From Chrysoperla carnea (Eukaryota; Arthropoda; Insecta; Neuroptera; Chrysopidae): 64,000 nt of DNA. The DNA is taken from assembly GCF_905475395.1 (NCBI RefSeq), contig NC_058337.1, positions 11,830,983-11,894,982 of the forward strand. The letters are read 5' to 3'. Positions 1-64,000 of the stretch are shown in pieces. The notes beneath the pieces were generated by a model. That model searched no databases. It was not told where the DNA came from and saw only the letters and a program-made list of their open reading frames with translations. The position numbers and the translations under genes were made by a program. The stretch's first letter is position 1; every line of letters begins with the position of its first letter.

Positions 1-1558
1 AATAAATAAAGTTATAGAAAATAAAGTTTACTATAATTTTCTATAACGTCATTTTTTCGATAAGTTTACTAATAACAGAGAAAACGTTCTAAAATCAGAG
101 GGTTCTAAAATATTTATAATTTTTTATCTTAGAACATTAATTTCTCTGTAAATAAAACGAAAAAGGCGGTTAAACTTAACGAAAAAACGGTTTGATGATA
201 AATTGTTGTAAACTTTAATTTTTGCCACTTTGCTAATTATAAAATTTAAGCTTTCCTATTTTTAAAATTAAGAAAGATAATTAATGAAGTCGAACCCCCA
301 ACCGTCTGATCGAAAATGCCAACTCACTATTTTGCTGTAATTTCGTGAACATTTCAAAGTGTCGTTTTGGTTCTTCGACCAAAAATTAAAAATACAAAAT
401 GATCAATTTAGTTTACTTTTGAAAATTTTCCACATTGACAGAGAAATTAATTTTTAGCAAAAACTGTTCTTTTCGTTTTATCTGAATCGATCATAACTTT
501 CGAGTTTCGTTTTATCCGAAACGATCATAACTTTCGAGTTTCGTTTTATCCGAAACGATCATAACTTTCGAGTTATTCAAGATTGAAAAGTCTTTTCATA
601 TAATTCATGTCTTTGAAATTTTGAATGATAATGAACAATGGCAAGTGGCACAATTTCAAGGGTGGCACAAAAAACAGGTACATTTCTCATAAGCCGTACA
701 GAGAATCGATATGGATTTTTCACAAAAGATATATAAATAGATGATTAATTGATAATAAATATTACAAATTTTTATTATTTTCATTTCAACTCTTTAAGGT
801 ATTTCGATACCGTAAATTGAAAATGATACCCATCACCTTTTTTGAGAGCTGGATCCGCGTTGTCGAGGCCAACATTTAAAAGAAAAAAAAAAACAAAGTA
901 CATTTTTAAAGCACACAGTAGTTCGACCTTTTAATTCTGATTTAAAATAACTTATATTTAGCAAAAATATCAATTCGAATCAATTAACTTGTACTATTTG
1001 GTTTGAAAACACACTTTAAAGTTCAAAAAGTTAGCCTCGATAAAATAACTCAAGTAAAGGTATTAACATTTTTGTTCTATTTAATTATTTAGAAAAATTT
1101 TAGAATTTCATGTTTCATATCTCATTTCATGACCATAAAGTTATTATTAGATTAAATTATTTTCCACTTAAGAAGTTGAGCTTAAGGCAATGATTATAAT
1201 ATCTTCGATATTTAATTACATAACTGGTTTGAAAATAAAATGAAACTTTAAGACGCTGATGTTCACAATGAAGGGAATTTAATAGTTTTTCACAAATGTG
1301 TCGAAGTTATGCTACATTTAATTTGAAGAGTGCTTACAATGAGAATAATGAATTAATATTTCTCTAATTTGGTAGAATCGAAGATGATGTACATAATGAC
1401 TTAATAATCCAATAAAATAACTAATGTGAAAATGTTATACCAAAAAATTTGATTATTAATCTACCCTTTTATTTATATTATACCTTACATTAAATTTATT
1501 ATTTAATTAAAATTAATTTTATGCTTTATCATCAGAATCAGTAGGCATAAAAATTTTT
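1..1558. other. AT-rich intergenic DNA, no gene seen
   Basis: Very AT-rich sequence with stop codons in all frames. No conserved protein, RNA gene or transposon end was recognised. The only structure seen is the short tandem repeat near 474-575, listed separately. Confidence 0.6.
474..575. repeat. 34-bp tandem repeat, about three copies
   Basis: A 34-bp unit containing ATCATAACTTTCGAGTTTCG is repeated almost exactly about three times. The first copy carries small substitutions (CTGAATCG in place of CCGAAACG). No coding role is apparent, and it looks like a local minisatellite. Confidence 0.8.
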
Positions 1559-2034
1559 GGAATGGACCTATTTTTCAAAAAAATTTACTGATGAAATGAA
1601 TTTGCTGTTTGCATTTCTTAATAAAAGTCGGAAAAAAATTGCAAAATTTTCTATTATAGTTTTTATACACATATCTAGTATGGTAGCTGATTTACTTTGG
1701 CTCTTAAGCACCCATTTCCAAATAACTAACCCCACGACTCTGAAATGCGCTTAGGTGGATTTAAACATGGACAAAATTATGTTGCCGGGGTATCACATTA
1801 ACGATATTTTAGATGGAATGGACCTATTTTTCAAAAATTTACTGATGAAAATAATTTTCTGTTTGCATTTCTTAATAAAATTATATACATATCTAGTATG
1901 GTAGCTGATTTACCTTGACTCTTAAGCATCCATTTCCAAATAACTAACCCAACGACTCTGAAATGCGCTTAGGTGAATTTAAACGATATTATGGACAAAA
2001 TTATGTTGCTGAGGTATCACATTAACGATATTTT
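1559..2034. repeat. Two-copy tandem duplication (256 and 220 bp)
   Basis: Both copies open with GGAATGGACCTATTTTTCAA and close with a stretch ending ATTAACGATATTTTA. The second copy, from about 1815, has short deletions relative to the first. The 65-codon open frame starting at 1557 lies inside the first copy and is interrupted in the second, so it is not treated as a gene. Confidence 0.8.
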
Positions 2035-2469
2035 AAATCTAAACAATATCTGTTAAAATTGAACAAAAGTTTTCTTAATTCAATTTTTCATATTGAAATT
2101 ATTACCAATGATTAATAGAGTTTTTAGATTATGATTTTGGTATAGGTTTTTTGTCCGATAATAAAATCAAATTTTAGCATATTTAATTCCATTTTAAATA
2201 TTTTCAAAATTCAAACTTTAGGAACATCTATTTTACAAGCGAAACAACTTTACGCTGAGGTAATTTAGCTATATCGTCTTATTTTGAATTATCGCATTCC
2301 AAAATTTGTTCTGCTTAAGACTTAAGATAAGCAACTATAATTGTTATTATTATAACTATAATTGTTATAATTACCTACGTATAAAAATTTCTAAATCGAA
2401 CTTTCGTCTGAAGTTTTGTACAATCATCACCCTAAATAAAAGTGGTGCGGGTTATCGGAGTACTTTTCC

Positions 2470-4245
2470 AATTGGCAACATGGGTTTTAATATATCTATT
2501 AGGTTGAAAAAGTTCAAGTCTCCGGGTCCCAATAATATATCCGCTGAATTGCTTAAAATTCGCGATGAAGATTTACTGAATGACATGTATATCACCGGAA
2601 ACTTACCTAACGATTTTCTAAAATCGACAATAATAGCGATACATAAAAAAATAAATGCTAATAAATGTGAAAATTATAGAACGATTAACCTTATAAACAA
2701 TTTTTTGAAAATATTAACCAGAATACTGTTGGAGAGAAACAAAATTAAATTATCGTCTATAATTGACTTACTAGGATTGTCTATAATTGACAAGTTGGAT
2801 TCAGAAAAGGAATGGGAACTAGAAATGCGCTATTCTCATGAGAAAGAATAATGAACAGAGGTTTAGAGGTACAGAAGAACATATATAATGCTTTCTGGAT
2901 TATTCAAAGGCATTTGATGTAGTGAATCACAGAAAATTAATAGAAATGTTGGAAAAAATGGACATAGATTCAAAGAATATTACGTTAATTGTCAATATGT
3001 ACTGGAAACAAACTGCGGTAACAAATGCAGGAAATAATTCATCAAAAGAAATACCTATAAAAAAATGTGTAAGACAGGGATGCATACTGTCACCTTTGCT
3101 TTTTAACATGTATACGGGAATTATATTTAGTGAGCTGAATAGCCTTGAAGGGATACAAGTAGGTGGAAAAAACGTCACTAATCTGAGATATGCAGATGAT
3201 AATATTTTAATAGCTGATAGTGAACCTAAACTTCAGGCATTAATAAATAAGCTAAATGAATGAAGCAAAGCAGTATATATGATTTTGAATCCAAAGAAAA
3301 CCATGGAATGCTTATATCAATAGCAAAGGTGACAACACAGCCTTGTAATATTTTAATTGATAATAAATATCCCCTTAGGTCGCCCTATTAGCTCAGTTGG
3401 TTAAGACGTAACCAATTCCGTCCGCGGTATTCTTAGGGTAGCGGGTTCGATTACCGCCGTCACAACAAAATTAATTTAATTAATAGTTGTGATGGACTGG
3501 TGTAGGGCAGGTTATATGCATGAAGGAGGTGTACTTAGCCTCTGAAATTGAGGTGCTGATAAATGTAATTATCAGCGGAAAGGTGGTAAAACACATATAT
3601 GGCATCACAATGGGCTCTATAGCCTAAGTGTGTCCTTCGTGGACTTCCGGTATAACCTAACCTAACCTGAATACTCCCTTTAAATTCTATCTATCTAGGT
3701 GTCCTGATATCGAATGGCGATAAGATTCAATAACGAAATTAAGAGACGAACTACAAGAGCCAAAGTTAATTTCAACCAACTAAAGAAAATCTTGTTCAAC
3801 AAAAATATTAAAATGCAAACAAAACAGTTAGTGTTGAAAACATGTGTGTGGTCAACTTTGACAAACGGTAGTAAAAGCTGAACTATGATTAAAAACTAAA
3901 AAAAATCTATTGAATTTAAAATAAAGTGGAATGATTATGTGAAAAATGAAAAAGTACTAAAAAAGGCGAAAGTTAAAAAGGAACTATTAAATCATATTCT
4001 TCGTAGGCAATTATCGATCTTAGGTCAAATAAGTAGAAAACGGATTCGAGATGATATGTCTGACGGGAAAGTTTGAAGGAAAAAAGAGAAGAGGGATAAA
4101 ACGTCTAAGCTATTTATACGGCTTAGAATTAACTAACTTAAACGCTAGTGAGGTAGTTCATATGACTAGAGACATAGCAATTAAGAGAGATAGGCTGATC
4201 AACGTCTGCGGAAAGCAGACATGATACTCTTATCATCATCATAAT
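2470..4245 (+). pseudogene. Decayed non-LTR retrotransposon reverse transcriptase
   Basis: Broken reverse transcriptase of a LINE-type element. Recognisable in order are a KSPGPNNISAELLK-like finger region (about 2515-2555), a CENYRTINLINNFLK-like motif 2 region (about 2665-2710), DYSKAFDVVNHRKL (about 2900-2940), the RQGCILSPLLFN motif (about 3075-3110) and the catalytic YADD box at 3189-3200. Frames change near 2830 and a stop replaces an expected Trp after 3261. The thumb and C-terminal part resumes after about 3690 (NEIKRRTTRAKVNFNQLKK-like, then HILRRQLSILGQ-like). A SINE at 3382-3670 separates the halves. No apurinic endonuclease domain was found upstream, so the copy is probably 5'-truncated. 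It ends near an ATC-rich tail around 4230. The exact clade was not determined. Confidence 0.8.
3382..3670 (+). mobile_element. tRNA-derived SINE inserted in the LINE
   Basis: The head resembles a tRNA gene: A box TAGCTCAGTTGG at about 3389-3400 and B box GGTTCGATTAC at about 3444-3454, the internal RNA polymerase III promoter layout. A body of about 200 bp follows and ends in TAACCTAACCTAACCT, a run of the insect telomere-type CCTAA unit. The flanks (AATATCCCCTT and AATACTCCCTTT) may be diverged target-site duplications. The reverse transcriptase coding sense stops on one side and resumes on the other, so the SINE went into the LINE. It is not a functional tRNA: the anticodon-arm region is expanded and does not fold as a clean cloverleaf. 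Confidence 0.75.
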
Positions 4246-4654
4246 TAGCTTGACCAATTTAGCACAATCGTGCGCCACTACATGATGCATTAAAATCTGT
4301 TTTGAAAATTTATTTATTGCAATATTTTTTTATTTTATAAACTAACAAAATAAGTTCTATTTTTAACTTGGAGATAACTGTAATAAATTATGAACTCTGG
4401 GTCAAATTAAAATTATTTTTTAACACTACATAAGGTTTTATTTTAAATTGACATTTGCTTTAAACCCAACAAATAAGAGACTGAATTAGAAAGTTGTTCT
4501 TATTAAAAGGCAACATTTTTGCTTGAAACACTTTTTTAAACCTTGGTAATAAAATATACTTTTTTGTGTATTTTTCAGTCTTTTTGTTTATAAGCTCTTA
4601 GACTTATAAATAAAAAGATCATTTTCGACAGACACAGTGCTAATGTTTCGTAGC
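4246..4654. other. Intergenic DNA, nothing recognised
   Basis: AT-rich sequence between the LINE relic and the next inverted-repeat element. No coding or repeat signal was recognised. Confidence 0.5.
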
Positions 4655-5460
4655 AAAAATATAGTTTTTTGGGTAATTTAACGTCAAAAAATTGTGATTT
4701 TTTCCTAAAGTTCACCGTTTTTGAGTTATTAATATTTTAATAATCGCAAAAACTCCAGAAAGGTGATTTTCAAAGCTGAAAATTGAGAGAAATAAATTAA
4801 ACTATTGAGCTTTTCAAAATATAAAAATCATCTTAGAACATCTTTTATATAAAGTTCTGAAAAGCAATTATAGATTGTTTGATTATAAAGCCTCAATTTT
4901 CAATTGTTAAAAATTTTTTTAATTGTTAAAAAGTTAAAAACTTGTAAAATTTCCTATTTTGGAGGATTACGAGGTGTTGGAGCCCCTACCTTTGTATTTT
5001 GAAGGCTTAAAGCATTCTTAAATTCTTAATCAGTGAAACAATAATCTTTCAGGGTATGATTTTTAAAGCCATAATATTAATTTTGACTGCGTTATTTTGA
5101 GTGGTAAATTTGGAAGCTCTTCCTTCTTTACTTTTTTGGAGATTTGGTCATAAATAATCCTGAAGGTTCAAGTTACTTCGATTTTGTTAATTACAGCTGT
5201 ACAATTTGTTTTATTTTCCTGTTCATTTCTGAGACTAATCAAATTATATATGTCGGAAATATAAAGTCTTTATATTTAATTTATATTTTATTATAAAAAT
5301 TTAATTTATTTGTTTTTATTTTCAGCTTTGAAAATAACCATTCTGGAGTTTTCCAAACACTAAACTGTTAATAACTCAAAAACGGTGAACTTAAGGAAAG
5401 AATCACAAATAGCCTTTTTGAGGTAAAAATACCCAAAAAACCATCGGAAGCATTATTTGG
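4655..5460. repeat. Long inverted-repeat (foldback) element
   Basis: The arm at about 4660-4790 reappears as the reverse complement at about 5320-5445, with shared blocks such as CAAAAACGGTGAA and CCAGAAAGGTGATTTTCAAA. The roughly 530-bp centre holds no open frame. A related stretch occurs near 25500-25740. The layout fits a non-autonomous foldback or long-TIR transposon. No clear target-site duplication was identified. Confidence 0.7.
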
Positions 5461-6584
5461 TACTATAAATTGACATTTTACTGTTTCTCTGGAGGTAGAG
5501 ATATACAAAAATTAGACCAAAAAGGTTTCTGACAACATCCGGAATATTAATCTACAAGATTTTCTGAACAGGAATCAATTGACGAAATGCGATTCTCGAT
5601 TTTTGCACACTGAATTATATCTAGCCCCTGCTCTATAAGTCTTAGACCATATATTAAAAATTTAATTCTTTTTCGCTTCTTTTGATGTAAGGAATCCATA
5701 CCTAAAGTTTGTAAATGAATTATTTGATCTGTCTGTATACCTATGGCTCTAGGCTACTTTTGAACCGTGCTGACAGTCCAGATTACATAGAAGGTGACGA
5801 CAAAATAAATAACGATACTTCGTCGGCCTTAAAACTACCGAGACTACAAAAAATTGTCTTGGTCTTTCGTCATTAAATGGTTATCAAAACCAAAATTCTT
5901 TTTACTGAGATTCCAAAAACATATAGGCCAGTCACCTGGTAAGTTTTGTTAATTTGATCAAAGATTCGTGATCAGCGCACAAAATTACCCCTTAGAAAAT
6001 TACTTTCAGCCATTCGCAATTTTCTTTGAAACGGACTCGATTTTGAGTACCAGGAAACTGGCTTAATAAATTTCTCCTGAAAACGAAATTTTCTACGAAA
6101 ATGGAAATATTAACTTCATATATTTCCATTTTCGTAGTTACAGAGCCCAAACACATGAAATAATTTACTTTCCAAGAAACAAATGTTGTGGACCAATCTC
6201 CGTCTGTAGCCACCCGTCTTACCGAGAAGTCCATTGAATTTATATACTAAATTTCGTTAAGAAATGCAAACTAGGGCTTATATATATGTTTACTTACTAT
6301 CTGTACTCAAATATACCTTGATAATATCCGGAGAATTAATATTATCCTTTTTTTATTAAAATTTTAATGTGGATGCAGCTTTTTATACACCTGCGTGTGT
6401 TAGCTTTTAATAAATAGACATACATAAATTAAAATATAAAAATTATGGTAATCAATTTTATCTATGAATAATTTTTTATTTCCAATAACATTTCTCAAGC
6501 AAGAAAAATATTATTCTGACCATGAAAATCCAACTTTTTTATTATTCTAGTCGATGCTTACGACTTATTCAAGCGCCTATCCGC
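5461..6584. other. Intergenic DNA, nothing recognised
   Basis: No conserved gene was seen. A short local inverted repeat around 6095-6135 (ATTTCCATTTTCGTAG and its complement) makes an open frame on the minus strand at 5992-6234 look longer than chance, but its product resembles nothing known to me. Confidence 0.5.
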
Positions 6585-6783
6585 GCCTATTTTCGTTTTT
6601 GAGTTATCGTGTCCACAGATGGACGGACGGACGGACAACCGGAAATGGACTAATTAGGTGATTTTATGAACACCTATGACAAAATTTTTTTCCTAGCATC
6701 ATTATTTTTAAGCGTTACAAACTTGGGACTAAACTTAATATACTATGTTTATTTCATATGTACATGGTATAAATATGGGTGGA
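6585..6783 (+). repeat. Interspersed repeat family A, 3' part only
   Basis: Carries the family hallmark GACGGACGGACAACCGGAAA and runs to the shared end CATGGTATAAAT. It matches the last 200 bp or so of the longer copies at 16246, 21860 and 24841. The upstream part of the family is missing. Confidence 0.8.
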
Positions 6784-6929
6784 CTACCCTTAACATTTAG
6801 GCGGATGAAAACAGATATTGTCCGATTCTCAGACCTACCAAATATGCACACAAAATTTCATGAGAATCGGTCAAGCAGTTTCGGAGGAGTTTAACCACAA
6901 ACACCATGACATGAGAATTTTATATATAA

Positions 6930-7050
6930 AATATAAATTTTAACGATGGTCATTTTTGATCGATTAGGTAGGATCGATGAACATTTGAAGAAATTTTTTT
7001 TAATTCCATCATCAGTACAAAAGCATAGCTCCATTTCCTTCGGCAAGTCG
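6930..7050. repeat. Dispersed repeat shared with 23460-23575 (inverted)
   Basis: The stretch from TTTAACGATGGTCATTTTTG to the region around AGTACAAAAGCA is found as the reverse complement at about 23460-23575. Just upstream, 6835-6915 carries a phrase (CATGAGAATCGGTCAAGCAG) of the kind found at the ends of common insect interspersed repeats. Confidence 0.65.
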
Positions 7051-7367
7051 CTAAAAACGTGTCTAAATATTTTACTCAGGTATTAAAACAAATAATGATT
7101 AGGTAGGTATACACGTAATTCATATAATAATTAAAAGGTAAACAATCTAAATTTAGCATAAAAAATTTTATCATTCGACAGCGTTTATTTTTAATAAACT
7201 TTATTTATAATATTACTATTTAGTTTAGAAGTCATAAGGAGTTCAGTAAGCAAAGTTTGAGGACCGTCAGTAACGCGGTTAGACAAGTTTTTATATTATA
7301 AAATGTAATATTAATATTTATAGACAAAATTTCGGTTATAAAATACCTGTATGTATTATATCAGCAA

Positions 7368-8412
7368 CAGGGTACACCATTTTAATATATAATGGCTAAT
7401 AGTTCGTTTTGTGGTTAACCAATAAAAAAATAACTTTAAAAAAAGTTGCAGAGTTTGATGGGGAACATCATGTTCTGACATCAGATTGGATCTAGCTCGT
7501 CGGGATTCTTTAATACCCAAATTATATCGTAAACGGTAAGAGATGGAATATCTTCAATATTTAAACGAGCAATTCTTGTATATATTAACAATCTCGGAAA
7601 TGGCTCCCACGATTTTCATGAAATTTATTATATAGGAGATTTCAATATAGCTAGGTTTCAATATAGCTAGGTCTTTTAATCCGTATTTTTAAGCAAAACT
7701 GAAACAAACTGCAAAATATGACACTTCCTGACATCTGTTGGCGTATATCGTAGTTTACGAAATAAAGTACATTACCGGGACATTCAAATCGATATTTGTT
7801 GGAGACATTTTAAGAGGTTCTTATATTAGTGATAAAATTTGTGTCTTTTTAACTCAAAAAATACCGGGCAAACCTCGATCATCCAGGTATTAACACTGTT
7901 AATTAGAAAATTGATCCTCATTAAAAAAATAACATATTTTGTTTAAAACATTTTTTCGAAAATCGTTAACTTTCGGAGGAAATGCGACTTAAAAATATGT
8001 CATTATTCATTTAATCTTAAAAAAACACGCTATATACAGGGAAATGCTTAGGCAAAAGTTACCAAGAGTCATAAAGGATATTCGCCTGTGTCTTTCACTT
8101 TGACCTACAATTATCGATAAACTTTAAGCGTAATCCGATAGCTAACGATTTTCGAAAAAAATGTTTTAAACAAAAAATGTTCGTTTTATAAGAGGATCAA
8201 CTTTCAAAAAAGTGTTCTTTCTATTCTATTTCCTACCGTTTAAGATCTAAATTGGCTACTAAAGAAACCCGAAGAACTAGATCCAATCTGATCTCAGAAT
8301 ATGATATCCCACATCAAACTCTGCAACTTTTATTAAAGTTATTTTTTGTTTGGTTAACTACAAAACGAGCTATTAATCATTATTAAATGGTAAATTAAAA
8401 TCGTCCACCCTG
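7368..8412. mobile_element. Family B long-TIR element, copy 1
   Basis: A 1045-bp non-autonomous element beginning CAGGGTACACC and ending GTCCACCCTG. Terminal inverted repeats exceed 100 bp and contain the family marker AATGGCTAATAGTTCGTTTTG. TA follows the right end; the left flank is AA, so the TA duplication seen in copy 3 is lost or mutated here. There is no transposase. Family copies also lie at 29671, about 39950 and 50289. Confidence 0.8.
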
Positions 8413-8816
8413 TATATTTATTTAAAAAAAGTATCTAATCGGGTTATTGACAGATCTCAGGTTTTGCTTACTGAACTCCTTCTGGCGCCTCCACTAAATA
8501 CATAGTAATATTAGAGATCAAGGTTATTAAAATAATAACAAAAACATTTGATTATTTTATTATATACAACATCTTAAATATACAGTGTCGTCCAAGATAT
8601 ACGGAACACTTAATTACTAACTAATTTATTAATTGAAAGCTGTTGTAAACTTATTAATTTGTTTGAGTACTTAATTTCTGAATATGATTAATGAAAGGCG
8701 TACATTGTACAGATATTTATCATATACAAATAATAAGTTCTAAAAATTTGTTGATTGTTAGCAGAAAATGAAAGCCATTGAATTGAAAAAACAGCCATAC
8801 ATCCAACAGCCAACAT
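8413..8816. other. Intergenic DNA, nothing recognised
   Basis: AT-rich with no open frame of note. A string at 8583 (ACAGTGTCGTCCAAGATATA) looks like a Tc1-type terminus, but no partner end was found. Confidence 0.5.
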
Positions 8817-9224
8817 CCATAGCTGATAGACTAATTAAAACGTTGGACTTAAATCCACGAATTTTTACCTGCATAAATCTATCAAAAATACTATTTGAGA
8901 TGTCTACAAAAGCATGTTTTTATACCTGTTTAAGTTTCCATTAAATTTGCAGTCAGATTAGAGCAATGATATCAAAGAATAGTTTTGAGGAAAAGTAAAC
9001 GAAAAATTGAATTGAATTTTCCATAGCTGATAGACTAATTAAAACGTTGGAATTAAATCCACGAATTTTTACCTGAATAAATCTATCAAAAATACTATTT
9101 GAGATGTCTACAAAAGCATGTTTTTACATCTGTTTATGTTTCCATTAAATTTGCAGTCAGATTAGAGCAATGATATCAAAAAATAGTTTTGAGGAAAAGT
9201 AAACGAAAAATTGAATTGAATTTT
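8817..9224. repeat. Exact two-unit 204-bp tandem duplication
   Basis: Unit 1 is 8817-9020 and unit 2 is 9021-9224. Each starts CCATAGCTGATAGACTAATT and ends TTGAATTGAATTTT, and they differ by only a few substitutions. The high identity means the duplication is recent compared with other repeats here. No coding frame spans it. Confidence 0.9.
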
Positions 9225-10339
9225 TGTGGGGATGTATGGATGTATCAACAAACTATAACTGCTTACCCACAGATATATATTTTAAACATATCCGAACATG
9301 TCACATTTGAGAGTTACAATATTTCTATTATTTTTTTCTTTAAATTCTGAACCATTTTTTTTTTTGAATTCCGTCTGTAGGAATTTGTTATATTATGGCG
9401 TTTGAAAACCAAACAATTTTTTGGGAAGAGTATAAAAACATTGCATCAATGAGAGGGTCGTATATTATCCTTCGATTGTTTTTTTTTATTAAATTTAACA
9501 ATTTTTAGGGTATCATAGTCCATTCTACAATAATTTTTAAAATCAACGTGTTCAATTAGCTATGTTTTAGTCATCTTAAATGTGAAAATTCTTCCCTTTC
9601 TTGTAGTCAATTTTTTGAATCGAACACGTTTTTTTAAGGAAAATAATCCCTGCTCCAACTACTAGAGCAGTTATTTTTGCTTTGTTGAGCACAGAAACCA
9701 TTATCAAAATTAAAAGGCTAAGAAAATGAAATAAAATCTTATTGAAATTATGTTCAGTAATTTAACTTATATGCCGTGTTTTAAAGACATTTATTTTCTT
9801 ACAAGTATTATTGACACCATATTATGTCATACACTCATGAAAATAAGTCAAAGATGGAAAAAATTTTACCTCGACCAGTCAAAATTTTGCTTCGACAAGG
9901 CGAGGTGATACCAAAACTTCGACACACCTCGTACCTCGTGAAACACTAGTATACAGAATTTCATGCTTGTAAACCCAGCGGTTTTAGCTGAGAGTTGATA
10001 GGTCAGTCAGTAAGCAAAGACGTACACTATGAAAGCAAATAATACCCGTCAAGTACAAGACACACGTCACGCATTAATGTAATATATATATATATTACCG
10101 GGTTTTTGCAAAATCGTTAGTTTGTAATAAATCTAGTCAGATTGTCATATATTGAAGCCGATAGATTCTGAACGAACTATAATTGTCAACTTTCAATTGT
10201 AATCAAATTTAAGTTGTCAATTTAGGTATAAACAATCACGCATGCTATCGTTAAATCACTGCACAGTCTTCTTCGAAGAGTATCAGATAGAGGAGACGAC
10301 GCTCTTCACCTCCTTAATTTTGTTTTTAAATAAATCTGT
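9225..10339. other. Intergenic DNA, nothing recognised
   Basis: AT-rich sequence without a recognisable gene. A block near 10110-10150 (CGTTAGTTTGTAATAAATCT) recurs in reverse complement near 12495-12540, hinting at an older inverted-repeat element that encloses this region. The rest of the arms is too diverged to confirm it. Confidence 0.5.
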
Positions 10340-10403
10340 TAGCAGAACGTTGTTTCGATCTACAGGTTATGGGCCCAGCGCACTTCCATTGCGCCACTCT
10401 GCT
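10340..10403 (-). pseudogene. Initiator tRNA-Met (CAT) pseudogene
   Basis: Read on the minus strand, the sequence starts AGCAGAGTGGCGCAATGGAA and continues GTGCGCTGGGCCCATAACC, a near-exact copy of the 5' half of metazoan initiator tRNA-Met with the CAT anticodon. The 3' side keeps a T-loop-like ATCGAAAC and an acceptor strand TTCTGCT plus discriminator A, so the acceptor stem still pairs. It is 64 nt instead of 72: about 8 nt are missing from the 3' anticodon stem, variable loop and 5' T-stem. No T-run terminator follows. A Ty1/copia primer-binding site (complementary to half of this tRNA) was considered, but homology on both sides of the anticodon favours a tRNA gene remnant. Confidence 0.7.
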
Positions 10404-11190
10404 CTGTGTAATAATATCGCAATAACGTGTACTATTTCTGTTAATTATGGTAGTATTTACAGCACACAAATACCAGATGGCATTCGTGTCTCTGTATGCG
10501 ACCCTTCTCCTCTATCTTATAACTCTTTGGTCTTATTAATATACAGATAGCGCGTGTTTGTATTCATAGAGCTACAAATCAAAACCCTTAATTTTATTTT
10601 AATAAAAAAAAAAGAAACAAAGTAATTGTTTATAGTATGTTGTTTATTATAGAAAATAAATAAATTATTAAAAAAATAAACGATTAAAAACATAAGCTAT
10701 CACTCATTCATTATATCTTGTTTCACACAACAAAATAAATTATAATAAAAAAAAAATATATATATTATTTAAAAAAATTTATCAACATATTCTAGTATCA
10801 CATCTTGCATTATTTATTGCATCACATGACGTTGATAGGTAATGGGAAAGAATGGAAATTTTCTTCTATTTTATAATTGGAAAAATTTATCTTACAATGG
10901 GGAAGGTCAATCTGAATATTTATGGACAGCTATACGGAAAGCGAAGGGTAAGAAAACGTGATAAAAAGCGATAGGTAGGCTGTGAAGAATAGAAGAAAAT
11001 TATTATAAAAATTCAAAAATAAATAAATAATAATATTCTGGTATTACTTTTTTGTCCTGATATCACTTATTGATACAAGTTAAAGATTTATGGCAGCTAG
11101 AATAACACAATACATTGACTTTTTTTCAATTGCAGTTATTGGATAAGCATTGCACGCTTAACCATTATTACAATTGCATTTCTTCAGTTC
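10404..11190. other. Intergenic DNA, nothing recognised
   Basis: Extremely AT-rich with several A-runs. The 102-codon frame at 10242-10550 crosses the tRNA remnant and is therefore fortuitous. Confidence 0.5.
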
Positions 11191-11195
11191 TCTTA

Positions 11196-11580
11196 TCAAA
11201 TATTAATACAAATAATATAATAATAATCATAATAAAGTATCACCCTTCTATACGCTATTTTAAATTTAATAAGACTTGCAATAGTTTTTATGCTTTCGAG
11301 CAAATTTTTGTACAGCTTAGACGCATTGTATATTGGACCACGTTCAAACAAGGTTGAATTATGCTTAGAAGTTCTAAATTGGGATGCATGTCTCGTATCA
11401 TAGTCATGATTATAGTTATTTCTATACATTGAGTTAAATTTTGTTTTGCATAGATTAGACATGTAAATTCCTGTCAAGGTCAAAAACCCGAACTCTTTAG
11501 AAAAGATAATTCTATATATGATGTCTGCTGATCATTGTTTACTATAACTCTGACTATGCATCTTCTTGTAGAATAAAAAT
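11196..11580 (-). pseudogene. C-terminal scrap of a non-LTR retrotransposon RT
   Basis: On the minus strand the frame reads FGFLTLTGIYMSNL, then YDTRHASQFRTSKHN, then FERGPIYNASKLYKNL. This is the pattern of the extreme C-terminus of many insect non-LTR reverse transcriptases, where an Asn/Tyr-x-Thr-Arg block precedes a GPxY-like segment and a K-L/W-x-L-P motif. Pro is missing from the final motif. The catalytic palm is not present upstream on this strand, so only the tail survives. It has no link to the LINE at 2.5-4.2 kb, which is on the other strand. Confidence 0.55.
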
Positions 11581-13791
11581 CTGAACAAATTTATATCTTG
11601 GCCATAACCTTACAATTTCTCTTAACACAGAGGCTTAAAACTTACGCTCGTTCGTAAAGTTCGACGTCTAAGAAAATTTAGAGTTCTCCGTTACCATTTC
11701 CTTAATATGTTTGTGTCATAATAGTCGTAAAAAACAAAATTTAGTTGAATGATCTTGATATTAAAGTAGCCATTTATTCTCTTCGTCTGGAGAAGATTAG
11801 AAGTCGACAAGACCTATTTTTCCCCTTCTATTAAAATCGTCTGAAATAAGTTTCTTTACGACTATTTCATTTTTGGCAAATTTTTTTTGAAAAGTATGTT
11901 TTACATAGCTAGAGATGGTACTGGCAAATAATGGTACCACATGTTCCTCTCCTAAGAACTATTGGAACTAAATACGACTTCCTTCTCATTATAGGCACTT
12001 TTTCGCTACCAAGAGTCATGATATTTTTTGGAAAGATTAAATAAAGATAGTATTGTCTATTGCTATTCGATAGTTAAATTAAATTCTTTTATAAGTTTAA
12101 TCACATTTTTTTTCCTTTTTCAATTGCCCATTAAGATTTCTTGTTATTTTTCTTATGTGCACTATAGTAGTTAAATAAGTCTATGATAAACTGTTGTTTA
12201 TCAACGTAATTATCGGTTTCACTACCCACATTGTCAGAAGTTTTTTTTTTTTTTTAATTAAATTAAATTAAATAATTATTTATAAATTTATTATATTTTA
12301 TCCACACACTAAAACTAAACACCAGCGTACATAAGAACAGTTTATTAATTTATGATTGCCATTATAGAATAAAGACTTATTCCACCACTCAGCGTGTACT
12401 TAGCAATTACAATTTGACTAGTAAACATTCCTTATAACCTAACGAAAATAAAAGCGTAGATTTGAATCTGATTTTGCGTTCACAATTTGTTGACAGTTTA
12501 CAATCTGACTAGATTGATTACAAACTAACGATTGTTACAATAAAACGGTGGCATATACATACAATCCACAGTGGGGTATTTACATCAAATTTCTGACCAA
12601 AACCAAACTCTTCTGTTTTGCATTGAATGTTATTTTTTGGTGTAGTTAGATAACCACTTCATCACAAACAGGCCACTTGAGTTACCTCAACCTCGCCGCG
12701 GCCCACAAACTACCGGTTCTTACGGGTGCATGTTATTATTGTTGCCGCTCTCTATTTACCGTGTCATTCAATTTATATTTACTATGTTTGTTAGTGCAAT
12801 TAAGTAAAGATTTATATTGGATATTGAAGACGAAGGTTTGTGCTTTATTAATTAGTAATTAATTTTAATGTTTCTATTAAAGTAATTAAATAAATATATG
12901 TTATTCATATTTGCTGTTAAAACAGGTAATTTTTTTCATTAAATTTATCATATTCAAATTTTGTTTGTTTATATGCCAAGTTTTGTCGGACAAAATTTTT
13001 TATACCAAGGCGAAGTTTAAGTATTCTATATTATATTTATGGAAAGATTAAGATAGTTTAAGGCAAAAGTAAAAAAAAAAAAAAAAGTAGCAAGCAGTTT
13101 TCCAATGAAACTTTGCAACATATAATTTCAGAATAACGCTACGTGCAATAAAAAATTAAGTATAGATAAGATAAAAAGTGGCTCAGAAGCAGAAGTAATT
13201 AAGAAAATTAAAAAAGAAAATGAAACAATTAGGTTTGAAGACCAATATGATGGAGACAAATATGAGTAAAAAAAAATTTTTTAATTCTTGCCAAATAAAA
13301 GGTACTTTTGCATCTAAATAGTGTTTTGAATCAATTTTGAGCATAAAAATCCATTCATTATATTTTGACCAGAAATTTGATATAAATACTCCACTGTACA
13401 ATCGCCAATTGGATACAACAATTCACTTTTTGTACAACATGCTAGAGTTATTCAAAAAAACATAGTGATTAGCATCAGTAACTAGTGTTGAACGCAACAA
13501 CCAAGCAACAAGCAATAATACAAAAAGCGAATACATATTAATAATATATTCTTGATTACATTGTATTCTATATTATTATTTTATTAAAAATTTTAATAAT
13601 TATTCATTGAATACCGCGAATACTCATGAAACGTGGTGTGATCTTTTTGTTTGTTTAATTATAAATTTATTCAACAACAATGCTATATTAAAGTTTATAT
13701 TTATTTATATGCATATAACTTATTAAACTTCAGTGATTGTTTTACAATTATTAAAATTTTTGTTTTGTTTGTTCAACTAAATAATATAAAC
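11581..13791. other. Upstream region of the CRAL-TRIO gene, no exon proven
   Basis: Mostly AT-rich. A less AT-rich segment at about 12660-12840 carries a 61-codon frame followed by GAAG/GTTTGTG, which could be a non-coding first exon with a weak donor site, but nothing in the product is conserved. A 17-A run lies near 13071-13087. A promoter could not be pinpointed. Confidence 0.4.
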
Positions 13792-16700
13792 ATGCCAGAA
13801 AATAAAAATTTAGTTTTTGATAAAAATGGAAAGGAATTAACAGAAGAAGAAATACAAGAACGAATTGAAATTTTAAGAAAGTTAATTCAAGGTGAATTAT
13901 TTGTTTATTTGTTTTAATTTATATTTATTTATTTACACACTGTTATCTTATATTCTCAACGTCAAATTAAATTTAATACGATATTTAGTCCTTTCGCAGG
14001 AAGTAAAACCGGGATGAGTAGAAGCAGTGTTTTCTGTAGGTTTCTGAAGGTTTCTTATTACGAATATATGCATATATCTATTTAAGTTAAAGTAGTGCAA
14101 ACAAAAGTTATTAACAATTTAATTGTACAAATCGCTCGGAAACTATCGATTGTTGGGACAAAAGTTGTTGACAAGACTGTTGCACTGTCAAAATTTCCAT
14201 TTTTTTTCTTTCGGTTCTGAGTATAAAATAAAGCTATTCAGTATATTTTATTACATATAGCACTTATATTATATACGCGGGATAGCCGGTTTCGTAGGAA
14301 GTAAAACCGGGATGAGTAGACGCAGTGTTTTCTGGAGGTTTGTGGGTCGCTGATTACGAATATGTCCGTCGATTTTACGTAAAGTAATGCAAACAAAAGT
14401 TATTTACAATTTAATTTTTTAGTTTAAACAGCTGTAACTCGGAAGTATTAATTGCAGGGACAAAAGTTGTTGACAAAACATGCGCAACATAAAAATTTCT
14501 TTTTCGTTTTTTTCTATTTTTTTTTTTTTTTTTTTTTATTTACAAAAAGCATTTCTAGCCAAAAGACAGAGCAATTCAACTTACCGCGTGACGCTGCGCA
14601 AGTATGACCTCTCGCTAATAAGCGATAATTATATCCAAAATTTTCAGAAATAGAGCAAAGATTCATGAGACATTTTTTATGGAAATTTTGATTCTGCACA
14701 AGTTTTGTTTACAATTTTTATCGCTACAATCCTCGCTATCGCTAGATTTCTAAGTTACAGCGATTTAAACAAATAAATAACTTTTATTTGCACCACTTAA
14801 CTAAAAATCGGCGCACATATTCATAATCGGCGACCTAACAAACTTCAGAAAACACTCAGAAAACTCGAAAAGTATTAATTTCAGCGATTAAAGTTGTTTA
14901 AAATTTTGTACATACTCAAAATTTCCTTAAACAAATGTCTCATGAATTTTTGCTCTGTTTCTGATAACTATGGAAATAATTACCTATAATTAACGCGAGG
15001 CCATATTTTTTTATTTGAAAATAGTCTCTATTTTTTTTATTTGAAATTAGTTATTTTCTTAGAAAATTTATTTGTATAAAGAATAGCCGTGATCCGCCCA
15101 TATCGTTAACATATCCATTGAAAATTTTTAACCCTCTTGCCATTTTAATTTTAAACATAAGGAAAATATAAGAGAATTAATTCTCTTATGTTTTACTGTA
15201 GCATGAAGTTAAAATCGTAAAAATTTTCTATGAATACGGAGACTTTCCCATACAGTAAGTTACCCCTATTAATGGCAATTTCAAATTGAAGTTCGATATA
15301 TTATTTTGCATATAACGTATTATGCGCGCGTTTACCAAGTTTAAACCGTCAGCACTCGCGTTTTGAGCATTTTGTCCACGATTTAAAACATAATTAACTT
15401 TTATTTGTCAAATGTTTTCGAATTATGAATTTTTAAGATTTTTAAATGTATTTTTTTTCAAGTTCTTTAGAAATTGTGAGAATTTTTCTCATCCCGAGAG
15501 TAAAGGTATAAACAGCACCGGTTCGTGTTATTGTAATAAATCTGCTTACGTAATTTTTGAACGGCCCCTAATCACATAATCAAATTATTTTTAATTAGCT
15601 AGTGCATTAAAAAAATGAAGAAATATTTAACGCATGTGCAGAACATGTGAGCAAATCTATCATCGGTTAATGCTGATGGGTTAAATTTGAAGACAATTCA
15701 TTCACTAGAGTGGTCTTAAAAAAGAGAATATTTGTAGCACGACGTAACATAGAACCATATTCTATTGAACCTAATTTTATGTTGGGGGCTTCTTTAAAGT
15801 TTTAATCTAATACCTATACAACTGAAGAAATACCTACACCGATAGTATTTGAAAACCGACAAAATCAAGGCCATTAACTTCCAATGTTTTCAATCCATTT
15901 TGTTCATTATCTTTTTTTTTTATATAAATTAAACTTATATTTTTTATTTATTCAAGGTCCACATTTTCTGTATTAAATTATTTAAAACAAAGCAAAAAAC
16001 TTTTTTGATTTTTTTTTTTAAATATGTGTTCACAATATTATTTTCTGTTTGCATATGATTATTTCGCAATTTTGGAATGTCTTTTTCATTCTTTATTTCC
16101 CAATAAATGTGTTATTAAATTATTAAATTCATAAAATCATAATAATATAATTATTGTCTAATTTCTAGACTAAACATTGCAGGCTTTAACTTAATGGTCT
16201 GCATCATAGTCAAAAATTAATTCTCGGACATATTTACTAAATTAACAAGTGAAAACAAACAATTGACTGAGTTAATTGTTGAAATACCATGCATAGCCAG
16301 TGTTGATTTCTTTATCACATTACACATACAAACATGTGACACATACATAACTGATAATTAAGTATAGTACATATTATAAAATTTCCGCCTAATTGGCGCC
16401 CTCACGGGTAAACAGTGATGTTTACGAAAAAATGTTTCAAACAAAAGTTGTTTAATTTTTGATAGGGAAAATTTTTTACATTTAAACTTTTGTTCTCTCT
16501 CTAACGGTTTACAAGATGGGTCCTACGGACCCAAGACCCAATTGACCTATGATGCTAATTTAGGAACTTGACCTCACTTTTTACGTCCTGAGTACGCTGT
16601 CAAAATTTCAGTTCGATATCTTTTTTCGTTTTTGAGTTATCGTGTCCACAGACTGACGGGCGGACGGACGGACAACCGGAAATGGACTAATTAGGTGATT

Positions 16701-19700
16701 TTATGAACAGCTATGACAAAATTTTTTTCCTAGCATCATTATTTTTAAGCGTTACAAACTTGGGACTAAACTTAATATACTATGTATATTTCATATATGC
16801 ATGGTATAAAAATGTATTTAAAACTGAGCGTTTAAAACTATACTTATCATTTAGATCCCAAGGTGTACTCTTATTTATAGACGAAGTAACGAAGGAATAA
16901 AGTTCGAAAAATTTGAAAACTAAGTCGGCTTTGAATGCGATTTTCGGCATTCGATTCGCTAGAGTGTTAAGAAAATTTGTGAACTAATTAGATTTATAAT
17001 AAATTAAAAATATGCAATTATTATAATTAATATGCATTTTATAATTGCTTCAGTTCTTCGTCTATTAATAAGAGCGAAGATTGTACATAAAGTTGTTTCG
17101 AAGTATCAGAATATTCGTTGATCTAATATATCCATATCCGCTCACAATAACTCATAGACGGGTTAAATTTTAATAAGAAGTTAATTCAGTGTGTGTTAAT
17201 GTGTCATTTGATTCGAAATTATGTTTAGAAACATTTCAAGCTCAAATAAAGCGGTTGTGATAAACATTACAATAGTTATAAACAATTTAATAACAATACA
17301 GAGGAGGTTTAGTTTTTTTACAAATATTTAGGAAACTGATAAAGCTATCCAAAATTTTAAAAAAGATCTTTAAAAGCAGGATATGTATTTGTTTGAAAAA
17401 AATAAAACCTCCAGGACAACTCTATCACCACAAATATTTACACTTCTCTAGTGGAGTTCAAATTAGATTTTGGTACTATCCGTTATGTTTGTTACCTTAT
17501 GTGTAATAATTATAAAAATTCTATAAACTGAGCCTAGATGCCTCAGGCATACATTTTTTATATATTAAATAACTGTAATATTCAAACACATTTTTTTTAC
17601 ATAAAATTCTAAAATATTTTGGTTTAGTAACAAAATTTTATTTACAGCGAATATACAGAGTGTCTCGTGACTCAATGTTCATAATATAAATATTATCGAA
17701 GATAATAAATGAGAACTCTAGGATATGTCGAAATAAATTTCGATTTTTGCCCCAATTCCTAGATCAGTTTTTTGTATTTTTAAAATACGGGCGGACTGCA
17801 GTCCGCCACCAAATTAGCAAAGAGTAACATTCACTAGCTAATTCTTACTGATGATGACTACTTGGTAGTCGAAAATACGTATTTTAAAAATACAAAAAAC
17901 TGATCTAGGAATTGGGGCAAAAATCGAAATTTATTTCAATGTTCATAGTTTAAGAGCGCATTATTTTGACAATTTTAAGTTGTTGAAAGTTCCTTATATA
18001 CTTTTGTTCAAAACTCAATAGTTAAGGAGGTATGGGCATTATTGAATTTAACCAATAAATTACAGCCATTGTAAAGTAGTTAAATGTTTTATTAGCTAAA
18101 AATTTTTATATTACACAAATTAAAATTTTGTGATCAAATTGTTATTATTGCTCTTCTAATTATTGAGGCATGGCTTTCTAAAGAGTATCTAGGTCATCTC
18201 GTATGGATGAAGGCATAAAATTTTGAATGAGAGAAATTTTTTTTATCTTATGAGTTTTTTTGAATAAAGATTTTAATAATTTGAACTTGAAATAAAGTTC
18301 AAATAAGCGTGGATTTTAAACAATGCTATAAGTATTAACAAATGCTCAAAATTTTATCCAAATCATATATGCTGACTCCACCAAAAACTACTGCATTATA
18401 TTCAATAAATTTTTTTAATTTTTATTGATTTTTTGATGAGTTTATATATTACCTAATAAAAATAATTAAAATATGTACATTTTGTGAATACTATGTTTGC
18501 GAAACTTTGTTTTACAAAAACTACCGCGTACGTGATTGAACCACGTGAATTATATTAGTAAAATATTTGCATATGATTACTCTTTCCTATTTAATAGTCC
18601 AGTAAAGAAGAGTCTGAAATCATGTTTTTCTTTGATACGGATGAAATTATATGGAAATTATCAGAAAAATGCAAAGAAAACGATGGTCAAAGTAAAAAAT
18701 TTCTCAACCCTCGGGAAAGGGATGAAAATAATGAAAAACTACCCCGAATTACGACTTTTGGGTTATATTTTGAAAACATCAAAAAAAGTTTCAAATAAAA
18801 GTTGTAGAGCATTAAATTTTAGGCCTAACTCTTTCAGACCAATTTTTCTTTAAAATGCACCCTTTCACCCCTAGAACGCTCAGAGTACTAAAAAAATGAA
18901 ATTTCAGAAAAAAAATATTAAAATTTTACTTCTTTAATTTTTTTTCTTTTTAATTTCTTAAAAAAAATTACGGACAACAATGGTAGAGAAAAAAATTTTT
19001 TTTCATCCCTTCTCTTAAAAGTGAATCTGACTGACTAAAGTATACTAACTCTAGGGCACTTCTAGACATGATAGAAACACACCAAAATAAGTTTTTCACT
19101 TCTATACATGCAGGAAAGATGCAGTTTTGGTATTCGACGGGAAATTGCTTAAAACTTACAGAAAAAGTCGGAAAACTTCAATTTTTTCATTGCAACTCTC
19201 CGAAAAATTGCAAAAGCTTATATATTATTTTTATAGCCTGGTTTTTTGTCGGTACGCCAGATCTTTCTTATTCCTTTATCAAATTCCATGATTAACCTCT
19301 CGTTTTAAAGCTTATCGTACCAATGACAAAAAATAGACCCCGGGTGTAAAAATATAACGTTTCTCTTCAATTTATGATCATCTTAGAAGAAATCCGCGTG
19401 TTATGCGCGTCGTTAGATATTGAAGGTCAAAGGTCTCGAAAGTCAGTTTTTTGTGAATATCTCGTTTCTTGTGATGAAGTTGTAGGGGATAAAATTTTCT
19501 ACAAATTTTGCCTAAAACTTTTTTGTACGTTAAACCGTTTTTGAAATAGAAGGCGCAAAAGATGAAGCGGTCAGCTAAACGTGTTTCAGTACTGGATCAA
19601 TATTTATAAATATAAAGTATTAAATAATTATTTATGTATTATATCATGGATAATTAAGGAAAAAAAACCATGTAATAGAAAGGGTCAGTCGTGAATCCCA

Positions 19701-22700
19701 GTCTATTATGCGGTTTTTTTACTTAATTATTTATTAAATACTACTTAAATAATTATTTAATACATTATAATAATAATTATTGACCCTGCACTAAGATACG
19801 TACAGCTGACCGCTCCATCTTCTGCGCCCTCTATTTCAAAAACGGTCTAACGTATACAAAAAGGTTTCGGGTTAAATTTTTAGAGAATTTTATGCTCTAC
19901 AACTTTTATAATAAATGTTAATACGACTGATTGAATATCTAAGGACAAGCACACGTTCCCATTTGTGACTTTTAGTTGTACTATCAATATAAACGTTTCT
20001 TGAAAAATTCAGCTTATTCAGATAGATTCGGAGGTTGATCACTTTTTTTGACTAAGATGATCGTTTTCATCAAATAGTAATCGCAAAACTTCCATTACTT
20101 ACAGCACAAGGAAGTAAAAACTTTTCATAATTCACTCTCAATACACAAGCGAAGATAATTCTTGTTCTATTGTTTTCATTATTTAATTTTAATGGTCTAA
20201 TTAACGGCAATCTGATGTATATTATATATATGTAAACAAATTACATGCATTATTATTGTTATTTGTCTTAAATACTTGTTTATAATGTAAACGCATGAAA
20301 AATTATAAAAATATATTTTTGCGATTAAAAAACTTTCTTTACAAGAAGTAATTAAGAACATTGATTGCATTTTCATTTTTACTTTTTAAATAGTGATAAA
20401 TTGTATAATGCAATTTTATCTCTTTCTTTCAAAGAATTTATACAGCGCAGCGTGATTAATAGTACGGCAACCAAAAGGGATTCGCATCGTTTTTGGTGGA
20501 CCTTTTTCTGCTTTACTATTTCCTTAGTTTTTTGACTCTGAGAAAACTAGCTGACCCAGCGAACTTTGTTCCGCCTTAATGGCAATAAATAAGCAGTTTT
20601 TTTTTTTTTTTAATTGGAAAAAATACAAAAAAAATTAAATACCTACATTAATCATTCATAATTATTTCTGTATTTTAGTACATAGGTTGCTCTTCATTTA
20701 AGTACCTTGTGATACACGACATTTTTTGTTATATTATCAGGCGCAAAAACAAACAACGCAGATGGTCTTCCGACCCGTGAACATGCCACGTATAATTGAC
20801 CATGGGAAAGTATGTTATAGTTCACGAAATATACTATTGTATAAAACAAAAATTTGGGTATCTTACCGTTCAATTAAGAGAGTTTTTATTAATTAAAAAA
20901 ATAACATACCATCCTCATAACAGGTTATGTTATTTAGTGTATTTTTAATTAATAAAAACTCTCTTAATTGAACGGTAAGATACCCAAATTTTAGTTTTAT
21001 ACAATAATATACATATTTCGTTAACTATAACATACTAAAAATTCGGATCATTATCTACTAATTTTTTTTTCTATTACTGGCGAGTCACCCTCCTTAATAC
21101 GACCAATAGAACCAGAGATATGGTTAAACTAAAATGATATGCAGGTCGGCGCGCAGCGCTGGGTTTAAAACCTCCATAGATTGACCAATTAATACTATTT
21201 TTGTAATTTCAGGAACTCATTTTAAAGGTATGAGTCTATATTTTAATGTTATGCACATAAAAATAAGTTTTATGCAATAGCAACGAAGCTAGCACGATTA
21301 CAAGTATTAAGTTTTATCATTTTTCCGGCCCGCTATTAGTTTATAAGTCGAAAGCGAGCCCTCAGCGAAAGAAAACCCCACATAATTATATATGAGAAAA
21401 TTGAAAATTTTGTTCTAGTTTAAGAATCTTTTTGTAGGCACTCAGCGCCTACACTATTACGTCGAGTTGTCTCATGAAAAATTGAAAAAACCTCAGGCGG
21501 CAAAAATTCATTCATCAATAATGATTAATTCATTGTAAGGAACGATTTGTTCATTACTAAAATCAAGGATTGTTCACAAAAGTATTCACGTTTTTTACAG
21601 CATTGGAACATACCTTGTTTAATTCTACTATGGCTATAATAATTTATTAAATAATTATTATAAATTGATGTTCACTTGACAGCTAACAGAATTGTAATGA
21701 ATTTTGACACTAATTATAGTACATTAATTTGGTCATTTTTGTACTATATACATCAAAAACTAGTTGCATATTATTAATGAATATGCTTACGCATAGTCAC
21801 ATAATTGGTTTTGGATGTAAACAGTACAAAAATGCAAAATAATGCACTATAATAAATAACAAGTGAAAACAAATTGATTGAGTTAATTGTTGAAATACCA
21901 TGCATAGTCAATGTTGATTTCTTTATCACATTACACATACAAATATGTGACACATACATAACTGATAATCAAGTATAGTACATATTATAAAATTTCCGCC
22001 TAATTGGCGCCCTCACGGGTAAACAGTGATGTTTACGAAAAAATGTTTCAAACAAAAGTTGTTTAATTTTTGAAAAGGAACATTTTTTACATTTAAACTT
22101 TTGTTCTATCTCTAACGGTTTACAAGATGGGTCCTACGGACCCAAGACCCAATTGACCTATGATGCTCATTTACGAACTTGACCTCAGTTTTTACGTCCT
22201 GAGTACGCTGTAAAAATTTCAGCTCGATATCTTTTTTTCGTTTTTGAGTTATCGTGTCCACAGACGGACGGACAACCGGAAATGGACTAATTAGGTGATT
22301 TTATGAACTCCTATGACAAAATTTTTTCCTAGCATCATTATTTTTTAGCGTTACAAACTTGGGACTAAACTTAATATACTATGTATATTTCATATATACA
22401 TGGTATAAAAATAATATAAAGTAGGTAAACATTGGTTGTCATGGATATGGCACACACACAAACACACAAAGCATATCTCACATTGTTACGTGATGAATTC
22501 TGCCAGTTTGCTCACCATGGCAAGCCTCGTTAAGGAACTTTGTTCCAAAAGTCATTTTGTTTTTGCCCATCAAAGGTATGGTCTGTAGTTTTTTGTTTCC
22601 ATATGGTAAGCATGTGGTAGGGAATGAATACTTATATTAATTAATTTCGACAATCAAAATGGCTGCAGGTTGGAACCGAACCTTTATTTCGATTCACTGG

Positions 22701-23569
22701 CTCTATTATAAAATATTTAAAATTAGAAAAATTTTCAGTTTTACTAACATAAGTCTCCCTTTTTCGTAAAACTTTCTGCTTTTATACCTAATGACTTCGG
22801 ACTAGGGGGATTATTTTCCACTATATGTCGAGGAGCAGTGGCGAATTAGCCATAAAGCAAGAGTAGCATAGGACTCGTGCATTTGAATAATAAAAATACA
22901 TACAACAAGTTGATATAATTTGCTACAGGCCCCGCACTCGCTTTATCCGGACTGCAACGAGTCAGAATTTTTTAAGTTAATTATATTTATTTTTTTGTGA
23001 TAAAGAATTTTATGTTTGACAATTGGGCTAAGGACTTTTGCTTAACTTTTTTCAAGTCAACCTTTAGCAAGCAACCTTTAGCATGAATTTATTTATAACA
23101 CACTAATGAACTCTAAAAATGTTATAGTACCTATTTATTACATTATTTATGTAATATTATAATAATATATTATTTTACAAGGTTTTTTATTGTATTAAAA
23201 AATATAAATTAATTTTTAAAATTTAATTTTTTGTTTTTATTTTATTTTTGATAATAAATATACAGACAGGATAAAAACGAGTACATCTGTTGAAGGTTAA
23301 CTAGTTTACCTTCACACAAGCCATTCATTCTGTTTATAATTATTATTATTAATTAGCCTAGCTAATTCATGCACAGAATCGCGTCTCTTCACTTACTGCC
23401 ACTTCAAAATCCAGACTATAATCGTACCATGAGCAATCGCGAGTATTTTACTTGCGAACTGTTGAAGGAAATGTAGCTATTGCTTTTGTACTGATGAAGG
23501 AATTTAGAAAAACTTTCTTCAAATGTTCATGGATCTTACCTAATATATATCAAAAATGACCATCGTTAA

Positions 23570-23653
<84 letters not shown>

Positions 23654-24127
23654 GTTCTGTAATTGACTGCAGATCGTCGACCTACAGAATAAGCTCATAA
23701 AGACGAAGGAAAAAGTCATTTACCAATTTTGGATTTGAGTCCTACTTTGGGCGCTACAGGTATGGCAAAAATTGATAAATTTGTTCATTCACTGACTATG
23801 ATTCGATAACCAGCAGCCAATGATAATCAGTAGATATTAATATATTTCATTTATTAATATTAAACTAAAGAAGGGATATGAACTGATTTCAATTGGATTA
23901 TATGATTTTGAAAAAACATTTTAAAAAAGTATTTGATTGGTTTGGTCAAATCCTACTTTTTTTATTTTTATTATATTTTTCCAAGAAAACATTAGATTCG
24001 TAGTAAAAAAACAAATTACGTCATAAAAGGCGTTGTTTTAATTTAACCTAAACAAACAAAAATGACTTTGTCCTTCGTCTTTATGAGCTTATTCTGTAAG
24101 CCGACGATCTGCAGTCAATAACAGAAC

Positions 24128-24168
<41 letters not shown>

Positions 24169-27100
24169 TTATTTTTTTCTTTTTTTTTTTTCTTTTTGGC
24201 AAATTACCCTTCCTTTTTATAAGTTGGCAAAATGTTACTAAGAAAAGTTACTCCGAGAAAATAAATAATCTTATTAATTTTTTAACACAATTCACAGAAA
24301 AATTCACTCACGGATAGTTGTTATTGTAGAATTCCTTTGCCAATTAATAAAAAGCTTGTCTAAACTTACAAAGTAATAATAGTCTTAATAGGCTAAAGTC
24401 TTTTATAAAAATGATGTTTTAATTAAAGTACACGGATCTTCTTGATATTTTGTATAGAGTCATAATTGATAATTGCGAGCAACTCATTTTAGTTACATTT
24501 TGTCAATTTAAAAAGGAAGTAGTTTACCAAAAAGGAAAATAATGATTCCAAGTTTGCCTTAATACTTTTCAAAATAAGCAAAATTTTTCATAAAGAATGA
24601 CTTTTTTTTCTTAAAATATATGAAAATTTACAAGTATAGTTACCTCTATCCGTGGACACACTGTATATATATGCATCTATACGTTAATGTGTCTGTAAAC
24701 ACTCTAGCGGTCGCAATTTAAGTCTGATTTGAATAAAATTTGGTGTCAAGAAGGGTTTTGGTATTTGAAAAGTCAAATTTATTAATGATAAAAATCGACC
24801 GATAAACAAGGGGTGGAGGATGCGCAAAATACAAAATAAACAAGTGAAAAGAAACATTTGACTGAGTTAATTGTTGAAATACCGTGCATAGTCAGTGTTG
24901 ATTTCTTTATCACATAACACATACAAAAATGTATAGACAGTGTTGATGCGCAATCGTTTGTTTTTTTGACGTCACGTAACATAACAAAATATATTTACTT
25001 TTAAATAGACACGCCCACAACTGATATTCCTATATTAATACTTACTATAAAATTTGCACCTAATTAACGCCCTCGTGGATAAGCAGTGATGTTTACAAAA
25101 AAATGTTTCAAACAAAAGTTTTTTATTTTTTTATAAGGAACATTTTTTACATTTAAACTTTTGTTCTATCTCTAACGGTTTACAAGATGGGTCCTACGGA
25201 CCCAAGACCCAATTGACCTATGATGCTCATTTACGAACTTGACCTCACTTTTTACGTCCTGAGTACGCTGTAAAAATTTCAGCTCGATATCTTTTTTCGT
25301 TTATGAGTTATCGTGTCCACAGACGGACGGACAACCGGAAATGGACTAATTAGGTGATTTTATGAACACCTATAACAAAATTTTTTTCCTAGCATCATTA
25401 TTTTTAAGCGTTACAAACTTGGGACTAAACTTAATCTAGTATGTATATTTCATATATACATGGTATAAAAATATTGTATTGTATTTTTTGATTAGTTTTA
25501 AGCAAAAAAGTTCACTTGTGATTTTTTCTCTAAACGCTTAATTTTCGAAAATTAAATTAAATAAAAATTCTTGAAAAATTAAAAATCGTTAATTTCGACA
25601 ATATCAAATTTCCATCAAAATTAGGTTTTGTTTTCTTTTTTCCAATCACCTGTATCTCAAAAACGGTGAGTTTTAGGAAAAAGTTCATGGGAAAAAAAAT
25701 GCTTTGAATACCCCAAAATATAAGGTGTAATGACTGTTTTCTCAAGTTTCATGACTTTTCAGCAAAATTAGCTTGGACGAACGTCTAAGCGCATAGTAAA
25801 AGCATACTTTCTAATCAATATGACTTTGTTTTACACACTCATACGAACATTTTCAGCCGGGTCCCATAAAAAGTTATATTGTTCCTTAGAATTGCATCCT
25901 TAATTGTTTCATTTCCTACAGTATACTTTATTCTACGAACTCAACTATAATAATAACTTTAATAATAATAATTTCTTTAATTTTTTCAGATGATAAACAC
26001 TTACATGTCCGTACTGATGATAATTGGCTAACGCGATTCCTGTACCCAACAAAATTTGATCCTGAAGCCGCCTATAAAAGAGTAATTTTTTGACACAATA
26101 ATTTTTGTTCATTTACTAATTAGAATACATTTTTTTCATTTTACAGATGGTTGATTATTACAAATTAAAAGCGGAAAATCCAAAATTTTTCTTTACAGAA
26201 TCACCAAACAAACTGTCAGAGTTCTTGAACACAGAGTTGAAAATTGTGTTGCGAGATAGAGACTTGAAAGGTCGACGAGTTTTCATCACACAAATGGGTG
26301 AGATTTATCGAATTAAAGTATGAAGCATCTATTAAATGAAAATTGAAATTGGAAACAAGTAAAAACAAACAATTGACTGAGTTAATTGTTGAAATACCAT
26401 TTATAGACAGTGTTGATTACTCTATCACATTACACATACATACATGTCACACATACATAACTGATATTCCCATATAATACATACTATACAATTTACGCAT
26501 AATTTGCGCTCTCACGAGTAACCAGTGATGTTTACAAAAAATGTTTCAGACAAAAGTTGTTTATTTTTTCATAAGGAATATTTATATACCATGTATATGA
26601 AATATACCAATGTATACTAAGTTTAGTCTCAAGTTTGTAACGCTTAAAAATATATTGATGCTATAAAAAAATTTTGGTATAGGTGTTCATAAAATCACCT
26701 AATTAGTCCATTTCCGGTTGTCTGTCTGTCGTCTGTCGTCTATTCGTCTGTCATCACGATTACTCAAAAGCTGAAAATTTTTATAACGTGCAGTGGACGT
26801 AAAAAGTGAGGTCGAGTTCGTAAATGAGCCACATAAGTCAATTGGGTCTTGGGTCCGTAGGACCCATCTTGTAGTCAATTGTTTGTTTTCACTTGCTTTG
26901 TTAATTAATGAAAATTGAATTTGTGTTTTTACTTACCAAATGATAATTAAAATGGATACTTCTACAAAAAATTTCCACTTAAATTAAAATAACTAATCAA
27001 ACTTTTCTATTTTTACAAAGGTAAAGTTCCAAATAACATGTCTTTATTCGATTTAACTCATATGGATGATATTTGGATCGAAGCAGTATTAGATGAACCA

Positions 27101-28873
27101 GAAACACAAAAAAATGGTTTATCAAGTATTATTGATTTATCTAAGACTCCATGGACGATACTTAAGTGGTTAACACCAGCAAATATGCGCGTTGGATCAA
27201 GAAAAGCTGACTTAGTACCATTTACAGATTTACACATACACGTAGTAAACTCATCACCTATTTTAAATGCAGCTATTGCTTTAGTTTTTCCATTTCTAAG
27301 CACTCATACAAAAGAACATGTAAGTTACATTTAATATTATTTAACAAATCGTTGCTAAATCTAAATAATATAGTATATAAAGTGCAGATTCTACCGAAAC
27401 TCGAATCATGTACCTATATTGCTATTATAAAGCCATACCTAGTAAAATATTATTAAAATAAAAATATAAATAAAAAATATTTTTTAAAGGATAAGCTTTT
27501 ATTGTACTAAAAATTAGAAAATAACTAGCTGTTAAACCCGCTTCGCTGGGTTGTTTTTGCACATTTAAATATCAAAATTGTTAAATGAAAGACTTTTTTT
27601 TTAATTCTCTCTGTGTGTACGGAACAGTAAGATTTTTTTGGCCGATCCCAATATTATGTCTACACTCTCTGTGTGTACGGAAAAGTAAGGGAAAGATCGA
27701 TAGAAACCCATGGAACATTCCAGAATATTCGAGAAAGTTCTAGAAAATTCGATAGAAATCCATAGAACATTCCAGAATGTTCGAGAAAATTCTAGAAAAT
27801 TCGATAGAAATCCATAGAACATTCCAGAATGTTCGAGAAAATTCTAGAAAATTCGACAGAAACCCATGGAACATTCCAGATTGTTCGAGAAAGTTTGATA
27901 AAATTCAATAAAAATCCATACAACATTCGAGAATATTCGAGAATGTTCTAGAAAATTCGATAGAAATCCATAGAACATTCCAGAATGTTCGAGAAAATTC
28001 TAGAAAATTCGATAGAAATCCATGGAACATTCCAGAATTTTCGAGAAAAATCGAAAGACACATCTAGTGAAAATTGTACTATTGACAGTGGGGCCTATTG
28101 TACTATTAGAACTATTTTTTTAATCTATTTTCTATGAATTCCTAGATCATTTTTAATTCCACCCCCACCAAACTCCCTTATTCACAATGGGAGCCTAAGG
28201 GCTACCCAATGACATAATTCTCTACCGAAGGTCAATGGTTAGTTTTAGGGAAAATCGGGGACATACAAACAAACACTCTCTTTTTACATATATAGATTAT
28301 GTAGGAAACACTCAAACAGGACTATTCGTAAAAGCTTGTGATACTCCGAATCACTGTGAATATTTTATATTGAGCGCCTCAAGCTTTTACGAATAGTCAT
28401 GTCTGTGTGACTCCTACAAAATTATTAAATGATGAATACATACTTGAAACTTCATGAGTAGCTTCTTTTTGACGAGTCTACCAAACTTTGCTCTACGATT
28501 TTTTTTTCGTAAAAGCTGTGTTTTCAAATAAGTATGATGACGTCCTTTTTGAGTTATCGTTTTGAAAAAACGCAGCAGGGAATTTGTCGGACATGATGGC
28601 CACTTGATAATGTTAATAATTATACACAGTTCAACAAAAGTGAACCATGTATATACGTTTACATTGTAGTTTATTTTTATGTTATTCTTGTTTTAGATTC
28701 ATTTTCATTACTCGGATTGGTCGTCATTGCATAAATTTGTAAATCCTGAGATACTACCGAAAGAATATGGTGGAACCCAAGAAATTGATTTTGATGCAAT
28801 ACGAGAGGAATATGTTTACAATAATGCTTCTAGAATTGTTAAAAATTTGAGTGCTAGTTATAAATTGGATTAG
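13792..28873 (+). CDS. CRAL-TRIO domain lipid-transfer protein (clavesin/TTPA-like)
   Basis: Five exons: 13792-13891, 25990-26081, 26147-26297, 27021-27319 and 28697-28873. They splice in frame to 272 aa with a TAG stop. The protein has the family layout: an N-terminal helical region (NWLTRFLYPTKFDPEAAY at about 45-62), then a CRAL-TRIO pocket with IIDLS (about 151-155), PFLS late in exon 4 and the closing motif LPKEYGG (234-240). Members bind hydrophobic ligands such as tocopherol, retinal or phosphoinositides in the cytosol; the ligand here is unknown. The start at 13792 is chosen because AAACATGC is a fair context; the same frame is open back to 13651 but that part looks like 5' UTR. AATAAA lies at 29028-29033. 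Intron 1 is 12.1 kb and rich in repeats, intron 3 is mostly a repeat, and intron 4 holds the Helitron with heat-shock-like elements. The length is slightly short of the usual 290-310 aa. Confidence 0.85.
13991..14880. repeat. Three copies of a ~200-bp repeat, two direct and one inverted
   Basis: Copies at about 13991-14212 and 14292-14508 share GGAAGTAAAACCGGGATGAG and GGGACAAAAGTTGTTGACAA. A third copy at about 14735-14880 is the reverse complement. All lie in intron 1 of the CRAL-TRIO gene. Copies 2 and 3 could pair in the transcript. No coding frame is shared. Confidence 0.75.
14881..16245. other. Intron 1 sequence, nothing recognised
   Basis: AT-rich intronic sequence without a recognisable gene or element end. 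A small hairpin occurs near 15166-15192 (AAGAGAATTAATTCTCTT). Confidence 0.5.
16246..16813 (+). repeat. Interspersed repeat family A, best full copy
   Basis: About 568 bp from CAAGTGAAAACAAACAATTG to CATGGTATAAAAATG. Internal landmarks are GGTTTACAAGATGGGTCCTA, GGACGGACGGACAACCGGAA and TTAGGTGATTTTATGAACA. The same order is seen at 21860, 24841, 38398 (decayed), 6585 (partial) and, on the other strand, 56600. The 65-codon frame at 16703-16900 is a chance reading of the repeat end. The family has no obvious polymerase III boxes or coding capacity, and I could not assign its class. Confidence 0.85.
17672..17947. mobile_element. Short foldback element with perfect 60-bp arms
   Basis: Arms 17730-17789 and 17878-17937 are exact reverse complements over 60 bp. 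They enclose an 88-bp loop that starts with its own palindrome, GCGGACTGCAGTCCGC. The 12-bp word TCAATGTTCATA stands at 17672-17683 and again at 17936-17947, which could be a target duplication around an element with one incomplete arm. It lies in intron 1 of the CRAL-TRIO gene. Confidence 0.75.
17948..19477. other. Intron 1 sequence, no gene
   Basis: A 105-codon open frame at 18536-18853 and a 75-codon one at 19068-19295 resemble no family I know and lie in low-complexity AT-rich DNA. A small inverted match (TTTTTTGTCGGTACG against CGTACCAATGACAAAAAA) spans about 19242-19333. No other feature was recognised. Confidence 0.45.
19478..19915. repeat. Inverted-repeat element in intron 1
   Basis: The left arm at about 19478-19590 (AAACCGTTTTTGAAATAGAA, then GCGGTCAGCT) is matched in reverse complement at about 19805-19915 (AGCTGACCGC, TCTATTTCAAAAACGG). 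The centre is an AT-rich stretch with further short inverted repeats. The arms are roughly 80-85% identical by eye, so it is an older insertion. Confidence 0.65.
20547..20810 (-). mobile_element. 3' end of a Helitron with Pif1-type helicase tail
   Basis: On the minus strand, 20808-20694 encodes SHGQLYVACSRVGRPSALFV, then FAPDNITKNVVYHKVLK and a stop. This is the closing part of the Rep/Helicase protein of Helitrons, where YVACSRVG is the conserved superfamily 1 helicase motif VI region. About 120 bp further, a GC-rich hairpin (GCGGAACAAAGTTCGC) and the terminal CTAG at 20550-20547, followed by T, give a textbook Helitron 3' end. Everything upstream of the last 37 codons is absent: the foldback repeat at 20811 begins exactly where helicase homology stops. 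It lies in intron 1 of the CRAL-TRIO gene. Confidence 0.8.
20811..21034. repeat. Foldback repeat abutting the Helitron tail
   Basis: The arms start TATGTTATAGTT at 20811 and end AACTATAACATA at 21034. Inner blocks such as CTCTTAATTGAACGGTAAGA match their complement closely over almost 90 bp, with a small loop near 20915. The junction with the Helitron helicase sequence suggests insertion into that element, or formation during its truncation. Confidence 0.75.
21860..22413 (+). repeat. Interspersed repeat family A, near-full copy
   Basis: Same start (CAAGTGAAAACAAA), internal landmarks and end (CATGGTATAAAAAT) as the copy at 16246, with a small deletion after the first 14 bp. It lies in intron 1 of the CRAL-TRIO gene in the sense orientation. 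Confidence 0.85.
22414..23571. other. Intron 1 sequence, no gene
   Basis: Holds a short CA-rich stretch (about 22450-22470) and, at about 23460-23575, the inverted relative of the repeat at 6930-7050. No coding signal was recognised. Confidence 0.5.
23572..23649. repeat. (TA)n microsatellite
   Basis: An almost pure TA run of about 78 bp. A shorter TA run continues at 24132-24164 on the far side of the element at 23650, so both may once have been one tract split by the insertion. Confidence 0.95.
23650..24131. mobile_element. TA-flanked inverted-repeat element inside a microsatellite
   Basis: A 482-bp element bounded by GGGTGTTCTGT and ACAGAACACCC with TA on both sides. The terminal inverted repeats are about 70 bp (CTGCAGATCGTCG, AATAAGCTCATAAAGACGAA). 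A TA duplication is typical of Tc1/mariner-type integration. No transposase is encoded. It lies in intron 1 of the CRAL-TRIO gene. Confidence 0.75.
24841..25473 (+). repeat. Interspersed repeat family A, copy with small insertion
   Basis: Same start and end as the copy at 16246. About 70 extra bases lie near 24930-25020, between the start block and the GGTTTACAAGATGGGTCCTA block. It lies about 500 bp upstream of exon 2 of the CRAL-TRIO gene. Confidence 0.85.
26356..26896. repeat. Family A repeat rearranged head-to-head (intron 3)
   Basis: The first 220 bp read in the sense direction (CAAGTAAAAACAAACAATTG onward). The remainder is the reverse complement of the family's 3' two thirds and finishes with CAATTGTTTGTTTTCACTTG, so the two outer ends are inverted copies of each other. 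No other copy here has this form. It makes up most of the 723-bp intron 3 of the CRAL-TRIO gene. Confidence 0.8.
27525..28296 (-). mobile_element. Non-autonomous Helitron carrying a heat-shock-like array
   Basis: On the minus strand the element starts TCTATATATGTAAAAAGAGA at 28296 and ends with a hairpin (CCCAGCGAAGCGGG), eight bases and CTAG at 27525. The flanks are A and T with no duplication, the Helitron signature. Length is 772 bp with no protein. The inside is dominated by the 52-bp tandem units listed separately and by a direct repeat of CTCTGTGTGTACGGAA (about 27608 and 27667). It lies in intron 4 of the CRAL-TRIO gene, antisense to it. Confidence 0.85.
27713..28060. promoter_or_regulatory. 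Seven 52-bp units of tandem heat-shock-element pentamers
   Basis: Units start at 27713, 27765, 27817, 27869, 27921, 27973 and 28025. A complete unit is GAAcaTTCcaGAAtgTTCga, then GAAaaTTCtaGAAaaTTCga, then a 12-bp spacer: eight alternating nGAAn/nTTCn pentamers at exact 5-bp spacing. Heat-shock factor trimers bind three or more such pentamers. Units 1, 2, 3 and 6 keep all eight; 5 keeps seven; 4 and 7 are decayed but keep at least five. Binding is predicted, not shown. The array could act on the CRAL-TRIO gene around it or on antisense transcription. Confidence 0.75.
28321..28398. repeat. Short hairpin just outside the Helitron
   Basis: GACTATTCGTAAAAGCTTG at 28321-28339 is followed by its exact complement at 28380-28398 with a 40-bp loop. 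The flanks also show partial symmetry (CACTCAAACAG and CTGTGTGACTC). Origin unknown. Confidence 0.8.
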
Positions 28874-29668
28874 AATTTATATTTTCGATAATATAAGAAA
28901 AAATAATTAATGAGAATGCAGTGCATTTTATTACTGACCTGCATGATTGACGTCAATGTCTACAAGAAAATTGGAAATATTTTCAAAAAAGCAAAAGGTT
29001 TTGCACAAATGGTTACATCATGACAAAAATAAATAATTATTTTTTAAATAAATGTATATTTTATTTTATTTATTAAGTCTTTTAATAAATTTATTAAGTT
29101 TTTTCTTTTTTAAATTTTACAACCGCAGTGCCTAAACATAAATTAACGAAGATTTCAGTAGATTTTAAGAAAAAATACTTTAGAAAAAATCGTGTTGGAA
29201 GTTGCTTAAAAAACGGGTTTTTTGGAGAAAAAAAAATACGGAAAAAGCATTTTAATAAAAAAAAAAAAAAAAAAAAAATAGAGAGTTGTAGAGCTAAAGA
29301 AACGAAAAAAATGAAACTAGTTAATGTCAAATCCGTTCGAAACTTTACGAAAAAACATGGTTTTATCGCGAAAATATCGCAGTTTTTGGAGTTTTATTTT
29401 CTCGGCTTGTATGAATCGACGAAACAAAACCCTCCGAATTTAGTATGTTCAAAACAGAAGTAAACGAATTTAGCACGGAAATAAATTTCTCAGGATTATT
29501 TAGAAGTCCTAATATTAAAAGCAGCTATAGTAGAGTCTCAAGAACTCGAACACTCAATAATCTTAAACGTCCATTAATTCGAACAGATTTTGTTAATCCT
29601 TTTCCCACCGCTCTCAGCTATAACGTCTACGAGACTACAATCACATAAAAATTTTATATAGATATACA
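28874..29668. other. 3' flank of the CRAL-TRIO gene
   Basis: AATAAA signals occur at 29028-29033 and shortly after. A run of about 20 A lies near 29258-29278. Lysine-rich and phenylalanine-rich frames here come from A and T runs and are not genes. Confidence 0.55.
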
Positions 29669-29670
29669 TA

Positions 29671-31187
29671 CAGGAACCATTTTAATCTATTATGGCTAAT
29701 AGCTTGTTTTGCTTGTTAATCTGTTATGGCTAATAGCTAACCAATAAAAAAATAACTTAAAAAGTTAATGGAGGACATCATGTTCTGACATCGAGTTGGA
29801 CTTAGTTCTCCAGGTAAGAGTCGTCATTGAGCTTTAATGGTCAATTTAGACCTTAAAAGGTAAAAGATAATATAACACTATAAATTAGGAAGTTTTTTCG
29901 ATAATCGTTAGCTTTCGGCGGAAATGCTACTTAAAAATATGCCATTTTTGCATTTAATCGATAGAAAACAAGCTAACAGAGAAAAATGCTTTCTCCAAAA
30001 ATTATCCAGGGCAATAGAGGACATTGGCCTATGCCAGGGCTTCTTAAACTTTTGTAATTCACGACCCCATTTATGATTGCGAGTTTCTTGACGACCCCAT
30101 ACAAATATAAAAGAAAAATAAATTAATATTTTTTGATGATTTATTTATTAGGTAAAAATATACATATACATATGGAAATATATAAGTTTAGAATTCGTTT
30201 TGAAACATCTAAAATTAAAAATTGCACAAAAAATTATAAAATTGTATTTATTATAGTTTCAAAAATAAAAATGGATTGCGTGGTAAGTATTAAATAAAAG
30301 TATAAGTTAAAAATTTAATGAGATGGATGTGCCTGTTTTTTATTGCATAACAAGTCAAATCTTGGTGGAATGTTTGAAACTGCTGGACGTAAGACCTCTT
30401 CAACATTTTTTATCGCTGTACGATATTGGGATTTAATATGGGTTAAAGCTGTTTCTTTAGCAATAATACCTAGAAATTTTGTTGATAATTATTTCTCGGG
30501 ATTATTTCGGCTTTTAGAGATTGACAAAAATTCATTTCCAATAATATTTCATAATTCATAGTAAATGTTATTCAAGTTATCATAATACTCTTAATAGAAA
30601 TGCAGGTACAAACAATCTTTCCGAACTAGAAGATTTTATGTTATATTTATCTACGATAATTGTTATTTTATCTTTATAACAATAATTTTACAAGTTAAAA
30701 AACATTTTCTGTTAAATTGTATTTTTACCTCTCGCGACCCCAGAATTTTGCTACGCGACCCCAAATGGGGTCGCGACCCATAGTTTAAGAAGCCCTGGCC
30801 TATGCCCATTACTTTGAAATGAAATTCTAATATCAAGGTTATTTGACCTTAATATTCAAATGATCTTGGAAATTTATCTGGACTTAAAATTTATTGACAC
30901 AGACGAATGACGTATATATTTTTCTGAAGCTAGTGTATTTTCGAAAGTCGCACTTCCTCCGAAAACTAACAATTTTCGAAATAATGTTTTAAATAAAAAA
31001 TGTTAGTTTTTTATAAGAATCAACTTTCTAAATCTAATTAAAAGTGTTATATTACCTCTTATCTTTGAGGATCTAAATTGACTACTAAAGCAGCCCTAAA
31101 ATCTAGGTCCAATCTGATGCCAAAACATGATGTCCTTCATCAAACTCTGGAACTTTTGTTTTAGTTATTTTTGTATTGATTAACTAG
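29671..31187. mobile_element. Family B long-TIR element, copy 2, interrupted and truncated
   Basis: Starts CAGGAACCATTTTAATCTAT after TA. The right arm (CATCAAACTCTGGAACTTTT and onward) stops near 31187 before the usual CACCCTG end, probably because the next repeat cut it. A hAT-type element sits inside at 30035-30797. Without that insertion the element would be about 750 bp, comparable with copies at 7368 and 50289. Confidence 0.75.
30035..30797. mobile_element. Non-autonomous hAT-type element with 8-bp duplications
   Basis: A 763-bp element with ends CAGGGCTTCTTAAACTTTTG and AGTTTAAGAAGCCCTG. The outer 16 bp are a perfect inverted repeat and subterminal GCGACCCC blocks extend the symmetry. 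GCCTATGC stands at 30027-30034 and again at 30798-30805, a perfect 8-bp target duplication as made by hAT transposases. The terminus resembles CAG-A/G-GGTTCTxAAACT ends of animal hAT elements. No transposase remains. The 72-codon frame at 30343-30561 has no hAT features. Confidence 0.88.
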
Positions 31188-31189
31188 TA

Positions 31190-31760
31190 AGTAAGTTCTC
31201 CCGTGTCCTTGTCTAATACATATACTTACTAATACTATGTATCTGTATTCTTTGCTAATACATATAATAAGTATATATGTACCAAAGAGGTTATACATAA
31301 CATAGAAGCTTAAAAGCAAAGGAAACGCAATAAGTGAATTATTGACCGTTAAAAAAGAGACCGAAAAAGGGACCGTTTGCCCTCTTTGTCTCGCAGCCTA
31401 TCAAAGCACTATATTAATATTTTGAAATATAAACACGTGCATGTCTGTGTTTTTCATAAAGGTAGGTAATATACGAAGGCAGCTATACGTGTACTTTTTT
31501 AGGTCTCTCTATAACGTTCAACCGTTTGATGGTCACATTACCATTCTATGTTATTACTTCTATGATATGTACATATGATTATGACAAAGACACAGGGGAA
31601 CTCACTGACAACCTTCTCTCTCATTCATCATATCGCATCCACTTACAGGCTAGCAGATCCCTCGCGTTCTCTATGTTTAATATTCTATGGTATATTAGAG
31701 CTCTATATATGTGGGTAAGACATAGAAGTAATAACATAACATCTTTGGGGTAATATCATT
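31190..31760. repeat. Interspersed repeat with interlocking inverted repeats
   Basis: A block near 31192-31226 (AAGTTCTCCCGTGTCCTTGT) is matched in reverse complement near 31566-31602 (ACAAAGACACAGGGGAACT). A second pair (CTATGTTATTACTTCTATG near 31548; its complement near 31719) overlaps the first. The 75-codon frame at 31526-31753 falls within this symmetry and is judged fortuitous. Confidence 0.6.
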
Positions 31761-31913
31761 CGCCATTTGGTTGATGATGTCACATAGACAAAATGTTCTA
31801 AAATACTATTTTTAAGTAAAGGTATGTTTTTAAAGAAAAAAACATTATTTTTCTCCCCTCCACGCAGAAAGTGTCAAGTTTATGCCCATTGTGCAAAACG
31901 AAGATGCCACTTT

Positions 31914-32014
31914 CACACACCACGGGAGCAAGTAAAGAATGTCTCAGATATCATGTTTGTCGCCATTGAGCATGAGCTCTGGGACAATCTTTACTTTTGC
32001 TCCCTAGGTGTGTA
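31914..32014. repeat. 101-bp hairpin element
   Basis: TCACACACCACGGGAGCAAG pairs with the complement ending GCTCCCTAGGTGTGTA. The stem continues through AGTAAAGAATGTCTCAGA and TCTGGGACAATCTTTACTTT with few mismatches around a loop of about 15 nt. The size and stem recall a hairpin precursor, but no evidence for expression is visible. Confidence 0.65.
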
Positions 32015-32898
32015 ATGTATTATTTTTTACAATATCAAGGACTTGAAAATCATACAAAAACTGAAAAAAGTTTCAAACAAAAGTTGGGCGATACATGATT
32101 CTGAACATTCTGTTTTATGCTAAATAAAACTATTTTAGTATTATTAAGCGTTGATTTTGGATGACAAATGATTATTAACGAAAAAATCAAAAGCCGTAAA
32201 TTTGATCGAAAAGTGTACAATTTCTTAGTATTGTACACTGCTGTCACAAATAACGCACGAATATACGAGAATGTTTTTATGGATTTGACTATAACGAGTG
32301 AGCTACCTTAAATTATTTATTTATTAAATATATCATCGCTTCACGAAAATAAACCCTTTTTTTGAAATATCTTGAAATATAATTTTTTTTTTTCTTCAAA
32401 TATTAATACCTAGGCAACATGTTTTATTTGTATGACATTGATGTTTAAAAAAAAATCAAGTATATTCCATAAAACTTCTTCGATGATATAATACATTATT
32501 AATTTAAAAAAAGTCAATTTTATTTAAAATTAGTTTTGGGAATATTTTTCTTATTTAAGAATAGCATCAAAATGGCGAACGTTTTACTCACATTTATAAA
32601 GCCCTAATTCTCCTTATTCACCGAGGAATAATAACGACTTTAACAGTCCAGTTTTTATTTTACATCTCTCTAATTTCAATTTATTGACAAACTTTTTGAA
32701 TAAGTGACGTGAACTAGGTTATAATACCTAGCAGTAAAAGTTGTCAACTGCTAAAAGAAAGTAATGCAGCTGTTGATTAGAAGAAAATTAATAAAATGTT
32801 AAGATAATTCAAAAATCTATTAATTAAGTATATTGTGTGCAAATAATGTTTCATAAGTTTTTTATAATACAGCAATTTTTTGAGCGAATATTAAAAAA
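32015..32898. other. Upstream region of the capping enzyme gene
   Basis: AT-rich with no repeat or gene recognised. It must contain the promoter and 5' UTR of the gene starting at 32899, but no clear TATA box or initiator could be singled out. Confidence 0.45.
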
Positions 32899-35800
32899 AT
32901 GAATAACTCGTCATCAAACCCGGGACCAGTTCCCCCTCGTTGGTTGCATTGCCCTCGGAAATCTAGTGGATTAATCGCTGATAAATTTTTGGCATTTAAA
33001 ACACCCTTAAGCGAGCGCTTCGATAAGGATGTACCACCGGAATGTCGTTTTCCCCCAAAAATGATATTCCAAACAAAACAATTTAAGGTAAATTATTTTT
33101 AATCTAATACATATTTATGTATTTACTATGAGAGTATTACAAATTTTAGGCAAAATTGGGCCTTTGGATTGATTTAACTAATACAACTAGATTCTATGAC
33201 AAAGCAGATATTCAAGCGGAAGGTTGTAAATATATAAAATTACAATGTAGAGGACATGGTGAGACTCCTTCGCTGGAGCAAACGGCGACATTTGTATCAT
33301 TAGTTCATAATTTTATCACACAGCATCCATTAGAAATTGTTGGAGTACATTGTACTCACGGATTCAATCGTACTGGATTTTTAATTGCATCATATTTAAT
33401 TGAAAAACAAGATTGGAGTGTGGAAAGTGCTCTTGCACAATTTGCAAGTGTTAGGTAAGTAATTTGGCGTTGTTTTAGTTCAGTCAGTTTAATCTATTGA
33501 ATTCAATTAAACTCATTAATACGAACTTTTAATGTTGATAAATTATCTAAGTAACATCCTCATCCATGTACGTTTGGTATTAAGTAGAAATGTACAGTTC
33601 AAACACTTAGAAAACGTGGCAAATGCGGCATCTTTGTATGATGTACAATCTTCATATAAAACTTTGGATCGTATATCATTTCTAGTATTCCTTTGCTAGA
33701 TAGGCTTCTCAGAGCCTACACACATGGATTTAACTATTTTCAGAGTTGCGAACCAGTTTTTTACTACTTAATTCTCATCTGCATGTGTAGGGCTTATGTC
33801 CACCAGGTATGGAATTCTAGAAAGTTATGGAATTTTATTTAGGCCATATTTTTTTCATTATTCACACTTGCAGCTAGTTTTGGATTTTATTAATCCTTTA
33901 TCCGCCTTTCTACATAATTATTATATATATGTAAAGTCTTATTTTTTAGAAAGACTACAGGAACTAAAGCAATTTCTTAAAAGGAATTTATTTTTATAAG
34001 TGTAGTGAATTTCTGATTAAATTTTTGTATATCATGCAATCAAAGTTTTTATTTTATGTACTGCATATTTAAGGTGTTTCCATCAAAGCTAAAAAATATG
34101 TTAGCCTCCCGTATAATAACTTCCTTTAAAAAATAGCTTTCAAATAGAAATTGATAATTTAAAAAATTTTGAACGAACTTAAAGGAGCGAGGAATGGCGA
34201 AGAGCTTCAACGAATATTCTTGAAGTTGTTTGAATTGGTAGTAACACTTGTCACACTTAATTTCAATTTTCACATGGTGCTAAATTAACAGTAATTCAAT
34301 GAAAACAGAAGTGTACATAACGACTTTGGTCTGGTATCCGTATCATTTATTAAAAAATTAACTCCTAAATGATCTTCCTAGCGAAAAATGTACCAGAAAG
34401 TGGGTACTTACCACTGACAAGCTTATTGCAAATTTTATAACCGAATTTATTATTTGTTCCCGAATTTTTAGTCGGCACGTATGGTACTTATTTAGCAATA
34501 TTAAATGAAATGAACGTATTAATATGTTTATTCTACAGACTGCGCAGTTAAAATAACTATTTTTAAGGACTAATGCATTTTGTTTCAGAGCACCTGGAAT
34601 ATACAAAGACGATTATATAGCTGAACTTTATCGAAGATATGATGATATTGATGATGCGCCTCCGGCTCCTGAATTACCTGATTGGTGTAACGGTTAGTTC
34701 CATTTTTCATATATTTATAAGCCATTTTACAAGATTACATGGTGCTTATTAATTCGATGCCATTTCTGATTCGATGAATTTCACTATACGAACGCGGTGT
34801 GAAAAATGAACGGTCCTCGAAAACTTGCAATTTTTAAGTTTTTTCACATTATTTTCATTTAAAATAGTTCGGAGAACAAAAATTAATACCTTTAAGGAAA
34901 GAAATTTTCCTTTATCCAATAGCTAATGAGTTTGTGACTTCTTTAAATCACAATGCATTCCTCAAATCATTATCTTTTGGAAAACAGATCGTAATGGCAC
35001 GAGTTTCAAAAAAAAAATTTTGTTTCAAAAAATAAAGCATGTAACAAATTCCATTTATTTCAATCTAATCATTGTAACTCATCGTTTTCGTTTCAATAAT
35101 TACGTAATTCGACCACACAACACACTTTGAAATTCCCAAGATTGGCTAAACTCGCATTTGAAACATATCTAAGAACACCCTCCATTAAATTATCTTTTTC
35201 CTTAGAGTCTTCTCCAAACTGGATCGATTTGAGGATCATCGCCTATTTTTAGTTGTTTCGGATACAGAACACTCTACACGCACTTAAAACATAGCTAAGA
35301 ACTCTCTCCATTAAATTACCTTTTAAACGAAAAAAAAAAATCGGTTCATTCGTTTAGGCGCTACGATGCCATAGACAGGCATACACACACACACACACAC
35401 ATAGCGGTCAAACTTATAACACCCTTTTTTTGGTTGAGAGGTGAAAAATATGTCTCATCTGGTTATCAGATGGGTGAAGGTTGACCTTACACCGTCCTTA
35501 AACTAATACTTGTAACAAACCGTTTGCAATTTTATGTTAGTTTGTTCTAGCCTTTAACAACCAAATATCCATGGAAATATCAGAACATTTCAAATTTTCG
35601 CTTTTTAAGCCTAATTTTACAGTTAAACAATTTTTAAAACCCGATTTTTTAATATCGAATAATGTTTTATATTCCTTATGGAAAACATATTATAGAATAC
35701 GATGATAAGGATGATGATGGAGAAGAAGTAGGTCGAAGTAGTGAAGAGCATGAAAAAAAATCAAAAAAGAAACAAAAAAATGCCACATTTATGGAAGGTG

Positions 35801-38800
35801 TGTCAGGTGTAACACATTTTAAAGAACAACCAAAGGCGTTTAACTTACAACGTAAAGCTCAAAGCATGTGTCAATGGAAAAGGTAAGGCGAATTGTATTT
35901 AAATAATCCCGAATTATTTTTACATACACAGTCCCATAATATTAGCTAGAAACGCATTTCTATCGATTTTTTTTTTCAAATCTCAGCGTTTCTTGAGATA
36001 CATGGAATCGAATGTGATGATGTAGACACAGGAGAAGTGATATCACTATTTTTTATACAGATACTTTTAGTAGTCCAAGAGCCCACTACTCTTGTGGGGC
36101 CTCGGGTATTGTTCATAAGTTGGTTCAAACCAAAGTGACACTGAACAAGAGAGAGTGCACATACATATACATCATACAGTCTCTCTTGCTAGGTGCCACT
36201 TTGCTTTGAACGAACTCTATATTGAATACTACCAATATCATTAAAATCTGTGGTAAATATGAATAGTCTGCAAAAAGTCTTTTTTTAAAACCAATCCGAG
36301 TACAAACGCGTTAGAGTTCAACAGTCAAGGAATTTTTGCGTAATAGGTCTATGTCCTCATGTCAATTTCATATATCTTTCGTTAAAATTTGAAAATGTGC
36401 GAGAGTAGATCTGCAATAAAAATTAAAATCGATTGATAAACATGAAAGATATAAGCAATTTAATAATTTTTCTATCTTTTTCTTGCAAAACAACTTTTGA
36501 TATGTAGCATCTATAGAAGTGGCAAGTTATGACGTCACTCCGTGCTATTTTCCTCTATTTCTATTTGTACATTGAATCCTTTATATTTTCGTAGTTTTTG
36601 ATGTTATCCAAAAATTGATTTCACATGATGCTTTAGCTCGATAAAAAACGTCGATTGAAAAAGTTTAGGAAATAGGCCTATTATTGAATAGCTAGAAAAT
36701 TTCATGAGAACAATTCAATTGCTACCCTCATAAATAAAATTCTCTATGGAACGTCAAATTTAATATTTTTTAAATCTTAAATGTTTGTAAAATTTCAGTA
36801 AAGGATTTCCTGGATCACAACCAGTTTCTATGGATCGTACAAATATACGTTTGTTACATGAGAAACCATATCGTGTATCTTGGAAAGCTGATGGAATGCG
36901 GTAACTAATTTTTTGTGTTTTAAATTTATCATTGGCATTAAATATTTCATTTTTTTCAGTTACATGATGCTGATTGATAAAGAAAATGAAGTATATTTTT
37001 TTGATCGCGATCACAATGTATTTAAAGTTGAAGGAGTTGCATTTCCGCATCGGAAAGAAAAACGGCATCTTACAAATACACTTTTAGATGGGGTTAGTTT
37101 TAAGAGATAGAATAAGATGGGACATAGTACACCAAAAATTAAATTTTGGGCTATTCAACAAAATATTTATACCTAACTCGTTATACAGTATAAATTGCAG
37201 TGTCAAATCTAAGGGATAAGTTTTTAAAATAAAGTTATTAGAGTTTTTCGATATCAAATTTTTGTTACACTCTGCCCAAGATATGTGGTATGCTAAAACA
37301 ATACGGACACAGTAAATAATCAATATTTTTAATAAACATCTACTTTTTTTAACATGAGGCCAAAATGAGATCCAATTGAATAGTACCACATTATCTTAGC
37401 ATCAACCAACGTACTAACTTTCAAATTGGCCCCACCTCATAAATGTTTCAGTGCTTCAACTGGATTGACTGCTTCCCTCATTTTGATTTCCGCATGTATT
37501 TCAAAACTTTGATAGGTTTATCAGAGCATCGGATAGCTTTGATTGGTTTTACCGTTTACTATGCCCTGATATCATTTTGGATATAAAGCAAAGCTCGATT
37601 ATTTTTAAGGTTATGGATAGCGAGTTTGAATAATGGCCTGATCTTATGATTCCTGATAATTATGTAATTCATGACGAAATTTTCTTAAAAAAGGAAGAAA
37701 TATTGTGATTATTTAAATGTGCTCCAAGTTTTACTGTACTATACTCGGCTCTATATCAAAAAAGTGTCTCGAAAATTTTTGATTTTTCACCTTTGATTTA
37801 AATAAGCACTTAAAGTATCACTGAAAAAAGTATTTTCTAAAAGATATCAAAATAATTTTTTTTCAGTACCGAACTCATTCCTTTTCTCTCCAAATTTCGC
37901 ATTTTTTATTCATTATTATTTTTATTTATTTTATTTTTAAACTTAACCCGATTAGCGCGTTACGTGGGTTGAAGTAACCGATAAAATTCTGTTTTTGAGC
38001 GATGAAAATGTGATTTCGGGTATGAATTAATAATATTAATTTTTGCTGATAACAATCATGCATTGAGAAATTTGCAGATAATAAGAAAACATGTCGAATA
38101 ATAAACGTATTGTGAATTTTTTTGCGTGCAAAATATCGTATTTTATACCAATAGGGTAATACAGCCATTTTTTAAAATTTGTTTCAATTAGATTGTGCGT
38201 TTAATTTGACGAAAGCGCTCGAATAATGTTAATTTCTCTGTAATCATGACGTCAGTTGCCTGTGTAAACAAATGCGCTAATAATATTGAAATTATCATAC
38301 AAAAGTATGATAATTGTTTATAATTTAAAATTTTTTATTTAAACAGTTGTATGACGTAATAACATGGCCGGCCACTCTTTCATAGTGTTTAAAAACAGAT
38401 TAAAACAAACAATTGACTGAGCTAATTGTTGAAATACCATGAATAGTCTATGTTGAATAGGCAATCGTTTTTACTTACGCCATGTAAGTAAAGAGAAATA
38501 GTTACTCTTACACATAAAGTAATAAGAGTATCTTTTTTCTCATTTCCTTAGGGATAAATTAAAAATATATACAATACCTGTATACATAATATATAATGTT
38601 TCTAACCTAACCTCTCTACCCTCACGGATAAACAGTGATGTTTATGAGAAAATGTTTCAAACAAAAATTGTATAGAACATTTTTTATATTTAATCTTTTA
38701 TTCTATCTATAACGGTTTACAAGATAAATTCTACGAACCCAAGACTCAATTGGCCTATGTTACTCATTTACGAATCCGACCTCACTTTTTACATCCTTTG

Positions 38801-41800
38801 TTTGCACGCTTTAATTTATTTTGTTATTTTATGAATTAAAACTAGCATTTTCCAACTGCTTTATGTCTAAGCTATCTCAATAATATATTTTTAGATTATT
38901 TCTCGGGTAAAAAAACTGAAAAAAGGTTTAATTTTGGGTTTGAAAATAAAAATTTAGATCATTGAGTTATTCAACCAGTGCATTATTTGGTGCATGTCAT
39001 CATGCATTGCTATCAGCCAAAATAAGATTATTTTATTAATATCCAATAAACCAGAATTTCTCGATTGCCTCAGCCTACCATAAATAAATTTTTATAAGCC
39101 TGAAGCGACTTTTATTCTTTGTTTATACGCCTGAAGCACATGGCTTTTTACACTTTGGAATAATCTATGTGGGCATAGCCCATATATTTGGTACTAAAAC
39201 GATTAATTATGTTAGTTGTTATATATCTAGATGTAATAAGTTTTTGTATATTATGTTTTAATCGAATAACTTTAAATTAAAAACCTTTTTAGGAAATGGT
39301 TATTGATCATGTTAACGAAGAAGCGATACCGCGATATTTAGTCTACGATATTATTAAGTTCGAAAATCAAGATGTTGGAAAATCTCCATTTTATCCAGTT
39401 CGATTAACATGTATACAAAAGGAAATAATTGGACCACGGCATCAAGCGATTATTGCAGGTCATATCGATAAAACTAAAGAACCTTTTAGCATAAGACATA
39501 AAGAATTTTGGGATATAACTCAAACGGTTAATTTATTAGGCGATAAGTTTAGTAAAATGCTTTCACATGAACCTGACGGCTTAATCTTTCAACCTTCGAA
39601 AGAAGTAAGAAATAAATTTGTGTAATCTTACAAAAAAAATAATAATTTGATTTCTTTTGTAGCCGTATACGGCCGGGAGATGTGATGACGTTTTAAAATG
39701 GAAACCTCTTACGTTAAATTCAGTAGATTTTAAATTAAAAATTGTCACAGATGCTGGCGAAGGGTGAGTTACTTTATTTATCATTTATTCTTAATATTAC
39801 ACATTCCGTGTAGGATATTTACATAATAATATTCATTATGTACATATAAAAATCGTATTTCCAAGATGGCAATTAGTGACAGCCTGGGTGCGCTTTTATT
39901 TGATAACTACCAGGTACAAACATTGCCATATGATGGTCAAATTTGGAAAATAAAATGATAAATGTAGAGTTTATTCTACATTCAAAGACTGTTCAAATGC
40001 ATTTTATTGAGAGAAAATACGTTTAAAGTTTATCGATAAGTATAGTTCAAAGTCATGAGCACAGGCGAATGTCCTCTATAGGGCTTTTCATTTTAAAATC
40101 ACGATTCACATTTGTTTCGTACTAAATGATTTATAGCCAATGTGATAAAATGAATAACAAATATCTTCTATCTTATTCCTACTTATTGCTGTCAGTACGA
40201 AAAAATAAACTCTGCACTTGCGCTTATGACATGATGAAAAAGCCTATTACCCTTGACAACTTTTGGCTAAAGCATTTTTCTGTAATTAGTGTGTTTTCTT
40301 TCGATTAAATCCAAAAATGCAACTTTCAACTTATTATTTTGTTATTCTATCTAATCGCTTAGGATCTAAATTGCCTATTAAAGAATCCGAAGAACTAGGT
40401 CCAATCTGATTTTAGAACATGATGCCCTCCATCAAACTCTACAACTTTTATTTAAGTTATTTTTTGATTGGTTAATTAAAGAGCTATTATTAGCCATTAT
40501 AGATTAAAATGTTCCACCCTGTGTACATAGTATAATAATGGAAAGATGAGAGACGACTATGCCTAATCAATCATATGAATGTATACTTACGAGTGTTGGA
40601 GAATTATGTTAGTTTTACAGAGCTGTCAAACCCTAATAAATAAATAAAAAAATAATGAAAATTATTTCTTAACCCCTCTATCTAGATGCTGACGAATAGT
40701 TTGCCCGATATAGTTTAAAAACCATTCGCATCCCTTTTACAAGATGGCGGCTGCGGGACAAGGGTTGCTACCCCACTAGCATGAATTAATCCTTACGCTA
40801 ATCCCATCTTGACAAAACAATAAAATTCAACGGACTATTAGGTATCATAAGAATTTAATAATCTTGTAAATAAGTCGGAATTCTAATTTATAATAAAATT
40901 CTTATTTTTACAGCTTTCGACCTCTTTTTAGAGGTCGAGAGATCAACATCAAGGCCTTGATATGAGTTTAAGTTCTTAAAATTTCCCAAAACATACAGTT
41001 CTATTTTATGTTTTTGTGTAACGTTAAAATTAAAGTGAATTTGCTTGAAAAGCTACATAAGTTAAGGTTTAACAGCAATGAAAATGATTTTCAAGGAATA
41101 TTGCTGTAACTTTTGACTTGCTTTTCCAGACACTTTCCATAGTTTTTCGAAATAAAATTAATATATTTATTTGCATATTTTAATATTTTATAAAATGTCG
41201 TTAGCGGTTAGCGTAGAGGAATTTTCACTTACCTTTAGTCAGTTTTTATGAAAAATTATATTCTGAAACTTCACAATAATCAGTTCGATACAATCGTTTA
41301 TTCCTCAATTTAAAGAAACAGCCATAGGTGCTAAAAGAAATATTGTCCGTCTTCCTACCTTGCATTATTTAATATGAATGCTGGTGGGTAATCTTATACA
41401 TTTTGTGATGTCATTGTAAGGACTATAAGCATAGAATAAGCTTTTACACATCGCTGAGGTGATGCGCCCAATATAAAAATTAATCCAATAGTTGTTGAAA
41501 TTTAAAGAATCAAATATATATTTTGTTTTAGAATATTACCTCGTAAAATTGGTCATTTATATGTTGGACAACTGGATCGACCTTATGCACAGATAAAAAT
41601 TACAAAACAATTAAAAGAACTGAATAATAAAATCATTGAGTGCAAATATGAAAACAATCAGTGGGTGTTTATGAGAGAACGAACTGATAAATCATTCCCA
41701 AATAGTTTCAACACTGCACAAGGTAAGAATATAAACTATAAATCATGAAGCTCCAAACTATTTAAATGACATTGTTGAAATAATTCAAATTTAAAATGGT

Positions 41801-42387
41801 TCGTTCATACTGTACAAATAGAGACATCGGAAATCCTAATTTCAAATTTTAACGGACGATATTAGGGGAAGCTATTTTATCGGACCATATTAAAATCATG
41901 ATTAATATCAATTTATTGGCGTAGAATTCGTGGGGCCTCAGCCCTAAAACCCTAAGAATTGCTACACCATTTATTGTGAGGTTTTTTTACCAAAACCACG
42001 CACATTCTACGCCAAATAATCATGATTTTAATTTAGGTTTTTAATATTCGATAAAACAGTGCATATGTACCAAGTTTTAACAAAATCGTGTAGGTACTCC
42101 ATTTTCAAAAGTTAAAAATTAAATTACTCAAACTTTTAACTTTAAAGATGTCTAGCTTCCAAACGGAGAAACTTGGTACTAAAATAAATGTAGTTAAATC
42201 GACTTATTTTGAAGTGTATTCAACCTTTTGGAGACACCATGTATTAATGTTTATTATTTTAGGTGTATGTCAAAGTATACGAGATCCGGTTACAAAAGAA
42301 TTGTTATTAGATTTTATTGAACATAATCGATTTATTGACGATCAAGCTATAATGCCTCCGCCACAGAAAGTGGCACGACGTTATTAA
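32899..42387 (+). CDS. RNGTT: mRNA capping enzyme (RNA triphosphatase + guanylyltransferase)
   Basis: Ten exons: 32899-33087, 33150-33454, 34589-34692, 35696-35882, 36799-36900, 36960-37092, 39293-39604, 39663-39763, 41532-41722 and 42263-42387. Junctions keep frame and give 582 aa, close to about 597 in human. The enzyme adds the 5' cap to nascent RNA polymerase II transcripts in the nucleus. The N-terminal domain is a Cys-phosphatase-type RNA triphosphatase with [10 protein letters not shown] at 130-139 (catalytic Cys131). After an acidic and lysine-rich linker comes the guanylyltransferase, with KADGMR (nucleotidyl Lys291), FFDRDH, LLDGEM, DGLIFQ and LKWKP, then an OB-fold tail ending [11 protein letters not shown]. 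Met replaces the usual Thr after KADG. ATTAAA at 42429-42434 may serve as the polyadenylation signal. It converges on the LACTB2-type gene. Confidence 0.95.
35200..35440. repeat. Interspersed repeat end with (CA)n in intron 3 of RNGTT
   Basis: Contains CGCTACGATGCCATAGACAG, a (CA)n run at about 35385-35401 and GTCAAACTTATAACACCC, a phrase common at the 3' ends of insect interspersed repeats. The preceding part of the intron (34740-35200) holds nothing I recognise. Confidence 0.55.
36118..36215. repeat. Imperfect inverted repeat in intron 4 of RNGTT
   Basis: TTGGTTCAAACCAAAGTG with GAACAAGAGAGAGTG is mirrored by CAGTCTCTCTTGC and CCACTTTGCTTTGAACG. There are several mismatches and a loop of about 20 nt. 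Origin unknown. Confidence 0.5.
37093..39292. other. Intron 6 of RNGTT
   Basis: A 2.2-kb intron. Apart from the decayed family A repeat at 38398-38810 nothing was recognised. A minus-strand frame of 101 codons at 37084-37389 and another of 80 at 37926-38168 lack any conserved feature. Confidence 0.5.
38398..38810 (+). repeat. Interspersed repeat family A, decayed 5' part
   Basis: Begins AAAACAAACAATTGACTGAG, contains the block near ATAAACAGTGATGTTTATGA and reaches CGACCTCACTTTTTAC, then loses similarity. It is the most diverged copy in the window and lacks the GACGGACGG segment. Confidence 0.75.
39950..40522. mobile_element. Family B element, copy 4, left end missing
   Basis: The right end is clear: CATCAAACTCTACAACTTTT, then AGCTATTATTAGCCATTAT and finally TTCCACCCTG at 40522. 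The left terminal repeat was not found. It lies in intron 8 of the capping enzyme gene. The 60-codon frame at 40126-40308 belongs to it. Confidence 0.65.
40737..40800. repeat. Short dispersed repeat shared with 54888-54950
   Basis: The stretch around AAGATGGCGGCTGCGGGACA, with GGGTTGCTACCCCACTA, resembles the stretch around ATGATGGCGGTCGCGAGACA and GGGCTACAACACCACTAAC in intron 5 of NDUFV1. Both are followed by a short tract containing TTAATCCTTACGCTAA or a similar sequence. Class unknown. Confidence 0.55.
41889..42032. repeat. 144-bp hairpin element in intron 9 of RNGTT
   Basis: ATTAAAATCATGATTA and TTGGCGTAGAATTCGTGG are mirrored by CCACGCACATTCTACGCCAA and ATAATCATGATTTTAAT. The arms are about 45 bp around a loop rich in short CCCTAA-like words. 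Confidence 0.7.
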
Positions 42388-42460
42388 AATTATAAGAAGG
42401 AATATTTATTATGTGACTTTTTTTTCAAATTAAAGAAGCAATTTTTTTATTAAACATTTG

Positions 42461-45400
42461 TTATAAATTTGATTTAAAACCTAAACTTTGTACACACTTC
42501 ACTTTATTTTCCTTCTCCAATTTTGTTAAATGATGTGATACATTAACGGCAGCTGCTGGCCATAAATGTTTCGGAGTTGATGTGTAAATTTGCTCTACAA
42601 TATCCATTTCAGTGAAAATTTTTGATTTATCTTTATTGAGACATTCTAATATTTGTTTTTCACGTTCGTTTCGATGTTGAATATAAAACTCAAGTTTTTT
42701 AACTGGATCCTAAGAAAAAATTTTTAGTTTAAGCATGTATGATCATTTTAGCTTCAAAACCATTAAATCTTGGTTTTTGTTTTATACGCAATACAAGTGC
42801 TAAATAGTTTGTACGCCTAGGTCTTCAAATAATGATAGTACATTGTTTAGTTTTTAAGGATAGGATCCGTTCAAAAAGAAACGTATGCGGTTACTGATCA
42901 GTTATTTATGGCAGATATCCGTCGGATACGAATATCCGGCACATTACTAATAGAAATATCTACGAGCAGAATATTATAACGGTTGCCATTTTTATGATAT
43001 GCTCAATTTTGATGATAAATTGTTTTAGAAACTCGTCGAAATAAATTGAAAAGCAGGGCTAACCTTGGATCCTCCTATCCTGGGAGAGATCCCGACGGAG
43101 AAGCTGTGGGATTTCTGTATGGCATCTAGCCTCGACAGAAGCCTTTAGCTTCATCTGATTTTAATAGCGCCTCCTATACGAAGACGCCTCGTCTCCATGA
43201 TTCCGACATCCTGTTTACGCTATTAATTATACAATTTGTGTAAAAAGTACCCATTCTGCTTTTGTCAACGTTTCAAATTTTAGTAATATCAGCAATTTTT
43301 TGCTTAAGAAAGTTTTACTAATGCGACTTAATTTGTGCCACGAGGTATAATTGAGAGGTTAATTACCAAAAATCTTCATTTGAATCTGAAACATTTCGAG
43401 AGGAAGTGGAATTTTCTATCCAGAAAAAACATTTAATTTCAAATATATGCAAATGCAAAAAAAAAAAAAAAAAAAAAAATCTGAAATTTTTTGTCCAATC
43501 CTTTTTTGTGTTTTGCATATTTCCGGACATGTTTGTATCCTCCTTTGGTGAAAAAAACCATAGGACATGGATTTTTAGTATGCAAAAGCCCAACCCGGTA
43601 AGTTCAAATTGACGTTTTGTGTAAATTATGTTTAGGTCTGTCTCTCTAAATTATAGAGCGGTGTAAAGACGTTTTAGAGCACTGGCGATGTTCGAAAGTT
43701 TCATGATTTTCAATCAGCGTAGTAGATTTAATTATAATTCACTTACGTTGACGACACTGCCATGAGCTGGATAAATAATGCTTGGCTTTAAATTAAGTAT
43801 TAAATTTAAGGACAGCATATAATCGTGTAAATCTTCAAATACTGCAGTTCCCTCTCCAAGAACACAATCACCACTAAAAATAGCATTATCTTCGAGTAAA
43901 TGAACAACAATGTGATCTGTTGTATGACCGGGAGTATGAATAATTTTTAAAGTATTATCATCCACTAGAAATTGTTGATTATTCTCTAACCATTTTACTT
44001 TAAAATCATACGATGATTCTTCATCTGATCTAGGATATTTCCAAATTGAACAATCTATTTTAAACGAAGAAATTTTTAATTAATAATTATTATTTATTAA
44101 TTTTAATAAAACTAGGAACCAGGCCCCTTTTCTTAGCCGATGGAGGTCTAAGGTTAAATCGAAGTTTTTCTTTCGTATTTTGATTGTTAAAGCCAATGTT
44201 CTCAAGTACTTGAGCATAAAACGGTGTCAAAAAGTGTTAAAATAGTAATCGTAAGTTGTCAATTTCACACGAAAGCGAAATCAGTAGCACGAATTGAAAT
44301 TGAAAGATTTAATTAAAGAGATATTTTTGAACTGTACCAAATAATTGAAAAATATATATATTTTTTTTTTGTATGTAGTTATACAAACTATTTATAAAAC
44401 CTTTTTTACCCACTCACTTTAGAAAATTGGTTTCAGTCAAAGGCCAAATATACAACGTACATGGACTGATAGTTTATCTTATATATTTAAACGAGCAATT
44501 GTCAGGAATTTCGGAAACGGGTCCAACGATATTCATAAAATATAGTATGCAGGGGGTTTCGGGGGCGAAAAATCGATCTATAAGCTACGTTTCATTTTTA
44601 GAAAATGTCGTTTTATCTACCAAAATTTAATCTGGAATTTACCAAAAAATAATAAGCTGTCATCCAGGTACTAAAAATTTATGTAGCCAGGATTAAGCGC
44701 CATTAAATTTTTTGATAAGAAAGGGATAATAGATCAAATTTGGTACATTTATGCCCTTAGAGAATAATTATTTTCCTAAAATTTTAAAATTCTGTCGATT
44801 TATTATTGTTTTGTAAAAGATTAAAATTCAACCTTTGAATACGGAAGTACAGAAGAAGTGACATATCTGAATATTTGTGTTACCAATCGATAACACATCA
44901 ATTTCAATTATTTATTAAAAATAATCGATTTTATGATACCCGTAATTAGGTTCTAAAACCTAATGATATTGTGACCTTATTACGGGAGTCTAACGTAATT
45001 AAGGAAAATAAGAAATATTTATTTTTAACTCTCATTTTCAATTGACGTTATAATTATTAAAATATTTTATAGCAATAGAAGCAGTAAGCATCATAGGTTG
45101 TTGTGAGGTAATTATGGGATTTTTTTTTTAAATTGGTATAATTAATTCTAAAATACTTACTTTTTATGAGAAATCTTATTTGCTATAAGTTCTAACTCCC
45201 GGAATAGCGAGCAAGTTTTTTCTTATGCTTGTAATTCCGGGAGTATCATATTTTAAAGTGAAAATGGAAAGGAGGTGGGTAAAGATGAGCTTTTTTCGCC
45301 CATTGGCCAAAACATATAATTTTTTCCTTAATATACTGATACTCAGTCAAAAAAATGCTGTTTTTTGAAAAATTATTTTATTAAATAGCAGAAACAGAAA

Positions 45401-47370
45401 AAAAGTAATTTCTAATACGTCTTTGACTGTATTTTCGTTCTCTCTTTCATTCACAGAATCGGAGTTAGCGTGTTTTATTTTTTCGAAAAAATGTTTAACA
45501 AAAATTGTTAGTTTTAATTATTGCAAAAAATTATTGCAGCTTTGAGTCTCCATTGATTACGGAAAGTGGCCTGGGGTTCTTCGACTATTCCTTACCTGAT
45601 TTCGAAACGTGTTTTAGAATATCTTTAACACCTCCAATATGGTCGGAATGCCAATGAGTAATTATAATATCAGAAATTTCTAAATTTTCTTTTGTTATTT
45701 CACTTTTTAAATTTGTTATATATTCTGGAAAGTCTGGAGAACCCGAATCAATCAAAATTCGTCTAAAATTTAAAGTTGGTATTATATAGTCGATCCATTG
45801 ATTCAATACCTGATAGTTATAAACATATTCAAATTTCGCATGTGATTCTAGTATTGTAATCAATCGGGGTATGTTAAAATTAAATAGGAGCAAAAAAGAA
45901 AAGAAACAAGCCTTGGAGTGAGTCTGGTGCGATCCTTCCCAGTATAATAAAGAGTTATAAAAAAATAAAAATAAATACATTTTTCGATTCTTTTTTCGAT
46001 TTTCGAAAACGAAATCACTTCTCCAAATTGGGTGTTAAAGCCTCGTCCTAACAATGAAACGTAAAGATATGTTGAAAATTACGATTTCGAAAATCGGACC
46101 TATTACAATGACTTTTTATACTGGGAAGTTAAAAAGTAAAATTTTACACTTTTTACGATAGGGTTAGGTGCAGCTCAATTATGATAAAAGCTGCATGGGG
46201 GGTTAATCCTTGTGAACATGATAAAATGTTAATGAAAAGAAGAAATGGCGTATCTATTGCAATATAATTATACATTATATCTGAAATCACTACGTTAATA
46301 ATAATATAATCCAATTTGTCTATGACAAGGAATGATCGTTCAAATTCGTATATCTTATACAAAATAGTTTTATGATATCTATGTCTCAGGGTGTTTTGAA
46401 TGTGCCGAATGTTGCGTATGTACTAGAATACAAATTTTAATCAAAAAGAAAAACGTGCTTTTTGGAAATCCAAAAAAATCAATTCTGTTGGTTGTGAAAG
46501 AATTTAGTGTTCTAACATGGTGAAAATAGACTTAATGTTACCTTTTATAGGACAACACAATGGTCCTCAGGTTTTCGAGTGAGTATCGGCACTGCCGAAC
46601 CGATCCCCTAACCATAACTAACTATAAATCTTGAACTTTTAATAATATTTGTTAATTTGAACATTTGGATTTAAAATCAACATTAAAATATTATGGAATG
46701 AATCGTTTTTTCAGTTCATAAACTTCGTTTTTTATAGCTTCATGATGCTAACAAAATTTCAACATACTATATATGGAATATGTGCCCTGCTCTTCAAATT
46801 TTCTGTCAATAACACCAGTTTTGATATATCCCGGTTTTTATACATCTTTCAATATTTTCGGAGGCATAAGCGAGAAAGTCGTTGAAACAAATCTGTTACT
46901 ATCTCCCAGTCTTTTTAAGGGGAGTCATATTTTCAATATGATGTCAGGGATCCTCAATTTATCTGTAGTATTATTAACAGAAATAAAATCGATTAGTACC
47001 TAAATAGCCTTTTTTACTATTGTCACAGCACATTTAAAAGTCCGACTTTCTGTATTTTAAAGAATATTTTTATGAATAGTTTGTCCTCAATCCTCATCAT
47101 GTACTATATTTTTTCTATTTTTAAATAAATGATCTAGGTTAATTACATTTTCAGATTAATTGCAATTACAAAATTTGAACATAAAATCTACCTGAGACTT
47201 CAATTCTAATTTATATTATGTTTTGTTAAAACTTACTTCTTTCCAGTACCAATTAAATACGTATTCGTTCCTTGTAAAGTCATCGGCCCTGGATTACATC
47301 CTAGTATTCGAATAATTTTTTTTGATATTTGAGTAATTTTTGGAATATGTGCTAAAGACACTGATGCCAT
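42461..47370 (-). CDS. LACTB2: LACTB2-type metallo-beta-lactamase-fold endoribonuclease
   Basis: Four exons on the minus strand: 47370-47237, 45762-45596, 44054-43747 and 42709-42461. They join in frame to 285 aa (human about 288). LACTB2 is a single-stranded RNA endonuclease reported in mitochondria. The N-terminus [19 protein letters not shown] is diagnostic. Zinc ligands are visible: HWHSDH (81-86), TPGH (His144), [10 protein letters not shown] (Asp163) and YPAHG (His198). The common HxHxDH Arg is Ser here (HWHSDH against HWHRDH in human). The C-terminal winged-helix-like part ([13 protein letters not shown]) follows. AATAAA on the minus strand at 42451-42446 begins 10 bp past the stop codon, so the 3' UTR is very short and probably overlaps the 3' end of the capping enzyme transcript. 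Introns hold minor repeats. Confidence 0.95.
43040..43220. other. GC-richer block in intron 3 of the LACTB2 gene
   Basis: About 180 bp with base composition unlike its surroundings (GGATCCTCCTATCCTGGGAG and onward). It has the look of a transposon or SINE fragment, but I could not match it to any other copy in the window. An A-run of about 21 lies at 43459-43479. Confidence 0.4.
44932..45250. repeat. Possible short inverted-repeat element, intron 2 of LACTB2
   Basis: TATGATACCCGTAATTA at 44932 and TAATTCCGGGAGTATCATA at its right end are imperfect inverted repeats. A second internal pair (CGGGAGTC near 44983; ACTCCCGG near 45196) strengthens the symmetry. No target duplication was confirmed. 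Confidence 0.45.
45763..47236. other. Intron 1 of the LACTB2 gene
   Basis: A 1.5-kb intron without a recognised element. Minus-strand frames at 45860-46054 and 46153-46362, and a plus-strand frame at 46773-47003, show no conservation and are taken as chance. Confidence 0.5.
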
Positions 47371-47930
47371 TTCAATATTTTATTTTGTACTGCTGTACCT
47401 ATTAGACTGTTTAAACTTTAAACGTTTAATTATATGGTACAGTTTAATAATTGAAGGTTTATTTATAGATAAATCTTATCTATCTCTTGTACGTTTACAT
47501 TTTATGGTACAATTTATAGGACAAAATCATTTTAAGCTATTTTTATTAATTTCTATATTATAATTAATTTTGAATATGTAACATCTAGAAAAAATAATTC
47601 TACCGAAACGAAACTTGTCAAGAATTTACTTGCTCAAGGAGAAATGGTAAATTTTTAAAAACATATACTCTCGGCGCCAACAACTTCCCGTGGCCGATCG
47701 TGGTCGAAGGTCGTATAAAAGTTTACTGCAGTGTTTACATTATCATAGAAATTGGATAAGCACAACTTAGATGGCTTAATTAGATGGCAGTATATTTCAT
47801 TTCCAATAATTTAAATATAAATAATATTTTTAATTTTATCCTTATATTGTATTGTAAACGTAACGTGAAATTGAGTACCCGTATGTAGTCGCTGCCTAAT
47901 AAAATTTCAATTGGTAAGATTTTATGTCAA

Positions 47931-47961
47931 TTGACTTATATAGTTCAACTATATAAGTCAA
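47931..47961. repeat. 31-bp perfect palindrome
   Basis: TTGACTTATATAGTT, a single C, then the exact reverse complement of the first half. It stands alone in the intergenic region 560 bp upstream of the LACTB2 start codon. It could be a binding site for a dimeric factor or a by-product of slippage. Confidence 0.85.
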
Positions 47962-48509
47962 AGTGTATATATTCTAAATAAAAAATTTGAGTTCAGTACT
48001 CGGTACAAGATAGCGTATCCGTTACTCAGTTTTCGGTACATACGGTTTGTTACAGCTCTGAGCTCTACATCTTACATTATAGTACAAGCAGTTCAACCCG
48101 TACGGAATTCCGCTCCCGTAGCTACCGTAACCCGTGGCTACTCTGTACCGGTGGCTAAAAACAACAAAAAACAAATTTCGTATAAAAGTGGTAAAAAAAA
48201 TCAAAATTTCTTAAATTAATATTAGGAGAATATGTATTAAAAACAGTAATTATATGTATAGAGTATTAGGACAGCATCTGTAAAAACTAACATGTTTGCC
48301 TAATAAACTTATTATTTAAATTTATGATTTTTTTTTTCGTTCAAATTATTTTTCTAGCACGTCTTTTCCTAAGCGGTATATTTTTAGACTGTGAGTATAT
48401 TTTTCATCAAACCTAGACATAATAAGCTTAAACATGAGGGGTGAATAATGGAATTTTATAAAGAAATAAGGATAATGAGGGCAGGACAGAAAAAAACTTG
48501 CTAGAGTAA

Positions 48510-48784
48510 TCTATACATATAAAATGCTTTGTCGTGAATGATTGACTGATGGATCAACGCACACCCTAAACCGCTGATTGTAGAGACCTGAAACTTGAAG
48601 GATGTGTTCTTTGTATGACGTAGGCATCCAACAAGAAAGGATTTTCTGAAATTCTACTCCTTAGGGGGTGAAAAACGGAGGCAAAGTTTGTATGGGATAA
48701 TATGTTTCCTTGGTCCAATCTGCTTCAAATTTTGCATAAACATTGTTTAACAGCTGTCCAGCGAAGGGAGTGGTTCACAGCTAG
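48510..48784 (+). mobile_element. Small non-autonomous Helitron
   Basis: A 275-bp element from TCTATACATATAAAATGC to a terminal hairpin region (CCAGCGAAGGGAGTGG) and CTAG, inserted between A and T without duplication. The interior (CTTTGTCGTGAATGATTGAC and CCGCTGATTGTAGAGACCTG) is typical of short Helitron-like repeats in arthropods. No coding sequence. Confidence 0.8.
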
Positions 48785-49500
48785 TAATATATAAGATGCT
48801 ACATATACTATATCTCGTTTTCTTAGCCTCCATTCACCACAATATATTTCAGAAACCTAAAAACATTCACAGTGTTAATCGGAGCGAATTTATCAAATTG
48901 TCCATTGCTTAATGTCCAAAACTAAACATTTTTAATAAAAATTTAATAATCATTTCTAGCTTAAAATGAGTTTCTCTTTTTCATTCGGTTTCTCAACTTT
49001 GAAAATCGCCATTAATTCTTGGTTTTTTAAAACATTTAATTTTATTAAAAAATGGTGAAATGTTTTTTGTTTAAAATGGACCTATAAAAAAACCTAACAC
49101 AATTTATTCTCAACCAGAAATGTAGAATTTGCAGTTATTGAAAAAAATATCACAAAACTCGAATATATTTTTATATTCGAATTTTATTTCGAGGATCGTG
49201 GTATTTATTTCAATAACTATGTCTCAACACGAATTGAACAAAAATTCATCCTTCTAGAATTTGTTTATTAGTTTATACAAAATTACACAAGCACATAAAC
49301 TATGGTGTAATAACAGTCATATAAGAAATATGTGTAACCTTGGTGGTCCATATCGGCTATGAAACTGGTTCTGGCGACTAGAGTAAAAATAATGTATTTA
49401 TGCGCAATAATAAACTTCAGTGTTTATTGTGAACTGAAACGCTTTTATCTTGTGTTCGTTTCATCGTACCGTCTTCGTCACTTATGTCACTTTTGCCAAA

Positions 49501-55757
<6,257 letters not shown>

Positions 55758-56297
55758 TTCATGATTGAAATTTTCATAGTTCTTTCTAAATGCCGCTTTC
55801 AAATTGATAAATTGAATATGTTAAAATAAATTTATTTCGTAATAAAATTTAAATCCAAATGTTTTATTCCCATAAAGTTTTTATTGAAGTGTTGATTTTA
55901 AGTTAATTTGTAAATTATTCTTTTTCTAGTAAAAATCATAAAACTAAATAAAGTTTTTATATTTTCAAAATAGAATATTTTCATCATTTTTACTTTAAAA
56001 AATGTGGTATATAGTCTAGCCAACAAGATCAAAATGGTGAAAAATACAGATAGTGCTCTTTCTTGAAAATATGTGTGATAGTTCATTGGATTTGGAATGA
56101 TGTCTAGAAAAATGTACCGAAAGCGTTTATTAACAATTATAGATGAAGAAAAGAAGGTATTTCTAAAATAGCAATTGCTAAATAACAAAAATTTCTCACT
56201 TTCGTCTTCAAAGTAAACTAAAAAAAAAAAAAAAAAATATAAACAATTGGTGTAAATTTTTTTGGCTTCGGGAAAGGAGCCCTTCTATATATATATA

Positions 56298-57186
56298 CAG
56301 GGTGTCCTGGAAGTACCGCACGCTTTTCTTGCATCAGATAAAAAATGAAATTCTAAGACGAAAATTTCTCTTCCATTTTTTGGTTTGCTGACTTTCCATT
56401 TTCACGGATAGTCAGCTCTTAATTAAAGTAGGCAGCCAATCAGAAACTCAATTCTGACTCAGATTGAATAACGAATGATTTTTGATACTTTAAAAATAAA
56501 TTATTAAATAATTATTATTGTTAATAAAAAAAAGTATTGAATAATTGATTTTGATAGAAATAATTTAAGCTCTCGGCTCAAACTGAATACTTGATAATTT
56601 TTGTAACGCTTAAAAATATTGATGCTACGAGCAAAATTTTGGTATATGTGTTCATAAAATCATCTAATTAGTCCATTTACGGTTGTCTGTCTGCCCGTCT
56701 GTCTGCGTGTGTACACGATAACTCAAAAACGAAAAAAGATATACAGCTGACATTTTTATAGCATGCTTAGGGCGTAAAAAGTTAGTTCGAGTTGTATAGT
56801 ATGTATTATATGGGAATATTAGTTATGTATGTGTGACATGCATGTATGTGTAATGTGAGAGTGTAATCAACACTGTCTATGCATGGTATTTCAACAATTA
56901 ACTCAGTCAATTGTTTGTTTTCTCTTGTTTTTCTTTCTTTTAATAACAATAATAATAATTGAATAATTTATTTTTAATCTTATCAAAAATCATTCATTAG
57001 TCAGTCTCAGTCAGAGTCGAGTGGTTTTAATTTTTAGTTACAACGTTTCTGATTGGCTTCCCATTTTAATTAATAGCTAACTAACTATCCGTGCATCGGG
57101 TCAAAAAATGGAAGTTAACTTTTCGCCTTATAATTTTATTTTCTAGCTGATGCAACAAAAGCGTGCGCTATTTACGGGTCACCCTG
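56298..57186. mobile_element. Family D long-TIR element with a nested repeat
   Basis: An 889-bp element with ends CAGGGTGTCCTGGAAGTACC and TTACGGGTCACCCTG, each next to TA. The arms run about 230-250 bp (GTGCGGTACTT-like ends, then CTTTCCATTTTCACGG and its partner). A minus-strand family A repeat (56600-56933) sits in the loop. No transposase is present. It is probably mobilised by a Tc1/mariner-type enzyme, judging only from the TA flanks. Confidence 0.8.
56600..56933 (-). repeat. Interspersed repeat family A, reverse copy inside family D
   Basis: Reverse complement of the family: it starts with the 3' section (AGGTGATTTTATGAACAC-like) and ends CAATTGTTTGTTTTCTCTTG, which is the family's 5' end. 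The GGTTTACAAGATGGGTCCTA block in the middle is deleted. Confidence 0.8.
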
Positions 57187-57379
57187 TATATATAGCTATA
57201 TATAGTTAACAAGATCACGGCATAAGAGTTTAAAAAATTTTAATACTTTGTTTATAATAATTTTTTGAGTTAACAAAAAATGAAAAATTCAAGTAATATT
57301 GTGAAAATTTATCATCATATTACTGTTTTTGCATTAATAAAAGACATTTATTAATACAATAAAAGTATAATCGGGAATT

Positions 57380-57880
57380 TTTTAGGTCGCCGATCAAGAT
57401 TCCGAAGTCGGAATCCCGATATACTTCAACTCTCTATGACATAATTGATAATTTCATCGAATATTTACAGAATATGCTATTTTGTACCAGAAGGGGCGGA
57501 TTACGACAGGAGTATGCCGAAGGTGGGAGTATACCGAAATTTTGATTCCGGAATCGTGATCAACGGCCCCAAAACCCCCGAGTATACTTTTTTGGCTCAT
57601 TTTGTTGAATATTTACAGAATATTGCTGTTTTAGACTAGCGGAGTGAATTACCCCAGGATGGGAGATTATATCGAAATTCTGAGTACGGAATCATGAGCA
57701 GCAACCCCAAAAATTCGCGGTTTTTGTTTTTCGAGTTCTGGCTTTGGAATCGTTTTCAGCGACACTAAAAAACGTCGAGAATACTTTTTTGGTTCATTTG
57801 TCGAATATTTACATAATGTTGCTGGTTTAGACCCGCGGAAGGCGAATTACCCCACGAGTGGGTATATCATTTTGCTGAAT
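57380..57880. repeat. Degenerate tandem repeat, about three units
   Basis: The phrase CGAATATTTACAGAATAT (with variants) followed by TGCTGTTTTAGAC and GAATTACCCCA recurs near 57460, 57607 and 57798, with spacings of about 150 and 190 bp. Intervening stretches such as TTCCGGAATC also repeat. It has no coding capacity and looks like an old satellite fragment. Confidence 0.6.
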
Positions 57881-58149
57881 ATTTTCAAAGTTTAAAAATT
57901 TTTACCTTAGTAATGGATTCCAATAATTGCCCTATTTGGCTAACAGCAATGGCTATACTCATTTTACATTTTTTCTTCTAAAATCACTACTGTAAATTAA
58001 CTACTTCAATATAAAAAAAAAATTTTTTTACAATTATTGCCTTGAAAAATTTTTTTTCTTAAAAACAATTTTTAATCATTTATAATAGTTTATTTAATAT
58101 TTCTATTGTTTAAATAATTAGTGAAAATTTTTTTTGGCATTATCAGTCT
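57881..58149. other. AT-rich DNA, nothing recognised
   Basis: T-rich and A-rich stretch between the degenerate repeat and the piggyBac relic. No piggyBac terminal repeat or TTAA junction could be assigned. Confidence 0.4.
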
Positions 58150-59660
58150 TAATCATTCTTAGCCAGGTCTTCAGTTTCCTGGATCCTGGCGTTCGCACTC
58201 ACAGCATAACTAACTTTTTTTGGTAAATGAACATCATGCTGTGGTGGGGTGATTTCAATTTCGACAATTTCAGAAACTCTTTGTCGCAACGTTTTCTGTA
58301 AAGTAGGAAGCATCTAACGTTCTTGTAATCATGGATCAATTAAACTCATTCCTAACTGTTTTAGAAAAGATTTTCGATTGTTGGTTCTCTTTTCTCTCCA
58401 CAGTGGATTTGAAAGGGAAAACAAAACCATTGCATTTATTCCACTAGCATCAAGTATATTGAAAAAAATTCGTAAGGGTCAACGTCTGGTCTTCCGTGAG
58501 GTAGTGTACGAATGACAGAGCTGATCGAATGTATATGTTCCTCCCTTCGTTTCATTATACGAATGTATAATATTGGGCTTCCCAGTAACGGCATTTAGAG
58601 TCATCAGAATGTAATGTTGACACAAAAGTATAATTTAGTTTGGTTTAGGAGTGTATGAAACAAGAGTTTTATTTTTGTAAAAAGCAAATAGTAATGAACC
58701 TACTTCTTTTTTTGTGACAAAGGTAACTGGTATTTCTCTTTCATTCTTTCTCAAAGTTCCTAGGAGAGTTAATTTAAACTGTTGTAACATTTGTTCAGCT
58801 AAGGAAATTGACGTAAACCAATTGTCTATTGTGATGTTTCGATTGGTTCCATGTATTGGTTGTGAAAGTTTTCGAACATAATAAGCCGGTACTGATTCAT
58901 TGTTTTCTGTAGTTACTTTTCCAACGTAAAAAATATGTTTTTGAATCATTCAGCATTATTATTTCTAGCCATGTTTATTAAGAACGGAAAGTTTCTTCCG
59001 TATCCTACAGGCTGTTCATCTACAGTACAGTATTCATATGGTGTGCAATACGATTTACATTCACAAACGTGTCGAATAGTCCCCGTATAGGTGAAAATTT
59101 ATCAACTAATCTTCTTTCGGCTCTAGTTTCTTTACTATCAAATCTCACACATAATGCTATAAATTGAACTCGCCGCTGTGACATTGTCGCCCGAAAAATT
59201 CCATTTCCAAATACTGACCAAAGTTTGTCTAAGTTACAGTTTGATATACGTAATAATGCACTTGCTAAAAATAACAGGCCTATAAAAGCCTTCACTTCTG
59301 TTTTAGTTATTGGTCTTGTGTAACTCTGCTTTCTAATATCATTGCACTTACGAGTAATTTCTTCATTTGTGTGTAAAATATATCATTGATTTGTTCATTA
59401 AATAATAAATTCCAAGCTTGTTCAGGAGATTGATCTGTTCTAGCTTCTCCTTTGGGGCCAGGTAAATGTAATACAATGTTTTCTCATCGTGTACGACCCT
59501 GCCTTGCTGGTGCTTGTGTGCTCCGCCGATGACTATTTTCCCCCAGTAAACTAGGAATATTTTTTCTAACTGGTTCATCAACTACTTCGTCTTCATCTTC
59601 GCTTTGTTCACTGTTGCTATCTGTTCTTGTTCTTGAAAGTTTTCGTTTCTGTCTATTCAT
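58150..59660 (-). pseudogene. Decayed piggyBac-type transposase
   Basis: Reads from 59660 down. An N-terminal acidic stretch (SEQSEDEDEVVDEP) is followed, after a frame change near 59490, by ENIVLHLPGPKG and then the DDE_Tnp_1_7 core: KAFIGLLFLASALLRIS, MSQRRVQFIALCVRFDS and DKFSPIRGLFDTFVN. A second frame change near 59025 precedes TVDEQPVGYGRN (first catalytic Asp, 59018-59020). Next come ITIDNWFTSISLAEQ (second Asp, near 58830) and, after another stop, KGGTYTFDQLC, where the third catalytic Asp of the usual GGVD box is replaced. A stop replaces the Trp of the SRKTRRW block. It cannot make an active transposase. Part of the sequence is AT-rich like its surroundings. The terminal repeats were not found. 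Confidence 0.88.
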
Positions 59661-59938
59661 ATTACAGTCAGAAATTAAGCAACGAATTCTATATATCTTT
59701 TTAGTACACGATTTCAGGGATACATTTTAGATTTTTATTTTCTAACTTCAAATTTTGTTATGTCATATGGTCTGTTATTGCACACATGTTACAAAAATTA
59801 ATAATATTTTGATTTTTTTTTAAATTTATTGTGCGTGCACTAAACATAGTGGTGTGACGGTTACCCTTTGAGAGTTTTTGACAGATCGAGATTTCCCCCA
59901 CAGCTCATCATAGTCTTTCCAAAAGCCATTTGTTTCAC

Positions 59939-61600
59939 TCAAAAGGCTGTAAAATTTGCTGGAATATGGCGATAAATTTCAACCGGAAAATATTTATTGT
60001 TCTGAATCAGAATTTCATCTGGTATATTCGTTAAATGAATCCCCGCTGGAAACTTTGATATAAAAACTTGAAATAAATCTTCCACGTCAAAAATTAAAAG
60101 TTTACTTGATGTTTTTTTAACATTTACTTCTGATTTACATTTATCTATCCTTAAATATGGCTTTTTCATTCAGATATTTCTTGAAATGTCTTTCAACAAA
60201 TTTTTTTTAAAGTTAACAATAATGGATGGCTCTTCGAAATAATCTGTTACTCGTGTTTCTTCTTTATTTATTCCACATTTTAAACAAGTTTTAGTGGTAA
60301 CTAAAGGGGGGTCATCATTTAAAAGAGAGTTCACTAATAATGTTAAAGACCCATAACAATTCATGTGGTTGTTCTGTATGGGAAATGATGACCGTAATAT
60401 CTCCACTCGTTTCTTATACAAAGATTGACTCACTCCTTCTGTTGCGAATGTTTTTCACAAAACTAAAAATTTGTGAATTTGATACATCGACTGTTAATTT
60501 AAAAATGTTATAATATCAGTAAGCAGTGGTAAACACTTCGACAATTGTCTCAAATGCACATGTGTTTTGGACAAATATAGGATTATTTTCGATGGTAACC
60601 ACTTAAAAGTTATTGCCGTTAAGCAAGATTTGGTCTTTATGACTATATATTCTGTCAATGCTTGGACAGGCAGTCAAATATTTGACCCTTTTAATTTGTT
60701 GTTGTTTTTTTTTTTTTTTGAACTATGTTGAACCCATTTTTTTTATTGTTCTCTAGTAAATCTTCCTCTTCGTTTAATTTTTTTATTTCTTTAGCATCAA
60801 AATTTTTTCCAAACCAATTTTCTTGAATATTTAAATAAGGTTTGCTGTGGCCTTGTTTTACACGTATTTGTTTTTGCTCTACAGCAGCACTTTCTCGACC
60901 TCTTTTTACTGCCGCTCTTTCCAACTTTGAAATAGATTCAATTGTATCTGTGGTGTTTGTTAGAAAAATTTTGCTAACACAATTTTGATATATATTTTGA
61001 GAAAAACTCAATATGGCCGTACAATCATCAACTCTCTAAGTGCTTGTAGCTTCGCACATTGTTTTCGTCACTACTTAAATTAAAAAGTTTTATTTTGCCT
61101 AACAAATTATTTCCTTTTTTTTTTGCAAACAACATCGTTGACTGAATCGTCGGTTTCATCGTATTGACTCAGGGCAACAATGAAAATTTATAGCACCAAC
61201 TCAGATAAATCGTCTATATTGTCACATGTAGACATTATTGCCAAACTTCGAACAAAAAAGTCTTTTGTTTGTGGCAATTTGTTTTTAAAAACATATTTGT
61301 GAAATATTATTTTCACTAAATGGGCGATATCTATCCTTAAATAGCATTTCAAAAGATGTTGCAACTGCTCTCCACGAAGCCAACAATTTTCTAAGTTCCG
61401 CTCATTGAATGCTAAAGAAGTTGTATTCAGCAAAGCATGTGAATAATCGCAATGCACTGCTGGAGGTCTTGGAGCACTCACTATCTCTGAGAATTTCACG
61501 CAACCAGTAACAGATATAGTTAGTGTCTTGTTTTTCCGGCACCATTTGAAACAATGGTTGTATTTCATTTTCCCCCTTTATTATAATTTGGTACAAAAAA
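59939..61600 (-). pseudogene. Fragments of a MULE-like transposase with a USP-like tail
   Basis: Minus-strand frames in order. 61596-61188 contains KGENEIQPLFQMVPEKQDT, then (next frame) HCDYSHALLNTTSLAFN and YLRIDIAHLVKI. 61011-60691 contains LNIQENWFGKNFD. 60433-60170 contains NHMNCYGSLTLLVNSLL and a CLKCG knuckle. 60169-59939 contains FPAGIHLTNIPDEI. The first block resembles the catalytic region of MULE-type proteins that are repeated in many insect genomes (an Asp near an ALLNA phrase, then R-I-D-I-A-H). The last blocks resemble the ubiquitin-protease-like tail some of those proteins carry. The assignment rests on remembered family patterns. Frameshifts and stops show that it is dead. 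An alternative is an unrelated host-derived multigene family. Confidence 0.4.
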
Positions 61601-61976
61601 ATGTGTCAGTTTTCTCTATTTCTTTTTACTCACGATTTTATTAATGTGCCGGTGGCGTCAATTTTTATTTGTTTGTAATGTTTAATTAAATTTTTATAAA
61701 GAAACATTTGCATTGGGGTGCAATAACAAACATAAAACCTATCCTTCCCAATTTCCTTAATGTACCCCGGCATACTTTAAAAAATAAATTGATTCGACAG
61801 GATTTCGCTCAGTACCAATGCCCAATTTTTGGTTAGTCTCTTCTTTAAACTTTCTCAAAGTGTCCCTACGGAGAATATGAGGTGGCTCATGGTCCCCGAA
61901 GGACATGTCACTGATCGCCTCGTTGCGCCATAGCCGTTGAAACCAACTTTTATTTTTTTCGTTAGTTAAACAAATT

Positions 61977-62011
<35 letters not shown>

Positions 62012-62119
62012 ACGATTCCAAAGTACCAACGATTACGGCAAGAAATGCACACTTTTTCACTTTAAAATAGTAATTATGGTTTTTTTTCTTTAAAAATCTT
62101 GAATCCATAAAAATTATGG
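61601..62119. other. Sequence between transposon relics, poly-T tract
   Basis: A pure T-run of about 30 lies at 61978-62007. On the minus strand this would be a poly-A tail, possibly of a retroposed copy. No gene was recognised. Confidence 0.45.
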
Positions 62120-62390
62120 TGGTCAAACGAAAATTGTGAGTGGTCAAAAGTGGTCCTACGATTTTGAACCGACAATTAAATTAAATTTCGTTCATAGGGG
62201 TGCTACCATGTTATTTTCCCTATGATGATCATGGTGGTGGCTACGAGAAATAAAATTTTGAATCGTGAACTTATAATTTCCGAACGGAGGGCTGTCAAAC
62301 GAAAATTGAGGCTGGCCAAGAGTGGCCTTACGATGGTCCAACGATTAAGTTCACAAAGAACGTAAAATTCGTTCATGGGGTATCATCTTC
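62120..62390. repeat. Diverged two-copy duplication
   Basis: TCAAACGAAAATTG, then GGTC/GGCC AA(A/G)AGTGG(T/C)C(C/T)TACGAT and TTCGTTCAT(A/G)GGG occur in the same order at about 62123-62200 and about 62294-62382. The unit is about 170 bp, and the copies differ by many substitutions. Confidence 0.55.
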
Positions 62391-62579
62391 ACAAACCTAA
62401 AGGCATCGATAAACTCATTGATTTGTATATATTTTGAACTTCACTCTGAATCATCTACAACATCACAACCGCAGCATCTATTTCCGTGTAATTCTGTATC
62501 TTCCTCCTGATTTTCCTCCTCATCCTGATAATTTTGAACAATTTTTTCAACGGTAAGAGTTCTGACCTGTGTAATCCAT

Positions 62580-63127
62580 TATGTTTATTTTTTTTTGTTA
62601 CGTTGTCAACCACACGTTGTCGGATCGTATGAAATGCACGATTCTTCTGTTGCATTCTCCCACATCGTATTTATGAATTTTGCACGTAAAATTTTTTGAG
62701 ATAACGATTTCCAACAAGGAGGTCACTTGCTCAAATTGAAGTTTATTATACTCTGATAAAATTTATCATTATTGTTGGTACTAGCGGAAATTTGTTTAAA
62801 TAATTCAAATCTCGCTTTATTAACGCTATTGTTATGGATTGTATAAAGTTCGTTCGTAAATTTTTGGAGTGCATCTGTTTTTTCTTTATCATAAATTTCG
62901 TCTGTTCCTGTAAGATTTATTTTGAAAAACATGTTGGTATTCCCTGTAAAGGTCTGGCAACCATGCAAAGCTCGGAAAAGTGAAGAGCCTAATTTTTCAG
63001 CGGTTTTTGTACAGTTAACGTATCCAAGTACGTTACTTTTATTGGTCATCCATATTTTTAGACTGTCAAATTTATGGATATTGCCAAGACAAATAATTAA
63101 GACGTTCGTATCTACTGATTTAATCAT
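62580..63127 (-). pseudogene. PIN/XPG-like domain repeat protein fragment
   Basis: The minus-strand frame 63127-62723 reads MIKSVDTNVLIICLGNIHKF, then KLGSSLFRALHGCQTFTGNT and FELFKQISA. After a stop, PPCWKSLSQKILRAKF and INTMWENA follow. The D-T-x-V-L and LxxLHxxTGC-like blocks resemble the flap-nuclease-like (PIN/XPG) core of a large repeated protein family in insect genomes, which also ends with an LPPC block before a LRxxYI/W-N-N-A motif. The acidic active site is degraded (G-N for G-C-D). The N-terminal half is missing. It is probably part of a mobile or multicopy gene, no longer functional. The assignment rests on family memory only. Confidence 0.4.
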
Positions 63128-63250
63128 AATGTTTGAGTTTCTTTAACATTTCATTGAATAGAAAAAGATGCGTGACCCGCCTCTTCATGATAACATAAAT
63201 ATTGTCGGGTTGAAATAAATAGACTTGAACAGTTTGCATTAAATAAAGGA

Positions 63251-63650
63251 ATGAGTTATGTAGTCTTTCTTCTCTCCATGACTTGTAAAACTTCCATTAT
63301 GATCCACGTTGGTTGTATAGTCGTACCATTAAATGAGTTATATAGTCTTTCTTCACTCCACGACTTGTAAAACCTCCATTATCATCCTCGTTGGTTGTAT
63401 AGTCGTACCATTAAATGAGTTATATAGTCTTCACTCCACGACTTGTAAAACTTCCATTATCATCCTCGTTGGTTGTATAGTCGTACGATTGAATCGGTTA
63501 TATACTCTTCAATCCACACCTTGTAAAACTTTCATTATCTCATCCTCGTTGGTTGTACAGTCGTACCATTAAATGAGTTATATAGTCTTTCTTCACTCCA
63601 CGACTTGTAAAATTTCCTTATTACACTCGTTGATTGTACAGTAGTACAAT
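63251..63650. repeat. 80-bp minisatellite, about five units
   Basis: Units start near 63251, 63333, 63415, 63492 and 63573, each containing ATGAGTTATATAGTCTT, CACGACTTGTAAAAC and CTCGTTGGTTGTATAGTCGT. Two units have lost a TTCT. Because the unit is not a multiple of three in every case, the 79-codon frame across it is a shadow. Confidence 0.85.
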
Positions 63651-64000
63651 AGTATAGTTCAGAATCTTCTGCAGCATTTTTTGATTCCATTTTTGTTTTG
63701 TTTAATTTTGTTTTCGTGTAATGTAAGTATACATCCTACATTATTAACTCTTCCAAAAATCTATTTAAAAATTTTGGAATGTGTCCCTGAACAGTCTCAA
63801 GAAAGTCTTCACCAACGAAAGAATGTTTTGACGTTGTAATGTGTTCCATAAGTTATAAATTAATAACTCTTATTAATTTATAATAAATCAATGATTTAAA
63901 AATTATAATTTATTTTATATCCCCATCTGCCCCATCTGTGATCGAAAGTCGCAAAATATTATGCAAAATCGCAAAAATATATATTATTGGTTATTGTTGT
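63651..64000. other. AT-rich DNA at the window edge
   Basis: No gene or repeat recognised. A short ATCTGCCCCATCTG direct repeat lies at about 63920-63940. Confidence 0.4.

What the first reader, a model, noticed from the sequence alone, without database searches (positions are those of the whole stretch)
27713..28060. A Helitron has placed about 45-50 heat-shock pentamers inside an intron
Seven 52-bp units, each up to eight alternating GAA/TTC pentamers at strict 5-bp spacing, lie inside an element with full Helitron ends. Heat-shock factor is known to bind nGAAnnTTCnnGAAn, and Helitrons carrying such sites have been described in Caenorhabditis. A comparable array in an insect-type genome would be an independent case. 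The ideal spacing over 40 bp per unit is unlikely to arise by chance, and four of seven units are complete. The inference that it is functional is mine.
Basis: partly seen in the sequence, partly recalled or inferred. Interest (0 to 1): 0.85.

Follow-up and report, generated by a model that had tools for sequence, protein, structure and literature searches.

The report
Transposon carrying heat-shock switch arrays
A young jumping DNA element (a Helitron) in this animal genome carries long arrays of the exact DNA motif that heat-shock factor binds, apparently inherited from the switch of its own transposase gene, so heat may trigger its spread and it scatters hundreds of potential heat-shock switches through the genome.

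Summary
Confirmed and extended. Window 27525-28296 (minus strand) is a complete non-autonomous Helitron inside an intron of a CRAL-TRIO gene. It holds a 52-bp x 6.8 array with 48 strictly phased, alternating GAA/TTC pentamers (four complete 8-pentamer runs); dinucleotide shuffles never exceed 4 in a row. The genome has about 300 copies; 36 of them average 0.9% from consensus. All 20 copies chosen without reference to the array carry phased runs. New here: the element is an internal deletion of a decayed 6.3-kb autonomous Helitron, in which this array and a second inverted one lie upstream of a TATA box and the Rep/helicase gene. A related family with an intact transposase gene has an hsp70-like promoter: a short heat-shock element 19 bp before a TATA box. 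Best reading: heat-shock factor drives the transposase, and the derivatives keep and disperse its binding array, as reported for Helitrons of Caenorhabditis and wheat; a published metazoan survey found such enrichment only in Caenorhabditis. HSF binding and heat induction remain untested here; the host species could not be named.

The parts
27525..28296 (-). Complete non-autonomous Helitron, 772 bp, inserted between A and T; 5' end (TC) at 28296, 3' end (CTAG) at 27525
   Evidence: Copies with different flanks share these ends. Left-flank base A in all 36 of 40 copies with both ends recognised (the right-hand T was part of the main search pattern there). In the array-blind set A before TC in 20 of 20 and T after CTAG in 17 of 17 with a recognised 3' end.
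27535..27552 (-). 3'-terminal hairpin (minus strand AACCC..GGGTT) a few bases before CTAG
   Evidence: Read; 300 genome matches (146 + 154) of the 30-base 3' end with up to 2 mismatches, 0 for the reversed control.
28283..28296 (-). 5' terminus of the Helitron, TCTATATATGTAAA on the minus strand in this copy
   Evidence: 5' A|TC junction in 20 of 20 further copies.
27697..28049 (.). 52-bp x 6.8 tandem array of alternating GAA/TTC pentamers (heat-shock-element array, 'array 1')
   Evidence: TRF; run analysis and shuffles; unit comparison.
27712..27751 (.). Complete 8-pentamer run, unit 1
27764..27803 (.). Complete 8-pentamer run, unit 2
27816..27855 (.). Complete 8-pentamer run, unit 3
27925..27959 (.). 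7-pentamer run, unit 5
27972..28011 (.). Complete 8-pentamer run, unit 6
28024..28048 (.). 5-pentamer run, unit 7 (partial)
27321..28696 (+). Intron of a CRAL-TRIO gene that holds the Helitron in antisense orientation
   Evidence: Flanking exons 27032-27320 and 28697-28870 match adjacent parts (39-125 and 127-153 of 153) of PF00650; splice bases read.

Best explanation
The window element is an internal-deletion derivative of a rolling-circle transposon (Helitron) whose Rep/helicase gene is driven by a heat-shock-type promoter. In the parent, tandem and inverted arrays of heat-shock elements sit upstream of a TATA box and an A-rich leader. Under heat or other proteotoxic stress, the host's HSF trimers bind the phased nGAAn pentamers cooperatively and switch the transposase on. 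The transposase then mobilises the parent and, in trans, short copies like the one in the window that keep both ends plus array 1. Each new copy sets a ready-made, very strong HSF-binding array at a new site. SHOWN here on sequence: family, ends, array, deletion relationship, position of the arrays before a TATA box and the Rep gene, a second related family with HSE + TATA before its gene, and part of an HSF DNA-binding domain in the genome. INFERRED: promoter function, HSF binding, heat induction, trans-mobilisation, and any effect on neighbouring genes.
For: Array statistics. About 300 near-identical copies; 20 of 20 array-blind copies carry phased runs. Decayed autonomous copy C6:9726989-9733301: 5' TC end, array 1, array 2 in inverted orientation, TATATAAGG 61 bp after the last pentamer, leader 51% A, then Rep (PF14214), helicase pieces (PF21530; PF05970 only at 20.9 bits, below its cut-off of 25.9) and the family's own 3' end at 98% over 63 bp. 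The window type = the 5' 706 bp of that element joined to its 3' end (with copy L018 as query). Related family L054 (71% DNA identity in the coding region; intact 1460-aa ORF with Rep and PIF1 domains): 4-pentamer HSE 19 bp before TATATAAG, a run length reached by 2 of 5000 shuffles; HSE string and TATA box at the same spacing in 10 of 11 further copies. Host hsp70 genes show the same order, gapped HSE then TATATAAG (read in L071-L073). Upstream regions of 16 other Rep loci (of 64 matches) have no run of 4 or more (0 of 16), so this is not a generic Helitron feature. Part of an HSF DNA-binding domain present (profile positions 23-60 of 100, 42 bits). GAA/TTC bases vary less between units than spacers: 31/384 against 64/448, p = 0.006, units not independent; by pentamer position 24, 14, 3, 14, 21 of 128. 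Precedents with experiments: Caenorhabditis Helitron1_CE (PMC6927752, PMC6765114) and wheat Xuan-Feng (PMC13286980).
Against: Among 37 of 39 arrays comparable without gaps, GAA/TTC bases of the young copies are no more conserved than the rest (18/5328 against 24/8140, p = 0.75), so no selection is visible after insertion; within array 1 alone the unit comparison is not significant (8/168 against 18/196, p = 0.15). The only close autonomous copy is broken (fragmented ORFs, damaged 3' hairpin), so the actual mobiliser of the young copies is not identified. The query element shares with the L054 region only a 23-bp HSE-like stretch, and the L054 leader is not A-rich (36% A). One of 11 further L054-family stretches (L112) has neither HSE nor TATA box. 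The non-autonomous copies lack the parent's TATA-box promoter, so their own regulatory effect is unproven.
Confidence: 0.75

Rival explanations
1. Neutral minisatellite: a 10-bp palindromic seed (AGAAnnTTCn) was multiplied by slippage or rolling-circle replication and only happens to fit the HSF consensus; it is a passenger with no regulatory role.
For: TRF also sees a 10-bp period; unit number varies between copies (elements of 476-840 bp); in the prokaryote collection 8 of the 11 stretches with an 8-pentamer run are exact 10-bp repeats, and 3, as well as all 3 viral-contig stretches, have somewhat varied spacers without any HSF to explain them; no site-specific conservation among the young copies.
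Against: Here the spacers have diverged more than GAA/TTC. The array sits before a TATA box and transposase gene. A related family has an HSE + TATA arrangement at the same place. The frequency is of another order: 1828 seven-pentamer matches in 0.56 Gb here.
Confidence: 0.15
2. Structural role: the palindrome-rich array forms hairpins or cruciforms used in rolling-circle replication, or binds the transposase, rather than HSF.
For: The single strand folds much better than 100 shuffles (z = -4.96); arrays 1 and 2 are inverted relative to each other in the autonomous copy.
Against: Any alternating GAA/TTC string is palindromic, so the fold follows from the HSE grammar. A copy with only 5 phased pentamers has both ends recognised (L080). 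The related L054 element has one 4-pentamer run and no array.
Confidence: 0.07
3. HSF binds, but the main consequence in non-autonomous copies is as an HSF sink, or a silenced heterochromatic repeat, with no effect on neighbouring genes (compatible with the best explanation for the parent).
For: In C. elegans, genes with Helitron HSEs have more repressive chromatin marks and lower expression (PMC6927752, section 8). About 300 copies with tens of pentamers each is a large number of sites.
Against: In the same study nearby genes are nonetheless up-regulated by heat (PMC6927752 abstract). No data for this genome.
Confidence: 0.3

Closest known systems
HSE-bearing Helitrons of Caenorhabditis (Helitron1_CE, HelitronY1_CE, HelitronY1A_CE, HelitronY4_CE, Helitron2_CE, Helitron7_CB)
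   Same: Helitron with clustered, overlapping HSEs; HSEs upstream of the Rep-helicase gene of autonomous members (14 for F33H12.6, 85 for CBG26851); several classes carry HSEs (PMC6927752: abstract, passages, sections 6, 8, 9, 14; PMC6765114 passages)
   Different: Different genome, apparently an arthropod; here a regular 52-bp unit with 8 uninterrupted pentamers and a deletion derivative traceable to its parent; HSF binding and heat induction shown in the worm, not here. Sequence homology between the two arrays was not tested (no worm sequence in hand).
Wheat Xuan-Feng Helitrons
   Same: Autonomous partner (Feng) with a predicted nTTCnnGAAn element and a heat-responsive promoter, tested as the driver of a shorter one (Xuan) (PMC13286980, abstract start and passages)
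   Different: Plant; a predicted element rather than long arrays
ONSEN/ATCOPIA78 of Arabidopsis
   Same: A transposon that exploits the host's heat-stress response (PMC3907296, title and start of abstract in a listing; the shared motif from a passage in PMC13286980)
   Different: LTR retrotransposon, not a Helitron
Insect Helitron families such as Hel1
   Same: Helitrons of insects, in two species mostly in introns (PMC6544945, abstract and passages)
   Different: No occurrence of 'heat' in the main text of that paper
hsp70 promoters of the same genome
   Same: Gapped HSE followed by TATATAAG, leader 49% A in L071
   Different: At most 3 perfectly phased pentamers in a row (4 of 6 upstream regions have such a run, not always at the promoter); no homology with the Helitron upstream regions beyond short, mostly HSE-like matches

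Membership tests
Helitron (rolling-circle transposon) | 5' TC and 3' CTRR termini, insertion between A and T | tested here: met
   TC..CTAG with A|T flanks: A at the left in 36 of 36; A before TC in 20 of 20 and T after CTAG in 17 of 17. The rule itself is recalled.
Helitron (rolling-circle transposon) | Short hairpin a few bases before the 3' end | tested here: met
   AACCCAGCGAAGCGGGTT then TAACAGCTAG; read by eye, not folded
Helitron (rolling-circle transposon) | Autonomous member encodes Rep and PIF1-type helicase | tested here: met
   Decayed partner: PF14214 and PF21530 above cut-off, PF05970 below it (20.9 against 25.9 bits), in separate ORF pieces; related L054 has PF14214, PF05970 and PF21530 above cut-off in one ORF
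HSE-bearing Helitron (Caenorhabditis type) | Clusters of phased nGAAn/nTTCn pentamers inside the element beyond chance | tested here: met
HSE-bearing Helitron (Caenorhabditis type) | HSEs upstream of the Rep-helicase gene | tested here: met
HSE-bearing Helitron (Caenorhabditis type) | HSF occupancy after heat shock | not testable with these tools
   Needs ChIP or CUT&RUN
HSE-bearing Helitron (Caenorhabditis type) | Heat induction of transposase and of nearby genes | not testable with these tools
   Needs RNA-seq
HSE-bearing Helitron (Caenorhabditis type) | Common descent with the nematode elements | not tested
   No nematode Helitron sequence was fetched
Promoter captured from a host hsp70 gene | Sequence homology with a host hsp70 promoter | tested here: not met
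   Only short matches, mostly HSE-like, against 6 hsp70 upstream regions

The most novel reading that the evidence does not exclude
A lineage of arthropod Helitrons has tied its life cycle to the heat-shock response separately from nematodes and plants: two related families in one genome have HSF-type promoters on their transposase genes, and one has turned that promoter into a transmissible array retained by its deletion derivatives, because HSF binding opens their chromatin and makes them better substrates. The roughly 300 young copies would then form a heat-inducible layer of enhancers acquired recently by this species.
Probability: 0.25. Interest if true: 0.8.

Novelty: new member of a known kind. 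Interest (0 to 1): 0.62.

Why it matters
A published survey of UCSC metazoan genomes with annotated Helitrons found HSE enrichment in Helitrons only in Caenorhabditis, and no dense HSE clusters in the other bilaterians examined (PMC6927752, sections 9 and 14). A well-resolved case in another animal genome, with young copies, a traceable parent and a second related family, would make heat-coupled Helitron transposition a recurrent strategy rather than a nematode oddity. It is also directly testable: heat one strain, sequence RNA, map HSF and new insertions.

Tried and rejected
Capture of a host hsp70 promoter: rejected, only short matches, mostly HSE-like, in 6 upstream regions. Generic property of this genome's Helitrons: rejected, 0 of 16 other Rep upstream regions (2.2-2.3 kb each; 16 chosen of 64 matches) have a run of 4 or more; two have runs of 3: L056 (three runs in a GAA/TTC-rich stretch about 1.4-1.8 kb before a start codon, left unexplained) and L062 (an older member of the L054 family). 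Promoters beyond the fetched stretches would have been missed. Purifying selection in young copies: looked for and not found. Relatives in viral contigs: the transposase found none; three viral contigs hold an 8-pentamer run, one of them (L099) lying in predicted ORFs that look phage-like (read by eye); not pursued. As a background rate, the 8-pentamer pattern occurs in 11 stretches of the prokaryote collection (257 billion bases by the tool's description), 8 of them exact 10-bp repeats. Naming the host: the cytochrome oxidase search did not complete; (TTAGG)8 occurs in 71 + 121 matches, and those listed (the list is cut) are interior to chromosomes, compatible with an arthropod but not proof. 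Literature: the listings (7 of 7 papers shown; 20 of 40; 15 of 37; 20 of 685; 12 of 59) showed no insect Helitron with HSE arrays; this covers only the listed rows of the held open-access library. PMC13104882 (passages) only cites the Caenorhabditis work.
Full report
What is there. The stretch 27697-28049 is a 52-bp tandem array with 6.8 copies. Each complete unit contains eight pentamers alternating nGAAn and nTTCn without a break, a 2-base step and a weaker pair. The window copy has runs of 8, 8, 8, 7, 8 and 5 pentamers; 48 of 56 GAA/TTC triplets are phased. Dinucleotide shuffles of the array (2000) and of the tandem unit (20000) never exceed 4 in a row. In 163.5 kb of other DNA of this genome (the rest of the window and flanks of 38 copies) there is no run of 4 or more and only 5 runs of 3. 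Genome-wide the 7-pentamer pattern has 914 forward and 914 reverse matches, and its reversed control none.

The element. The array lies in a 772-bp Helitron on the minus strand, from TC at 28296 to CTAG at 27525, with the usual hairpin before the 3' end. Comparison of 40 copies from the same genome shows shared ends and different flanks. In the 36 with both ends recognised the left flank base is A throughout; the right-hand T was part of the main search pattern there. Four of the 40 were left out because an end was not recognised (L003, L012, L020, L031). The second set has A before TC in 20 of 20 and T after CTAG in 17 of 17 with a recognised 3' end. The 36 copies lie on average 0.90% from their consensus, so the burst is young. 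The 3' end occurs 300 times with at most 2 mismatches, control 0. The listing shows 100 seven-pentamer matches in 17 loci at the start of C1 (my count; the last locus may be cut), about 6 a locus, which extrapolates to about 300 loci for 1828 matches. Of 15 three-prime ends in the same stretch, 14 have an array within 1.5 kb; of the 17 array loci, 14 have such a 3' end.

Is the array part of the family? One search was queried with the array and is therefore biased. I fetched 20 further copies found with the 5' portion alone (20 of its 40 matches; left out were the window copy, 6 copies already held and 13 others). All 20 carry phased runs, 5 to 52 pentamers counted in runs of 3 or more, mean 31.8; the 17 with a recognised 3' end are 476 to 840 bp long. 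They are best matches of the 5' portion, so older copies are not sampled. The array is a constant part of the young family but varies in unit number.

Where the array comes from. One locus, C6:9726989-9733301 (L031 and L053), starts with the family's 5' end, continues through array 1, then has a second array in the opposite orientation. After the last pentamer come 61 bp, TATATAAGG, an A-rich leader (51% A over the stretch I took as leader) and a likely leader splice donor, and then an open frame leading into the Helitron Rep domain, helicase pieces (PF21530; PF05970 below its cut-off) and finally the family's 3' end at 98% identity over 63 bp. The window type equals the first 706 bp of this element joined to its last part. 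So it is an internal-deletion derivative, and the array belongs to the upstream region of the transposase gene. This copy is broken: the frame is in pieces and the 3' hairpin lacks one arm. It is the only close copy: a 2-kb coding stretch finds itself and then nothing above 78% identity, that one over 96 bp.

A related family. Fourteen other places match that coding stretch at 71% over about 1.6 kb. Eight of them compared directly are 99.5-100% identical to each other, and L054 has an intact 1460-aa ORF with Rep and PIF1 domains and, read by eye, Helitron ends. Its upstream region has AGAAATTTCTCGAATATTCT, four phased pentamers, 19 bp before TATATAAG. Only 2 of 5000 shuffles reach 4. In 11 of the 13 other copies I looked for the string TTTCTCGAATATTCTAGAG (three of the four pentamers) and the TATA box: both occur at the same string-to-string spacing of 13 bp in 10, and the eleventh fetched stretch (L112) has neither. 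Of the remaining two, L062 keeps a run of 3 and one was not examined. The leader of L054 is not A-rich (36% A). Host hsp70 genes in divergent pairs show the same order of parts with gapped HSEs (read in L071-L073): a run of 3 in 4 of 6 upstream regions, never more, and only short matches, mostly HSE-like, with the Helitron upstream regions. Sixteen other Rep loci have no run of 4 or more upstream. Part of an HSF DNA-binding domain is in the genome (positions 23-60 of 100, 42 bits).

Constraint. Across 16 units of arrays 1 and 2, the three core positions of the pentamers vary less (14, 3, 14 of 128) than the two flanking ones (24, 21 of 128); core against spacer 31/384 and 64/448, p = 0.006, with array 1 alone not significant (p = 0.15) and array 2 alone p = 0.035. 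Units are copied from each other, so these p-values are too small. Among the young copies nothing is seen: 18/5328 core and 24/8140 other changes in 37 of 39 arrays, p = 0.75. This is what one expects if the motif matters in the parent's promoter but not, or not yet, in the dispersed copies; it is also compatible with no function.

How it most likely works. HSF trimers bind arrays of inverted pentamers. Eight uninterrupted pentamers per unit, repeated, should be a very strong target (established knowledge, not measured here). In the parent, this drives the transposase under stress. The non-autonomous copies, keeping both ends, are mobilised in trans and take array 1 with them. Whether the array helps them (open chromatin) or merely travels along cannot be decided from sequence. 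For neighbouring genes, here a CRAL-TRIO gene with the element antisense in an intron, the array is a potential heat-responsive enhancer.

Comparison with known systems. In C. elegans, Helitrons hold 61.4% of genomic HSEs (PMC6927752, section 6), Helitron1_CE is bound by HSF-1 and induced by heat in an HSF-1-dependent way (PMC6765114, passages; PMC6927752, passages), and nearby genes respond (PMC6927752 abstract). The authors found the enrichment only in Caenorhabditis among UCSC metazoans with annotated Helitrons (sections 9 and 14). In wheat, several Feng Helitrons have a predicted nTTCnnGAAn element, the Feng8 promoter is heat-responsive in a reporter assay, and Feng8 was tested as the driver of Xuan1 (PMC13286980, passages). 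The present element works, on its anatomy, like these. It is a Helitron by every feature tested. Membership in an HSF-driven class is met on sequence and untested on function. Whether it shares descent with the nematode elements was not tested.

Verdict. It is a new member of a known kind, in an animal genome outside Caenorhabditis, of which the paper listings seen show no earlier case. The host species, and thus the claim of an insect, is not proven.

Noticed in passing
C1 of the genome (3' ends listed): Copies crowd towards both ends of the largest chromosome: 60 of 88 lie in the outer 40.8 of 140 Mb. Cause unknown (insertion preference, recombination or gene density).
   Followed up: partly
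C6:6-13 Mb: About half of the Rep matches (32 of 64 by my count) fall in this stretch of the small chromosome, many of them partial or with stops; a likely transposon-rich region.
   Followed up: no
C3:3767553-3809834: Seven Rep matches of the same score, most spaced 5.81 kb apart: Helitron genes in a head-to-tail array, as rolling-circle replication could produce.
   Followed up: no
L031:1590-2840 (C6:9.727 Mb): Two HSE arrays in opposite orientation within one Helitron, separated by repeats of CGTACACACAGAGAG.
   Followed up: partly
L056 (C6:11862200-11864400): A GAA/TTC-rich stretch with three 3-pentamer runs upstream of another Helitron Rep gene, 70-76% similar to the arrays over short lengths; possibly a decayed old array.
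   Followed up: partly
C4:64.68 Mb, C4:68.14 Mb, C2:36.86 Mb: Three divergent pairs of hsp70 genes.
   Followed up: partly
window 33150-33458: Exon of a dual-specificity phosphatase (PF00782) downstream of the CRAL-TRIO gene, resembling the mRNA-capping enzyme (the latter recalled).
   Followed up: no
window 8816-9224, 1663-2102, 63250-63647, 471-574: Other tandem repeats: 204 bp x 2 (97%), 218 bp x 2, 78 bp x 4.9, 34 bp x 3.1.
   Followed up: no
genome G000, interior of C1-C3: Short interior (TTAGG)n blocks; none of the listed matches is at the ends of C1, C2 or C3 (list cut at the first places).
   Followed up: no
L098, L099, L100 (viral contigs): Runs of 8 to 10 alternating GAA/TTC pentamers with varied spacers in three viral contigs, L098 and L100 sharing the same sequence; meaning unknown.
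   Followed up: partly
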